Origin: Thraustochytrium sp. TN22
Taxonomy: Eukaryota > Sar > Bigyra > Thraustochytrida > Thraustochytriidae
Direction: 5' to 3'
Assembly (NCBI GenBank): GCA_013306675.1
Contig: JABLUY010000074.1
Coordinates: 62,001 to 126,000 of the forward strand
DNA length: 64,000 nucleotides
The stretch's first letter is position 1; each line of letters opens with the position of its first letter. Shown in pieces: positions 1 through 64,000 of this stretch. A model generated the notes under the pieces. The model ran no database searches. It saw only the letters and a list, made by a program, of their open reading frames with translations, and had not been told where the DNA came from. A program made the translations under genes and the position numbers.

Positions 1-1288
1 CCCGCGTCCCGATCGCCCAGCGACAGCGAGCGAGCCTCTGAGCTCCGCATCGGCCTTGCCTGGCCCGGCCGCAGAGGTCGCCTTCCGCCGCCGCGGTGGT
101 GGGCCTGGCCGCGATCGCGGCGCACCACTTGCGCTCCGAGCCGCTAGAGCAGAGCAGAGCAGAGCAGAGCAGAGCAGAGCAGAGTCGACGGAGGGACACC
201 GATCGAGCTGGTCGGCTGGGTGCAGCAGCAGCAGCAGCAGAACCAGCAGCAGCAGCAGCACCAGAAGCAGCAGGAGCAGAACCACGAGCAGCGCAGCACC
301 TCCTACCAGCAGCAGCGAAAGGAAGAGGAGGAGCCTGAGGAGTACTAGTAGGAGGTCGCCCCTTCCTGCTCGCGACTCTGACCCGCTGGTAGAAGCGCAC
401 GGCCGCGCTTTGGCCACCCGCCTGCAGCTCGTGCACGCGGCGCGCGGCGCGCAGCTGCAGCAGTTGCAGCAAGCCTGCAGCAGCCAGCGGTAGCGGCAGC
501 GGCAGCAGCGCGTGGCGTGCACGCGGGCGAGGGCCGGGAGGTCGATCTCGCCCAGCAGCCCGCTCGAGAAGAACCCGGCCAGCAGAAGGCAGGCCGGCGG
601 CAGGGAGGAGGCAGGCCACGCCGGCAGCGCAGCGCAGCGCAGCGCAGCGCGGCAGAGCTGCAACCTGAAAGCGTCCAGGGACGAGCGGGCCGACGCACGA
701 CGGGAGGGAGGGAGGGAGGAAGGGCTTCTGCAGCGCGAGCTACCTGCTCGGGATCAGCTGCCCGCAACGGCCTGCGGCATTGTCGATTTCCAAGTCCCTG
801 TTCGCGCCGGCGGCGCCAGCGAGGCAAGCGAGCGAGCGGGCGAGCAGGCGGAGCGAGCTGCCTGAGGCAGGCAGGCGGCCAGGCAGGCGGCAGGCCTTGA
901 TCGCAAGCAAGCAAGCAAGAAAGCAAGCGAGCAGCGCTCCGCATTTTCAAACCCCAAACTCGAACCAGGACCCTCGTCGCCGCAGCGCTCCTTCCTTTCT
1001 CTCTTCCTTCCCTCGCTCGCTCGCTCGCTCGCTCGCTCGCTCGCGCGCGCGCGGCTCGCGCGCGGCGCGGCTTGCGCGCGGGGCGCGAGCGCGCGCGGCG
1101 CGGCGGCGCGGCAGGCGGCCTGAGGGCGGGCCTGCCTGGCCGGTCAACGCCTCCATTCGCCCATCCTCAGCACTCCAGCACTCCGGGGCGCGGCGCCCCT
1201 CGCGTGTGCGCGCCTCCGGGGCGCGCGCTGAGGCGAGGCGAGCGCGGCGGCGCGGCGCGCGGCGCGGCAGGCGCGGCAGGCGCGCGGC
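1..1288. other. Gene-free GC-rich leader with microsatellites
   Basis: No open frame here resembles a protein; the frames that exist are low-complexity Arg/Ala/Ser translations of repeats. Visible repeats are an AGAGC run near 145-185, CAG-rich DNA near 222-275, GCGCA units near 625-650, a GAGG-type run near 706-722 and a CTCG/CTCGC run near 1013-1042. The last part (about 1050-1288) is extremely CpG-rich and lies directly before the kinase start, so it probably holds the kinase promoter and 5' UTR. No TATA box is evident. Confidence 0.6.
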
Positions 1289-2911
1289 ATGAGCCTGCTG
1301 CGCGGGCTGCGGCGGCCGTCGCGGCAGGCGGCGGGCGAGGGCGGCAGCGAGGGAGAGCCGGGCAGCGCGGGGAGCTGGGGCGGCCTGGGCAGGCGGACGG
1401 CGCTGGCGCAGCAGCACGCCAAGGCCAGGTCGGCGTACTCGGAGACGAAGAGCAGGGACGGCGACTCGGCGTCGGAGCTCTCGTGGGCCACGGATAAGTC
1501 GTCGTCGAGGGCGAGCGCCGGCCTCAAGGAGGCGGCGGCGCAGCAGCAGGAGCACAACGAGGAGGAAGAGGGGCACGACGGGGAGACGTATGCGCCGGTG
1601 CCCGAAGAGCGGCGCTCCTCCACGCAGAGGGAGGAGAAGGATGGCGCCGCGCGTGGAAGCGCCGGCGATCTCACGGCGTCGCACAGCAGCAGCAGCAGCA
1701 GCAGCAGCAGTGTAGGTGCGCCGAGGAGAGTCGCGCTCTGGGTGGACACGAACGAGTCCAAGGTCGGCGCCGAGGGCGCCGACGAGATCGCGATGCAGGA
1801 GGAGGCACCTTCCGTGAGCTACGAGGAGGCCACCGTGCAGCTCGTCTCCTTCCTTGCCGAAGGCAGCAGCGGCCGCGTCCTCCTCGCGCGCTGGGCCGAC
1901 GGCGACGCCGCCGTGGCCGCGGCCGAGAGCGAGGACGCAGAGGCGTCCGGGGCGGGCGCCGGCGGGCCCAAGGCCACCAAAGCCACGGGCGGCCCCGGCG
2001 GCAAGTGCAGCGCTGCCTCCGAGTCCAAGGCCGCCGACATTATGGACAACTACCCGTCAAGTCTGCGCGTCATGCGCGCCGTCACCTCAGACGTGCATCA
2101 GCACTTCGCGCTCAAAGTCATCGACATGAAAGACAGCGGCCTGCTCAGCACGGCTGCGCAGATCCAGCTCGAAATGGACATCATGCACGCGCTTGGCCAC
2201 GCGCGCACCGAGAGCCGATTCGTGGTCGACTATCTCTTTGCCGAGACCGTCGAAAGCCGCGCCTACATTGGCATGAGCATTTGCTCCGGCGGCGACCTCT
2301 TCACGCTGCTCAGCTACGAGATGCTGAAACCGGCCGAGGTGCTCTTCTACGCGGTCGAGCTCGCGCTGGGCATCCAGCACCTGCACGACAACTACATTAT
2401 CCACGGCGACCTCAAGCCCGAAAATGTGGCTCTCAGCCACAATGGCCACGTGCGCCTCATCGACTTTGGGCTCTCGGTGCGCCTCGACCCGGCGACGGAC
2501 CGCAACGCCGCCAACGGCCGCCTCGAGGTTCTCACCCAGTCCGGCACGCTGCCCTATTGCGCGCCCGAGATCATGGAGCGCAGGAGGCATGGCGTCGAGA
2601 CTGATTGGTGGAGCTTCGCCGTCATTGTCTACGAAATGCTCTTCGGCTGCCTCCCCTGGTACTCCGAGGACGACCAGGAGACCTGCAGCCTCATCTGCTC
2701 CGCGCCGCTCGAGCCGCCTCCGGATCAGACCGTCGAGCCGCGCTGCTTCAACTTGCTCGAGCACATGCTTGAGAAGCGCCGCGAGGACCGTCTCGGCTTT
2801 CACAACGGCCTGGCCGACATCGGCGCCCATCGCTTTTTCCGTCGTGTCGACTGGAACAAGGCGCAGCAGGAGAAGTACCGCGCGCCCTTCATTCTCGACT
2901 CCACTATGTAA
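1289..2911 (+). CDS. AGC-like serine/threonine protein kinase, non-RD type
   Basis: A 540-residue protein kinase. The first ~180 residues are low complexity, with a run of nine serines coded by an AGC repeat. The kinase domain follows: glycine loop EGSSGRV near residue 190, an acidic/Ala/Gly insert of about 60 residues, the ATP-binding lysine in FALKVID at residue 276, the catalytic loop IHGDLKPEN with Asp374, DFG at 392, and a GTLPYCAPEIM activation segment followed by DWWSFAVIVYEML. The DWW pattern and GT-PYxAPE are typical of AGC kinases. The usual HRD arginine is glycine (HGD), so activation-loop phosphorylation may not be needed in the usual way. The start is the first in-frame ATG. The substrate cannot be deduced. 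It converges on the galactocerebrosidase gene 140 bp away. Confidence 0.9.
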   Translation: MSLLRGLRRPSRQAAGEGGSEGEPGSAGSWGGLGRRTALAQQHAKARSAYSETKSRDGDSASELSWATDKSSSRASAGLKEAAAQQQEHNEEEEGHDGETYAPVPEERRSSTQREEKDGAARGSAGDLTASHSSSSSSSSSVGAPRRVALWVDTNESKVGAEGADEIAMQEEAPSVSYEEATVQLVSFLAEGSSGRVLLARWADGDAAVAAAESEDAEASGAGAGGPKATKATGGPGGKCSAASESKAADIMDNYPSSLRVMRAVTSDVHQHFALKVIDMKDSGLLSTAAQIQLEMDIMHALGHARTESRFVVDYLFAETVESRAYIGMSICSGGDLFTLLSYEMLKPAEVLFYAVELALGIQHLHDNYIIHGDLKPENVALSHNGHVRLIDFGLSVRLDPATDRNAANGRLEVLTQSGTLPYCAPEIMERRRHGVETDWWSFAVIVYEMLFGCLPWYSEDDQETCSLICSAPLEPPPDQTVEPRCFNLLEHMLEKRREDRLGFHNGLADIGAHRFFRRVDWNKAQQEKYRAPFILDSTM

Positions 2912-3051
2912 GCCGGCTAGCACTTACCCCTGCTCCCGGTCCTCAGATGCCTACTGACCCTGCCTACTAAATTCTTTACCTCACATGTATCTTAGAAAAT
3001 CCCATCTCAAATTTATGACGCTTCGACGAGTTTTGGTATGCCAATCATCCT

Positions 3052-5574
3052 TCAGGCGACCGTCGCCATCTCCTTGCCGCCCGGAGCCACCGAAAGGCAC
3101 AGAGCGCGGCCGCCCGGACCTGGAGTCCGCAACTGCTGCGTGTTTGGGTAGTACTGCCACGTCTTGGGCGCTTTCGCCTCGAGCGCCAGAGTGTTGTTCG
3201 CTGTCTTGGCCAAGAAACCGCCTGCGTGCCGCACCGACTCCAGCTGATTGCGCACGTTCGTGTAGTCGTTCCGGAACTCTTGCGCAGGCCGCCCGTTCAC
3301 GCACGGACGCAGCGCAAAGCCCGCGCCGTCGCGCGGTTCCAGGCACAGCGGCGCCCCCCTGCTCGCTGAGGCCGCGAGCCGCACCTGCCAGTTCGGCCGC
3401 AGCTCAAAGGCCTGGTGCATGTCGTGCACGCCGTTTGCAGTGCAAAAACGAAGGCTCACCGCTGCGCCATCGAGGGCCGCTACGCTCGTCAGCGGACCCA
3501 CCTGAGTCGCCCAGCGATCGCCCACGGGGCCCACGGAGAAAGAGGCGAACTCCACCGGCTCGTACGCGCTCACCGCCAAGGCGGCAAATCCACTAAACCA
3601 GCGCGAGAGCCTCACCTTGGACGTCAGAGCTTTACCGTCCAGACTAGCCTCCACCACCTCGTCGCGGACCGCCGCCAGACGAAGCTGATACCAGCGATCC
3701 GTGTCGAGTTGCAGGTCGCCCGAAGCCAGCGCGCCGCGCACCGCCGCATCGTTGAGGGGCCCAAGCGGTGGGCCCTCATAGCGAAGCACCCACTTGGACC
3801 GCGACACGCAGAGCGTCAGGCCATACTTCCAGTCCTGCTGCGCCCGCGTCACGACGCAGGCGGCCGTGCCGTCCGCGACCTTGGCTGGCAGCCGGAAACG
3901 CGTCTCTACGCGCACGTCCTCCCACTCCGTCATGCCAATCACCGTCAGTGGCCCGCGCTCTGAGATCTGCCACATGACCGGCTTGCCCACCGCCGTCTGC
4001 CGCAGCACCGCGCGGCCCTCCACCTCCTTCACCTCAAAGGCGCCGAACTGGTCCGACAAGTACTGCGCGTAGCAGTCGCGACACGTGTACCGGGCAAAGT
4101 CATCCGCGTACGGCATCGGAAAGGCCGGCTGTGAGACGCGCCTGGCCTGCGTCCTCGGCTGCGCCTTGTACGAGGTCTTGATCGTGCTGATCGTAAAGAA
4201 GCCCCCCACCGGCACATGGATCTCCACAACGCCGTCCGCGTCGACCGCGACCTCAAACGGCTCGAAGAGCGGCGCTGGGTCCGCCTCCAGGTTCGAATAG
4301 CGCCCCACGAGCTTCTTGTCGCGCGCCAATGCTAGCGCCGCGCCGCTGAGCTGGATTCGCACGGTCTCCGCAGCCGTGTCCCAGTGCGGGAGCGGGGGGC
4401 GTGTACACGGGGCGTGGTCGTGCGAGATCTTGACGATAATAATGGTCAGGTCCTCCCCGTCCGGCGCCACAAAGGCGTTGTAGAAGCCGCCGTGCGCCAG
4501 CGCGCCGGACCCGCGGCCCACCGGCAGGTACTTCCACCCGGGCTGCGTGAATTGGGTGTAGTGTGCCGTGGCCCACACCACCGGAAGCTCCTCGCTCTCG
4601 TAGTAGCCCGACCACGGTTGCACGGCCGTGAGCATGGACGACGCGTACCAGTTCGTACCGTGAAAGTATGAGCCAACCATGTTCCACATCAGGTTCGACG
4701 TCAGGTTCTGCTGCACGTAGTGGGACGCAATCACGCGCGCCCAGCACGCGGCGCCGTTCAGATCGTCGTACGACGAGCTCTCCTCCGCCGACCACATGGC
4801 CTTGTTCAGCGGCTGGCACTTTTCTTTAATGTTCTTGTCGTTATCGCTCGGGTAATGAAAGCCCAGGATGTCCACATAGCTCGCGTACTCGGCGTCCTTG
4901 CCCAGCGGCGTGCAGATACTGTCCGGGTCACCGTCGTTCGACACGATCTGCGTGCGCTCCATGCCGTGCGCGTTCAACGCCTGTCGGAGCTCACGCGTAT
5001 AGTCTTTGTTCGCGCCACGCTCGTTCCAGATACCAATGTAGTCAATCTCGACACCATGTGTGTCGCGCGCGCCCAGGAGCCACTGCAGCGTGTAGTTCGC
5101 GGTCTTGGCCGGATCCCTGAAAGGGTTATTCTTCGCCTCGTTGCCCAGCCAGCTCGGAAACGCCCATGGCAGCCCGTACGTCTTGATGGCCGGGTTCCGC
5201 TTCCTCGCCTCGCGCAGCAACCACCACTCGTACCCGCGCGTCAGGCTCAAGTCCCCCTCGCTGTGCATGTGGGATGTCTCTGAGCCATCCGTCGACTGCG
5301 CGTCACCGCCAATCTCCACCTTGAACATATGCAGCGACGCCGCGTAGTTCGGCTTGAACATGAGGTCCAAGATCTCCTCGATCACTTCCTCCGGGTACTC
5401 CACCAGGAGCCTGCTCGTCGCGCCGCCGCCAGAAATGGCGCCGATGCCGTCAAACCGCGTCAATTCCTCCAGTTCCGCCTTCTTGCCCCATCCCACCGTC
5501 CACGTCGGCGCCTTGGTGGCCGTGGCCAGCTGCAGGAGCGCCGCCACGGCCGCCACGGCCAGGACGGTCCTCAT
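3052..5574 (-). CDS. GALC: Secreted/lysosomal galactocerebrosidase (GH59)
   Basis: An 840-residue glycoside hydrolase of family 59, which removes galactose from galactosylceramide and related lipids. The chosen ATG gives a clean signal peptide (MRTVLAVAAVAALLQLATAT); frame upstream to 5994 stays open but looks like non-coding sequence. The catalytic TIM barrel has FDGIGAISGGGATSRLL at the front, the predicted acid/base Glu185 in IGIWNERG and the predicted nucleophile Glu264 in MWSAEES. A beta-sandwich/lectin-like region follows, as in animal GALC. The protein is about 150 residues longer than human GALC; the C-terminal ~170 residues (CLEP, CVNGRPAQEF, ALCLSV) look like a ricin-type beta-trefoil, which is inference. 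Lysosomal or secreted location is inferred from the signal peptide. Confidence 0.9.
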   Translation of the reverse strand: MRTVLAVAAVAALLQLATATKAPTWTVGWGKKAELEELTRFDGIGAISGGGATSRLLVEYPEEVIEEILDLMFKPNYAASLHMFKVEIGGDAQSTDGSETSHMHSEGDLSLTRGYEWWLLREARKRNPAIKTYGLPWAFPSWLGNEAKNNPFRDPAKTANYTLQWLLGARDTHGVEIDYIGIWNERGANKDYTRELRQALNAHGMERTQIVSNDGDPDSICTPLGKDAEYASYVDILGFHYPSDNDKNIKEKCQPLNKAMWSAEESSSYDDLNGAACWARVIASHYVQQNLTSNLMWNMVGSYFHGTNWYASSMLTAVQPWSGYYESEELPVVWATAHYTQFTQPGWKYLPVGRGSGALAHGGFYNAFVAPDGEDLTIIIVKISHDHAPCTRPPLPHWDTAAETVRIQLSGAALALARDKKLVGRYSNLEADPAPLFEPFEVAVDADGVVEIHVPVGGFFTISTIKTSYKAQPRTQARRVSQPAFPMPYADDFARYTCRDCYAQYLSDQFGAFEVKEVEGRAVLRQTAVGKPVMWQISERGPLTVIGMTEWEDVRVETRFRLPAKVADGTAACVVTRAQQDWKYGLTLCVSRSKWVLRYEGPPLGPLNDAAVRGALASGDLQLDTDRWYQLRLAAVRDEVVEASLDGKALTSKVRLSRWFSGFAALAVSAYEPVEFASFSVGPVGDRWATQVGPLTSVAALDGAAVSLRFCTANGVHDMHQAFELRPNWQVRLAASASRGAPLCLEPRDGAGFALRPCVNGRPAQEFRNDYTNVRNQLESVRHAGGFLAKTANNTLALEAKAPKTWQYYPNTQQLRTPGPGGRALCLSVAPGGKEMATVA

Positions 5575-6333
5575 GGCACCGACGCCCTCTTGCACGACGA
5601 GCGCAACCTGGGCGTCCGAGCGCGAGGTGGCTGCCCGAGCGAAAGCTGCTTGTCCACGCGCCCAAGCCCCAGCTGGTCGCCTGCGCCGGCCGCGCCGCTT
5701 TGCGCCAGCCCAAGCTGCGATCTGCAAGGGTCGGTTGCCGGGCTTGGAGGCGAGCTCGATCGATAATCCTGCATCCAAACTCAATAGGACCTTCCTAGGG
5801 GAAACCCTAGACTTCAGAGGGCACCTTACCCTTCCGCGGCCACGCGGCGCCAGCGCCATACCATAGTATAAATGATAGGCGCCTGGCGGTTTCCGTAGTG
5901 TGACTGGACTCACGCGGTCGCACCGGCAGGCGATCTTCAGAACCGAGTCTGCGTGCCTCTTTGGCGACTCGCAAGGCTGCATGCTGCATGTCAAGGCACC
6001 GCATCAAGCAGCAGTTCACTAGGTTACCTAGTAGCTAGCGCCCCTGGTCTGTCGGATGCTCGCTTTTGGGCCGGCCAGCACAGGACCAAACATTTTCACA
6101 AAGACGGACTCTACTGCAGGGACCAAGCCTGCGTGCGCCCTGCTGGCTGGCGAGCGGCGATCGAGGCCAAGCGGAACGAGCAGCTAGCTCTCTCTGTCTC
6201 TCTCTCTGTCTCTCTCTGTCTCTGTCTTTCTCTCTCTCTCTGACTGTCTCGTTTCTCTCGTTCGATCGCTGGCTTTCCTCCTCCGAGTCCTTTCGTCCCA
6301 TTCATTCTTGCATTCATTCTTTGACGACAGTTC
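5575..6333. other. Spacer with CT-rich microsatellite
   Basis: This holds the upstream region of the galactocerebrosidase gene and the 3' flank of the USP22-like gene (both on the minus strand). A pyrimidine run of CTCTCTGT units spans about 6187-6243. No gene is recognised. The DNA is less GC-rich than the neighbouring coding regions around 5760-6060. Confidence 0.5.
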
Positions 6334-8795
6334 TCAAGGTTCGCGGCGTGTGTAAAAGAGCATGTAAGGCTGAGATGCGAGCACATCCTTGCGTGCCACG
6401 CGGTAGACGAAAATGTCGTCGCACTTGTACCAGCAACCGTGGTGCAGAATGAAGCAAAAGTAGTGACCGCTGTCGATGTTGCCTGTGTGCTGAATGACAC
6501 CACAGAGGTCATAGAGGTGCGGGTCGACGGCAGTTCCGCTCTGCGCGACGTGTGTGGAGAGATCAAGGCCGGCGTCGGGGAAAACAATGCTCTGGTCGGA
6601 CTTCTGGGAGACCCCGGTCTGCGGGTTGGTCTTGAAACGCTTGATGTGAAAGCAGAGCACGGGCGGGAGCTGCGAGAGACGCAGCCGCTTAGAACAGCGG
6701 TCCTTGCGCGTCTTGCACTTGCCACAGTCGATGGCTGCCATAAGCGTTTCAGGCGCGAGAAATTTCTCAATCATGGACTCGAGTGTGATGGGGGGCGCAT
6801 AAAAGCTCGGGCTTCGTGCGAGCAGACTGCCACGCGGACTCTGTGGGGGCGCGCGCTTGGTGTCCACCGTCAGCCCACAGCCGTTCGCTCGAGTCTGCGA
6901 AGGCGACTTGCTCGCGGAACGAGCCCGCGTCCGGGGCGTGCTCCCATCGCCATTGCGGGCTGCCTCGGTCTTGGTCTGTACGCCTTCGCCCTCGCCCTCG
7001 CCCTCGCCCTTGCCCTCGCCCTCGCTCACGCCCTCGCCCTTGCCGCCTTCCTCGCCGCGGTCGTCTTTCCGGTTGGCCTGGTCGCTCCCGAGCGCTCCCG
7101 AGACCTCTGGCGTCGGCTCCTGGTCCGCAGGGCAGTCAAGCGAGATATCCAAAAAGGGCTCGTAGGACTTGGATACCTCGCCGCAGGCGCTGCACTGGAT
7201 CTGCGAGCAGAGGATACCGCCGAGCGACTGATGCATGACGCAGTCGCACAGCCTGCGCGAGCCGTCCGCGTCCACGCGAATTACGTCGTTGTCCGGCTTG
7301 CCCGAGGCGGTATGCACACTGTTGATGACGAAGCTGAAGAACTCGTGCGCGTCCTGCTGCATATAGCCGGACAACCACGGCGCGTGCTGCCACGTGCTGT
7401 AAAGGAAGTGATTGAGCATGATGGGTCTGCTAGCCATCGGCCCGCAGTACATGTCCTTGACCGTGGACTCGAGCTCGCACCCGATGCAACCGGAGGCGAT
7501 CTTCGGGTCCAGGACAGCGGGCAACGCCGGCTGCGGGGCCAGCGACGGCGCCACGTCGCTCGCAGGCGAGTCGCGCAGCGCGGTGGGCGACGCGCTTTCA
7601 CCCGGATCTGAACTCAGCCGCGAAGGCGTCGGCGTGGGGGACGGCGAGGGCGGCGAGGGCGTCTGCTGCTGGGCGCGGCGCTCCTGCCCGCGCGCTGAGT
7701 TGGCCTTGCGCGCTGCGACGCGCGCCTTGGCAACGGCGCGCGCCGCCGCAACAGCGGCCGGATCGCCGCTGCGCACCAGGTCTTCCAAAGTCTGGCTCCA
7801 CGGCCGCTGCCAGGCAACGCCGTAGCGCGCGAGGAAGTTACCGTCGCGCTCCTGCGTCCACGACAGGAGCACGTTGCCGGCCTTACGCCGCCGCTTACGC
7901 TTCTTGGATGCCTCGTCGGCGCCGCCCGCGCCGTTGGCGTCGTTGCCGCGCCGCGCCCCCGCCCTGGTCTTGCCGCCGGCCTTGGCCTTGCCGTTCTTGG
8001 CAGCGAGCGATACGAGCTTCTCGCGCTCTGCCCGGCTGCGCTCCAGCAGCGCATCAAGACCTCGCCCCAGCGCCGCGCACTCGGGGCTCGCCTGGATCGC
8101 TCGCGCCACGGTGCACTTGTCACGGTGGCCCGACGTCAAGAAGTAGTCGCGAATCCTGCGCTGCTGAGCCAGCACCTGCAGCACCGAGTTCATATAGCAC
8201 GTGTTGCCCAGGTTGCACAGACCGCGCAGGCCGACGCCCGGCTCCAGCGCGCAGAAGCGCCCGCGGTTCCCAGAGCTGAGCAGCGCGTGGCACCTCGCCG
8301 CGTCAAACTCCGCATGGTACACCACGTCCTCGCACGCGCTGCAATACACTTGCAGCAGGTCGAGGTCCACGCTCAAGCTCGCCTCCTCGCACGCCTCGCA
8401 CCGCGCGCCCGCCACTGCGCCGCTGCACCGCAGGCACCGCCGACGCGCCGGCCGCTTCGCGCGCAGGGCCGCGCTCAGCGCTTCGAAGGAGGACGCCTCC
8501 GCCTCCTCCGCCACCTGCGCCTCTGCCTCCGGCGCCGGCACGTCCACCAGCGCAGCATCGCTCGGCTCGCGGCTCGACTCCGTAAAGCACGCGCTCCAGA
8601 ACGCGCTCAGCTCGTCCAGCTCATCGCCCTCGCCGGCCGCCGCCACGTGCGGGCACACGAACGACCCATTGTGCCCGTACCGCGCCGCCTTGGCGCCGCC
8701 CTTGGCCTTGGTCTCTGCCGCCTGCTCCTGCTGCTCCTGCTGCTCCTGCTGCTCCTGCTGCGCCTGCGCGGGCTCGCCGCCGCCCTTGGCGCCCG

Positions 8796-8827
<32 letters not shown>

Positions 8828-8853
8828 GCCGCCGCCTCCACCGCGCACGCCAT
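6334..8853 (-). CDS. Ubiquitin-specific protease, USP22/Ubp8-like (SAGA DUB type)
   Basis: An 839-residue deubiquitinase. A ZnF-UBP-like N-terminal zinc domain shows FVCPH, CLRC, CEAC and VYCSACEDVVYH. The USP catalytic domain has the Cys box GLCNLGNTCYMN (Cys219), a QQDAHEF box, and the His box IDSGHYFCF (His797). The ZnF-UBP plus USP order and the VYCSACEDVVY signature resemble USP22/USP27/Ubp8, the histone H2B deubiquitinase of SAGA. Large inserts are low complexity, including a GEGEGEGKGEG stretch coded by a CCCTCG-type repeat near 6980-7040. The first ATG is at 8853; the frame upstream to 9066 is open but has no ATG. Membership of SAGA is inference. Confidence 0.85.
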
Positions 8854-9190
8854 GCCGCCGCCGCCGCCGCGGTCGTCCCCGCCGCCGCGCCGCGCCGCGC
8901 CGCGCCGCCGCCCGCCGCCCGCCGCCCGCCGCCCGCCCGCGGCCGCGCCGCCGCCGCTCCGGGTCTGCTCGCGCGCACGACGCCGCCAGGCCGGCGAGCC
9001 CGAGGGCGGCGCCGAGGACGACCGCGGCGGCGGCGGCGACCCGGACCTGGGCGCGGAGGCCGCCACGGCACGCGCAGGCGCGCGAGCGAGGCGGCGATTT
9101 GGGCGGGCGGGCCCGGGCGGGCGGAGGTCGTCGCGATCGGCCCAGCCAGCGTCGCGGCCAAGGGAAGAGCGTCGTGGTTATGAACATGTC

Positions 9191-9751
9191 TTACAGGAAG
9201 CTCATGAGCAGGAGCGCGTTGAGGACGCCAAAGAGGCCGCCGACGAGCACCTGGGGGACGGTGTGGGGAGCGCGAGCCTTGCCGTTGACGTGGACGGTGA
9301 GCGTGCCGCCCTGGCGGACCCTGGAGAGCGTGGTGAGCGTGGCGATGGCGAGCACGAAGAGCACGGAGAGCGCTGCGCCGAGCGCGCCGCGCGAGTCGTC
9401 GTTGATGATCTCGCGCACGAGGAGCGAGGCGGCGAACCAGGCGGTCTGTGCGTGGCCGCTAGGCATGCCGGACGTGGTGCTGATCTTCGGGTTGTGGCTC
9501 GGGTAGATGCCGGTGTCCATGGCGCCCTCGGGGCGGCGCACCCAAGGCGTGTCCTTGCCAAAGACCGCCTTGCAGGCGGCCTTGTACGCATGGTTGGTGG
9601 CCTCGTTGGCGACAAGCGCCACGAGCAGGCCTGCGCCGCGCGCGCTGCCAAAGACCGCCGCGTAGGCCGCCGCGCCCGCGTAGAGCGAGTACGGCAGCGT
9701 GCGCAGCACGTTCGCCGGCAGCGCGCGCGCGTCGGACGCCTCCGTGGACAT
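9191..9751 (-). CDS. PAP2-family membrane phosphatase (DOLPP1-like)
   Basis: A 186-residue membrane phosphatase. The acid-phosphatase (PAP2) motifs are visible: K66...R73P74 (KDTPWVRRP), PSGH at residues 97-100 within SGMPSGHAQ, and SR at 143-144 followed by HTVPQV at 163-168. The family nucleophile is the second His (His163). The final position is Gln where many PAP2 enzymes have Asp; dolichyldiphosphatase-like members also carry Gln there. Thirteen extra residues lie between SR and the His. Hydrophobic segments near 30-50, 100-115, 122-142 and the C-terminus fit a multipass protein. A lipid pyrophosphate substrate is inferred. The start is the first ATG; the upstream frame lacks one. Confidence 0.8.
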   Translation of the reverse strand: MSTEASDARALPANVLRTLPYSLYAGAAAYAAVFGSARGAGLLVALVANEATNHAYKAACKAVFGKDTPWVRRPEGAMDTGIYPSHNPKISTTSGMPSGHAQTAWFAASLLVREIINDDSRGALGAALSVLFVLAIATLTTLSRVRQGGTLTVHVNGKARAPHTVPQVLVGGLFGVLNALLLMSFL

Positions 9752-10224
9752 CTTCGCACGCTGCGGCGGCCGGGCGCCACGCTCGCGCTCGCCCCGTCCG
9801 CGCCGCGACGCGCCGCGACGCGCCGCAGCTGCCCGCACGCGGAGGCGCGGAGTGGACTTGGCAGCTGCGCGGTCACCGTGACGACCCGGACTCGGATGGA
9901 TGACTTAGATCAGATGGGCCTCTACGACGCACTGGACGCCGGCGCCAGACCCCGAAGCCGCGAGCGTCTGCGCGCCGGCGCCGGCGGGCGGCGGGCGGCG
10001 GCGAGCGCGACCTGCCAGCGAGCCAGGGCGGCGCCCTCGCCCGCCTCGCGCGGTCCGGAGCCGGCCGCTGCGGCGGCGACGGGAATGGGAAGCGGCGCGA
10101 GCACCAGCCAGCCGGTCGTTAGCTAGCTGGCGAAGCTTGCGGGCGGACTCCGCCGCGCGGACAGCGACGAACACGGCGAGGAGGGGGTCGCAGGACGCGC
10201 GGCGAGAACGCCCCGTTTTCTGCA
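9752..10224. other. Divergent promoter region, PAP2 / methyltransferase
   Basis: A GC-rich spacer between the minus-strand PAP2 gene and the plus-strand methyltransferase gene. It probably contains both promoters and 5' UTRs. No conserved gene or TATA box is seen; the open frames crossing it have low-complexity Arg/Ala composition. Confidence 0.45.
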
Positions 10225-10563
10225 ATGCACGCCGCTGCGCCGTTGCCCGCGGGTGCGTGCCACGGTGAGCGTCGCGACGGGCCTAACCATCACATTGGGC
10301 CGCACTCCACCATGGAGCGCCATCGTGGCTCGCAGCAGGGGCAGCATCAGCAGGTGCAGCATCAGCAGCAGCAGATGCTACCGCAACCTGCCGTCTTGCG
10401 TCAGCACCAGCACCAGCACCAGCACCAGCATCAGCAACATCAGCAGCCACCGCAGCTGCACCAGCTTCAGCTTCAGCGGCACACGCACCACGCGGCCGAA
10501 GACGCCGGCCACGTCCATCATCACCACGAGCACGAGGACGAATCGGATGTGGAGAATTTTCAT

Positions 10564-10604
<41 letters not shown>

Positions 10605-12264
10605 TCATGAGCATCATCACGACCACGAGCACGAGGACGAATCGGACGTGGAGCATCATCATCACGACCTCGACCACGGACATTGCCATCACCACGACCA
10701 CGCCAGTGCGGCCGCTGTGGAAGTGAGGCCCGGCGTGATCAAGCACGTCGTGTGCGTGCGCGGCGAGCTGGGCGACGGTTGCACGTGTCCGAGCTGCACC
10801 GACACAGAGACGACGAATCGCGAGTTCTGGGACCGCCTCTACACGCTAAACGACGAGGGCAAGCGTGACGCAGAGTACCTCTTGTCGTACGCTTCGATTC
10901 GCGAACAGCTGGCCAAGTATTTGCATATAGAAACAGGCCGCCCCGCGAGTGAGGCGGTCGTGCTGGTGCCTGGGTGCGGCGACTCGCGCTTCAGCTTGCA
11001 CCTGCGCAACGACACAAAATTCCGCCACCTCATCAACACGGACATCTCCCCTGTCGCGATCGAGGTGCAAAAGAAGGTCTTCGCCGGCGACGACCTGGTG
11101 ACAAACCTGGTCGACGATGCGGCGCACACGCGCCTGGCACCGTCGTCCGTGGACCTTGTCCTGGACAAGTCCCTGTTTGACTGCCTCTCGTTCTGCCGCG
11201 AGGAGGAAGAAGTCATGGAAGGCACGCTTTCGCGCATGGTGGATGGCTTCTACGAGGTCCTGCGCCCGGGCGGCCGCTGCATCTTCGTCGTCAGCGACCA
11301 TAACGAGCCGGCAAGCATGCTGCCGTATTTGAACGAGCGCTGGGTGTCGGCGAACACGGACCTGCTCGACATGTGCACGCGCGGCCGGGCGAAAATGCCG
11401 CGGCCCTGGGAGTACCTCGCGGTGCTCTCGCTTGACTTTGCCACCAGCCCAGGCGGTGTCGTGGCACGCGACGCGGCGCTCGTCGAGGCTGTCGACCATC
11501 TTGGGCTCGGCCACAACCTGTGGAATTGCGAGACGGAAGGCATCCGCAAGGGCGGTGACCGCTCGCGCTTTTGGCTCTACGTGCTGCGCAAGGGCCCGGC
11601 GCCGCCAGGCCCTGGGCCCGTCGTGCCGAGTCACCCACTGCCGGCGCCGCTCCTCGGCCGCGGGCCGCCGAATGCTCTGCCGCAGCACATGCAGGCGCGG
11701 GACCAGCTCGGCGATGCCTCGTCGCACCAGCTCGCTGGCCGCTACGTTGCCGCGAACAATCTCCTTGACTGGGCCGGCACGGTGGTCGAGACGCTCACCA
11801 TGGTCGAGCAGAGCTGCCACGAATGGGTTGTGGAGTTGCGTGCCTTCGCCCGCAACCCGTACCGCGTGCGCGCGCAAGAGCGCCTCATCACTGAGGACGT
11901 GCCGCCCGAGGGCGAAGGCGACGACGCCGAGGCAGAGGCCGACCTCGAAGACGACGACGCCGAGGCCAAGGCCGAAGCTGCCGTGGATGCCGATGCCGAG
12001 GCGGAGGCCACGGGCGCCAGGTCCTTTGCAGAGCTCCCGGCCAAGCGCTGCGCCTACTTCCAGATCGTGCTGAGCCGCGAGGAGGTCAAGTACGTGGCGG
12101 CGCGCCGTCGTCTCGAGACCGTCGTCCGTCAGCAGGCGACCTCCGTTGAGGTTCACTACCTGGCGCAGAAGCTTGCCACTGTTCGCGCGGCGATCGACCG
12201 CGCCGTACGCCGTCTCGAGGAGCTCACCAAGCTCACCGCCTCCTTTATAGGCCAGGCGCAGTGA
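10225..12264 (+). CDS. METTL-type SAM methyltransferase with His-rich N-terminus
   Basis: A 679-residue protein. Residues ~30-90 are Gln/His-rich, then ~95-170 is almost entirely His, Asp and Glu (HDHDHDHD runs) and contains HEHEDESDVE twice. A CTCPSC motif and EFWDRLY lead into a class I methyltransferase domain: motif I VLVPGCGDSR, NTDISPVAI, DLVLDKSLFDCL and LRPGGRCIFVVSD. This pattern resembles the METTL13/EEF1A-KNMT and METTL12 group of protein methyltransferases. The C-terminal ~250 residues are acidic and helical. The first ATG is used; a second in-frame ATG at 10312 has a better start context (CCACCATGG) and may be the real start. The His-rich part is likely to bind metal ions. The substrate is unknown. 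Confidence 0.75.
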
Positions 12265-12433
12265 GCCATCAAAGTCAAAAGTATTGGCACCACCAAAACC
12301 TGTCTTTCGTTTTCTTTTTCGTTGTTCCGAGTCGACAGCACCAGCACCGAAAGCACCAGCACCGAAAGCACCAGCACCCGCAATGCATACAGTGGTTGTG
12401 ATTGTGGTAAAAGTACTTGTGCTCCTTAGTTGC
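12265..12433. repeat. Convergent spacer with 18-bp tandem repeat
   Basis: The 3' flanks of the methyltransferase and POLD3 genes meet here. About three copies of a unit like AGCACCGAAAGCACC lie near 12338-12380. No gene is present. Confidence 0.6.
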
Positions 12434-13981
12434 TTACTTCTTCTTGAACATGGACATGAGGCTCATCTGCTTGGGCTTGCCGGCCTTCTTGGCCGGCTTG
12501 GCCGCTCCGCTGCTACTGTTGGTGCTGCCACCACCGCGCGGCGTTGATGCGTCGGACTTCTTCTTTTCGGCAAGCTCGCTCTCGGGAATGGCCTCCTCTA
12601 CCTCCTCCTCGATGACGCGCTCGCGCACAACCAAAAAGCCGTCATCGTCCACCACGTTCTCCTGAACAGTGCGCCGCCGCTTCACCTTACGTGTCTTGCC
12701 GGTCTCGTCAGAGGCGGGTTTGGTCTGCACGACGCCGAGACGCTCGCGCGCTCGCGCCTTGGCGGCCTCTTCCTCGCGCTGCTTGCGTTCGGCGCGGGCC
12801 TGCCGGTTCGCCTCGCGGCGTTCAGCCTTCTTGCGCTCGCGCTCCTTGGCGTCCTCGTCCGCAATGGCCTCGCGCTGTCGCGCCACGCGCGCAGCCTCGT
12901 CCTCGTCCTCGTCCTCGCCCTCATCCTTGTCATTGTCCTCGTCGGCCTCGGCCTTCCCGTCCACCTCCATCTCGTCCTCGTCCTCCTCGGCCTCGAAGTC
13001 GTCCTCGTCATCAAGCACCTTCTTCTTGCGCTTTGGTGCCCGGGCCGAGTCTTGCGACTCTGCATCGTCAGTCGCGGCCGCGGTCTGCTTCGGCTTCTCC
13101 GTGCTCGCTTCGGCCGTATGCTCAACTTCGCCGTCGTCTTCATCCTCGTCCACGTCCATCTCGACTTCGTCTTTGGCGGGTTTGGAAGCCCGCGCAGACG
13201 AGACGCTGCCCTCGGCGTCATCGTCGGCGGTCTTGGACGGAGCAGTCGACGCGCTGCCCTCCGCCTCGTCCTCGTCGGACTTGACCTTCTTGTCCTTCAT
13301 CTTCGCATCAGTCTTCTTCTTGGTCTTGGCGTCCGCGTCGCTCGGAGTTGCGTCCTCCTTCTTTTCCGCAGGCGCCTTGCGCTGGAAGTAGCTCTTGGTG
13401 GAGACGGCAGCCTTCTTATTGGTCTTGCTGCCCATGCGCTTGAAGGCCGCGGACAGGCCACCGCTCTTGTCGTCGCTCGGCCGGCTGAAGACCTTGGCGC
13501 GCGTGGGCTGCGCGATGACGCGTCGGCGGCCGATCTCACCGCGACCCTCAAAGGCGACCGCTCCGAGGCGATTCTCCAGCACATCGCGGCCCGCGTCATC
13601 GTCCTCGCTCGTGAGCAGCTCCTGCACTTTGGCATGCGTTGCGTTGGCCAGCACTGCGCTCACGTCGGTGTCGACGGTGGGCTGCACCGCGTAGACCTGC
13701 TCGGCCAGCACGGTGTCCATGCGCTTCTTGGCGCTGGCCAGGCGCGCCTCCGGCACCACCACGACGCTGTGCACCGCGGAGGACCCGGCCACGCGACCCG
13801 TCAGCACGTACGAGACGGTGCAGCGCTTCTTGGTCGCCTCGTCGCGCTGCGCCGCGAAGGCCGCGAGCGCCTCACGGGCCGCGTGCATGGAAATGCTGCG
13901 CTCGTACGCGAGCCATTTGTACGTCACACATTGGTCGTCCACCAGCACGAGCCGCCCAATCTCCTCCTGCAGCGCCTCCAT
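12434..13981 (-). CDS. POLD3: DNA polymerase delta subunit 3 (POLD3/Cdc27-like)
   Basis: A 515-residue accessory subunit of replicative polymerase delta. The N-terminal ~110 residues match the winged-helix part of the family (VTYKWLAYERSISMHAAREAL, then VSYVLTGRV). The middle is a long charged, disordered region rich in Lys, Asp and Glu, with SYFQRK resembling a PCNA- or Pol-interacting motif. The C-terminus KPKQMSLMSMFKKK reads as a PIP box (QxxLxxhF, with Phe at the end) for PCNA binding. Length and layout agree with POLD3 (~450-470 residues in animals). The start is an ATG directly before the conserved domain. The protein is nuclear by family. Confidence 0.85.
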   Translation of the reverse strand: MEALQEEIGRLVLVDDQCVTYKWLAYERSISMHAAREALAAFAAQRDEATKKRCTVSYVLTGRVAGSSAVHSVVVVPEARLASAKKRMDTVLAEQVYAVQPTVDTDVSAVLANATHAKVQELLTSEDDDAGRDVLENRLGAVAFEGRGEIGRRRVIAQPTRAKVFSRPSDDKSGGLSAAFKRMGSKTNKKAAVSTKSYFQRKAPAEKKEDATPSDADAKTKKKTDAKMKDKKVKSDEDEAEGSASTAPSKTADDDAEGSVSSARASKPAKDEVEMDVDEDEDDGEVEHTAEASTEKPKQTAAATDDAESQDSARAPKRKKKVLDDEDDFEAEEDEDEMEVDGKAEADEDNDKDEGEDEDEDEAARVARQREAIADEDAKERERKKAERREANRQARAERKQREEEAAKARARERLGVVQTKPASDETGKTRKVKRRRTVQENVVDDDGFLVVRERVIEEEVEEAIPESELAEKKKSDASTPRGGGSTNSSSGAAKPAKKAGKPKQMSLMSMFKKK

Positions 13982-14659
13982 CGTGGTCGCTTCCTCGCGC
14001 TCGTTCGTCTAACTGGCAGGGCTGGCGATGGATGTGCCTTCGCGCCGCGGCTGGCGCCAGGTCAGGGCCACCGCCGCTGCTCGCGCGCGGAGAAGAGTGG
14101 GGCGCAGATGGGCTCCGCGGGGGCCCTGCCGCCGCCCGCCGCCGCCCGCCGCCGCGCGCCGCCGTCGCCGCCGCCGCCGCGCGCGCGGAGTCTGCGACAT
14201 GCCGCCGCGGCCTCGCCGGTGACCTAACGACGGCGCGGCGCCGCGGCGCGCGCAACGCATTTCGGGGCCAGGCTCAACTCGAAGTTGGACTCGGACAAGG
14301 ACTTCTTCAAGGTCATCCGCCAAAAGGTGACGGTCGTGCGCGGCGATGACAAGGACTTCTTCAACATCAAGGTCATCCGCCAAAAGGTGACGGTCGTGCG
14401 CGGCGCTGGCTAGCTAGCAGGAGAACGAACGAAATGCATTTGCACTTTAGAGGCAGCGCCGGGCGCGGCTGGGGCGCGGAACACAGAAAACAGACGGGCC
14501 GGAGAGGGCAGGCAGGTGGGATTCGGAGGACCGACGCCGCCACCGCTGCCGCCGCCAAGCGAGCGTGGTGGTCACAAGGTTGGTCATCAGCATCAGGCAG
14601 CATGGCAGGCGCCAGAGATGCAGGGAGGGAGGCTTGGGCTCTCGCGCGATTGTCGATGA
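13982..14659. other. Spacer with near-tandem coding-like repeat
   Basis: This lies between POLD3 (start side) and the 3' end of the DUSP-USP gene. Positions ~14294-14403 contain two near-identical units of about 50-55 bp. Read on the plus strand they give DKDFF..KVIRQKVTVVRG twice, ending at a TAG. An upstream in-frame TAA and the absence of an ATG make a working gene unlikely unless it is a spliced exon. Confidence 0.55.
14290..14406 (+). repeat. Two-copy near-tandem repeat, possible exon remnant
   Basis: The units run from about 14294 to 14347 and 14348 to 14403. The second copy has six extra bases, keeping the frame and changing FFKVIRQ to FFNIKVIRQ. Frame is conserved between copies, which hints that the DNA was coding when duplicated. 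The source protein is not recognised. Confidence 0.6.
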
Positions 14660-17600
14660 TTAGCGCGAGGAGGAGGACGAGGAGGCGGAGGAGGACGGGG
14701 CGCGACGCTGGAAGAAGAGCACGTAAGCCTGCTCGGAGACGACCTCCTCGGGCTTGGCCGCGAGGGCGCGGGAGTCGTCCATGAGGTACCAGGCGTCGTC
14801 CTCCGGGTGGTGCACGTAGGCGGTGTAATGGCCACCGCCCATGCCGCCGATGTGATTGGAAACGGCGTAGAGGTCGTAGATGGGCGGCGCGTCATCCTCG
14901 CCATGACCGCGGATGTAGTCGGAGAGATCGAGGCCCTCCATGGGGAAGTCAACGAGATCGGTGATCTTCTCGCGGTCGATCCAGGAACGCACGTAGCGGC
15001 TGCGCTCGTAGTAAAAGCGCTTGAGGTGGATGACGAGGATCTCGGGCGCGCTCCAGAGATCCATCTGCTTGTAAGCCTTGACGAGCTCCTTGCACTTGGG
15101 GCAGTACCACTCGTCGCTCTCGCCGAGCTGCTCGCGCTCGCGGAAGCGGTCGAAACACTCGTAGATATCAATGGCGCCGCCCTTCTCGGCGCTCTCGCGC
15201 GCAGCGCGCGCGGTCTCGTCATAGTCGACGGGGCCGACGCAAAAGTCGGCGTCCTTGTCCTCGAGCGAGAGGTTGCGGCGGTAGTAGCCGTTGGAGCGCG
15301 GCGGCGTGTAGCGCAGCGCGTCCATGCCGGCCTGCGTGAACTTGACAATGACCGTGTCGGACGGGTTCCAGGGCGTGTCGCTGACGGGCACGGTGACGCG
15401 CGAGACGGTGGAGTTGTAGACGTGGTAGGGGATCTCGGTGGAGGCGAGGCGGGCGATGTCGGCGGCGGCGGGGCGGTCTGCCGGGTCGGCGGCGAACTCC
15501 TTGTAAAATGCGGCGGGCGGCAGCTTGTCGTCGCTGAACATGAAGCGCGTGCGGTCCCAGATAAAGGAGAGCATCTCGCGCGCCGTGATGCGGCCGTCCA
15601 CGCGGAAAAAGTCCGAAACTCGGAAGCAGATGAGCGAGGAGGTGGGCGTCATGAAGCGCAGCTCGACGATGCGAGACTTGGCCTTGCGCGCGCGATTGGC
15701 GGCGGCGGTACCGGCGGCGGAGCGCGGGTAGACCGGGCTCGTCGTGGGCGCCAACGGTGGCGCCGCGGCGTCGGCCTGGGCGTCGTCGTCCCCTGAGGAG
15801 TTGGACGAGCGCAGGACAGGGACCTCAAAGGCGATGACATCCTTGCCCTCGTCCCAGTTGCGCACGTCCGAGTGGTAGGCGTAGCGGTAGTAGCCGGCGG
15901 AGGAGTTCGGGTCGACGGGCGGCAGCGTGGGGTCCACGAGGAAGCCGCCAGTGGTCTTTTTGTTGTTGTAAAGCTCAACGAGCGCGAGGTCGGGAAGCGC
16001 GATGCCGGTGCGGTCCGAGAGCCACTGCGCGACGTCCTGCATGGTGCCGTCGAGCGGGACCTGCGCGACAAAGCGCATGAGCTTGGGCACGGGCGCCGGG
16101 TCGCCCGGGCGGGGCGCCGGCATGCTGTAGAGAACGACGTGGAGCGAGCGGCTCATGGGCTTGGGGATGGGCACGCTCCAGTTCGAGTACGGGTCAAACT
16201 TGATGGCCTCGTTGCCGCACTGCGGGCAGGTCAAGTGTGAGCGCAGCAGGCCCATGAACTTGTCGACGATGATGCTGTCGTTGCGCATGCGGTAGACGTC
16301 CCAGGACTCGCGCGCCACCTCCTCGTCCGGGCGGCCGCGCGACTCGACGGTCTCCGTGTAGGGCTTTCTCCTGACGCGGTTCAGGTCCTCGTGCAGGCCG
16401 TCGGCCAGCAGCGAGAGCAGCTCGTGCGAGTCCTGCTGCTGGTAGCCCTGAAACTGCGTAAAGGCGCGGCCAAGCTCCTGCTTGAAGTCCGTGGGCACGA
16501 CGACGCGGAAGCGGTCGCTCCAGACATCGTTGAGCAGGGCGGCGTAGGCCTCGGCCAGCTTTCCGCCGGTGCCAAGCGGGTTCTTGCGGTTCAGGTCGGC
16601 CTCGTAATCGCCGCGCAAGAAGTAATCCGTGAGCGGGATCGTGAAGCTCATGCACTGCAGCATGGAGTTCATGAAGCAGGTGTTGCCGAGGTTGCGCAGG
16701 CCGACGGCGCCGCTGGAGTCGGGGCGCTCCTGCACGCTCTGCGGGCCGAAGGTGGTCTTGGGCTTGGCTGTGTGCGTGTAGCGCTGGGCGATCACCTCAG
16801 AGTCGAGGTCAAGCCAGACGTCCTTGCGCTGCGAGAAGAGCGTGCCGATGCGCACCTCGACGAGCACGAAGCCTCGGCCCGTGGCAACCGGCGCCCCGGA
16901 GCCGGAGCCGGAGCCGGCGCGCGAGAGTGAGAGGCGCGAGGCGGCCCCCGAGGCGCTGCTGGCGCCGGCGCGCAACACACGCATCAGGCCGCGCTTCTTG
17001 CGCGGCTTGCTGCTGGCGCCTACGCCGGTGCCGTCGTCGTCCGTGTCCATCTCATCGCCAGCGCCGTCCAGCGAGGTGGGCGAGGGCGCCGGAGAGGTGG
17101 CCGGCGAGCTGGACGAGGAGGGCGCGCCGGAGCCGCTGCCCACGTTGCGGTCGAAGGCCTTGACCTTGCCGAGTAGCCAGCTGCCCTTGAGGGAGACGGC
17201 GCTGCCGAGCGCGCTGCGGTGCACCTCGATCTCCTCGTCCTTGCGCAGCTGCGTGCGCCAGTCTGGCACACGCGTGTACGGGTTGGCGAGGCGCTCGGTG
17301 TCGCCGACGTCAAACTCCTCGTCTTCGGAAGCGTCGAACGAGAGGAAGTGCACGACGACGACGCGGCGCATGACGCCAGCGTCCGAGGCCGTCGTCTTGA
17401 CCTCAACCACCTGCGCCTCGAGCCAGCGATCGTCCTTCTGGCTCTGCGCGTCCACGAGCTGGCCCGGCATCGGCTCGTCCCGCACAAAGGAGGCGGCGCG
17501 GCCACGCAGCTGGGTAGTGGTGGCGGCCGCCGCGGCATCCGCGTCGCGCGCGGCGCGCGCGCTCTGCTTGAGCGAGAAGCGCTGGCCCTCGCGCACGGGC

Positions 17601-18319
17601 GCGCTGCCAGAGCCGCAGACCCACACGGCCGAGCTCTCGTCCTTGAGCTCGAGCAGTACCTTCCAGCGGCCGAGGCCGGTCAGCACCTCGCGCAGCTCGT
17701 CGCCCATGACGTCCTCGCGGACCAGGCTGAAGCTGTCGGCGGAAGCTTCGCAGATCCACAGACGGCGCTCGGTGCGCGGCGCCAGGCGCTGGCCGCCCTC
17801 CCTCTGCACAAAAGCCTCAACGCGCGACGCCAGGTCGCCAAGCTTGACGGAACGCGGCACAATCATGAGCGTGTCTTTGGCGACCGCCGCCATCTTGCCG
17901 CTCCGCGGGCCCACCGTGAACACCGAGAACCGGATCGGGAACAACTCCACGTAGAGCTCGTCGCGCCCGTTGCGCTGCACCTCGAACAGGATCTCATGCG
18001 TGGCGCCATACCACTCGCACAACCGCTCCCACACCTTCTCGTGCCGCAACTCAAATTCCGAGCCCTGGTTCACGCCATCGTCCTTGAGCGCCTCCCCGGT
18101 CTCGTCCACCAGCTCCGAGTTGTCCACGACCTCTGGGCTCGGCCCGCGGTTCTCCACGTGCTCCAGCCATTTGCGCCACCACGCCGTCGACACCGCGAAC
18201 CACCGCTCGTGGTCCTTGAGCTCGGCCTCGTACTTGTCACGCAGCCGCTGCACCTCGCGCCCCTGCTCCGCGGCCGTCGGCACGCGCTGCGCGCCCTTGG
18301 TGCGCACGCTGCCCACCAT
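14660..18319 (-). CDS. Ubiquitin-specific protease with DUSP domain (USP4/11/15-like)
   Basis: A 1219-residue deubiquitinase. A DUSP domain is present near residues 25-130 (FAVSTAWWRKWLEHV, NSELVD, and LFPIRFSVF), followed by a ubiquitin-like region and a long linker. The USP catalytic core begins with GLRNLGNTCFMNSMLQCM (Cys548) and has QQDSHELLSLLADGLHEDLNR; the His box is GGMGGGHYTAY with His1164 and WYLMDDSR. The two zinc-coordinating CxxC pairs are CPQC and CPKC. A large insert splits the catalytic core, as in the USP4/USP15/Ubp12 group. The start is the ATG before MVGSVRTKG; the open frame continues to 18781 but is Arg/Ala low complexity with no ATG. Confidence 0.88.
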   Translation of the reverse strand: MVGSVRTKGAQRVPTAAEQGREVQRLRDKYEAELKDHERWFAVSTAWWRKWLEHVENRGPSPEVVDNSELVDETGEALKDDGVNQGSEFELRHEKVWERLCEWYGATHEILFEVQRNGRDELYVELFPIRFSVFTVGPRSGKMAAVAKDTLMIVPRSVKLGDLASRVEAFVQREGGQRLAPRTERRLWICEASADSFSLVREDVMGDELREVLTGLGRWKVLLELKDESSAVWVCGSGSAPVREGQRFSLKQSARAARDADAAAAATTTQLRGRAASFVRDEPMPGQLVDAQSQKDDRWLEAQVVEVKTTASDAGVMRRVVVVHFLSFDASEDEEFDVGDTERLANPYTRVPDWRTQLRKDEEIEVHRSALGSAVSLKGSWLLGKVKAFDRNVGSGSGAPSSSSSPATSPAPSPTSLDGAGDEMDTDDDGTGVGASSKPRKKRGLMRVLRAGASSASGAASRLSLSRAGSGSGSGAPVATGRGFVLVEVRIGTLFSQRKDVWLDLDSEVIAQRYTHTAKPKTTFGPQSVQERPDSSGAVGLRNLGNTCFMNSMLQCMSFTIPLTDYFLRGDYEADLNRKNPLGTGGKLAEAYAALLNDVWSDRFRVVVPTDFKQELGRAFTQFQGYQQQDSHELLSLLADGLHEDLNRVRRKPYTETVESRGRPDEEVARESWDVYRMRNDSIIVDKFMGLLRSHLTCPQCGNEAIKFDPYSNWSVPIPKPMSRSLHVVLYSMPAPRPGDPAPVPKLMRFVAQVPLDGTMQDVAQWLSDRTGIALPDLALVELYNNKKTTGGFLVDPTLPPVDPNSSAGYYRYAYHSDVRNWDEGKDVIAFEVPVLRSSNSSGDDDAQADAAAPPLAPTTSPVYPRSAAGTAAANRARKAKSRIVELRFMTPTSSLICFRVSDFFRVDGRITAREMLSFIWDRTRFMFSDDKLPPAAFYKEFAADPADRPAAADIARLASTEIPYHVYNSTVSRVTVPVSDTPWNPSDTVIVKFTQAGMDALRYTPPRSNGYYRRNLSLEDKDADFCVGPVDYDETARAARESAEKGGAIDIYECFDRFREREQLGESDEWYCPKCKELVKAYKQMDLWSAPEILVIHLKRFYYERSRYVRSWIDREKITDLVDFPMEGLDLSDYIRGHGEDDAPPIYDLYAVSNHIGGMGGGHYTAYVHHPEDDAWYLMDDSRALAAKPEEVVSEQAYVLFFQRRAPSSSASSSSSSR

Positions 18320-19221
18320 CCTCGTCGCCAGCCTGGGCCGGCGCGCCGCAGCTCGCTCGCTCGCCGCCGCCGCCGCGCGGCCTCGCCCTCTCGCGCGCGC
18401 TCGCGCGGGGCCTCCTCCGTCCGCGCGCTGGCCCGCGCCCCGCGCCCGCCCGCGCGCCCGCCCGCGCGCCGCCCGCCCCTCGCGCGCCCGCCGTCGCGCG
18501 CGCGCGCGCGCGCGCGCCGCGAGCCCCCTCCCGCCGCGGATCCGCCCGCCGCGGCTTCGCGTCGGCGCGCGGCCGCTGCGCGCGCTCGCCGCCGCGCGGA
18601 GCCCGCCGCGCCGCGGCGGCCGCCCCCGCCCGCCCGCCGCCCCCGCGCGCGCGCCGCCGATCGATCGGTCGATCGATCGATCGATCGCGCTTTGGCGGCG
18701 CCGCTCTCTGCCCTGCGCTCGAGAGCCGCAGCGCCGGCGCGTGCACCGCGCGGCGGAACCGGCGGCTCTCCGGGGGGGCACGCGGCGAGAAGGTTTCCCC
18801 GCCGCGGCGCCGCGCGCCGCGGGCGACCCGCGCGCGAAAACGCGTTGCGCGCGCGGACTCCGAGGGGGCCCCCCGCGGCCAGCGCGGCGGCGCGGCGGCG
18901 CAGAACCAGCGCGAGAGCGGCGCCGGCGTCGGGCGCGGCGGGGAGGGGAATTTGGTCAAGGCGAGGCGGGCGGCGCGGGGCGGGGCGGGGCGGGACGGCG
19001 GCGGCGGAGGCGGCGGAGAGAGCGCGGCCCGCGCAGGCGCGAGAGGCGCAGGCCGGAGCGCCAACTTGACTGCGAGGCGCGGGCCGGCCGGCAGCGCAGA
19101 AAGACGTTGGGGGCGGTCATTGACCTCGGGCGCAGCGCCAGGCTCAGCCCGGTCGTCTCGGTCAAGCTGGGCGAGAGGCACTGCGCTGCGCTGCACTGGC
19201 AGAGCGCGGAGGCGAGGCAGG
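18320..19221. other. Divergent CpG-rich promoter region with GATC repeat
   Basis: About 900 bp between the minus-strand DUSP-USP gene and the plus-strand EF-hand-like gene. It is nearly pure G and C in places, with a short GATC-type run at 18658-18686. It probably carries both promoters. No gene is recognised. Confidence 0.5.
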
Positions 19222-19905
19222 ATGGCCGGGGCGGAAGACGAGTTCAAGCAGATGGAGAGCGAGGCGTCGGTGACCTCGTCGTCCATGGGGAGAGGGCTGA
19301 CGTGGCGAGGGGAATGGGACGGCGAGTGGGCCGGCGCGTGGAGCTCGGAGCAGCAGCTGCAGGACGGCGCGGCGGCGGACTGGATCGGGTACGCGGCCGA
19401 GGCCGGCAGCTCCATGTACGCGCTGACGGAGGAGCAGCGCGAGGAGCTGCGCGCCATCTTTGACCTGTCGGCGCAGAGCAGGCTGCAGGCCTCGGGCGAG
19501 GACGCCGAGCTGCTCGTCCACCGCAACCAGCTTGGCGAGCTCATGCAGATGCTGGGCATTCTGCTCACGGACGACGAGACCGCGCGCCTGCTGCAGGAGG
19601 TGCCGCTCCAGAACCACGACGAGATGACCTTTGAGGAGTTCTGCGATGTCGCGGCGCGCGTCTACGCCTCCTACGACGTGCACGAGGAGATCAAGGAGGC
19701 CTTCGTCGCGATGCGCGAACCCGTGCTGGCAGACGACCAGGAGCAGTCTATCTCTGCCGCCAGCCTGCTCAAGACCTTTCGCGACAACGGCAACGATCAC
19801 ATCTCTGAGGAGGACTGCGTGCGCATCGTCCAGCTCGTCAGCGGCGGCGCCGATTCCATCTCTTGGTCTGCCTTTCAGCACCACATGATGGCCTCTGCGT
19901 TCTAA
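19222..19905 (+). CDS. EF-hand-like calcium-binding-type protein
   Basis: A 227-residue acidic protein. After ~75 low-complexity residues comes a helical part of EF-hand type: LTEEQREELRAIFDLSAQ, then LGELMQMLGILLTDDETARLLQEV, MTFEEFCDVAARVY, HEEIKEAFVAM, ISAASLLKTFRDNGNDHISEEDCVRIV and ISWSAFQHHM. The helix spacing and the 'xxFxEF' rhythm match calmodulin/centrin-like proteins. The calcium loops are degenerate: none has the full D-x-D-x-G pattern, so calcium binding is doubtful. The start is the first ATG after the GC-rich leader. The function is unknown. Confidence 0.7.
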   Translation: MAGAEDEFKQMESEASVTSSSMGRGLTWRGEWDGEWAGAWSSEQQLQDGAAADWIGYAAEAGSSMYALTEEQREELRAIFDLSAQSRLQASGEDAELLVHRNQLGELMQMLGILLTDDETARLLQEVPLQNHDEMTFEEFCDVAARVYASYDVHEEIKEAFVAMREPVLADDQEQSISAASLLKTFRDNGNDHISEEDCVRIVQLVSGGADSISWSAFQHHMMASAF

Positions 19906-20374
19906 AAAGTGCTGAGCAAATGTGCGCGCTGACGTGACGCTTTCTTTTTTCCAAAGCATAGCAGTTCAGCGGCTGACGGCAACGACGTTGCCCAATCCCT
20001 GATTTTGCTTTTTGGCGTCAAGCCAACTCGGCGCGGCGCCTCAGAAGCGGGGGCTTTTCAAGAGATGGAAGGAGGGCAAGGCTTTTTCCTCAGCCTGAAC
20101 GAGCCAGCCTGGCCAGCGCGCCCACGACAATGGCCATGCAGCCGAGGCCCCATTCACTGTGGCACAGAATTCCAACGTGACAAGGCTTGAACAATACCGC
20201 GGTGCACACCGGGGTGCGCATTAAGGTTCGCTTTCCATCTCGGCACCACGAAGCGAACTCGCGGAATGCGAATCGCGCGAGGGCAAGCGTCAGAGGGCGG
20301 GGTGGCGGCTCATCACGGCGCGCCGCGCGTCGCCGTTGAGCTCCGCGTCGCACCGTGCCGCGCCGAGGTACACC
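19906..20374. other. Spacer, no gene seen
   Basis: About 470 bp between two plus-strand genes. Base composition drops in GC after 19905, consistent with a 3' UTR and then the promoter of the coiled-coil gene. No gene or clear repeat is seen. Confidence 0.45.
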
Positions 20375-20866
20375 ATGCAGCACCAGCAGCAGCACCAGCG
20401 CACCGAGGCGCTCGCCTTCGTGGCGCGCGTCAACAGCCTGACACAAGCTGCCGAGAAGAGACGCCTGGCGGAGGAGAAGCAAGCGCAGCGCCGCGAGGTG
20501 CAGCTCCGCACGGAGCGTCAGCGCCTGCGCAGGTTGCGCGAAAAGCAACGCGCGCAGGTGGCCGCGCAGTCCCGTGGCGACGAGCGCCGGATCGAGGTCG
20601 CGCGCCAAAAGCTCGTGCTCAAGGAGCTCTTCCGTATGCAGGCGCGCCAGAATGGCTTCGACATGGACAACTTTTGCTACAAGCCGGGCGCGAGTCAGAT
20701 ACTCTCGGGCTCGCGCTCCAGCCCTGGCCTCGGCACTTCGCTCTCCACCATTTCCATCGTGTCCATGCCGGGCCCGGACTCGGCCCGCGTTGAGCAACAC
20801 GGATCGCGCGACAACTTCACATCCCTGCGCCATTCTGCCAGCTCAACTTCTATGCGCAAGCACTAA
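20375..20866 (+). CDS. Small coiled-coil protein, unknown function
   Basis: A 163-residue protein from the first ATG (context CACCATGC). Residues ~20-100 form a strongly charged helix rich in Arg, Glu and Gln (RRLAEEKQAQRREVQLRTERQ), predicted to be a coiled coil. The tail is Ser-rich with SSPGLGTSLSTIS and ends SSTSMRKH. I do not recognise the family. The coding bias and a polyadenylation-like AATAAA overlapping the stop support a real gene. RPN1 follows 600 bp downstream on the same strand. Confidence 0.55.
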   Translation: MQHQQQHQRTEALAFVARVNSLTQAAEKRRLAEEKQAQRREVQLRTERQRLRRLREKQRAQVAAQSRGDERRIEVARQKLVLKELFRMQARQNGFDMDNFCYKPGASQILSGSRSSPGLGTSLSTISIVSMPGPDSARVEQHGSRDNFTSLRHSASSTSMRKH

Positions 20867-20870
20867 TAAA
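20865..20870 (+). terminator. AATAAA polyadenylation-like signal
   Basis: AATAAA overlaps the TAA stop codon of the small coiled-coil gene and is followed by a short A/T-rich stretch. This is a canonical hexamer by sequence; whether this organism uses it is not known. Confidence 0.35.
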
Positions 20871-21466
20871 TTAAAAACGCGGATTGCCTTTGCCTTCCAC
20901 ATGGAACCCGGTCCTGCGCCAACCATCTTCTTGATCTCCATCTCCCTTCAAGTCAAAGCGCATTCCATCTCGCATGCGCCCTTTGTCCCATCAGCGGACG
21001 CTCTGTGCTCATCTTCGTCTCATCTTCGTCTCATCCTCGCAGAAAGACTTGCCCTCTTTCCCCGTCCCGCAGCTCCCCTCTCCCTCCAAATCCACCACCA
21101 CGCGCCTCCGAGTCGTCTCGCCGGCTCAGCCCAGGCTCTCTCTCCGTGCCGACTCGGACGCGTGCCGACGGCTCGGACTCGGAGCCGGCGCCCCATTCCT
21201 TTCCTCTCCCGCCGGGTCGTCACGATGCTCAGCTGCGCGCCGTCGCCCTCAGGCTCGTGCGATGCCGACTCAGAGTGGCCGGCGGGAGTGAGCGGGCCCG
21301 TTAGGCCGGCGGAAAGCGGGCTATCGAGCCGAAGCTTCGCTGCGGTTGTGATCGCGGCGGCGGCGGCGGCGATCAAGCGCGCGATCAATCAACGAAGCGG
21401 CAGCCCGTCGGCCGGAGGAGCGGCGGCGCGGCGCGGAGCGGGCGGCGCGGAGCGAGCGGCGGCAGG
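20871..21466. other. RPN1 upstream region
   Basis: About 600 bp without a recognised gene. The middle part is C/T-rich on the plus strand (about 21020-21130), which could serve as a pyrimidine-rich promoter element. The last ~100 bp before the RPN1 ATG is GC-rich with a GGC run at about 21355-21370. Confidence 0.45.
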
Positions 21467-24412
21467 ATGTCCGAGCCGGGCGGCGAGCGGCCGACGGCCA
21501 AGATCGCGGTGCGCTCGCGCGACCCGGACCTGGACGACGACGCGGACCCGGAGCCCATCCCGCCGGAGACGGCGCCGGTGGAGGGCGACGACGAGAAGGA
21601 GAATGCCGGGCTGAGCGAGGAGGACCTGCTGCTGAAGGAGACGCTGGAGCGAGCGGTGGCGAAGCTGACGGCGAAGAAGAGCAGCTCGAGCTCGCGCGAG
21701 GCCGCCGTGGAGACGCTGGCCACGGAGATCCGCAACGCGACGTCGAGCATGACGTCGGTGCCGAAGCCGCTCAAGTTCCTGCGGCCGCACTACGGTCCCA
21801 TCAAGGAGTTCTACGGGTCGCTCAAGGCGGGCGAGCTGCGCAAGAACGTGGCGGACGTGCTGTCGGTCATGGCCATGACCATGGCGGAGGTGGGCTCGCG
21901 GGAGTGCCTGGGTTTCAAGCTGGAGGGCCACCGCAAGGAGCTGGGCGCCTGGGGCCACGAGTACATTCGCGCGCTGAGCGGCGAGATTTCGCAAGAGTAC
22001 GTGGCGCGCGTGACGGCGGAGCCGCCCGATGACCCGTCGGAGCTGATCGAGCTGGTGGACGTGATCGTGCCGTTCCAGATGGAGCACAACTCGGAGATCG
22101 AGGCGGTGGACCTGCTGCTGGAGGTGAACGAGCTGAGCAAGGTGCTGGCGTACGTGGACAAGAGCAACTATGACCGCGTGGGCCTCTACCTGCTTCGGCT
22201 GGCCGAGTACCACCTGGCGCTGGAGGACCTGGAGGCTGCGCTGAGCGTGGCGTTCAAGCTGTACCTTGGGCAGAAGGACATGGCGAACGCGCTGCGCGTG
22301 GCGATGCGGCTCAACGACGTGGGCCTCGCCACTCAGGTTATGGAGGCGGCCGAGTCGATGAAGCACGGCGGCCTGGTGCAGAAGCAGCTGGCGCTCATGA
22401 TGGGCTCGCACAAGTTCTTCGGCTACACGGCGGACGACGATGAGATCAACTCGCTCATCGGCAACGAGGAGTTGTGGAACCACTTCCAGAGCTTGGCGCG
22501 CGAGCTTAACGCCGAGGACGCCAAGACGCCGGACGACGTGTACAAGAGCCACCTCTCGGAGTCGTCCTCGCTCATGCGCGAGGCGGCGCAGGTGGAGTCG
22601 GCGCGGCAAAACTTGGCGTCCACCTTTGTGAACGCCTTCGTGAACGTGGGCTTCCAAAAGGACGCGCTCATGACGCCCGCCGAGAGCAAGTGGCTGTACA
22701 AGAACAAGGAGCACGGCATGATTAGCGCCGCCGCTTCGCTCGGCATGATTCTGCTCTGGAACGTCAACGAGGGCATGTCCCAGATCGACAAGTACCTGTA
22801 CAGCTCCGATTACATCAAGGCCGGCGCGCTGCTGGCGCTCGGCATCGTCAACTGCGGCGTGCGCGACGAGGTGGACCCGGCGCTCAGCCTGCTTCCCGAG
22901 CACTTTGAGGAGGGCAAGCCCGACATGGTGCGCATGGCCGCGGCGCTCGGCCTCGGCATCGCGCACGCCGGCAACCCCAAGGAGGAGGTGGCCGAGGTGC
23001 TCCTGCCCGTCGTGGCCGACACGTCCCCCGCGGCCAACATGGAGGTGGTCGCGCTGGCTGGCCTCGGCCTCGGCCTCGTCTTCGCCGGCACCGCCAACGA
23101 GGACGTCTGCACGGTCATCGTGCAGCGCCTCATGGAGGCCTCGCCCGCCGAGCTCGACCAGCCCATCGCCAAGATGCTCTGCGTCGGCCTCGGCGTGCTC
23201 TTCATCGGCGCCCAGGAGAACGCCGAGCCCACCATCGAGGCCGTCAAGACCGTCGAGCACAAGATTGCCAAGTTCGCTGCCGTCGTCATTGAGACTTGCG
23301 CCTACACCGGCACCGGTAACGTGCTTCAGGTGCAGAAGCTCATGCACCTCTGTGCCGAGCACCTCGATAAGAACGGCGACTCCGTGGCCGAGGCCGCCGC
23401 CAACGCCGACGACAGCGAGGCCGCCGCCGCCAGCAGCTCCGCAGCCAACGCCTCGGGCGACGGCGGCGCCGACGCCGCAGCCGCGGCCGCCGCGGCCGCC
23501 GCCGAGGCCAAGGCCGCCGAGGAGAAGGAGGAGGAGCAGCAGACCGAGGAGGAGCGCGAGGAGGAGAAGCAGCAGGCCGCCGCCAACGCCATGCATCAGT
23601 CCGCCGCCGTCATCGGCGTCGCGCTCATCACCATGGGCGAGAAGATTGGCCGCGAGATGGCGCAGCGCACTTTCCAGCACCTGCTCCAGTACGGCGACCT
23701 GGCCGTGCGCCGCGCCGTGCCGCTCGCCATGGCGCTCTGCCACATCTCCGACCCGGAGTATGCCCTCATTGACGTGCTCAGCAAGCTCACGCACGACGCC
23801 GACGTGCCCACCGCCATGTCGGCCATCTTCGCGCTCGGCCTGCTGGGCGCCGGCACCAACAACTCGCGCATCGCCCAGCTCCTGCGCTCGCTCGCCACCT
23901 TTTACAGCAAGGACGCCAACCCGCTCTTCATTGTGCGCATCGCGCAGGGCCTGCTCCATGCCGGCAAGGGCCTCGTCACCATGGCGCCCTACCACAGCGA
24001 CCGCACCCTCATGTCTGCCCCGGCCATCGCCGGCATCCTCGCCGTCATCTACTGCTGCCTCGACCTCAAGGGCACTATCCTCGGCAAGCACCACTACCTG
24101 CTCTACACCATGGTCACCGCCATCCGGCCACGCATGCTTCTCACGCTCGACGCCAAGACCATGGAGCCCCTCCCGGTCAAGGTGCGCGTCGGCCAGGCCG
24201 TCGAGATCGTCGGCCAGGCCGGCCGGCCCAAGACCATCACCGGCTTCCAGACCCACTCCACCCCGGTCCTCATGGGCTTCGGCGACCGCGCCGAGCTCGT
24301 CTCTGATGAGCACGAGCCCCTCACCGATGTCCTCGAGGGCGTCGTCCTCCTCCGGAAGCGCAAGAAGCGCTCCTCCAAGGACCGTGACGGCGACGTTGAG
24401 ATGGCCAAGTGA
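21467..24412 (+). CDS. RPN1: 26S proteasome non-ATPase regulatory subunit RPN1 (PSMD2)
   Basis: A 981-residue scaffold subunit of the proteasome base that binds ubiquitin receptors and shuttle factors. The N-terminal region has the family signature PHYGPIKEFYGSL, VADVLSVMAMTM and ECLGFKLEGHRKELGAWGHEY. Proteasome/cyclosome (PC) repeats with alternating Gly/Ala helices occupy roughly residues 420-800 (ALLALGIVNCG, AAALGLGIAHAG, LAGLGLGLVFAG, ALGLLGAGTNNSRIA). An Ala/Glu-rich linker at ~640-710 interrupts the repeats. The C-terminus (ITGFQTHSTPVLMGFGDRAEL) is typical. Length is close to human (908) plus the linker. The start is the first ATG. A broken second copy of the last ~240 bp follows immediately. 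Confidence 0.95.
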   Translation: MSEPGGERPTAKIAVRSRDPDLDDDADPEPIPPETAPVEGDDEKENAGLSEEDLLLKETLERAVAKLTAKKSSSSSREAAVETLATEIRNATSSMTSVPKPLKFLRPHYGPIKEFYGSLKAGELRKNVADVLSVMAMTMAEVGSRECLGFKLEGHRKELGAWGHEYIRALSGEISQEYVARVTAEPPDDPSELIELVDVIVPFQMEHNSEIEAVDLLLEVNELSKVLAYVDKSNYDRVGLYLLRLAEYHLALEDLEAALSVAFKLYLGQKDMANALRVAMRLNDVGLATQVMEAAESMKHGGLVQKQLALMMGSHKFFGYTADDDEINSLIGNEELWNHFQSLARELNAEDAKTPDDVYKSHLSESSSLMREAAQVESARQNLASTFVNAFVNVGFQKDALMTPAESKWLYKNKEHGMISAAASLGMILLWNVNEGMSQIDKYLYSSDYIKAGALLALGIVNCGVRDEVDPALSLLPEHFEEGKPDMVRMAAALGLGIAHAGNPKEEVAEVLLPVVADTSPAANMEVVALAGLGLGLVFAGTANEDVCTVIVQRLMEASPAELDQPIAKMLCVGLGVLFIGAQENAEPTIEAVKTVEHKIAKFAAVVIETCAYTGTGNVLQVQKLMHLCAEHLDKNGDSVAEAAANADDSEAAAASSSAANASGDGGADAAAAAAAAAAEAKAAEEKEEEQQTEEEREEEKQQAAANAMHQSAAVIGVALITMGEKIGREMAQRTFQHLLQYGDLAVRRAVPLAMALCHISDPEYALIDVLSKLTHDADVPTAMSAIFALGLLGAGTNNSRIAQLLRSLATFYSKDANPLFIVRIAQGLLHAGKGLVTMAPYHSDRTLMSAPAIAGILAVIYCCLDLKGTILGKHHYLLYTMVTAIRPRMLLTLDAKTMEPLPVKVRVGQAVEIVGQAGRPKTITGFQTHSTPVLMGFGDRAELVSDEHEPLTDVLEGVVLLRKRKKRSSKDRDGDVEMAK

Positions 24413-24465
24413 ATAAGTGAAGTTGACACATTCCATGATGATTTGTCGTGACCTTAGCTAGCTAG

Positions 24466-24710
24466 AGGCGGTCGAGATTGTCGGGCAGGCCGGCCGGCCG
24501 GCCCACGACCATCACTGGCTTTCCAGACCCACTCCTGACCCTCGTCCTCATGGGCTTCGGCGATCGCACGGAGCTCGTCTCTGAGTGAGCACGAGCCCCT
24601 CACCGATGATGTCCTTGAGGGCGTCCTTCGGAAGCGCAAGAAGCACTCCTCCAAGGACCGTGACGGTGACGTTGAGAGGACCAAGTAAATAAGTGAAGTG
24701 GACACATTCC
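24466..24710 (+). pseudogene. RPN1: Degenerate tandem copy of the RPN1 3' end
   Basis: This stretch closely repeats the final coding part and 3' flank of RPN1 (about 24196-24435). Shared landmarks in order: GTCGAGAT.GTCGG, CAGGCCGGCCGGCC, CTCATGGGCTTCGGCGA, GAGCACGAGCCCCTCACCGATG, CTCCAAGGACCGTGACGG and ATAAGTGAAGT.GACACATTCC. It differs by substitutions and small insertions and deletions that break the frame, for instance TGA inside the copy of SDEHEPLTD. It starts mid-gene, so it cannot be translated as RPN1. The likely origin is a local tandem duplication followed by decay. Confidence 0.9.
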
Positions 24711-24724
24711 TTAGCAGCCAGCCT

Positions 24725-24730
<6 letters not shown>

Positions 24731-24769
<39 letters not shown>
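24731..24769. repeat. GA dinucleotide microsatellite
   Basis: About 19 near-perfect GA units directly after the RPN1 end duplicate. Confidence 0.9.
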
Positions 24770-24771
<2 letters not shown>

Positions 24772-25073
24772 GAAGGGGCCATTGGCGAGAACGCCGAAAG
24801 AGAAGGGAGGAGGGCAGGACGGGCGCAGGGAGCCCAAGCTGAGACACTGGCACCAGCTTCAAACTTGGGAAATCACCAAGCCTCGCGGCCGAGGACTTGG
24901 CGAAACTTTCATGCGTGGTGGAGGTGAGTTGGTCTCAAGAAGGGGTCCAAAAAGAGACGCAAGAACCTAACGACCGCCAGCGCCGTTGCTTCCCGTCAAG
25001 CAACCCAACCATCACCGCGGCGCCCACGGACCAAACCAAGCCAAGCCACGCCACGGCCAAGCCAAACCGCCTG

Positions 25074-25111
<38 letters not shown>

Positions 25112-25172
25112 GGAGCAGAAGCGCGCGTGTGCGCGCGTCGGCGGCGGCGGCAGAGGCGGCGGCAGAGGCGCG

Positions 25173-27521
25173 ATGCTGTGGCCGGCAGAGCACCTTCATG
25201 AGGCGTACGAGCACGTGCGCAACGATGCGCTGGGCGCCGGGTGCACGGTGGTGATCTACGTGGCGCTGGACTGCGACGCGCTGTGCGCGGCCAAGATTCT
25301 GACGAGCCTATTCAAGGCGGACAACGTGGCGTACAAGCTGCGGCCCGTGCGCAGGCAGGCAGACATTTTGGAGGACTTTCGCGACACGTCCAAGGCGGAG
25401 GCCATCAAGTCTATCATCATGATCAACTGCGGCGGCGACGCCAACGTGCAGGAGATGTTCAACCTGGATGAGTCCATGATCTGCTACGTGGTGGACTCGA
25501 GCCGGCCCTTCAACCACGCCAACCTGCTGCCCACACACATGCAAACCATCGTTCTCGCGGACGAGTTCATGAAGGCCGAGGACCTTGTGCAGGACGCGCG
25601 AGCGCTCGAGCATCTCGATGAAGACGACGTGGACGAGATTCTGGGTGGTGGCGCCAAGCGTGGTGTTGACGGCGACGACGATGACGACGACGACGACGAC
25701 GACGACGACGATGGCGACGGTGACGATAACAATGGTGATCACCACGACCTCGACGACGATGATGCGGACGCTGACGGAAAGTCCAAGGCGCCCGGCACGA
25801 AGAGGCAGGACGCGGACGCGGAGTCAGAACAGGAGTTCGAGTTTGATGCCGGCGCGAGTCGCGGCGCTGTCGGCCATGAGGAGGATGGCGAAGACGATGA
25901 AGACGATGATGATGATGATGACGGTGACGGTGACGAGAACGACTCGAGCAGGGTACGCAGCAAATCGGCCGGAGAGGCGGGCTCTCGCGCCAAGCGGCGC
26001 CGCACGACGTCGTCGTCCACCGGCGGCAGCGGAGACGATCAAGACACAAACGCAAACGACGACGACAAGGACGCCGAAGCGCGCGCCGAGCGCTCTGGCG
26101 AAGCGGAGCTGCAGCGCGAGCGCGTCAGGGCGTTCTACGCCGGAGCGTCACGCGGCACGTCAGCCGCGCACGTGATGTTCACGCTCGCGCAACAGCTCAA
26201 CAAGGACCAGAAGCTGTTTCTTTGGCTCGCCATCGTCGGCACGACGCACCACTTTTTAGCGGCGGAGATCTCGGAGGAGGACTACCTAGCGCGCGTGTTC
26301 ACGTATCGGGACGTGGTACGAGACCGGCTCATCAGGCCGCAACAGCGGCAGCGCGACGGCAGCAGCGGCGGCGGCGCGACTGGCGAAGATGAGGCGAGCG
26401 TGCCGCAGCTGGAGGCACAGAACGTGGACGTCGTGGACGAGATGCGCCTCATGCTGCACCGGCACTGGTCGCTGCACGAAGCCTTTTTGTACTCGGACTA
26501 CGTGGCGGCCCGCTTGGGCATTTGGCGCGAAGACGGCGAGGCGCGGCTGCGCACTTTTTTTGCCAAGATGGGCATTAGCCGCAAGGACGCCGAGCAAAAG
26601 TACCCGTTCATGAACATGAACGCGAAGCGCGCGCTGAGAGACAAGATCGGCGCGCACGGCGCCGACTTCAAGCTGGACGAGACCTTTCTGTACGTCTCCT
26701 TCCAGTTCCGCGCCGGCTTCGGCCTGCAGCTCTCCGCCGCCGACACGGCCCAGTGCGTGTCTGCGCTCTTGGAGAGCGCCGCGACGCACGCTGCGCTCTT
26801 TAGTGACGCCGTCGACGCCGACCTCGCCGAGGATGCCACGGAGGTGCCGGAGATGGCCCTGGAGACGGACGCCACAGACCCCGCCGGCAAAGCGGCCGCA
26901 GGCGGCCTCGCCGGCGAGGCCAGCAGCGAGCAGAGCAAGACCTCCGCGCTTGCGGCCTCGCTCTGGCAGCGCAGCTTCAACGCCGCCTACGATGTGTTGT
27001 CCTTCTCGCACACCGCCCGCAACCAGCGCCTCGTGGACCAGGGCCTCGACAGCGCCAAGGCGCTGCAAAAGGCCATCGTGCAGGAGGGCTGCAACATCAT
27101 CTCTGGCAACAAGGTCCTCAGCGCCGGCAGCTTCCGCTACGTCGTCATGGAGGGCCTCCCGCCCAAGCTCGTCAGTGTCTTTTCGCAGCCCGATACCCTG
27201 CTCCGTCTCGCCGGCTTCATCATGTCATCTCGCGTCGCGGCTGGCAAGTGGTCCGGCCCCGGCGCCACCCCCTTTGTCGTCGGCGTCCAGGACCACCGCG
27301 CCAACCTCGCGCATTTCGTCGGCATCCCCAACCCCACTGCGGATGACGCCGTCGCCGCGGACGGGGCCATCCTCAACCCCTTCAGCCGCTACTTTCGCCA
27401 GGCCGCATTGCGAATAGGCACCGCGCACGACCACGTCGGCTTCAACCCGGCCTGCATTGACGTGCCGCTTCCCCTCGTGCAGCGCTTCCTTGTCGCCTTG
27501 CACGAAATCACTGCTGCATGA
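25173..27521 (+). CDS. CDC45: CDC45, replicative helicase (CMG) subunit
   Basis: A 782-residue CDC45, part of the CMG (CDC45-MCM-GINS) helicase in the nucleus. The DHH-like N-terminal domain has VVIYVALDCDALCAAKILTSL, followed by MINCGGDANVQEM and ICYVVDSSRPFNHANL. The C-terminal part has FYAGASRGTSAAHVMFTLAQQLNKD, LFLWLAIVGTTHHFL, the SLHEAFLYSDYVAARLGIW motif, KYPFMNMNAKRALR and DHVGFNPACIDVP. Two Asp-rich tracts (about residues 165-205 and 245-260) enlarge the acidic insert well beyond the human protein (566 residues). The start is the first ATG, directly before the conserved domain; the frame upstream lacks ATG. Confidence 0.93.
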   Translation: MLWPAEHLHEAYEHVRNDALGAGCTVVIYVALDCDALCAAKILTSLFKADNVAYKLRPVRRQADILEDFRDTSKAEAIKSIIMINCGGDANVQEMFNLDESMICYVVDSSRPFNHANLLPTHMQTIVLADEFMKAEDLVQDARALEHLDEDDVDEILGGGAKRGVDGDDDDDDDDDDDDDGDGDDNNGDHHDLDDDDADADGKSKAPGTKRQDADAESEQEFEFDAGASRGAVGHEEDGEDDEDDDDDDDGDGDENDSSRVRSKSAGEAGSRAKRRRTTSSSTGGSGDDQDTNANDDDKDAEARAERSGEAELQRERVRAFYAGASRGTSAAHVMFTLAQQLNKDQKLFLWLAIVGTTHHFLAAEISEEDYLARVFTYRDVVRDRLIRPQQRQRDGSSGGGATGEDEASVPQLEAQNVDVVDEMRLMLHRHWSLHEAFLYSDYVAARLGIWREDGEARLRTFFAKMGISRKDAEQKYPFMNMNAKRALRDKIGAHGADFKLDETFLYVSFQFRAGFGLQLSAADTAQCVSALLESAATHAALFSDAVDADLAEDATEVPEMALETDATDPAGKAAAGGLAGEASSEQSKTSALAASLWQRSFNAAYDVLSFSHTARNQRLVDQGLDSAKALQKAIVQEGCNIISGNKVLSAGSFRYVVMEGLPPKLVSVFSQPDTLLRLAGFIMSSRVAAGKWSGPGATPFVVGVQDHRANLAHFVGIPNPTADDAVAADGAILNPFSRYFRQAALRIGTAHDHVGFNPACIDVPLPLVQRFLVALHEITAA

Positions 27522-27745
27522 TAGAATTCTCCGAGCATTTGTAGTGCGCTGTAGGTAACTAACTTTGAAGGAGAACGTCTACCGCCTCTCACGCGGCGGG
27601 CTGGCCGTGTCCGAGAGCGTGTGGAGTGCGGCACTGCGGCACGCGCGGTGCACGGCGGCACGCGCGGTGCAGCTGGAAAGGAAATCTTCACTCCGAGTCA
27701 AAGTTGCTTACAGTGCATCAGTTGTCAGTGGCCTTGCTGGCCTAG

Positions 27746-29077
27746 TCAAAGCACGTGCTGGTAGGTGGAGAACCAGCCGGCGGAGTGCTGGATGCCGGGC
27801 ATGGCGTCCGGGTCCGGCTCGGATGGGTCGAGCTGGTGCAGCAGGTGGCGGAAGAAGCTCTCGCGGGCGTGCTGGTTGCGGTAGTTCTTGTTGTCGAACT
27901 GCATCTGCATGGCGACGGTCTTGCCGAGGTTCTGGACTGCGTGCTGGATGCCCTGCGGGATGAAGACGATCTCGCCCTCCTTCTGGACGCAGTGGAGCAG
28001 CTCGGAGTCGTCCTCGAGCTCCTCGGTGACGTTGAGCGCCTTGATCTTGTCGGCAAAGGCACCCAGACCGGAGCGCGCGACGACCTCCGGGTCCTTGCTG
28101 AGCGCGGGCAGGTCGGCCTTGGGCTCGCGTGCGCGCAAGTCGGCCACGGCGTCCTCTTGGTCCCAGTGCGCAAGGCAAACCGGATCATGGTCGCCGAAGC
28201 GCGCACAGTAGGTCTCGTCCGGCGTGGCTGCCGGCTCGATGAGGCGCACAAGGTCCTGGGCCTCGAGCTCCGAGTAGCCCGCCACGACGCGTCGAGGCAC
28301 CTTCATGTACCACAGCTTCTTGCCCTCGAAGATGAGATTGATGGCCGTCTGGTGCGCGTGGTAGTCGATGCCGCTCCCGGGGTAGCCAACGAGGAAGCCG
28401 GAGTGCGTCACGAGGTTCGGCGGCTTGAGCACCGAGTCTTCGCCCACCACAAAGGCGGGCACGCGCACGCGCGTGAGCAGGTTGCAGGCCACGGTGAAGT
28501 TATGGTGGATAGGCTCGGACCGCTCGTTGTAAAAGGACACGTACGGGAGGCACTCGTCCTTGTGGTTCCACAGCGACCACGACGTAGGCACCTGGCCGTA
28601 CTGGAAAATGCCCGGCACCTCGGCGAGCTCCGTGGCCTCGTCCCCAAAGGCGCGCTCCGCGGCCTCCAGGTACTCGTCCATGGTCATGAGCTCTTTCGGG
28701 TACGGGCCTGCACCCACGCGAAGGAGCTCGTCACCGAACACCTCGCGCAGCCTATCCCAGCGCAGCACATCGCGCGCGCTCCAGTCGTCCATGGCGTGTT
28801 CGAGCACCACGGGCCGCCCCGCCATCACGAAGAGCTCGCGGAACGCCTCGGGCGTCAGCCCGCGCGCGTCGACGCGTGGAAAGTCGCAGCCCTCATCAAG
28901 CTGCTCCAGTGACGCGCTCCAGGAGGACGTCGACGTTGCCGCCGACGCCGCCGACGCTCCAGACGCGGACGAGGAAGACGACGACGACGACGACGACGAC
29001 GCGGCCCCGGCAGCTCCAGCCACCAAGCACAGCGCCACGGCCAGCGACATTCTCCGGTTACCGCGCTGCCTCGCCAT
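27746..29077 (-). CDS. Secreted/ER JmjC-domain (cupin_8-type) protein
   Basis: A 443-residue protein of the JmjC 2-oxoglutarate dioxygenase type. An N-terminal signal peptide is clear (SLAVALCLVAGAAGA), followed by a Ser run coded by a GTC/TCG-type repeat. The cupin core contains GRPVVLEHAMDDW, FLVGYPGSGIDYHAHQ, NLIFEGKKLWYMKVP and FIPQGIQHAVQNLG. The iron-binding position is His240-x-His242 with the distal His379; most JmjC oxygenases have HxD or HxE, so the acidic ligand is replaced here. The GKKLWYM lysine would bind 2-oxoglutarate. It most resembles the small JMJD (JMJD8/KDM8-like) proteins rather than histone demethylases. The ATG of MARQRGN is used; a second Met nine residues on would also keep the signal peptide. 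Confidence 0.8.
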   Translation of the reverse strand: MARQRGNRRMSLAVALCLVAGAAGAASSSSSSSSSSSASGASAASAATSTSSWSASLEQLDEGCDFPRVDARGLTPEAFRELFVMAGRPVVLEHAMDDWSARDVLRWDRLREVFGDELLRVGAGPYPKELMTMDEYLEAAERAFGDEATELAEVPGIFQYGQVPTSWSLWNHKDECLPYVSFYNERSEPIHHNFTVACNLLTRVRVPAFVVGEDSVLKPPNLVTHSGFLVGYPGSGIDYHAHQTAINLIFEGKKLWYMKVPRRVVAGYSELEAQDLVRLIEPAATPDETYCARFGDHDPVCLAHWDQEDAVADLRAREPKADLPALSKDPEVVARSGLGAFADKIKALNVTEELEDDSELLHCVQKEGEIVFIPQGIQHAVQNLGKTVAMQMQFDNKNYRNQHARESFFRHLLHQLDPSEPDPDAMPGIQHSAGWFSTYQHVL

Positions 29078-30115
29078 CGTGCCGCGTCCGCCGCGCGCCA
29101 CGCGAGAGGAGAGCGAGGCCGTGGAGCGTGTCCGAGCACTGCTGTCGCCGCGAGAAGCTGCGGTGCAACCAGCACCAAGTCTTCTGAGAACTAGGCTCGA
29201 CTCGAAGCCACGCAGCTGCGCCGGGCCAAGCGCCGCGGGCAGCGGCCGAGCAAGCTCGCGAGCGCGCGAGCCAGCCAGCCAACGCAGCTGGAGCAGGTCC
29301 GGGCCGTCGGGGGTCTGCCGCGCCGAGGTTGCCACGCGCGGCGTCCGCGCCGGGAACACGGGGCCCGGGCCACCATTTTCGCACACACGTGGTCCGCGGA
29401 GATGGTCTGGTCAACCCGCAGAAACCATGAAAAGGCATGAAGAGAGATACGAGGCGAAACAAGTGGAGCGAGGCAGGCGCTCTCGTCAGAGCGATGGACC
29501 ACACGAAGAGTGCGAGCATGGCATGACATGGCACCCGCGTAGCTTGTCGTGCCAGCCGGGGCCTGATGCGCTTTCGTTCAGGTGCCATACTTGGACTCCT
29601 TCGGAACGACTCTTGCAGTGCGCTCGCCTTGCGCAGCGCTCGTAACGCTGAGAACCACGGCCTCGACGGCCCTCCACGTCACACTCCTCCCGCCGTCAAA
29701 GGCCTGTGGTCATGGACGGCGGGAGGCGCTCGTCGCGCTCGAACTGTCCGTGGCGGGGAGCCATCGCAACGTCGAGGCTCTTGGGCTCCCGCGGCGTCCG
29801 GGGTCTCGTTTCCCTTCTGCCCGCGTGCTCGTCGTCCTCGTCCGCGCCCTCTCGGCTCTTTCAAGCTGGGAGACGAGCTCCTGGCCGCCCTTGTCGCCCT
29901 GGTCGTCCTGGGCGGCGTGGTTGACCTCGGCGAGCGGCGGCCGCAGACCCCAAGCTGCGCTGCGCAGCGCCGCACGGCGGCTCGCTCGGGCGGCAGCGGC
30001 GGCGGCGGCGGCAGGGGGGCGGCAGCGGCGGCGGCGGCGGCAGGGGGGCGGCAGCGGCGGGCCCGGCGCGCCGCGTGCGAGCTCCCGACAGACGCTCTTC
30101 GTCGGCATCGCGGCC
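29078..30115. other. Divergent spacer before the FG nucleoporin gene
   Basis: About 1 kb between the minus-strand JmjC gene and the plus-strand nucleoporin gene. Long open frames cross it but none resembles a known protein. A GGC-rich repeated block of about 30 bp (GGCAGCGGCGG...GGGGGGC) occurs twice near 29990-30060. Confidence 0.45.
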
Positions 30116-30127
30116 ATGTGGGGCGGT

Positions 30128-30172
<45 letters not shown>

Positions 30173-31759
30173 TTTGGTGCGGGCGCCTCGCGCAACAACG
30201 GCGGCGGCGGCGGGCGGAGCAGAGGAGGCCGTCGCGGCAACAGCAACAACAACCGCAGCAATCATGGCCGACAGCAGCAGCAAGGCGGCTTTGGCGGTGG
30301 TGCGAGCAACTCCGGCTTTGGCGGCGGCAGCAACAGCAACAGCGGCTTCGGCGGCGGCGCGAGCAGCGGTGGGTTTGGCGGCGGCGCAGCAGGCTCTGGA
30401 TTTGGTGGCGGCGGCGGCAACAACAATAGCGGCTTTGGCGGCGGAGCGAGCAGCTCCGGCTTCGGCGGTGGTAGCACGAGCGGCTTCGGCGGCGGCGCAA
30501 CCAACAACAGCGGCTTTGGTGGCGGCAACAACAACAACAACAATGGCGGCTTTGGTGGTGCTAACAACAACAACAGCAATAACAACAGGTCCGGCTTTGG
30601 CGGCGGCGCCTCGGGCTTTGGCGGCGGTGCCTCTGGCTTTGGTGGCGGCGCTTCTAGCTTCGGCGGCGGCGGCGGCGGTGGCGGCGGCGGTGGCGGCGGT
30701 GGTGGTGGTAGCTCAAAGCCTTGCAAGTTCTTCTTGCAGGGCAGTTGCAAATTCGGAAACCAGTGCAAGTTCTCGCACAATGTGCCCCCTCAACAGCAGC
30801 CACAGCATCAGCAGCATCAGCAGCATCAGCAGCAGCAACAACAACAACAGCAACACGGCTTCGGCGGGGGCGCCTCTGGCTTTGGCGGCGGGCAGGCAGC
30901 TCCCTTCGGCGCCTCAAATGGCGCTACTCAGCAGTCCCCTTTTGGAGGCGGAGCGAGCAGCAATGCGTCGTCCTTTGGCGGTGGCGGCTTTGGCGGCTCA
31001 CAGCCGTCCAACTCCATGTTTGGCGGGAATGCCGGTCCGCAAGCCGGAAACTCTTCCTTCTTTGGCGGCGGCGGGGGCTCGCAGCAGCAGCAGTCGAGCT
31101 CGCCGTTCGGCGGCGGTGCCGGTCAACAGCAGCAGCCGAGCTCAACGTTTGGCGGCGGCGCCGGCAGCGGCGGGCAACCGGCGTTTGGCGCTGGGTCGTC
31201 GCAGCCAGGCGCCTCCATGTTTGGGGCGAACGCGGGTGCATTTAACCCCAACAACAACAACAACAACAATGGCAACAACGGCAGCAGCAAGCCTCCATGC
31301 CGCAACTTTGCTAGCGGACACTGCCGCTTCGGAGATCGCTGCCGGTTCTCGCATGACACGCAACAGCGAGGTCCGGGCGGGCAGAGTGGCGCTCCGGGTG
31401 GGTTTGGCGGGCAGCAGGCCAACGCCGGCTTCGGCTCCAACTTTGCCGCGGCGTCGGCGTCGAGCGGCGGTGTGTCGAGCGGTGACCAAATTACGGCGAG
31501 CAGCGGGCAGGCGCGCGCGCTCATCCCGTCCGATACGCATGACCTGTTCGAGAGGAAAAAGGAGGACACGAGCGCGACGGCGGCAAGCGTGGCCCAGCCC
31601 GGCGGCGACGACACAGACGGCGGCAAGCCGCGACGCACGTGCCCGAAAAGCTCTCCCTTTTACAAGGACAAGCTCTCGTTAGAGGAGGAGTCGGACGAGT
31701 TTGACAAGGACTCCTTCACGCTGGGCCGCGTCCCGCTCAACATCCAGCTCCTGGCGTGA
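30116..31759 (+). CDS. FG-repeat nucleoporin-like protein with two CCCH zinc fingers (NUP42-like)
   Basis: A 547-residue protein. Gly, Asn, Ser and Phe dominate, with dozens of GFGGG repeats typical of FG nucleoporins. Two CCCH zinc fingers interrupt them: PCKFFLQGSCKFGNQCKFSH (near residue 202) and PCRNFASGHCRFGDRCRFSH (near 394), both C-x7-C-x5-C-x3-H. The C-terminus is non-repetitive (PKSSPFYKDKLSLEEE...LGRVPLNIQLL) and resembles the Gle1-binding tail region of NUP42, though this match is weak. NUP42/Nlp1 works in mRNA export at the cytoplasmic face of the pore and usually has one CCCH finger. The start is the first ATG. AAC/CAG-type repeats code Asn and Gln runs. Confidence 0.75.
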
Positions 31760-31785
31760 TGCGCGGCGCACCATGTTCATAAGTA

Positions 31786-31946
31786 GCAGGGGCAACATCG
31801 TTTCAGTCCTTTTACCGCAGGGGGCAACTCGTCTCAGTCTTTTACCGCAGGGACAACATCGCTTTCAGTCCTTTTACCGCAGGGGGGCAACATCGTCTCA
31901 GTCTTTTACCGCAGGGACAACATCGTTTCAGTCTTTTACCGCTGAC
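31786..31946. repeat. ~31-bp minisatellite, five units
   Basis: Five units of the type GGGCAACATCGTTTCAGTCC followed by TTTTACCGCAG, with small length differences, lie just 3' of the nucleoporin gene and before the convergent methyltransferase gene. Each ends in TTTTACCGC. Confidence 0.9.
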
Positions 31947-31977
31947 TTGGCATGCGGTATCACCTTGCTTGCATCGT

Positions 31978-32934
31978 CTACTCCTCGCAGGTCGCTGCAG
32001 TACCACGCAGTTTGGCGAGCTGCGCGATGTGAGACGGCCCAATGCCGCAGCAGCCGCCGACGATGGAGGCGCCCGCCGAGATCCACTTCTTGGCGTAGTC
32101 GGCGTAGACCTCCGGCGTGGTGTCCTCGCGCATCTTGAGCACCACGGTGTTGGCCTTCTCGGGCGCCTGGGTATCGCGAAAGGCGTTCGCGTAGACGCCG
32201 AGCCGCGGCGACGTAAAGCCGGCCTGGTCCTCCGAGAGCGCCTTGGCGGCCTCGCGCACGGCGCTCTCCATAATCTCGTGCCGCGAGCAGTTGAAGAGGA
32301 CGGCCTCCACGCAGCCACCCAGCTCCCGGTTAGTGGCTTGCACTGCGCGGGCCCATTGCTGGACGCTCTCGCCAGAACGAAGCCTAACAGGCTCGTCCGG
32401 GCACAAAGAGGCGGCCACCCAAACGGGCTTCTTGGTCTGCGCGCAGAGTTCGAGACCGACGCGCGTTTCGTCGATGCTCGAGATGGTCTCCATGAGCATC
32501 AGATCGCACAAGTCTACCTGCGCCTGGATGAGGACCGCCCAGATGCGGCGCGCCTCGGCCTCGTGGCCGGCGAAGTTCGGTTGCCAGCTGCCCAGCGTGG
32601 GCGGCACGCAGGCGGCCACGCGCGGCGCCGACTGGCCCGGGTTCTCGGACGCAACCTTTTGCGCCGCCTCGACTGCCAGCTCGGCGGCGTGGCGCGCGAG
32701 CTCCGCCCCGCGCGCCTCAAAGACGTCCGCGCCAATGTGGAAGGGCACCACGGCGTACGCGTTGCTCGTGAGCACCTCGGCGCCTGCACGAGCAAAGTTT
32801 TCGTGTGCCTCTCGGACGAGCTCAGGCGTCTCCATGAGCGCCAGCGCCGACCACTGCGGCTTGCGCATCGGCGCGCCCATGGCTGCCAACTCGTGGCCCA
32901 TGCCGCCATCGAGGACGATGAGCTTTTCAGCCAT
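31978..32934 (-). CDS. Homocysteine S-methyltransferase
   Basis: A 318-residue enzyme that makes methionine from homocysteine, using S-methylmethionine or S-adenosylmethionine as methyl donor in the best known relatives (plant HMT, E. coli MmuM). The barrel begins with VLDGGMGHEL and has LTSNAYAVVP, DLMLMETISS, and two zinc sites: NCSRHE (Cys) and the terminal GGCCGIGPSHI (Cys-Cys). All three zinc-binding cysteines are therefore present. Length is typical for the family (300-330). The start is the first ATG (MAEKLIVLDGG). It has no transit peptide, so it is probably cytosolic. Confidence 0.93.
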   Translation of the reverse strand: MAEKLIVLDGGMGHELAAMGAPMRKPQWSALALMETPELVREAHENFARAGAEVLTSNAYAVVPFHIGADVFEARGAELARHAAELAVEAAQKVASENPGQSAPRVAACVPPTLGSWQPNFAGHEAEARRIWAVLIQAQVDLCDLMLMETISSIDETRVGLELCAQTKKPVWVAASLCPDEPVRLRSGESVQQWARAVQATNRELGGCVEAVLFNCSRHEIMESAVREAAKALSEDQAGFTSPRLGVYANAFRDTQAPEKANTVVLKMREDTTPEVYADYAKKWISAGASIVGGCCGIGPSHIAQLAKLRGTAATCEE

Positions 32935-33446
32935 GATCGTTGTTGGCAACAAGCCTTCGCGACTTCACCACCCGGTGTCGAGTTTGGTTGCAGCGTTGCG
33001 GGTCTGGTAGGGCAGCCTGCGCGACTGCCGACTTGGCGAAGCGCTTACGGCGCTCACGACCTCGTCCCCAGGACGAATTTTGGGACGTCTGCGCTGCTGA
33101 GGGCGTGATGGCATGCCTGTGAGGCGCCGCGCATCGTTCGGGTGCGTCGAAGCTGGCTATAATCATGGTCGGTACCGGTTGGGTCAGCATGATAGCAGTT
33201 GCCGGGCCCATCAAGGTCTTCCCGTCGCTGCGGTGTCGGCGATGTCGCGGGTCCCCTCTGCAAGCACTGGCATGGCAGGCTGTCCCTCCGACTCGGCGGA
33301 AAGCAAATAAACGCAGCGGGCGGTCGTGAGACCTTTCCGAATGGAGAACGACGCGAAGCGATCAGGCCGCGTGAGCGCAAGCTGCTGTTCATAGCCTTCG
33401 ACCACTCACTCACCAAGTTAGCTTTCTTGGACGCTGTTCTCGTGCA
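32935..33446. other. Divergent promoter region, HMT / AC19
   Basis: About 510 bp between head-to-head genes. No gene is recognised. Base composition is closer to 55% GC, lower than the flanking coding DNA. Confidence 0.45.
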
Positions 33447-34028
33447 ATGACAACAGGCGCTCATGGGCAGATGGGAACGCGGGACACCGGCGCGGGCGAC
33501 GAGTGGCAGAGCAGAATCGACGTCGCCATGGGCGAGGAGGGCGGCGCGGAGGCAAACCAGGGCGGCGCGGCGGCGCGGCGGCGGCCGGCGGCTGCGACCG
33601 AGGCCGCGGACCTGCCACTGACCTATGTACGTTTGATGGGCGCGCGGGCGAAGGGAGATGCCGATGGCGCCAGACCACGCGCCGGAGCAGAGGGCTGACG
33701 AGGCGCGAACGCTGCTGCGCAGGTGGACGTGACGTCGGCGAACTCCAAGTCGTACGCGTTCGCAAAGGAGGGCCACACGCTGGGCAACGCGCTGCGGCAT
33801 ATGGTGCTGCGGCAGCCGCACGTGGACTTGTGCGGCTACACCATCCCGCACCCGATGGAGGACCTGTACCACATGCGCGTGCAGACGGACGGCGCGATCG
33901 ACGCGGACCAGGCGCTGGAGGCCGGTCTGGACAGCCTCGAGAAGCTTTGCGGCGACCTGCTGCAAAAGGTGGACGCGGCGCACGCAGTCTTCGAGGAGAA
34001 GCAGGCCAAGGCCGGCGCCAAGGCGTAG
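33447..34028 (+). CDS. RPAC2: RNA polymerase I and III subunit AC19 (RPAC2), one intron
   Basis: Two exons, 33447-33626 and 33723-34028, join in frame to give 161 residues. The conserved core is SKSYAFAKEGHTLGNALRHMVLR, then VDLCGYTIPHPMEDLYHMRVQT, matching human POLR1D and yeast AC19 (HTLGN is the alpha-like motif). AC19 pairs with AC40 as the alpha-like dimer that nucleates assembly of RNA polymerases I and III. The N-terminal ~60 residues are poorly conserved. The second exon has no usable ATG of its own before the core, which is why the intron is called. A later ATG at 33528 is also possible. Confidence 0.88.
33627..33722 (+). other. AC19 intron (96 bp)
   Basis: Starts GTACGT and ends TGCGCAG. 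Exon 1 is exactly 60 codons, so removing the intron joins the frames in phase 0. Confidence 0.8.
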
Positions 34029-34072
34029 TCGATGTGCGCGCCGCGCGCACACATGAGGACGAGGAGGGACGC

Positions 34073-34111
<39 letters not shown>

Positions 34112-34193
34112 AGAACAGCGACAGCAGCCGCGCCCATTGTACCCAAAATCACCCGTTCATTTGTCCCTACCCGTCTCAGCTCAACTACTTTAC
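34029..34193. repeat. Convergent spacer with CAG repeat
   Basis: Between the 3' ends of AC19 and the SANT gene. An imperfect CAG run with single TAG interruptions lies at about 34071-34113. Confidence 0.75.
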
Positions 34194-35280
34194 TCACCTC
34201 TTGCGGCGCTTGCTCGCGGTCTTTCGCCGCTTGGAGCGCGGCGCCTCAAAGTCCGAGTCCATGCCGTCATAGGGGTCGTAGAAATCGTTCCCGTCGCCCT
34301 CTTCGGCCTGCAGGCGCAACGCGAGCTCCATGTCAAGCTCCTCCTGTGTCTTGGCAACGCGCGCGCCGCCGCCGCCGCGCGTCTTCTTGGCTTTCGGATT
34401 AGACTTGGTCTTGGTCTTGGTCTTGGTCTTGGCCTTGGCCGGTGCAGCGGCGGCGGCCTTCTTCTTCTTCTTGCGGGCCGGCCCAGCGACTTCCTCGGAC
34501 GCAGCCTCTGGCGCCGGCGCCTCGGGCCCGGCGTCGGCGTCAGCGTCGAAGGCGCCCTTTTCGTCCTCGGGGATATCCGCGGGTTCGCCGGCCCGCACGC
34601 GTTCCAGCGCGGCCGTGAGGCTGGCCAGCTGGCGCTGCAGTTGGCGCATGCGCTCGTAGCGCGCGTGGCGCAGCGAGGCCTTGTGCTGGAGCGCCGTCGT
34701 GGTGGTGACCACGTTGGAGGTGTCCTCATGACGCAGCACGGGGATGACGATGTTGCGGATCTCGGCCGGGTCCATGCCGAACTGCGCCTGGTTGGTGGCG
34801 CGCTTGCGCTTGATCTCCGCCTGCGTCGGGTTGTCCTCCATGTTGATGAGGCAGCCGTTCTTGCGCTTGCCCTGCTTCTTCTGGTTCTCCGCAAACACGC
34901 GCGACGGGTCAATGTGCAGGCCGGTGAACTCGCTCGTCGACTGCTGGCCCAGCATGCGCTGCATCTGGTTGTTGAGCTGCGCCACCGTCTTGCCCGGCAG
35001 GCATCCCGCCTTGACGATGTCCGTCCACCTGCCGAGCCCAAACTTCATCAGCGCCAGCCGAAACACCTCCACCTCCTTCTCCGTCCATCCTGCGCCGCGC
35101 CCTCTCGCCGTCAGCCTCCCTCTCGCTCCTCCTGCTCCGCGCGCGAAACGCTACGCTACCCTCGGCCCGCGTCGCCTCGCGCCGCCACGTACCCGGCGAG
35201 AGCGTGTAGTTCCACAGGCTGCGGCTGTCGTTGCTGTGCAGCGCCGCGCCGGCCGCCGCGGCCGCCGCCGCGGCCGTCAT
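34194..35280 (-). CDS. SANT/Myb-like domain protein, one intron
   Basis: Two exons on the minus strand, 35193-35280 and 34194-35089, join in frame and give a 327-residue protein. The join restores SPG-WTEKEVEVFRLALMKFGLGRW, a SANT/Myb-type helix with the conserved tryptophans split exactly by the intron. Next come PGKTVAQLNNQMQRMLGQ and a region conserved-looking around FTGLHIDPSRVF. The C-terminal half is charged and low complexity, with a KTKTKTK run and basic tails (KRRKTASKRRKR) that look like nuclear localisation signals. A role in chromatin or transcription is inferred from the SANT fold only. Without the intron there is no ATG in the main frame. Confidence 0.75.
35090..35192 (-). other. 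SANT gene intron (103 bp)
   Basis: On the minus strand it begins GTACGT and ends GGCGCAG, the same donor as in the AC19 intron. The phase (one base before, two after) rebuilds a glycine codon. Confidence 0.8.
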
Positions 35281-35595
35281 CGCGAGCCCGCCGCGCCGCC
35301 GCCGCCCGTTCGCGCTCTGCCGCCGCCGCCGGGGCCGCGCCGCCGCTCTGTCTGCACCAAGGTCAAACTTGCCCAACCGGCACTCCGGCGCACCGGGACC
35401 GCGGGTGCGCCGGTCCCGGAAATCAGGCCCCGCGCCGCGACGCACTACAGGCCTGCTGCTGCGTCGCGTGTCCAGGACCCGCGGCGCGGCGCGGCGGCAG
35501 AACTCGGAGGCCTGGCGGTCGCGAGCGGGCAGCGCGGTCGGCGCTTCGCGCGGGAAAGGGCGAAGAAACGCAGCGCGAGGAGGGCCGCGGCCGTC
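35281..35595. promoter_or_regulatory. Bidirectional promoter region
   Basis: A 315-bp spacer between the head-to-head SANT and SDR genes. It is GC-rich with no TATA box visible; it must contain both promoters if the starts are right. Confidence 0.4.
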
Positions 35596-36699
35596 ATGTG
35601 GATCCCCGGCGCGTCGCACGTGCTCGCGGCGCTGGCCGCGGCGCTGGTGTACCAGTGGACGCTGGTGCGGCCCAAGGTGGACTGGACGCCCGCGGCGCAC
35701 GACGTGGCGCTGCAGGCGTGCCCGGAAGGCACGCAGGAGACGACGCTCATGTTTGGCGCGACGTCCATGCTCGGAAAGTACATCGTGGAGTCGTACAGGC
35801 GCGATGAGAGCATCTGCGTGGTGAACTTCGGGCGCAGCAAGTGCCGCGGCTGCCACGTCAATGTCAAGGGCGACCTGCGCGACGCGCGCCACGTGCAGCG
35901 CGTGCTGGCCTTCTACGCGCCGGAGACCGTGCTGACGTCCGTCAAGCCGCCGCTCGAGGGCATGCACTACAAGGTGTACATCGAACTGAACCTGCTCAGC
36001 ATGCTGGAGCTCATCAAGGCGGCCAAGGCGGCCGGCGTGCGCCAGTTCATCTACGTCTCGAGCATCGCGGCGGCCAGCCACTTTTTGCCGCACGAGAACG
36101 CCACCGAGGCCGATCCGCAGCCGCACTACACGGACTACGAGGCGCCCTACGACGTGTCCAAGCGCGTGGCGGAGGACGCGCTGCTGGCGGCGCACGAGCC
36201 GGACTCCTTCGCCACCATCAGCGTGCGCACCAGCGGCATCATCGGCGGCCCGGGGGACCCGTACAGCTTCTACTACAGCACCTTCCCCTTCGTGCCCTCC
36301 TTCGACACGCCCGCGGTCGTCGACATCAACTACGCGGGCAACATTGGGGACGCGCTCTACGAGGTGCACCGCGGCCTGCAGCGCAACCCGGAGCTCGGCG
36401 GCCAGTTCTACTACTACACGGGCGAGCACCTGTCGGAGATGGACCAGGCCGCCATCACCGCCAAGGTGCGCGGCGTCCCGGTGCTGCGCCTTCCGTACTG
36501 GCTGCTGGAGCTCGCCATCGCGGCCGGCCAGTTCGTGCGCTTCGAGCACGACATCTACAACATCATCGACATGATGCGTATGGCCGTCGTCCCGCAGACC
36601 TTTGACAATTCCAAGTTTCACCGCGCCTTTCCCTCCTTCACGCCGCGCTACACCATGGCCGAGGCCATCGCGCGCGTGTACGCGGATGGAAACAAGTAG
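35596..36699 (+). CDS. Membrane-anchored extended SDR (3-beta-HSD/sterol decarboxylase-like)
   Basis: A 367-residue NAD(P)-dependent short-chain dehydrogenase of the extended type. A short hydrophobic N-terminal segment (VLAALAAALVYQWTLV) could anchor it in the ER. The nucleotide-binding motif is TLMFGATSMLGKYIV, a variant of TGxxGxxG. The catalytic pair is YDVSKRVAE (Tyr and Lys), with upstream YVSSIAAAS supplying the Ser. Then RTSGIIGGPGDPY and YAGNIGDALYEV follow the pattern of 3-beta-hydroxysteroid dehydrogenases and ERG26-type sterol enzymes. The exact substrate is not visible. The start is the first ATG. Confidence 0.8.
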   Translation: MWIPGASHVLAALAAALVYQWTLVRPKVDWTPAAHDVALQACPEGTQETTLMFGATSMLGKYIVESYRRDESICVVNFGRSKCRGCHVNVKGDLRDARHVQRVLAFYAPETVLTSVKPPLEGMHYKVYIELNLLSMLELIKAAKAAGVRQFIYVSSIAAASHFLPHENATEADPQPHYTDYEAPYDVSKRVAEDALLAAHEPDSFATISVRTSGIIGGPGDPYSFYYSTFPFVPSFDTPAVVDINYAGNIGDALYEVHRGLQRNPELGGQFYYYTGEHLSEMDQAAITAKVRGVPVLRLPYWLLELAIAAGQFVRFEHDIYNIIDMMRMAVVPQTFDNSKFHRAFPSFTPRYTMAEAIARVYADGNK

Positions 36700-36824
36700 C
36701 TAAAGCGACGCCACATGGGTCCCGCGGGAGGAGGCGGCGCTTCTCCGTAGGAGAGCCTTCAAGGCCCGTCTCCGCGCCGTCACAAAAAGTCATTCATTCA
36801 ATATTTATCCACTTCCAATACTCA

Positions 36825-38576
36825 TCAGGCAAGCAGAGACGGCGAAAAGAGTTTCCATGTGCGGTCGTAGGAGGACGTCAGGATGGCGTCTGCGGCGGGG
36901 CTCCAAGCCACGCCGGTGACCATCTTGTCGTGCGCACGAAAGTCCGCCAGGGGGAGACCCTCCGGCGCGTCCCAGAGCTTGACGGACTGGTCGTACGAGG
37001 CCGTGGCCAGCACGACTCCGTGCCTCGGGTCGAAGCGCACGTCGCGCACGACCGACATGTGGCCCGGCAAGGTGTGCAGCGACGAGCCGGCGCGCAGGTC
37101 CCACACGCGCGCCGTGTTGTCGGAGGCGCCCGTGGCCGCCAGGTACCCGTTCAGGGAGAAGTCCGCGGCCAGCACCTGACCGGCATGGCCCTGCAGCGTC
37201 TTGACGGCCTTGCCGGACCGCAGGTCCCAGAGCCGCGCCACGCCGCCCAGGTCGCCCGACAGCGCCAGCGAGCCGTCGGGGTGGAAGGCAAAGGCGTACA
37301 CGGCGTCGCCATGGCCGTCTTGATGCAGGAGCTGCGCCCCGGTCTCCACGTCCCAGAGTCGCCACGTCTCGTCGTAGCTCGAGGTACCCAGCAGGGTGCC
37401 CATGGGGTGCCACGCCACGCGGCTCAGTCGCTGCACGTGGCCCTTGAGTGTCGCCACGGGCCGCAGGCTCCGCGCCAGCTCCGCCTCCTCGGCCTCATCC
37501 GCGTCCTGCGCGGCAACTTCCGCCATGTCCACATCCACGGCCGCGTCGCCCGACGTGGCCGCGGTGCCCACGGGAACGCGCCACAACTTGGCCGAGCAGT
37601 CCGCGGAGGCGGTGGCCACGAAGAAGTGGTCCTGGCCGGCCGCGGGCGCCGGCGCGTTGCACACCGCCACGTCCACGACGCGGTCCTCGTGGTCCGCCAG
37701 CGTCCAGCAGGCCTCGAAGGACGCGCGGTCCCAAACGCGCGCCCAGCCCCGCGCGGATCCGGTCACCATGCGCGGGACGTGCGTCGCGATGGCGCAGCAC
37801 GTGAGCGGCCGGCGGTCGCCGACCTGGCTCGCCTCCACCGCAAAGTGCTTGAGACCGTCCTCAAAGTCCAGGATGGCGTCGTCCATGCGCAGCAGGGCGT
37901 CCTGCGAGGCGGCCTGCGCGCGCTCGCGCTCCAGCCGCGCGTCGGCGCGCGCCCACGAGAAGCCGCAGATTGCCTTGCGCGCGCGCGTCAACGCCACGCT
38001 TGCAGGCGTGTAAAAGGTCTCCTGCTCGGGCCGGGCCTCGTCCGCGTCGGCGCGGGCCGCGCCGAGGTCCTGGTCCGGCGCCACGCCGCCCTCGGGTAGC
38101 GCCAGGTCGCCGCGCCGCGCGGCCGCGCTGGCGCGCTCCAGGCGCTCCTGCAGGCCCTTGCGCTCGTCAGCGTCCACTTCGAGCAGCGCGAGCTCGTGGC
38201 GCAGGCGGTCGCGGCGGTCCGCCTCGCGCTCGCCGAAGAGGCAGATCGGGTGGCCCAGCTCGCGCAGCTGCGCCTTGACCTCGGCGTCGCCTGTCGGCAC
38301 GGCCAGCGTGCGCGCGCGCCGCTTGGTCTCCAGCTCCAGCAGCGCCTCTGCGCGCTTCTCCTGCTCCTCCAGCGCCGCGGCGCTCAGCTCTAGCGTCTCC
38401 GCGGCCTCCGAGCTCACGTTCACGTTGCCGCTCGCCACGGCCGCGCGCAGGTCCTCCGCGTCGTCCTCCGCCGCCGCGCCATGCTCCCCGGCCTCGCCGC
38501 GCGCCGCCGCCGCCGCCTCCAGGCTGCCGAAGTGGACGCGCGCGCGCTTCGCCGGCGGCTCCTCGCCGTCCGCCAT
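36825..38576 (-). CDS. PRPF4: U4/U6 snRNP protein PRP4 (PRPF4)
   Basis: A 583-residue splicing factor of the U4/U6 di-snRNP. Near the N-terminus is a PRP4/SFM motif: VPTGDAEVKAQLRELGHPI followed by CLFGEREADRRDRLRHEL. Seven WD40 repeats fill the C-terminal half: VTGSARGWARVWD, TASADCSAKLW, GTSSYDETWRLWD, SGDLGGVARLWD, ATGASDNTARVWD, ATASYDQSVKLWD and LTSSYDRTWKLF. Order and spacing match human PRPF4 (521 residues). The ATG of MADGEEPP is preferred because it begins where the family's similarity begins; an in-frame ATG at 38774 would add 66 low-complexity residues. The transposon end lies about 210 bp upstream of the chosen start. Confidence 0.9.
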   Translation of the reverse strand: MADGEEPPAKRARVHFGSLEAAAAARGEAGEHGAAAEDDAEDLRAAVASGNVNVSSEAAETLELSAAALEEQEKRAEALLELETKRRARTLAVPTGDAEVKAQLRELGHPICLFGEREADRRDRLRHELALLEVDADERKGLQERLERASAAARRGDLALPEGGVAPDQDLGAARADADEARPEQETFYTPASVALTRARKAICGFSWARADARLERERAQAASQDALLRMDDAILDFEDGLKHFAVEASQVGDRRPLTCCAIATHVPRMVTGSARGWARVWDRASFEACWTLADHEDRVVDVAVCNAPAPAAGQDHFFVATASADCSAKLWRVPVGTAATSGDAAVDVDMAEVAAQDADEAEEAELARSLRPVATLKGHVQRLSRVAWHPMGTLLGTSSYDETWRLWDVETGAQLLHQDGHGDAVYAFAFHPDGSLALSGDLGGVARLWDLRSGKAVKTLQGHAGQVLAADFSLNGYLAATGASDNTARVWDLRAGSSLHTLPGHMSVVRDVRFDPRHGVVLATASYDQSVKLWDAPEGLPLADFRAHDKMVTGVAWSPAADAILTSSYDRTWKLFSPSLLA

Positions 38577-38784
38577 CGCGCCGCCGCGCCGCCGCGCCGC
38601 CGCGCTCGCGCGTTCGCTGTCTGCGCCGGCCTTGGTTGCAGACCTCGCGCTTGCGGCCGCCGTCGCCGGCGGGGCGGTGGTCGTGGCGGCCGCCGACCCG
38701 GACAAGGACCACCTCAACTTCCTTGGAGGGAAATGGCCAGCCGCGGACTTGAGACCTGCCTCGCCAGCACGCATGTGCGAAGCT

Positions 38785-38800
38785 AATAGATGAGATGCGC
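38785..38800 (+). repeat. Left terminal inverted repeat
   Basis: AATAGATGAGATGCGC, perfectly complementary to the right end at 44154-44169. Eight to ten bases away is an in-frame upstream ATG of PRP4. Confidence 0.85.
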
Positions 38801-38884
38801 TGGGCGAAAATCCAAAAAAACGCCTCCAGCCTACCCCCCCCCCCCGCCTGCCCGGGCGCCGGCCGAAAGTCAGGGCGGACAGAA

Positions 38885-38896
38885 GTGGCGCTTCAG
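38885..38896 (+). repeat. Left subterminal inverted repeat
   Basis: GTGGCGCTTCAG, complementary to 44047-44058. It lies 100 bp from the left end; its partner lies 111 bp from the right end. Such sites often bind transposase. Confidence 0.65.
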
Positions 38897-39157
38897 CGCC
38901 TCTTGCGCCTTGCCAGAGACATAACGAAGGGCGGAGGACTCACGCGCGCGGGCTGCAGCGCACGCTGCGTGGCGGGCGCGCAGCGCGGGCAGAGGCGTGG
39001 GCGCGGGGGGGAGGGAGGTCGTGTTAGGCTCAAGCCCTGCGGTTGGCCCTGGCGCGCTCGTAGCCGGTCAGGCAAGAGACCGGAGGGAGCCCTGGACGCA
39101 CGTGGTCGTTAGGTTGACGCCAAGCCGAAGACCTCGCTCAAGACACGCCTGGATGAC

Positions 39158-41383
39158 ATGGCGCGCACTCCAAGCATCTGCGTGGTGACCTCGGATGCTG
39201 GGCTCAGCCCGGACAAGGTCTTAGAGCCTGCCGGAGCACAGGCGTCGCCACCGGCGTCACGGTGCACGTGCGAGTTGGCGTGGTGCCAAGCGAAAGACGG
39301 TATCTTCCGCACGAGCCAGATCTACAGGAAACGACGTTTTCGCGGGGTGGTCTCGAAGAACGCGGAGACGGACTCTGACAAGCAGGATCAGCGTGCGCGA
39401 GACCGAATCTTCACCAAGCTGCGGCCGAAGTCTCAAGCCGAGCTGTCGCCCAACACGAGGGCGCGATTCCGGTGGCACCACTTCCGCCCAGAGTCCTTTC
39501 GCTTCGACGAGAAGAAGGGCGACTGGGTTTTGAAGACGAGCTCGATCACTCAGGTGATAGCGATGGAGACCATGATGACACCGCCACCAACTCGCGAACC
39601 AGCCGTGTGGAACTCGAGCAGGTGGGTTCTTCAACACGAGAGTGCCACGCCGACTTCAACGGCGGAGCGAAGACTCGCGAGTCAAGTTGCGTCTCCGGAA
39701 CGCAAGGCTCTTGGGCGCCGCGCTCATTCGGCCGCTCGTGCAGCCGAAAGTGATCGGGAGCACGCGCAGCAGCAGCTGGAGAAGAAGAGAAAGGCCGAGA
39801 CTGCCCTCGCGCTGCGACGAGCAACGGAGGCCGAGGCGAAGCTGTCACGCCAAGTTCACGAAGCTAGCGTCGCAGAGTCTAGAATCAGGGCAAACTCGGA
39901 GCTGACAGTGGCGGCTTCTGTATCCCGCCAGATGCTGAAATTCAAGGAGATGATGAAGGCGAGGAATGCTGCCAAGGGTTCTCAGCGTTCGGCAGAAAAG
40001 GCCACCTTCGACGCGATCGTCCTGGACCTGAAAGCCGACAAGGCAAAGCTTAAAGCCGACAAGGCAAAGCTAGAGCACGACAAGGCGAAGCTGCAGGCCG
40101 ACAAGGCGAAGCTGCAGGCCGACAAGGCGAAGCTGGAGGCCGACATGGCCTTGTTTCAGTCGATGTTAGCTTGCGCCGACACCGAGAAAGAGAAGATCAG
40201 GGCGAGCACGGTTGATGCCGAGGCACGGATCAAAGCTCTGCAGACGGAACTCTCCCACTCAAAGGCGGCCAACGAAGAGAACGAGCAGGTGATCAAGATT
40301 CTCAGTGCGACTCGCACTGAGGCAGACCCTCTTCGGTGGAACGTGTTCAAGTCAACACGGCGCTTCGCCGACAAGATCAAGTTCTATACTGGGGTGTCAA
40401 GTGTCAAATGCTTCGAAAAATTGGTTTCGCTCGCTCGCGTCGCTGGTGGAGACGACGCCCTGCAGCGCCCTGCAAGCACCGCGGCCTGGAAGGCTTTCAA
40501 GGAGGGCAATAGGGACTTAAAGCCCCAGTACGTGAGCACCAGAATGACGTCCAAGTCCGCCTCAACCAGCGCGTCGTGCCGGAGTAGCGCAGCCCGCCTC
40601 GTGCTCGAAGATCGCCTTCTCATGACGCTGATGATCCTGCGCCTGAACCTGAGCCAGGTAGTAATCGGATCGCTGTTCGGCGTGAACCAGGGCACAGTCT
40701 CGCGCAACTTCGAGTTCGGGATCCAGACGCTGTACGAGGTCTTCAGCCATGGCTTGGAGACACCTGACTCAGAGATGCTGAAAGCGTCCTGCCCCGACAA
40801 GGTCAAGAAAAAGTTCGGGAATCACATGATCAGCTGGCTCCTCGACGCGACGGAGCTCGAGATTCAGGTCCCCGATAACCCTCTAGCGCAGAGTGCGACC
40901 TGGAGCGAGTATAAGTCGCGCAACACTGCGAAGCTGCTCTTAGGTTTGACTCCTAGCGGCTACGTTGGTTGGGCTTCCCAGGCCTACCCGGGCAGGATCT
41001 CCGATCCTGTGATCACGGAGCGCTCGGGGTTCTACTCGGAGTGTGTGCACCCAACTCAAACCATCATGGCGGACAAGGGCTTCATGTTGCATGCGCCGCT
41101 GGCCAGCCGTGGTGCGCAGCTCTACGTTCCGCCCAAGCGATTCAAGGGTCAAAAGGTGCTGTCTCAAAGCGAGGCAAACGATACCCGCAAGATTGCCAAC
41201 TTTCGCATTCACGTGGAGCGAGCAATTAACCGTGTCAAGGACTTCCATTGGCTCACGAGTAAGGTTGCACTCCACCAAGCTGACCTGATTACACCTGCCT
41301 TCAAGGTCGCTTGCTACATCACTGCACTATGCGGCCCTCCAATCACCGCACCTTCAAACACCGCATCAAGCGGAAAAAAATGA
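39158..41383 (+). CDS. DDE transposase, IS4EU/ISL2EU type (HTH_4 + DDE_Tnp_4)
   Basis: A 741-residue transposase from an ATG. The N-terminal ~150 residues have a Cys cluster (CTCELAWC) and RWHHFRPESFRF, which could be a degenerate THAP-like zinc domain; this is uncertain. A coiled coil follows, including six ADKAKL-type heptads (residues ~290-328). A helix-turn-helix matches LEDRLLMTLMILRLNLSQ and IGSLFGVNQGTVSR. The catalytic triad is Asp563 (LLDATELEI), Asp639 (IMADKGF) and Glu687 (IHVERAINRVKDF). TWSEYKSRNTAKLLLGLTP, GRISDPVI and IANFRIHVERAI are signatures of this branch. Its stop is 3 bp from the stop of the convergent SWIM gene. Confidence 0.92.
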   Translation: MARTPSICVVTSDAGLSPDKVLEPAGAQASPPASRCTCELAWCQAKDGIFRTSQIYRKRRFRGVVSKNAETDSDKQDQRARDRIFTKLRPKSQAELSPNTRARFRWHHFRPESFRFDEKKGDWVLKTSSITQVIAMETMMTPPPTREPAVWNSSRWVLQHESATPTSTAERRLASQVASPERKALGRRAHSAARAAESDREHAQQQLEKKRKAETALALRRATEAEAKLSRQVHEASVAESRIRANSELTVAASVSRQMLKFKEMMKARNAAKGSQRSAEKATFDAIVLDLKADKAKLKADKAKLEHDKAKLQADKAKLQADKAKLEADMALFQSMLACADTEKEKIRASTVDAEARIKALQTELSHSKAANEENEQVIKILSATRTEADPLRWNVFKSTRRFADKIKFYTGVSSVKCFEKLVSLARVAGGDDALQRPASTAAWKAFKEGNRDLKPQYVSTRMTSKSASTSASCRSSAARLVLEDRLLMTLMILRLNLSQVVIGSLFGVNQGTVSRNFEFGIQTLYEVFSHGLETPDSEMLKASCPDKVKKKFGNHMISWLLDATELEIQVPDNPLAQSATWSEYKSRNTAKLLLGLTPSGYVGWASQAYPGRISDPVITERSGFYSECVHPTQTIMADKGFMLHAPLASRGAQLYVPPKRFKGQKVLSQSEANDTRKIANFRIHVERAINRVKDFHWLTSKVALHQADLITPAFKVACYITALCGPPITAPSNTASSGKK

Positions 41384-41386
41384 TCT

Positions 41387-42589
41387 TTACCACATGTCAG
41401 GACTCTCGTCAGAGTGCTCGTCGAAGATGGGATCGAGGGCCAACTCGGTGGATTCGTCGATGGGGAGCTGGTCGAGGCCGGTTCTGCGTAGCTCCGCAGC
41501 AGCACGGTCCTTCCAGAAATTCTTGGACACGAAACCGTTCAGCACCGGCGTAAACATTTGCGAGGCGGCAGACTCCCCACCTGGGCATGTCTCTGCGCCC
41601 GCCGCGATGCACTCAGCTAATGCTTTCACGTAGTTGCTGTTGCGGCCCCTCTCGGCGATGTCGCGCAGTGTTGCAGCATGGACCTCGGGAGGAAACGGGT
41701 TGTACTCGAGTCGGCCAAGAGTGTTCTGCCGGCAGACGGGTTCGCCGTATCGCCTTTTCTTCGCACGAGGGGTTCGCTGGGCTCGCTCGAAGATGAGGTA
41801 GGCGAGGGGGTTATTTACCAGGTCCTCGTCTGCCTCTTGCCTCGGCCGGTTCCACTCGCACCTCCTGTCGGTGGCAGGGCCGTCTTCACAATGGTCACGT
41901 TTGAGGTTTTGGACGGCCTGCAGCAGTGCGCTCACATGCACACAGCCGCTGTCGGCACGCGCCGCGGGACACTCGCACATTTGGTCCTTGATCTTGGTGA
42001 TGACCGGGGGCCGGTTGTTTGGGCGCCACTGGACCTCGCATTTGGCGTAGACCTGATACACGCCGTTGACCATTGACCTCGGGCAGAGAAGCCTGAGCCA
42101 GCAGGTGTCAGGGAAGCGATCGCCATTGCTCGGGTAGTAGGCGCCGAATCCGCGCAGGTGTGTGCGGAAGCAGATGCGCTTGTAGCCCTTCTCAAGCACC
42201 CCGTCCTTCGTGCATACGTCCTTGAAGTGCGCTTGCAAGACCGTCTCGGAGACAACTGGCGCGCGCTCTTGCATCTCACCGATGTTCGAGATCCAGTCCT
42301 CATTCTGAATGCCCTTGAGCATCGAGCTGACCTCGGCGTTGTCGATGAGTGGGAGCTCGTGGGTTCTGCGCCCGTTATTGCGCAAGATTTGGAGAGCGCT
42401 CAGGACTTCTGGGCAGCGTAAGTTGGTGAGCGCTTTGTGCTCCTTGCGTGCCTCCTCCTCAACGCGCAGCTGCGTTCGAACATCAGCGTGGAGCTCAGCC
42501 ACCTTTCTGTTGCCCGGAGACTGACCGCGAGTGCGAAGTCAGCGAGCCAGCTGCGCTTGCTTGGCCGTATCTACCTCGCTTTCAGCCAT
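41387..42589 (-). CDS. SWIM zinc-finger protein of the transposon
   Basis: The main exon (41387-42502) codes 371 residues but starts without ATG. A 72-bp intron (42503-42574, GTAGAT...AGAAAG) would join it in frame to a five-codon first exon at 42575-42589 that begins ATGGCTGAAAGCGAG. The key domain is a SWIM zinc finger, CECPAARADSGCVHV (CxC...CxH), followed by RRCEWNRPR and LEYNPFPPE. Those surroundings match the part in front of the YqaJ nuclease in known SWIM-YqaJ transposon proteins. No YqaJ catalytic domain follows: the protein ends in an acidic tail. DNA binding next to the transposase or nuclease is inferred. The short first exon is tentative. Confidence 0.7.
42503..42574 (-). other. 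Possible intron in the SWIM gene (72 bp)
   Basis: On the minus strand GTAGAT to AACAGAAAG. Removing it joins ATGGCTGAAAGCGAG to GTGGCTGAGCTC in frame. No other way to supply an ATG at the start of this frame is seen. Confidence 0.45.
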
Positions 42590-43883
42590 CTTGGCCCTCG
42601 GTGAGATCGACAGTCTCAAAGCCATCCTGGGGTTGCACTTTGGTGACCCCGTCACCCACGTCGTGTTGCTTGGACGCACGGCCGTCGCACTCACACGTCC
42701 CGCGGAGGCCGTTGCACTCGCAGTCACACGTCTCGCGGAGGCCGTTGCACTCACACCTCTCGCGGAGGCAACGTAGCCCCAGCGCGATGAGGTCAACGTG
42801 ATCCCTGTCAAAGCCTGTCTTGCCGACGAGCGCCGACACGTCGGTCTCGGCCAGCACGTCCAAATCCAGCGAGTCGACCTTTCCCGAGGCGAGGAAGAGC
42901 CCAACGCCAGCGAGAAGACCGCCCTTTGCCGTCTTCATCTGCAAGCAGACTTCCTCCTTCAGCGCCCGGGGCCAACCCATGTGCGCGATGAGCTTGCCGG
43001 CGAGCTTCTCGGGCTTGAGCCACTCCGTTACGTCCACCTGCTCATCAAGAAGCTTGTCGAGGACGCGGAGCGCCGTCAAAGGCCCAACGCCCCTGATGTC
43101 GTGGTAGTCAGTCTTGACGAGCAGTGCGTACGCCAAGCACACGGCAGCCGCCGCAACCTGGGGCTCGCAGTCTTTCTCATCTGCGAGCTCGTCGATGATG
43201 TGTCCAAGGTCACGTTGACACGCTTCCCCGGACTCTTCGTCCAGAGGCGCTGTAGGTCCGGCAGGCTCGAAGAGGGTTCCCATGCCGGCATGCCAGTCTC
43301 CAGAAGGTACGACGAGGAGGTTGCCTCCTTCGTGCACGAGCATGTCCGAGTCGACCGAGATGATGTATTGAATGGTCTGTTCGCGAAGCATCGCCACGAG
43401 AGTGTGGTCTGCGGCGGAAGGCGCCACCCGGGACGCGAATCCACACTCGCGCAGCCGACGCAGGACCGCAGAGACGAGCTCTCGCGAGCCGCCGGCGTTG
43501 ACCTTGGAGAGCTTCTCCAAAAGATCGGGAGGAGGCTCTTCACCCTTTGCAGCGTGCTCCTGAAGCTGACTTGCTAGGGCGTCGGCCTTGTCCTTGCGCT
43601 TCTTGCTTCTCGCCGAGTTTGTACGACACTTCATCGGAGTTGGCGCCCCATCAAAGGCAACGATGGGCCTCGCACCCATTCTTTTGAGCTCCGTGAGCCG
43701 ACTGACAAAGCTCTCCACGGTCTTGGTGAAGTTCTTCTTCGTGATGTCCTCGTGCATGACACTCACGTACATGTGGAGCCAGACAGAGGCGTCCACGCCG
43801 ACGTCCTTGTCGGACAAGAGCTCGCAGAGCTTGACCTCGCGCGACTTGGATGCCAGAAGCCGCCGAAGGCCAGTAACGCCCAT
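42582..43883 (-). CDS. FEN1/XPG-family flap nuclease encoded by the transposon
   Basis: A 433-residue nuclease. The XPG-N part has MGVTGLRRLLASK, VGVDASVWLHM with the first metal Asp, and FDGAPTPMK. The XPG-I part has APSAADHTL and IISVDSDMLVHEG with two acidic residues. The helix-hairpin-helix has DYHDIRGVGPLTALRVL. Compared with FEN1, the second acidic pair is only half kept: EAE is AAD. FEN1-like enzymes cut 5' flaps. The C-terminus has a Cys-rich repeat, CECNGLR.TC twice, coded by ~36-bp tandem units near 42685-42775. Its TGA overlaps the ATG proposed for the SWIM gene. As part of the transposon it may process ends or gaps during transposition (inference). Confidence 0.85.
   Translation of the reverse strand: MGVTGLRRLLASKSREVKLCELLSDKDVGVDASVWLHMYVSVMHEDITKKNFTKTVESFVSRLTELKRMGARPIVAFDGAPTPMKCRTNSARSKKRKDKADALASQLQEHAAKGEEPPPDLLEKLSKVNAGGSRELVSAVLRRLRECGFASRVAPSAADHTLVAMLREQTIQYIISVDSDMLVHEGGNLLVVPSGDWHAGMGTLFEPAGPTAPLDEESGEACQRDLGHIIDELADEKDCEPQVAAAAVCLAYALLVKTDYHDIRGVGPLTALRVLDKLLDEQVDVTEWLKPEKLAGKLIAHMGWPRALKEEVCLQMKTAKGGLLAGVGLFLASGKVDSLDLDVLAETDVSALVGKTGFDRDHVDLIALGLRCLRERCECNGLRETCDCECNGLRGTCECDGRASKQHDVGDGVTKVQPQDGFETVDLTEGQDG
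42685..42775 (-). repeat. 36-bp tandem repeat within the nuclease gene
   Basis: About two and a half in-frame units coding a Cys-rich tail. The shared part is CTCGCGGAGGCCGTTGCACT on the plus strand. Confidence 0.75.
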
Positions 43884-44046
43884 CCTGGCTGAGAAGCAAG
43901 AGGCGCGAACGCAGGCGCGCTGCCCAGCTCTCCCGGCCCACCCCTGCCGCGCTGCCGCCTTGCTCCGCGCCTCCGCGTCAGCGTCCGCCGCGGCGACTCG
44001 AGGCTACAGTTATGTTGGCTCGCGCGTCGCTCGCGCTGCTCAGAGC

Positions 44047-44058
44047 CTGAAGCGCCAC
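44047..44058 (-). repeat. Right subterminal inverted repeat
   Basis: CTGAAGCGCCAC, complementary to the left copy at 38885-38896. Confidence 0.65.
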
Positions 44059-44153
44059 GCGAGAGGTGAACAAAAAAAGGAAAATGCGTTGCGGAAGCCG
44101 CAAAGGGGTAGCGGACGAGTCTCCTCGGCGCTCCCTCCTTGGCGCGGAGGGCG

Positions 44154-44169
44154 GCGCATCTCATCTATT
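44154..44169 (-). repeat. Right terminal inverted repeat
   Basis: GCGCATCTCATCTATT, the exact reverse complement of the left terminus. Confidence 0.85.
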
Positions 44170-44513
44170 GCGCGCGATTCATTGCTGTGCTGTGTCGGAC
44201 GCGCCACAACGTCGCATCGTCACGAGGAAACGCGACCAAATCCGGCTCTCCGAGGCCTGCCGCGGCTGCGTGCGAAAGCTGTGCCACTCGTGCAGATTTC
44301 TATCGCACGTGAGGAGCTGTACGCTGCCGCGGGCTTCTCCTCTCGACGCTTCGAGGTGACTAACCTCGCTGACCGAACGAGGGCCACAGCGAGCCGGCCG
44401 GCGAATAGCTCTGCAAGTTCGCATACGTCTACGTGGACACAGACTCTGGAAAGTCGCTCTACTACTAAGTAGAGGTAGCGGGGCAAGATCTTTGCAGCTT
44501 CGTTCAGGTATTG
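44170..44513. other. Spacer right of the transposon
   Basis: About 340 bp between the right transposon end and the stop of the unknown coiled-coil gene. No gene is seen. Confidence 0.45.
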
Positions 44514-45467
44514 TCAGGTTTTGTTGGCGTTCTCTAGCCAGGAACGCTTTAGCGCCAGCTCGCGCTCGCGCAGTCTGCGGCGCAGGGCAGCCGGCAGACG
44601 GGGCTGCAGACCATGGGGGTCGAGCTCCGGGTCCCACATGCGCAGCGCGCCATGATGGTCGAACGCGAGCTTGGCTCCGTTGGCGTACTGGTGCTCCGCG
44701 CGTCCGCGGGCGCTGGACAGATTGGCGTGTAGCTTGGTGACGGCGCGCACCAGGGCCATGTTGCGCCGCAAGCGGCGTCCGGCTTGCTGCTTCTGATGCT
44801 CTCGCGCCTTGTCGGACTCAATCGCGGCCCTGGCCTCGGCCGCGGCCTCGTGCGCGGCACGCACCGCGAGCCTGCGTTGCTCCTCCTCGCGCTCAGCTTC
44901 CCGAGCCCTCACGGCCCGCGCTTCGCCAAGCTTGAGCCGCGCGGCGGCTTGAACTGAGGTCAGCGCCGTCGTCCACGACGCTTTGGCGGCCAGGACTTTG
45001 GCGTGACGCTCGGCGGCCCTCTTGCCCGCGCGGTCCTCCTGGGTCAGTTCCTGGACCAGTCTCTCGATCGCGATCCGCTCCTCCCACTCGTCCCACTCGT
45101 GCTCTTGCTGTGTGTCGCCCGGCGCAACCCCCTCGTCGCTTGCTGGCGTGGCGCTCGTTGGCATACTCTCGTCGCCTGCGTTGGTCTCGCCATGCGTGCT
45201 TGCGCCGCTTACCGCCATGGGATCTGGCATGCTCTCGTCACCGACATGCATTTCTGGCATGCTCTCATCTCCCGTCAACCCGTGCAACACCGCCTCGCTC
45301 TCCGTCTCCCGCTCAGGTTTGGGCAGCAGCGACTTGTCGCACGCCTTGCCCAAGTCCAGCGGCCTGAATATCGCCTTTTCCCTCCTGCTGCCCGTGCTCG
45401 ACGGCCTCTTGAGCCTCCTGGCCGCGTGCACGCCGGCACCTGCCGGCACCACCGCGCTCCGCGTCAT
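44514..45467 (-). CDS. Charged coiled-coil protein with GDESMP repeats, unknown
   Basis: A 317-residue protein from an ATG. The N-terminal third contains GDESMP three times. From ~residue 135 a long helix rich in Glu, Ala and Arg (WDEWEERIAIERLVQELTQEDR, then EARAVRAREAEREEEQRR) should form a coiled coil. The C-terminus is basic with RRRLRERELALKRSWLE. No known family is recognised. It could be a real gene or a lineage-specific protein; its start lies about 770 bp from the divergent eL33 gene. Confidence 0.5.
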   Translation of the reverse strand: MTRSAVVPAGAGVHAARRLKRPSSTGSRREKAIFRPLDLGKACDKSLLPKPERETESEAVLHGLTGDESMPEMHVGDESMPDPMAVSGASTHGETNAGDESMPTSATPASDEGVAPGDTQQEHEWDEWEERIAIERLVQELTQEDRAGKRAAERHAKVLAAKASWTTALTSVQAAARLKLGEARAVRAREAEREEEQRRLAVRAAHEAAAEARAAIESDKAREHQKQQAGRRLRRNMALVRAVTKLHANLSSARGRAEHQYANGAKLAFDHHGALRMWDPELDPHGLQPRLPAALRRRLRERELALKRSWLENANKT

Positions 45468-46237
45468 TTCCGCGGCTCCTCACCTCCGAGGAGTTCCTCT
45501 CCTCGTCAGGCTCCTGGTCATCGTCCTGCCTCAGCCTGGCCTGCTTCAAGTTGGCCGGGTCCGGGACCCGGTCACTCAGCCTCGGCTTCGTCTTTCAAGT
45601 TCGCGGCGCGCCGGGCCCTGCCACTGATGATGACCGGCGTCATTCCTTCGCACACCTATCCGGTTCGTGGTGCATTGCAGTGCATGGCGTCCGCAGTGCG
45701 GCCCGAGAATGGCGTCTAGTAGCTCTAGCTACCAGGGCTGCAGTCAGTCACTGTCAGTCCGTTGCAGTCCGCTGCGATCTTCGACGAGCAATCGCACACC
45801 AAACGCGCCGTCTCGCTACACCCTCTCCTCCGAGTCAGCTAGCTAACTCTGTTAGCTTCCAGCCGCCCAGCGTTCACGCCTTGCACGTTCCAGCCAGTTG
45901 CAGCCACCGCGGCGATTTCTTCCCCGCCAGACTCTGTCCTTTTCCCAGCCATGATCGCCATCATGATGATGAGAAGCGAATAGAACACCTAAAGAACGTC
46001 GGAACGCCGCGTGCCCGGCGTGACTGGCGCGCAAGCAGGGCTGGAGGAGAACGCAACAGGAACGTAAAGAACGGGCGCCGGGGCGCGCCGGAAAGGCGGT
46101 AACCCTGGGCGGGGCCGGGCGCGGGTGGGTGGCTTGCGGCGAGCAGTGGCGCCGCAGGCAGGCAGGCAACGCGAGGGCGCGGCAGACTGCAAGGCAGAGG
46201 TCGCGGAGCAGACTCGGCGCACGGGGAGGGGGACAAG
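45468..46237. other. Divergent spacer before eL33
   Basis: About 770 bp. The part 45840-46000 is less GC-rich and has GATG repeats (ATCATGATGATGAG). No conserved gene is seen; it probably carries the eL33 promoter. Confidence 0.45.
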
Positions 46238-47164
<927 letters not shown>

Positions 47165-47699
47165 GACACTTGTTGGGACCTCTGGATAAATCGTACGTGC
47201 TGCTATTGAGACTGTTTTCCCCTTGCTTGCAGGCTTGTCGCGAAGCCGACTGGCGTGCCCTGTGGGTCTCTCGCCGCTGCTCACCCGCTACTCACGCTTG
47301 GAGCGCTCTGCTGCCTGGGACTGCTCTTTTGCGCTCGCTTTCGCCGAGCGTCGCCGACCACGAGATGTACGACGCGGTTGCAAAACACACTCTTCCCGCG
47401 ACTTCGACATGAGGCTCCGTGCGGTCTTCAACATTGCTCGCAGCGGCCAGCATTCTGGCATGGTCTTGGCAAAGCTCTGCGCAGTGATCTCTTGACCAGC
47501 CAGCCAGCCAGGTCGAGCCTCGGCTTTCTTGGTGCGCAATCGCGGAGGGCCGGCATAGGGCAGCGTCCCTAGATTGGAGTCAGGTTGTGCACCCCGGCGT
47601 CCGGCCGCACGCACGCCGAGCGCGACTCCGACGAGGACCCTGGCTTGCCAAGAGCAAGCAAACCCGCAAAGGGCGATCAACGATCCAGAGCGGAAGAGG
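47165..47699. other. Spacer, eL33 3' flank and hydroxylase promoter
   Basis: About 535 bp between two plus-strand genes. GGATAAATCG shortly after the eL33 stop could be a poly(A) signal variant. No gene is seen. Confidence 0.45.
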
Positions 47700-48887
47700 A
47701 TGGCGCGCGCGCAGGCCAAGGCGAAGAAGAGCCCGGCGGCCGCGGCGGCGGCCGCGGCGGCCGCGGCGCACGGCGGCAAGAGCAGCAGCGGCAACGGCGG
47801 CGGCGGCATGCTGTCGGCGCTGTACGTGGCCGTGGGCGTGGTGGTGCTGGCGGTGGCGCTGGCGACGCTGCGGCAGCAGGACGTCGCGGCGACGGAGGGG
47901 GCGCCCCGCAGGGCCGCCCTGCCGCCCGTGGAGAACCGGGTCCAGGGTATGTCGTTGGGCGAGATCGCGGCGCAGGCCCAGAAGCGCCCGTGCTCGAACA
48001 GGCACACGGACCGGGACTGCCACGCGTTCGCGGCGCAGGGTCAGTGCGCGGCGGCGCCCGGGTGGATGGCGGTGTTCTGCGCTGCGAGCTGCGACGTGTG
48101 CGAGCTGCGCGACCCGACGGTGCGCTGTGACGCGGAGCGCATCGGGTACGAGCGCACGCCGGCGCTGCAGGCCGGGTCCGTGGACGACCTGTTCCAGGAC
48201 CTGGCGGAGCGGTACCCGGAGTACAACGTGACGTACCTGGCCAAGCCGCCGGGCGCGCCGTGGGTGGTCAAGTTTCACAACTTTCTGAGCGACGAGGAGG
48301 TGGAGACGTTGATCGCGCAGGCAGCCGGCGGCCTGCAGCGCAGCACGGATCAGGGCGGTTTCAGCGAGGACGGCGTGCAGGAACAGGTGGTGTCCAAGGG
48401 GCGCACGAGCGAGAACGCGTGGTGCGACTCCAAGTGCGAGGCGAACCCGGTGGTGCGGCGCGTCATGGACCGCATCTCGGCCGTGTCCAGGGTGCCGCCA
48501 GAGAACTTTGAGTCCTTCCAGTTGCTGCGCTACCAGATCGGCCAGGAGTACAAGCGCCACCACGACTCGTCGGCAAACGACAACAAGATGCTGTCGGGCC
48601 CGCGCATCTACACCTTCTTCCTCTATCTGTCGGATGTCGAGGAGGGTGGCGGCACGCGCTTCACGGACCTGCCGGAGCCCGTGACCAACCTTCCGGAGCG
48701 CGGCAGTGCCATCCTCTGGCCGAGCGTCACCAACGACGACCCGACGCGCATCGAGCCGCTCGCGTACCATCAGGCGATGCCTGTGATCAAGGGCACCAAG
48801 TTGGCGGCAAACATTTGGATCCACCAGTACAACTATGTCGTGCCGAATCTGCATGGCTGCACGGGTGCTTTTTCTGAGTTCGACTGA
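47700..48887 (+). CDS. Prolyl 4-hydroxylase, alpha-type, with ShK domain
   Basis: A 395-residue type II membrane protein. After an Ala-rich lead, a signal anchor spans residues ~38-58 (LSALYVAVGVVVLAVALATL). A ShK-like Cys domain follows (CSNRHTDRDC through CAASCDVC). The 2-oxoglutarate/Fe(II) oxygenase domain has LLRYQIGQEYKRHHDSS with the HxD iron ligands, FFLYLSDVEEGGGTRF, and YHQAMPVIKGTKLAANIWIH with the distal His and the Lys for 2-oxoglutarate. The P4H-ShK order is common in plants, algae and stramenopiles; relatives hydroxylate proline in ER/Golgi proteins such as extensin- and collagen-like targets. The start is the first ATG. Confidence 0.9.
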   Translation: MARAQAKAKKSPAAAAAAAAAAAHGGKSSSGNGGGGMLSALYVAVGVVVLAVALATLRQQDVAATEGAPRRAALPPVENRVQGMSLGEIAAQAQKRPCSNRHTDRDCHAFAAQGQCAAAPGWMAVFCAASCDVCELRDPTVRCDAERIGYERTPALQAGSVDDLFQDLAERYPEYNVTYLAKPPGAPWVVKFHNFLSDEEVETLIAQAAGGLQRSTDQGGFSEDGVQEQVVSKGRTSENAWCDSKCEANPVVRRVMDRISAVSRVPPENFESFQLLRYQIGQEYKRHHDSSANDNKMLSGPRIYTFFLYLSDVEEGGGTRFTDLPEPVTNLPERGSAILWPSVTNDDPTRIEPLAYHQAMPVIKGTKLAANIWIHQYNYVVPNLHGCTGAFSEFD

Positions 48888-49812
48888 TTTTCCGTGTGTA
48901 AGAAAGAAAAAGACTGCGATCCTGTCAAGTTGACGCGTGGCGCGCGGCGCGAGTGTTTGTGACAAGGTCATTTGCCCGTGCAAACGCGATGCAGTCTGAG
49001 CGATTGTCTTGTGGTCGTCCTGTAGCGCCATGCGTTGCTGCGTATATCTGATAGCGATCACGTCAGCCACATCATCCATGACATCATCTCGCACCAAAAG
49101 CTACGCTTGGCTTTCTCGTGACAAGCCACGTGCAAGCGGGTTGGTAATTTCAATCAGCAACACAAAAGCAAGGCGCGTGCAGGGACCAGACCGGCCGTCG
49201 GGACTTGTGTGTGCTCGCGCGCCGTTTTCGCTCCTCCAATCACTCTCATTGCGTGCTTGTTTGGTCTGGCACATCACAGGTTCAAGCAGCAGCACGCTTG
49301 TAGGACGGCAAACATCATCGTGGCGCGGCCGGCAGGCGGGGCATTCCCTCGCGCCGCAAGACGCGGGTTGGTGGTCTGTCGCTCGCTTGCTTCTTGCGGT
49401 GCGCGTTGAGCGTGTCACGCTTCGTCGGGACTTGTGTGTGCTCGCGGCGAGTTGCGCGCCGTCATGGTCCAGTCACTCTCATTGCGTGCTTGGTCTCTCT
49501 TGTCTTCTCTCTCCCTTGGAAATAAGAGACGAAGCAAGAGACAAACAAAAGAAAGGTGGGACGTCAAACAAAAGAAAGGTGGGGGACGTAAAACTCGGTT
49601 ACCACGAACGAAACATCAAAAGTTCAAGCAGCAGCACGTTTGTAAGACGGGAATCATCATCTTGCAGGGCGGCAGAGGAGGCCGGCAGGCGGGGCATTCC
49701 CTCGCGCCGTTAGAAGCGGTTGGTGGCCGCTCGCTCGCTTGCCAGCCAGGCGGTGCTCATCAGCAGAGGGTGGTGTTGGACCGTCTTGCGGTGCGCGTTG
49801 AGCGTGTCACGC
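48888..49812. other. Convergent spacer with duplicated beta-tubulin 3' flank
   Basis: About 925 bp between prolyl hydroxylase (+) and beta-tubulin (-). It holds two related copies of a block (about 49197-49425 and 49423-49812), a short tandem ACAAAAGAAAGGTGGGACGT at about 49540-49585, and no gene. Confidence 0.6.
49197..49812. repeat. Tandem duplication of beta-tubulin 3' flank, two copies
   Basis: Shared blocks in the same order in both copies: TCGGGACTTGTGTGTGCTCGC, CACTCTCATTGCGTGCTTG, GTTCAAGCAGCAGCACG.TTGTA, GCGGGGCATTCCCTCGCGCCG and GCGGTGCGCGTTGAGCGTGT. The second copy is longer and its end abuts the beta-tubulin stop codon; the first ends with the same sequence where the second begins. 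Confidence 0.85.
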
Positions 49813-51456
<1,644 letters not shown>

Positions 51457-51850
51457 TTAGTTTCCGCTAGCCGCGCGCTAGCGCGGCCTAGCGCCGAGCC
51501 CTGTCCGTTGCGCGCGGGCGCGCCGCGGGCGGCCGGCCGGCGCGGCGCGGCGCGGCGCCGCCGCCGCGCGGGGCCTCCGGGTTCGCGGCGCGGCGCGGCG
51601 CGAGCGAGCAGCGCGGCGAGAAAGAGCGCAGAAAGAATGAATGAGCAGAGCGGAGGAGAGAGGCGCGGGAGAGAGAGAGGCGCGGACCGGGGGCGGATCT
51701 TTTGAGGAACCCTGACAGACCCTGAGCGGCGCGGCGAGGGCGAGGAGAGGGCGGCGGCGCGCGGGCAGGAGGAGGAGCGGCGGCGCGGAGCGCGGCGAAG
51801 AGGGCGGCTGCCGAGCTCGCTGGCAGCTGGCCGTGGCTGGTGGCCGAAAG

Positions 51851-51907
51851 CGAGGAAGCGCGAAGAAAGCGAGAAAGCGAGAAAGCGAGAAAGCGAGAAA
51901 GCGAGCC
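51851..51907. repeat. GAAAGCGA tandem repeat
   Basis: Six to seven units of GAAAGCGA in the beta-tubulin upstream region. Confidence 0.85.
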
Positions 51908-52842
51908 TCGACTCGCGCCTTGGCGCTGGGTGGGCCGAGCCGGTAACGGCTCGGAGTGGTTAGTTAGTTAGTTAGCGAGCGGCTCGGACTCGGGGCGCCG
52001 CCGCGCGCTGCAGCAGGCTGGTGCGGACGGCGTGAGTGGGTTAGCGGCGGCAGCGACGCGCGCGGAGCGTGACGAAGCCGGGGCGACTCGGATGGCTGGC
52101 TTGGTTGGTCCTGCTTGTGCCTGCGTTTGGTTCGTGGTACGTCAACTACGAGCTGGGCCCAGCTAGGCTAGCTAGCTAGTAGCTTCGCACGGAGGAGTTG
52201 AGGCGAGCGAGGCTGCGCGAGACTGCGCGAGGCTGGTGGGCCGGTGCGGCGAGCCGAGACGCGGCATGGCAAGCCTGGCAAGTCGGCCACCGGACGGGAG
52301 CCTGGCTGTTGGGCTCTGGTTGGTAGTTGGCGGCGTCGCGCCGCGCAGCGGCGCAGGCCTTGCCAACCTTGGGCTCCACTGATGAGCCACGGCGGGATGG
52401 CGTGCAACGGCTCGCGCACACTTCGCGTGCACGTTCGCGTTGAGGTTGAGCTTTTGAGCTTGAGCTTTCAGATGTCTCGGTGGGTCGGACCTCGAGCCAC
52501 CGTGCCGCCGGTGGAGAGCTGAGCTCGGAGGCGGGCCGACCGTCACGAGTCGGAGTCCACTGCACCACACAACCACCTGGCACGGCACTCATGTCGAGCG
52601 CAGGTGCGGGAACTTTGGTGCTTGCGCTCGCTTGCTCGCTTCACATTTGTGTGAAGCCACTCTGTTCTACTTGGTCCTTGCGGGGTGGCTTCGGCATGAC
52701 ACGAGCCCCCGTCTCGCACTGTCAGACGCACTCTCGTCCCCGCCTCGCACTGACAGTCGCACTCTCCTCGTCGTCTCGTCAATCTGACAGTGAGCAAGGA
52801 CAGAAGCACACATGCAAGCAACGGCATGACATAACTAATCAA

Positions 52843-52955
52843 TCGGAAAGAAAAGAAGATTGCTTGATAAGATTACTTGTAACGATTGCTTGATCATCGG
52901 AAAGAAAAGAAGATTGCTTGATCATCGGAAAGAAAAGAAGATTGCTTGATCATGA
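52843..52955. repeat. AT-rich minisatellite, ~27-bp unit
   Basis: Three copies of ATCGGAAAGAAAAGAAGATT plus GCTTGAT, the first separated from the others by a GATAAGATTACTTG variant. The surrounding 120 bp is far less GC-rich than the rest of the window. Confidence 0.9.
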
Positions 52956-53354
52956 CATTGTACCAGCATAGCAACCTTTCGTGGGTTGATTCGGAAAAGG
53001 TATAAATGGGTGGGTCTCTCTCAAGCGCGCGCTGTGGTGGCTTGGATGTCTTGGGTCGCTAGCTAGCTCGCTCGCTCCATTGCAAAGCTTGCTAGCTAGC
53101 TCCATGGTTGGATTCTCTCTCAAGCGCGCTGTGGCTGCCTTGGAGATTTTGAGATCGGAAGTCTCTCTCATTGGTCTCGAGGTGTCGCACGACGCGGAGG
53201 TGCTGGAGCCTGGCAGACTATCTGTTGCACAGGCAGTCCAGACTGGGCGTGCATGGCGTTCATTCGCATTGGTGTTCGCGCATTCGCATTCACATCTGAC
53301 GCATCTGCACTGTGGAGGCTCATGCGTGCGATGGGGCTACGTGATTGATTGATC

Positions 53355-55028
53355 CTACTGCATGGCGCCAGCGGGCTCGGGCTGCCGCATGAGCGCGTCG
53401 CGATACCTGCGCTCCTTGCGCTCCTTGCGGGCGGCAGCGCGAGCTGCACGCTCGCGCTGGCGCTTCGCACGCGCAGGGCGGTAGTAGAGGACGAGGATGG
53501 CGATCACGTTGATGAGCAGGCCCAGACGGGCCACGGCCGTGAACATGCGCACGAAGTCGTGCGCAAAAATGTGCTCGAGCGCGAAGCCGCTCAGGGAGCC
53601 CACCGCGATCTGCGCCACGCCCATGCACGCCGACACCATGGCGACGAGGAAGCCAGAATGGTCGCTGTCCTTCTCGTCTTCGGCGTCGCTCTCGGACTCG
53701 TCCTCCTCCTCGGTGGCGTCCGTGTCGCTCTCGTTAGGGGCATCGGCGCCGTTCGCATTCGCGTTGCCGCCGCCGTTCGCCGCAGACAGCGTCCCGTACG
53801 AGCGGCGCGCAGCCGCGGCAGCCAGCGCGGCGCGCGCCGCGTGCTCCTTGGCGCGGTGGTACAGCGTGCGCACGGCGATGAGCATGTTGTTCACATGCGG
53901 CGGGTAGCAGAGGCCGGCAAGGCCCGCCACGACAATAGTGCCGGCGCCGTCGCCGAAGAGCGGCAGCAGCAGCATGGACAGGCCGTAGAGCAGCTGCGCC
54001 GAGAAGTAGACTATCCGGGGGCCGTAGCGCACATTCAAAGCGCGGAGCCGAAAGCTAACCAGGAAGCTCAGCAGCGCGCCCAGCGCGAGGCCGGCGAAGC
54101 TCGTCCGCAGATGGAGCGAGCTCGTGATCTGCACCGTGCTGGTCCACGCCGAGGTCCAGTACAGGTCCTTCAGCATGATCTGGATCCAGCCGAACCAGTG
54201 CACCACGAGCAGCACGCCTCTCCGCCACGGCAGCGACTGCCAGGTGATCTCTGGCGTCACCAAATTGAGCATGGGCAGGCTGTCGTGGCCCTCCGAGGCC
54301 GGGCTCGGGTCCTCCACGTCGAGCACGGTCTCGCTCGACTCCATGAGCGGGTCCACCTCAGCGTGGTCCTTTTCTGAGCGCTCGGAGGGCGCCAGGCAGA
54401 GCAGCGTCGATGTGCACACCACGAGCACCACGGCCGCGCAAAGTGCCAGGCCCACCAGGTGGTTCGCCGGCGCTGACGTGATGGGCACGTGCGAGAAGGA
54501 CCGCACGTCGAGCATGTAGCCCACCGGGAAGGCGCCCAACAGCATGGCAAAGAGGCGGCCCGCCATTTGGAACCGCGAGAAGCGCGCGTTGAGCTCGTTG
54601 CGCCGATCCGGGTCGCGCAGCGTCAGGTCCTCAATCATGGCGCGCGACGGCACTAGCAAGGCGTCGTGGCTGCAGTCGCTGATGGCGAACCCGGTCACCG
54701 CCAGGAGCGCCACCGCCGTCTGCGTGTCGGCCAATCGGTACGAGAGCATGAGGAGCGTCAGCCCGAGCAGGCCTGTCAAGGCCAGCGCGCCCAGGAATGG
54801 CTTGCGCCGCCCCAGCGAGTCACTGAACGCGCCAACGCCCAGCTGCAGCCCCACGCCCAGGATTGGGTTCACCAGGTACGCGAACCCCGTGTACTTGAGT
54901 GGCACATTCAGCCACAGCAGGTACGGCACGATAGTCGACTCCTGCACGGCCCACGTGAACTCCACCGCCAGGCCGACAAGCCCGGCCCACTGCGCCACCA
55001 TCTCTCGCCCATGATCGTCGTCCGACAT
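53355..55028 (-). CDS. SLC45-like/sucrose-proton symporter family MFS transporter
   Basis: A 557-residue membrane protein of the major facilitator superfamily with about 12 hydrophobic segments. The N-terminal half has the GPH/SLC45 pattern: LVGLAVEFTWAVQESTIVPYLLWL, PILGVGLQLGVGAFSDSLGRRKPFL and CSHDALLVPSRAMIEDL. DxxGRRKP in loop 2-3 is the MFS signature. A central acidic loop (SESDAEDEKDSDH) lies before the last membrane segments, and the C-terminus is basic. Animal SLC45 and plant SUC proteins transport sugars with protons; the substrate here is unknown. The start is an ATG after a repeated GATCTCTCGATCGAT sequence. Confidence 0.85.
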   Translation of the reverse strand: MSDDDHGREMVAQWAGLVGLAVEFTWAVQESTIVPYLLWLNVPLKYTGFAYLVNPILGVGLQLGVGAFSDSLGRRKPFLGALALTGLLGLTLLMLSYRLADTQTAVALLAVTGFAISDCSHDALLVPSRAMIEDLTLRDPDRRNELNARFSRFQMAGRLFAMLLGAFPVGYMLDVRSFSHVPITSAPANHLVGLALCAAVVLVVCTSTLLCLAPSERSEKDHAEVDPLMESSETVLDVEDPSPASEGHDSLPMLNLVTPEITWQSLPWRRGVLLVVHWFGWIQIMLKDLYWTSAWTSTVQITSSLHLRTSFAGLALGALLSFLVSFRLRALNVRYGPRIVYFSAQLLYGLSMLLLPLFGDGAGTIVVAGLAGLCYPPHVNNMLIAVRTLYHRAKEHAARAALAAAAARRSYGTLSAANGGGNANANGADAPNESDTDATEEEDESESDAEDEKDSDHSGFLVAMVSACMGVAQIAVGSLSGFALEHIFAHDFVRMFTAVARLGLLINVIAILVLYYRPARAKRQRERAARAAARKERKERRYRDALMRQPEPAGAMQ

Positions 55029-55659
55029 CCTCTCGACCCGATCGAAGATCTCTCGATCGATGATCTCTCGATCGATGATCTCGACGACCTGATCGGTACC
55101 TTGCCTGCGCGCGCTTTGCTCGCTTGCTTGCCTGCTTGCCTGCTTGCCTGCCTGCGCTGCTCACTCGCCCCTGTCCTGCACCTCGCTCGCGGCCGTCAGC
55201 CCCCGAGCCGAGGCGAAGATACGCGCCCCCCTCGCGCCCCGCAGACGTCGCTCAGCCGCGCCCACGGCGCCGCAGCCGCTCCAGCGCCGCAGAGGCTCGT
55301 CCCCGCTCCCGCTCTGCCGCCCCGCGCAGCCGCGCGGCGGACCTCGCGCGCCGGCCGGCGGTCTGCCGCGCCGGGCGCGCCTGCCCGACGCTCGAGGCGC
55401 CGTCGCCCGTCTTTTGGAGGCCCGCCGCCCCGGGGTCACCCACCCGCGCACCCGCGTGTGCGCGCGAAGCAGAAGCAGTACAGCGCGAATCAGCCTGAGC
55501 GATTCCAGTGCTGTGTGGCGGCGCATCGCGAAGCGCCCGAAGAGGCGCGCGGGGCACCCGGCTCCCTGGATCAGTGGTGATGGATCGGGTGGCGGCGCTG
55601 CGCGTGCAGAGGCAGAGCTGCCGGTGCCGCCGGTGGCTGGTGCTGCTGGCGGCTGCCAG

Positions 55660-55692
<33 letters not shown>
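55660..55692. repeat. GGCT tetranucleotide microsatellite
   Basis: Seven to eight perfect GGCT units. Confidence 0.9.
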
Positions 55693-55695
<3 letters not shown>

Positions 55696-57331
55696 CATGC
55701 GCGCAAAAGGCAAGAGAGAGCGGGCGTCGGAGCCGAGCTTGCGTGCGCCGTGCAGTGCAGTGAAGAGGGAGCGAGCGAGCCTCCCAGCTGGCTCCCACGA
55801 GTGCTGCGCTGACCGCGGTCCGAGTCGTGCCAGCCACTCCTACACTCTGTAACACTCATCAGGCTGGCAAGCTCAAGTTAGCCAACGTTAGGCCTCTAGA
55901 GACTCGCAGCGTGGCGCGGCGTCAGCCACTGCACGGCGACTGGGCTCACTGTCAGTGCCAGTCTCGTGGCACGCATGTGGTGAGAGACGTGTGGAGAAGC
56001 GGACGGCCTTGTGTGGCATGTAGGGGGCACGGGAAGGCACGGAAGTCCTTGGACGATCGATGGCAGAGGAGGAAGCCCTGCCGCAACTTGACCTGGCAGA
56101 TGAAGTGAGCCCGGTAGTCAGGCGAGCGTAAACTGCGGGATCGTCACAGCCTGAGCTTGTTGAACACGCGAGCGGTCACCGTCACAGAGTCAGGGCCACT
56201 GCAGACGAGCTTTGCTCGCCATCGAAGTCATTGCGACCTCTAAGTTAGAGGCTCTTGCTGCCCTGCAGTGGCCGGCCTCCAGCTAGCTACCACTGATGTA
56301 AGCAGCAAGGGCCTTTCCGCCAGCCCAGGTGGCTGGCTACTAGTACAAGCATCAACATCTTCGCACTGGCATCGGCAACGGCTGAGCCAGGCAAGCTGCA
56401 CTGCACTGGCAGGCAGAAGCAGCGCTGCCTCGTTATCGTCAGGCCCACAAGAGAGCTTGCGTGCAATGTTTGCCGCGCGCGCAGGGCACACAGCACAATC
56501 CCGCGAGCAACTCAGCGTGTGTCTCCTAGCCTGGCGATGCCCGCGATCTTGACGTTGCGGCTGGTCAGTTGGCAGGCAGGCTTGCGCCAGCCGCAGCCCA
56601 AAAAGTCGAGCGTGCGCCGCGGCCGCGTCTTGCGCCAATGCGCCGCGATCTTTCGGACGGCTCGGAAGATCTCCGGCCGGAGGCGGGCCGAAAGACGCAG
56701 AGGCCTCGCCCGGCTCGCCGCCCACGTCACGAGCCAGCACGAGCCACCTTTCCACCTCGTCCGAGCTCTGTCCGTTGTTTCCTGCTTGCCTTGCCTTTTA
56801 GCTGCCAGCTGTAGAGGCCTGCAAGTTAGTAAAGGCCGGCAAAGGCTTGCGGCCAGTGGCCACAGGCTCAAGCCAGCGGCGGCGGCAGCCAGGGTGTGCG
56901 TCCGTTCTCCCCGCTGCAATCGAGCCATCGTCGAGCCCGCGCTGCTCCGCTCCGAGTCCGCTTCGCGCCGTGGCCGCTCCATCCCGTCGCCAGGCCGATC
57001 ACGGCGCAGCGTGACGTACTGTACTACTGGCAGCGCAGCCGCGGCGCCCTCCTCGCCACCGTGCCAGCTCTCTACTAGCTAGAAACGCGGCCATTGCTGT
57101 GCCGAATGGCTGACGACCTCGAAGCGCTGCCCGCTGGCTTGCTGGTACGCGCTGCAGGTACGTGGACGCTGTCACGGTGGCAGGCCGGAGGCCACCAATG
57201 ACCATGGTGACTGGGAAGGGCCGGGGGGAGGGAAGGGCTCGTCTAGTAGGCCTAGGCCTTAGTTACATAATTTTACATTCTGACTGACGACGTGACGCGG
57301 CGGCTGCTGCAGCCCGCAGCAGAACCGCAAC

Positions 57332-57339
57332 TGACGTCA
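57332..57339. promoter_or_regulatory. CRE-like palindrome TGACGTCA
   Basis: TGACGTCA, the classical bZIP (CREB/ATF) site, lies 150 bp upstream of the first helicase-like start and is followed by GGTGACGG. Functional use is not shown. Confidence 0.3.
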
Positions 57340-57489
57340 CGGTGACGGGGCGACTAGGCCTAGGAGGCCTGGCCCACGAGCAGTGGATTCTGTGCACCAA
57401 GTGCAGGGCCGCGGGACAGGGCCGCAACATAGTTTGGTGGAGGGCGTGACACAACGAAGACCCTGCGAGGCGTGTGGCGGCCTGCTGGG

Positions 57490-60345
57490 ATGGGCGACGA
57501 GCACGAGGAGCCCAGTGGCTCCTCGTCGCGCAGTGCCAGTGGCTGCTCCGAGTCGTCGCGCGGTGGCTGCTCGTCGCGCAGCGGGTGCGCGACGCTCAGC
57601 GATGACTTGCCGCAAGACGTGAACGGTCGCGGCGTGCGCGAAAGCGCTGCCAGTGAGATTTCGGACGACTCGGACGACGAGGGCATCGGCATCTCGGATG
57701 AGTCGGACGAAGAATACGAGGACGAGGACGAGAAGAAGCAGCAGCGTGTGGAGAAGACCAAGACCCTTGTAGAGGAGGTCTTCAAGGATTACGAGGTTCA
57801 AGATTGGTCGGAGGACGAAAGCCGGGCCTTCGCGCTGGGTCACACGTCGGACGAGGTGCAGCAAAAGGCGGCCTTAGCGATGAGCATTGCCGAGCTTGCC
57901 CAGGCGCAACAAACCCCAGACTCGCTGGTTCGTATCGGCTTTGCCATCGAGATCATGCGCGGTGAGCCGGAGGCAAGGGACCTGCTCAATACGAGCTCCG
58001 ATACCTTTGAGGAGTTCTGGAAGGCGGACTCCTGCTTTGTCTCCTTCAAAACGCACTGGAGCAAACTGCGTTACGCGGTGGTGCTGCGCAGCCTCGTCCT
58101 GGGTCAAAACAAGCCAGTGGTCTTGCTCCTGGACACCAAGAACCAGGGAAAGTACGACATCGACTCCGCCGTCTCCTGGCTGAATGACGCTTACGTGAGC
58201 ATCTTGAAACCGCACAAGCTTCAGGATGAGCGGCCTCGGCAGCTGGTAGTCGTGAAAAACTTAGCCAGCACCAAGCTTCCCAAGACGGGCGTACAGAACG
58301 GTGCAGTCGTCTTTTACATGCGCATCTTCAGGACGGACTCACTCAAGACGCTCCCAGAGAGGCACATCCGGAAACGCAAGGCCATGGTAGTCCTCGTGGA
58401 GGCAAATGAGGTGCTCGGTAGCGTGGAGATTCAGGAATTGGTGCAACGCTGGGCCCAGAAGTACGGCCTTGCACTGACTTTCGTGAGCGCAACGCCCGAG
58501 TCGCATCGCTGCGTGGCCAAAGCGCTCGGTAGCCCACTGCGGCGCGTAAATGTCCTGGCCCGAGAGGGTTACTTCCTCAGCATTGAAGTCGACGAGAACG
58601 GCGCGGCGCCTGCTGCAGATGAGAAGCGGGTTTTCCCCGTGAGGTATCAGACTCTGGAGCGGTCCGAGACGCCTGTGGGAGAGGCCGATGCGGACAACCT
58701 GCTGCTTGCCGACGCCACCCTTGACTCTCTGAGGCTCGCGTTCCCGCACCATAGCTTCATCGGCGGCGACTCGGCGCGAGCACTCTTCAAGTTCGATGCT
58801 GAGTCAAGCCGCGGCAAACGCTCGCCGATAGACGCTCGCTATGTCGAGCACCTGCGCAAGATTGTCTCGGCGCGGCACTCCAGCTGCACGCTCGCTCTCA
58901 ACCCGTTCAGGTCCGTGGAAAGGAAAGTCTTCACTTCGAAGAGCAGCAAACCAGGCAAGCGAAAGACGCTCCGATGGACGGAGACCACGCAGAGCAAGAC
59001 GGCGGGTCACATGCGCTTGGCACGATGGCTGGCCAGAACCGCAGAAGCAAGCAGCCGCGCGCAGCCCGACGTGAAGCCTTCAGTTGCAACGTGCGCACTG
59101 TACACGGTCTGCCGCGACTCGCGCCAGTACCAGAAGCCGCGCCTTTTCCTCAATTTTTGGCTCTTGCGAGCCCTCGCCAAGATCGGCTCGGACTCGCTGG
59201 ATACCTTCGTGAAGGGCATCTTCGAGCCCAAATTTATCGGCGAGGCGCAGGAGCAGCAGGACAAGTGCCGTGGAGGCGCGCCCCTCATGGCGCAGGACCA
59301 GAAGCGACAGCAAGATGAACGCGAAAAACTCGTTCGCGAGCTGAAAGAGATCCGCATCGATGCCAGGAAACTTCTCAACTCCAGCGAAGATACCAAGAAA
59401 CTCCCCAACTCCAGGAAGGCCCGGCTTTTGAGCCACGGAAGCAGCATCTTCTCCTTCTGCCTCGGCAAGCACCCTCTCGGGCTAGACAAGATCCTCGCTC
59501 TTGTGCGGGCCTTGCACGAGCAGCGCTTCAAGGAGCCAGGCGCCTACAGCCAAAAGCCCCTCAAAATCGCGGTCGTTGGCTGGGACGACCTCGGACAGTC
59601 CGTCGACGCGCACAGCGCGTGCGGCGAGGTTCAGGTCACCGACCTCGTCTACCTCAGCCCCCGCACTAAGCACGTCAAGCACGCTGCCCTCAAGGAGAGA
59701 ACGCTGCTGCTCAGGAGACTTGGCAGTGTCAATCACGGCCTCAACACGTCGGCCTTCTACAAGTCCGCTTTCCCCGGCTCGAAGACCCACGCCGACCGCC
59801 GGCCTCGCGTCTTCGTGCCGGAGCGCGTCATGACCATCTGCGCGGGCAAGGGCGTGCAGACTGAACAGCTCTACGAGGACGTCGCGCTTCCTGCAGTGTT
59901 GCCTGTACGGGTGGCCGAGGGCCCAGCGGCCACTGCAGTCGCCCCGATCCGCATCCCGTCGTCGCCGGCCTTCGCGCGTGGGTCGCCACAGAAGCGGCTG
60001 CGAGTACGTCAGGACTGCGACGTAGAATCCTTCTTCGCACGCTGGGCCAAAGATCAAGGTCTGCCGCACAGTGCTACGGCCTCTCTCGTCGCATCGCTCC
60101 ACCCGCACGCGCAGGCGCACCTTTCCCTCAAGGAGGTTCGCATGCGGCTTGCGAGTGTTTCGCCGCAGAGCGAGGTGGTGGCGCGCTTCCTCGACGACGA
60201 AGGCGCCTGGCGCAATTTGCTCTCGACGTCATTGCGCAGCCCATCGCCCAAGCAACCCCGCACGCATCGCTTGAGTCCATCCTCCAGCACTCGGCCGGGC
60301 TTTAGTTCCTGGACCTTGGCATCTTCGCCTGGCCCCGACTGTTAA
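57490..60345 (+). CDS. Helicase-like paralogue with decayed ATPase motifs
   Basis: A 951-residue protein, collinear with its downstream neighbour (61170-63800). After an acidic Ser-rich lead, shared blocks include LVRIGFAIEIMRGEPEARDLLN and VVLRSLVLG. The ATPase sites are altered: the P-loop position reads HWSKLR (Lys192 kept, both glycines lost), the DEAH position reads VEAN (Val303), and LGS with Ser746 stands where the sibling has LGR. FVSATPESH (motif III-like) remains. The second half has KPLKIAVVGWDDLGQSVDA and EVQVTDLVYLS. It is likely a non-hydrolysing sibling that keeps its fold, perhaps as a partner. Start: first ATG. Confidence 0.75.
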   Translation: MGDEHEEPSGSSSRSASGCSESSRGGCSSRSGCATLSDDLPQDVNGRGVRESAASEISDDSDDEGIGISDESDEEYEDEDEKKQQRVEKTKTLVEEVFKDYEVQDWSEDESRAFALGHTSDEVQQKAALAMSIAELAQAQQTPDSLVRIGFAIEIMRGEPEARDLLNTSSDTFEEFWKADSCFVSFKTHWSKLRYAVVLRSLVLGQNKPVVLLLDTKNQGKYDIDSAVSWLNDAYVSILKPHKLQDERPRQLVVVKNLASTKLPKTGVQNGAVVFYMRIFRTDSLKTLPERHIRKRKAMVVLVEANEVLGSVEIQELVQRWAQKYGLALTFVSATPESHRCVAKALGSPLRRVNVLAREGYFLSIEVDENGAAPAADEKRVFPVRYQTLERSETPVGEADADNLLLADATLDSLRLAFPHHSFIGGDSARALFKFDAESSRGKRSPIDARYVEHLRKIVSARHSSCTLALNPFRSVERKVFTSKSSKPGKRKTLRWTETTQSKTAGHMRLARWLARTAEASSRAQPDVKPSVATCALYTVCRDSRQYQKPRLFLNFWLLRALAKIGSDSLDTFVKGIFEPKFIGEAQEQQDKCRGGAPLMAQDQKRQQDEREKLVRELKEIRIDARKLLNSSEDTKKLPNSRKARLLSHGSSIFSFCLGKHPLGLDKILALVRALHEQRFKEPGAYSQKPLKIAVVGWDDLGQSVDAHSACGEVQVTDLVYLSPRTKHVKHAALKERTLLLRRLGSVNHGLNTSAFYKSAFPGSKTHADRRPRVFVPERVMTICAGKGVQTEQLYEDVALPAVLPVRVAEGPAATAVAPIRIPSSPAFARGSPQKRLRVRQDCDVESFFARWAKDQGLPHSATASLVASLHPHAQAHLSLKEVRMRLASVSPQSEVVARFLDDEGAWRNLLSTSLRSPSPKQPRTHRLSPSSSTRPGFSSWTLASSPGPDC

Positions 60346-61169
60346 CTTGCTCTTCGCACCCCGTGGGGAATCACATTGTAAATAACCTTAAGCCTGAAAG
60401 AAGATTGGACATGTCTCGGACAGCTTCGCAGCGCCCAAAGCGTCGCGGTGGTGCGGCACTGCGGCACAAGCGCGGCCCCTGGGCCCTGCGTGAAAGACCT
60501 CCTGCGCGATGCGATGAGCGCCAGCCACGCGCCGCGCGCTGGTCCTGTATCCGTGCCGCGCACGTTCCGCACACGTTCCCTCCAATTAGCCACCAACAAT
60601 CGAGCTGCCAGTGCGAGCAAGCTGGCCACGCGCTCACCCCGGCCGTGACTAGCGCAGCACTGTATCTTCTATCTATCCCGGCGGCGCGATCGCAGCCTCG
60701 CCAGCCTCCTCCTCCACCATGAGCGCCGCGAGCGGGGGAGCGAGCCCAAGATCGAGTTCATTGCCCGTCGCTCGCTCGCCCTCTCGCTCGCCCTCTCGCT
60801 CGCGCTCTCGCTCGGCCCCTCGCTTGCCCCTGCTGGGCGTAGCTAGCTAGCTTGCGCCCTCGAGCTAGCTTGCTTGCTCGGGCACGCTCGCTTGCTCCCG
60901 CGAGCCCGCCGCACCGCAATCGCACGCGGGTCTCACGGCGCTCCCGCTCCCGTCGCGCTCCCTCCTCGGCGCTCGCCCAGCTTCCAGTTACAGTCTGACC
61001 AGACTATGGGCGCGTCCCGCAAGACGCGCGGCGGCGGCGGCGCGGCGCCCCCGGGCCTCGGCAGCAGACCCGAAAGAGCCAAGGCAAGCGAGGCCCCGCA
61101 CCGCACGCGCGCAGCAGCGGCGAGCAAGACCTGACCGTGAGTGACCCCGCGCATCGCGCGGCAGGCAGC
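60346..61169. other. Spacer between the two helicase-like genes
   Basis: About 820 bp. It includes a CTCGCCCTCTCGCTCG repeat (60770-60830) and GCTAGCTAGC palindromes. A short frame starting ATG at 61004 ends at 61134 and may be an upstream ORF or an unspliced first exon; it resembles nothing known. Confidence 0.45.
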
Positions 61170-63800
61170 ATGCCGGCGCAGATGAACCGGTACTACTCGA
61201 CGGAAGACGCGGAGATCTCGAGCAGCGACGAGAGCAGCGACGAGAGCAGCGAGCTCTGGGCGTCAGGGGACTCCGTGGTGTGCTCAGAGGACTCGGACGA
61301 GGAAGTGCGCGAGGAGGACCGGCGGCAGGAGCGCGAGCGCGAGCAGCGGGAGCGGTGCCAGACAGAGGTGCTGTCGAGCTGCTTCCGAGGCACGCGGTTC
61401 AACGGCATGGACTGGGATGAGGCGCGCTGCGAGGCGTTCGGCCTGGACCTCCAGGGCCCCGAGCTGGAGGAGAAGGCGAAGCTGGCAGTGGACATCGGCA
61501 ACCGGACGCACGCGGAGCAGAGCGCAGAAAGCATCATCCTCATCGGGCATGTGATCGAGATCCTTCGCGAGGAGCCGGAGGCTGTAGACCTCCTCAACCC
61601 GGGGACGGAGGCCTTTGAGGACTTCTGGACGCCAGGCCGTTGCCTCATCTCCTGCACGATGCAGGGCGGCAAGACGTACCGCGCCATCGTGCTGCGCAGC
61701 CTCGTCATGGCGGGCGTGCGCGAGAAGCATGTCGTGGTGCTGAGCAACTCCAACTCCGCGAGCTACACGGACATGGAGCGCGCCATCAAGCGGCTGAACA
61801 AGGCGTACGATACCCATGTGCGCGCGCGTGTGGCCGGCTTGGGCGATACGACCAGCAAGTACCTGCCGGCCAAGCTCGGCGTCTACACGAAGCTCAACTC
61901 GCCGGAGGCCAAGCGCATCCAGGCCAGCAGCCTCGCAGAGGGCGTCCACTTCAACGTACGCCTCTTCTCCAAGAAGAACCTGGAGACCATGGTGAAGCGT
62001 CGCAACGATTTCGCGTGCACCCCAGAAAACTCGGTGCTCGTCATGGACGAAGCACACGACTGCCTGCGCGGCAACGGCGCGTCCAAGGCCTTCCGCCACA
62101 TGGCCCGCAAGTGGAAGAAGGACCTGGCCCTCATCACCGCAACGCCCAACCCGCACAAGCTTCTGCCGGACATTCTCGGCGGCAAGCTGCGCGCCGTGGC
62201 GCTGCGCCCGCGCCCGGGCTTCTACCTGTACACCGAGGCGGGCGAACACGACGACCTTGACAACGATCTCCGGGTGGTGGACTACCGCGTCCTGGAGGAC
62301 ATTGTGCCGAGCGCCGCGCCCGCCGACCATGACCGCGTCCCCTTCCCTCGCTCCCAGTTTGAGTCCTCCATCCTTCTCGCTGGCAGCCACGGCGAGACTG
62401 GCATCGACGAGCGCAGCCTGGTCCACCTTCGCGAGGTCTGTGCGGCGCCCAGCTCGACCTGCACCATGGTCTGGAACGACTTCCAGGCCAAGCCAAAGTC
62501 CACCCGCAGGCGTAGGTCCTCCAAGTCTATCGATCCCGACGCGCTCCGGCCGAGCAAGGCGAACTGGTCTCCGAACGCCGGCCACATCCAGCTCGCCGAG
62601 TGGCTCGCTCAGGTCGCGGCCACCGCGCACAAGACGCGCGCCTCTGTCGCCGCCTTCGCGGCCTACGACAGCTGCCGGAGCGACCCTCGCTACAAGTACC
62701 CGCGCGTTTTTATCAACAGGAAGCTCCTCGGGGCGCTCGCCAGGTGCGACGACGTCGAAAAGAGCATTGTGGACCAGGTCTACACCCAGTACGAGAAGGA
62801 TGCTGCCACGCACCACCTCGTGACTCAGGAGGTCCGTGAGAGCCTTGTCGGCGACCTGGCAAGGGCCAAGAATGCCGCAAATAAGCTTCTCAGGAAAACC
62901 TCGCACGGCCGCAAGACCTCGCGGCGGGGCGAGTCGCGCTTCTTCATGAATCACGGCCACGGAATTTACTCCTTCACCTTTGGCCCCCTCCGTCTCCACC
63001 TCAAGATCATCCTCAGCATCGTGCGTCACATGCACGAGCTCCGTCTCGCCAAGAACAACTGCACCTACGTGGAAAAGCCCCTCAAGATCTTTGTGGTTGG
63101 CAAGAGCCTCCTGCGCCAGTCCGTCAACGTCGAGAGCATCTGCCGCCAGGTCCAGCTCACCGACCTCGTCTACCTCAGCAAGCAGACCGTTGGCCTCGAC
63201 CAGACCGCACTGCTCCAGGGGCTTGGCCGGGTCAACCACGGCTACGATGACGGTTCCAGCAGCTTCATGGCTTCTGCGTTCCCGCAGGCCTCCTGCCCTA
63301 AGGAGTACCGGCCGCGGGTCGCTCTCGCCAAGAAGATCAAGGACTTCGTCGTTCGCACGCCCGAGTTCCAGAGCCGCATCGAGGCCGGCGGCGAGCATTC
63401 TGACGTTCACCACGACATGGAAACCGTCACGAAACGGAGTGTCAGCATCCACCGCCCCTGCACCGAGCTGAAGACCAGCGAGCGCGCGATGCCCCACGCT
63501 CTCAACCAGGCTCGCAAGCGCAAGGCCTCCGCCCCCGCCCCGCCCTCGCCTGACGACATCCTGAAGAGCCTCCTGGACACGCACGGCTCTTGGGCGCAAC
63601 CCAACGAACGCAAGCTTATCCTCTGCGCGCTGCGCGAGCCCTTCAAGGCTTGCTTGCCCCACGCACGCCTCAATGGGTGCCTCCCTCGCTCGACGCCTGC
63701 TGCGAAGCCGCTGCAACGCTTTCTCGAGCATCTCCCAGCCTCTTCTTGGTCGCAGGCGCTGACCGAGTTGGCGCCCGCCAAGCGCGTCCATGCAGCTTGA
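61170..63800 (+). CDS. SF2-type helicase/ATPase, possibly Z1-like C-terminus
   Basis: An 876-residue protein. After a Ser/Asp-rich lead, ATPase motifs are complete: P-loop SCTMQGGKTYRA (Lys168), Walker B VLVMDEAHD (Asp293) and LITATPNPH (Thr323). The C-terminal half contains KPLKIFVVGKSLLRQSVNV, QVQLTDLVYLSKQ and LLQGLGRVNHG with Arg687 as candidate arginine finger. That order (VGG-LSRG-like, then SYFxR-like, then QxGR) resembles the Z1 helicase domain, otherwise known from bacterial MORC/endonuclease systems; this is an inference from motif order. The start is the first ATG. The partner protein upstream is about one-third identical by eye. The substrate is unknown. Confidence 0.75.
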   Translation: MPAQMNRYYSTEDAEISSSDESSDESSELWASGDSVVCSEDSDEEVREEDRRQEREREQRERCQTEVLSSCFRGTRFNGMDWDEARCEAFGLDLQGPELEEKAKLAVDIGNRTHAEQSAESIILIGHVIEILREEPEAVDLLNPGTEAFEDFWTPGRCLISCTMQGGKTYRAIVLRSLVMAGVREKHVVVLSNSNSASYTDMERAIKRLNKAYDTHVRARVAGLGDTTSKYLPAKLGVYTKLNSPEAKRIQASSLAEGVHFNVRLFSKKNLETMVKRRNDFACTPENSVLVMDEAHDCLRGNGASKAFRHMARKWKKDLALITATPNPHKLLPDILGGKLRAVALRPRPGFYLYTEAGEHDDLDNDLRVVDYRVLEDIVPSAAPADHDRVPFPRSQFESSILLAGSHGETGIDERSLVHLREVCAAPSSTCTMVWNDFQAKPKSTRRRRSSKSIDPDALRPSKANWSPNAGHIQLAEWLAQVAATAHKTRASVAAFAAYDSCRSDPRYKYPRVFINRKLLGALARCDDVEKSIVDQVYTQYEKDAATHHLVTQEVRESLVGDLARAKNAANKLLRKTSHGRKTSRRGESRFFMNHGHGIYSFTFGPLRLHLKIILSIVRHMHELRLAKNNCTYVEKPLKIFVVGKSLLRQSVNVESICRQVQLTDLVYLSKQTVGLDQTALLQGLGRVNHGYDDGSSSFMASAFPQASCPKEYRPRVALAKKIKDFVVRTPEFQSRIEAGGEHSDVHHDMETVTKRSVSIHRPCTELKTSERAMPHALNQARKRKASAPAPPSPDDILKSLLDTHGSWAQPNERKLILCALREPFKACLPHARLNGCLPRSTPAAKPLQRFLEHLPASSWSQALTELAPAKRVHAA

Positions 63801-64000
63801 ATGAACACTATGAACAATACCACTGAGTTAATTTGATGCATTCGACCTGAACCGGATGAAATGCTCGAGGGGCTGTTCGTCGAGCTTGATGCGCTCTTCC
63901 TTCCTTGCTCTTACTCGTTCTCTCTCACTGTCCGCGCGCGCTCTGCGGGTCGACAATCGCCTCGTCGAGCCGGGCCAGCTGCCTCCATCACCAGCGACGA
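63801..64000. other. 3' flank of the helicase gene
   Basis: About 200 bp to the window edge. No gene is seen; ATGAACACTATGAACAATACC follows the stop. Confidence 0.4.

Follow-up and report, generated by a model that had tools for sequence, protein, structure and literature searches.

A thraustochytrid DNA transposon that encodes an XPG-superfamily nuclease beside a SWIM-motif protein

In the genome of Thraustochytrium sp. TN22 we found a complete DNA transposon of 5,379 bp, located at window positions 38788-44166 between AT dinucleotides. It contains a DDE_Tnp_4/HTH_Tnp_4 transposase gene; the opposite strand encodes a SWIM-motif open reading frame (ORF) together with an ORF for a nuclease of the XPG superfamily. 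The window is the whole stretch of 64,000 nucleotides that was analysed, i.e., positions 62001-126000 of contig C425 in an assembly of 37.9 Mb and 453 contigs, and a beta-tubulin gene at 49813-51144 identifies it as eukaryotic. We propose that a DDE transposase acting at 13-bp terminal inverted repeats (TIRs) is accompanied by a SWIM/RAD2-EXO1-like module, in which one 5' nuclease would stand in for the unrelated YqaJ nuclease; we give this proposal about an even chance. The ORF list and the repeat search recovered the three long ORFs and the termini where the original prediction had placed them. In the following list of features, full copies are the five with all three genes, on C425 (the window), C88, C177 and C398 (99-100%) and on C267 (95%). 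The six young copies comprise these and the copy on C73, in which most of the transposase is lost and the nuclease and SWIM ORFs are open.

38786-38787, no strand: presumed left half of a 2-bp target duplication, AT in the context A-AT, from reading of the flanks
38788-38800, plus strand: left TIR, AGATGAGATGCGC, from repeat search and genome scan
39158-41383, plus strand: transposase ORF, 741 aa, uninterrupted in all five full copies
40595-40744, plus strand: HTH_Tnp_4 domain of the transposase, Pfam E 3.5e-12
40841-41320, plus strand: DDE_Tnp_4 domain of the transposase, covering 156 of 158 profile positions at Pfam E 1.3e-33
41387-42502, minus strand: SWIM-motif ORF, 371 aa counted from a GTG, placed tail to tail with the transposase and uninterrupted in all six young copies
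41936-41977, minus strand: CxCx8CxH (SWIM-type) motif, residues 176-189, read from the sequence; one Cys is lost in C267
42503-42589, minus strand: extension to the likely original SWIM start, ATG at 42589-42587, which overlaps the nuclease stop as ATGGCTGA
42521-42574, minus strand: candidate in-frame GT..AG intron of 54 nt whose splicing would take out a TGA; its donor GT is not kept in C111
42582-43883, minus strand: XPG/EXO1-superfamily nuclease ORF, 433 aa, from Pfam and profile search, uninterrupted in all six young copies
43413-43489, minus strand: cluster of 14 differences in 77 bp across the XPG I-region, window copy against the five other young copies
43590-43883, minus strand: XPG_N domain, Pfam E 2.8e-15
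44154-44166, minus strand: right TIR, from repeat search and genome scan
44167-44168, no strand: presumed right half of the target duplication, AT in the context AT-T, from reading of the flanks

The element is bordered by a 16-bp perfect inverted repeat (38785-38800 and 44154-44169), of which the TIR proper is better taken as the inner 13 bp, with AT lying outside. Over the whole assembly, the 13-base pattern matched 13 times, against no match for a reversed control pattern, and 11 of these 13 are real ends of the element. The two others, on C175 and C449, have no significant similarity to the element and were set aside as chance matches. AT precedes nine of the 11 real ends (eight AAT, one GAT); both ends of the C267 copy lack it and are preceded by TTC and TCC. 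The flanks thus read as (A/G)AT ... ATT fit an AT duplication within A-AT-T, a mark of the ISL2EU group as characterised in a survey (PMC4482050), and outer 3-mers of AAT/ATT or GAT/ATT do not fit a 3-bp ANT duplication. We call the AT duplication presumed because no paralogous empty site occurred in the host genome for the five joined flank pairs, each of which matched only as its own separate halves. One of the C267 flanks is repetitive and returned further one-sided matches.

The transposase covers nearly the whole DDE_Tnp_4 profile, as is typical of the PHIS superfamily, and contains a helix-turn-helix (HTH) domain, as do transposases of the ISL2EU group. For residues 20-130, Pfam reported no THAP domain even at E 10. 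The N-terminal region (39215-39547) features a CxCx4C pattern followed by HHF, which is kept in the relatives on C20 and C216 and could represent a THAP-like zinc domain that has diverged. Tandem repeats of 21 bp (40028-40149) lie in the coiled-coil part of the protein, and two of their units are missing in C267. In the host genome, the DDE_Tnp_4 profile matched at 19 places, and beyond the element's own family none of them coincides with a listed XPG match. Matches on C27, C277, C404 and C136 fall within open frames of about 1,440-1,520 aa, far longer than usual transposases.

The second enzyme had been predicted as a complete flap nuclease of FEN1/XPG type. Its XPG_N domain indeed places it in the XPG superfamily, but its nearest kin are others than FEN1: a profile built from six nuclease copies matched the known chains of RAD2 at 1e-10, EXO1 at 5e-10, human XPG at 2.3e-6 and FEN1 at 2.2e-5. 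Since the RAD2 and EXO1 matches are stronger than that of FEN1, RAD2/EXO1-like is the better label. Completeness holds for the copies on C88, C73 and C267, in which both XPG_N and XPG_I pass the Pfam cut-off, but not for the window copy as assembled, in which the altered I-region reaches only 18.5 bits for XPG_I, under the cut-off of 24.9. The C88 nuclease has all seven acidic active-site positions, which we take from FEN1/EXO1 (D31, D78, E157, D159, D178, D180 and D259). E157 is missing from the window copy, and D78 and D159 from C73; apart from this loss of D159, the five other young copies show the usual I-region motif. Outside the 77-bp cluster, only one substitution and one indel separate the window copy from C88 within the element. 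We suspect that the cluster is an assembly error, and real damage is possible as well. With 14 clustered differences in the I-region and a TGA after the SWIM start, the window copy is probably impaired.

Three XPG_N genes belong to the host itself; from their sequences, we named them by eye as EXO1-like (C49), FEN1-like (C149) and XPG-like (C158). C49 is closest to the transposon nuclease, with 32% identity over 184 aa, and a recent copy of a host gene was hence ruled out as its source. The enzyme shares XPG_N and the I-region with host-type RAD2/EXO1/FEN1 nucleases; in contrast to these, it is carried by a transposon, comprises 433 aa with Cys-rich C-terminal repeats, and is at most 32% identical to a host gene. 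The repeats, 33 bp long and in tandem (42685-42777), encode a tail of the form CECNGLRxTCxC.

Of the predicted SWIM part, the CxCx8CxH motif is present but profile support is not, as the ORF had no Pfam match even at E 10 and the Pfam SWIM profile was likewise blank. At 42582-42589, the nuclease stop overlaps an ATG in the SWIM frame, and a start at this ATG would add 29 residues. In five of the six young copies (window copy, C88, C177, C267 and C73) an in-frame TGA follows at 42541-42539; C398 and the decayed copy on C111 have TGG in its place. Fusion of nuclease and SWIM through an intron was considered for the window copy and rejected, as no convincing donor lies ahead of the nuclease stop. 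In C111, a single frame runs from the C-terminal half of the nuclease into the SWIM N-terminus, with two stops, both within the Cys-rich repeat. The two genes thus form an overlapping pair, perhaps derived from an older fusion; C111, as a single decayed copy, does not settle the order of the fused and overlapping states. In the equivalent of 42015-42940, C398 has clustered differences that set it apart from the other young copies, some of them common to C111; an older variant, gene conversion or an assembly mixture are possible sources.

Changes among the young copies lend mild support to constraint on the transposase and the nuclease. Compared with random placement, 17 of 47 changes in the transposase are synonymous (P 0.028) and 24 of 77 in the nuclease (P 0.042), or 20 of 61 (P 0.057) when 43413-43489 is left out. 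In pairwise comparison, the transposase (C267) has a pN/pS of 0.54-0.56 and the nuclease one of 0.41-0.85, and between the C88 and C111 nucleases dN is 0.078 and dS 0.156, a ratio of 0.50 over 203 codons. In SWIM, 9 of 44 changes are synonymous (P 0.79) and pN/pS is 0.92-1.86, so that neither measure gave a sign of constraint among the young copies. If placed alone, one of the 77 changes in the nuclease would create a stop, and the real frames have none; with 1.4 stops expected, this lack is not significant on its own. Assembly noise may account for the clustered differences seen in the window copy and in C398.

Searching the host genome with the element's DNA gave 15 matches. Besides the young copies, of which that on C177 has its left end within Ns, two matches belong to the decayed copy on C111. 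Two others, on C24 and C399, each extend 55 bp into a terminus before the contig ends, and together they may represent both sides of a single unassembled copy; the remaining five are fragments of relatives (three on C291, one each on C20 and C434). Protein searches yielded 15 matches for the transposase, nine for SWIM and ten for the nuclease, the latter being seven family copies and the three host genes. Gene order is identical in all five full copies, and the nuclease adjoins SWIM at seven of the nine SWIM-bearing places, namely in the six young copies and C111. Among the diverged relatives, C291 (transposase 66%) and C396 (41% over 253 aa) are decayed, each with a short SWIM remnant tail to tail, and the DNA around these remnants held no detectable nuclease of either kind. 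The relative on C216 (36-39%) runs into a contig end 1.1 kb further on, a stretch in which neither SWIM nor a nuclease was found; C20 retains the N-terminal part of the transposase only, and C434 is a short fragment. These five relatives are too decayed to show which nuclease came first. No relatives of the element were confirmed in viral contigs, and the nuclease query had no match in phages.

Copies without the nuclease gene would have refuted the prediction. None of the seven family copies that reach through the region lacks it, and we conclude that it belongs to the family; a passenger of a single copy is ruled out. It could still be a captured passenger of one recently amplified lineage, without a role in transposition, with transposase and SWIM as the working set. 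The young copies may indeed stem from one recent burst, constraint on the nuclease is only mild, and the diverged C291 and C396 keep SWIM remnants and no nuclease. However, the gene persists even in the decayed C111, is open in every young copy, overlaps or shares a frame with SWIM, and is kept open with SWIM in C73 despite the loss of most of the transposase. We regard capture as rather unlikely. That a host repair gene came to adjoin a transposase by chance is refuted by the repeated copies and deserves next to no credence: EXO1-, FEN1- and XPG-like genes do exist in the host, but the nuclease lies inside the TIRs, is repeated with them on other contigs, and is far from its best host match.

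ISL2EU-type elements pair a SWIM part with YqaJ, and the SWIM-type protein described here presumably resembles the N-terminal half of the animal SWIM-YqaJ proteins, with which we take it to share the motifs flanking SWIM. YqaJ, which is lambda-exonuclease-like, and EXO1, which has a different fold, both act as 5'->3' exonucleases, so that either enzyme could carry out the same step. By Pfam, none of the three proteins of the element contains a YqaJ domain. The only PF09588 match in the host genome is on another contig (C78:69347-69727, within a 713-aa open frame), in a 3.4-kb locus where SWIM and transposase gave nothing beyond weak matches (E 0.1 or worse). The predicted absence of YqaJ was thus confirmed, and a YqaJ hidden in the element is ruled out within Pfam's limits. 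A further-reaching reading is that an ISL2EU-type lineage exchanged its SWIM-linked YqaJ for a RAD2/EXO1-type nuclease forming one unit with SWIM (once fused, now overlapping), so that 5'-end processing would be conserved and the fold interchangeable; this is tentative, and we put it somewhat below an even chance. Of the predicted swap, the presence of the nuclease in all seven family copies and the lack of a YqaJ match stand; the replacement as such is what we infer, relatives such as C291 and C396, in which no nuclease was detected, being too decayed to show the ancestral state. In favour of our main proposal we count the constant gene order, the Pfam domains of transposase and nuclease, the AT outside nine of 11 ends, the lack of YqaJ, the overlapping or shared frames of nuclease and SWIM, the acidic positions of C88 and the mild constraint on the nuclease. 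Counted against it are a SWIM part lacking a profile match and any sign of constraint, the TGA in five of six young copies, the remnants on C291 and C396, TIRs that start with AG, the missing empty site and the C267 flanks.

Alternatively, the element might belong to another PHIS branch (Pangu/Harbinger-like) whose second gene never was a YqaJ, in which case nothing was replaced; we consider this unlikely. Against it stand the outer 3-mers, which fit AT and not ANT, and the presumed resemblance of the SWIM-type second protein to the N-terminal half of animal SWIM-YqaJ proteins. In its favor, TIRs beginning with AG are described as usual in Pangu (PMC4482050), whereas those of ISL2EU usually begin with GG in the same account, and autonomous Harbinger elements of the brown alga Ectocarpus contain two genes arranged tail to tail and have duplications that are in part ANT (PMC12477816). 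Two papers on the group, which use the name ISL2EU where the prediction had IS4EU/ISL2EU, describe a YqaJ exonuclease ORF and do not contain the word SWIM (PMC4482050, PMC9179366). Since the element lacks YqaJ, we claim that it works like ISL2EU, short of full membership.

The nuclease of AcademX is XPG-type, so that DNA transposons with an XPG nuclease are probably not new; its occurrence beside SWIM in an ISL2EU-like element appears to be new. Among the literature matches listed (titles and starts of abstracts, with Repbase Reports and most subscription journals outside this scope), none announced an XPG-type nuclease in a Harbinger or ISL2EU element, which is weak evidence of absence. The ISL2EU group of the PHIS superfamily (PMC4482050, PMC9179366) shares with our element the DDE transposase with HTH, the AT duplication in A-AT-T, which is presumed for our element, and a coding capacity in two parts, the accessory protein being of exonuclease type; in contrast, our element features a RAD2/EXO1-like nuclease instead of YqaJ, AG TIRs, a non-animal host and no THAP domain by Pfam. 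Kolobok (PMC9587614) offers a published parallel for an exchange of accessory nucleases, being one transposase superfamily whose lineages (KolobokD, KolobokE, KolobokP) have different accessory nucleases, although the superfamily is another one and the nucleases are DEDDh, lambda-exonuclease-like and His-Me types, not XPG. In Academ, another DNA transposon (PMC10045372), the parallel is nuclease against helicase: the AcademX lineage has an accessory nuclease and AcademH a helicase, yet the transposase superfamily is a different one and the duplications measure 3-4 bp or 9-10 bp.

Mechanistically, the DDE transposase with its HTH would cut at the 13-bp TIRs, insert at A-AT-T and duplicate AT. 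The accessory module would comprise a zinc protein with the SWIM motif and, encoded next to it, a 5' nuclease of RAD2/EXO1-like type; acting jointly, the SWIM protein might bring the nuclease to the element ends, where the nuclease could trim flaps or 5' ends, either at the break in the donor or at the gap left by insertion. Such 5'->3' processing is a job that a YqaJ protein could do in animal ISL2EU elements. To our knowledge, the role of the accessory nuclease in ISL2EU-type transposons has not been established. If the slot next to one kind of zinc protein is filled by either of two unrelated nucleases, their common activity points to the purpose of the slot, which, should the swap be true, would probably be 5'-end trimming at excision or insertion and could be assayed. 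Our findings hint that such elements can swap one DNA-end-processing enzyme for another. An ISL2EU-like element would also reach beyond animals, to which a 2015 survey confined the group (PMC4482050); one later paper has an ISL2EU annotation in an oomycete (PMC8204020).

Elsewhere in the window, an ORF of 957 aa (57472-60345) lies next to one of 887 aa (61137-63800); the two share 33% identity over 698 columns, and the second contains an MDEAH-like helicase motif. The pair is possibly another repeated or mobile gene family.
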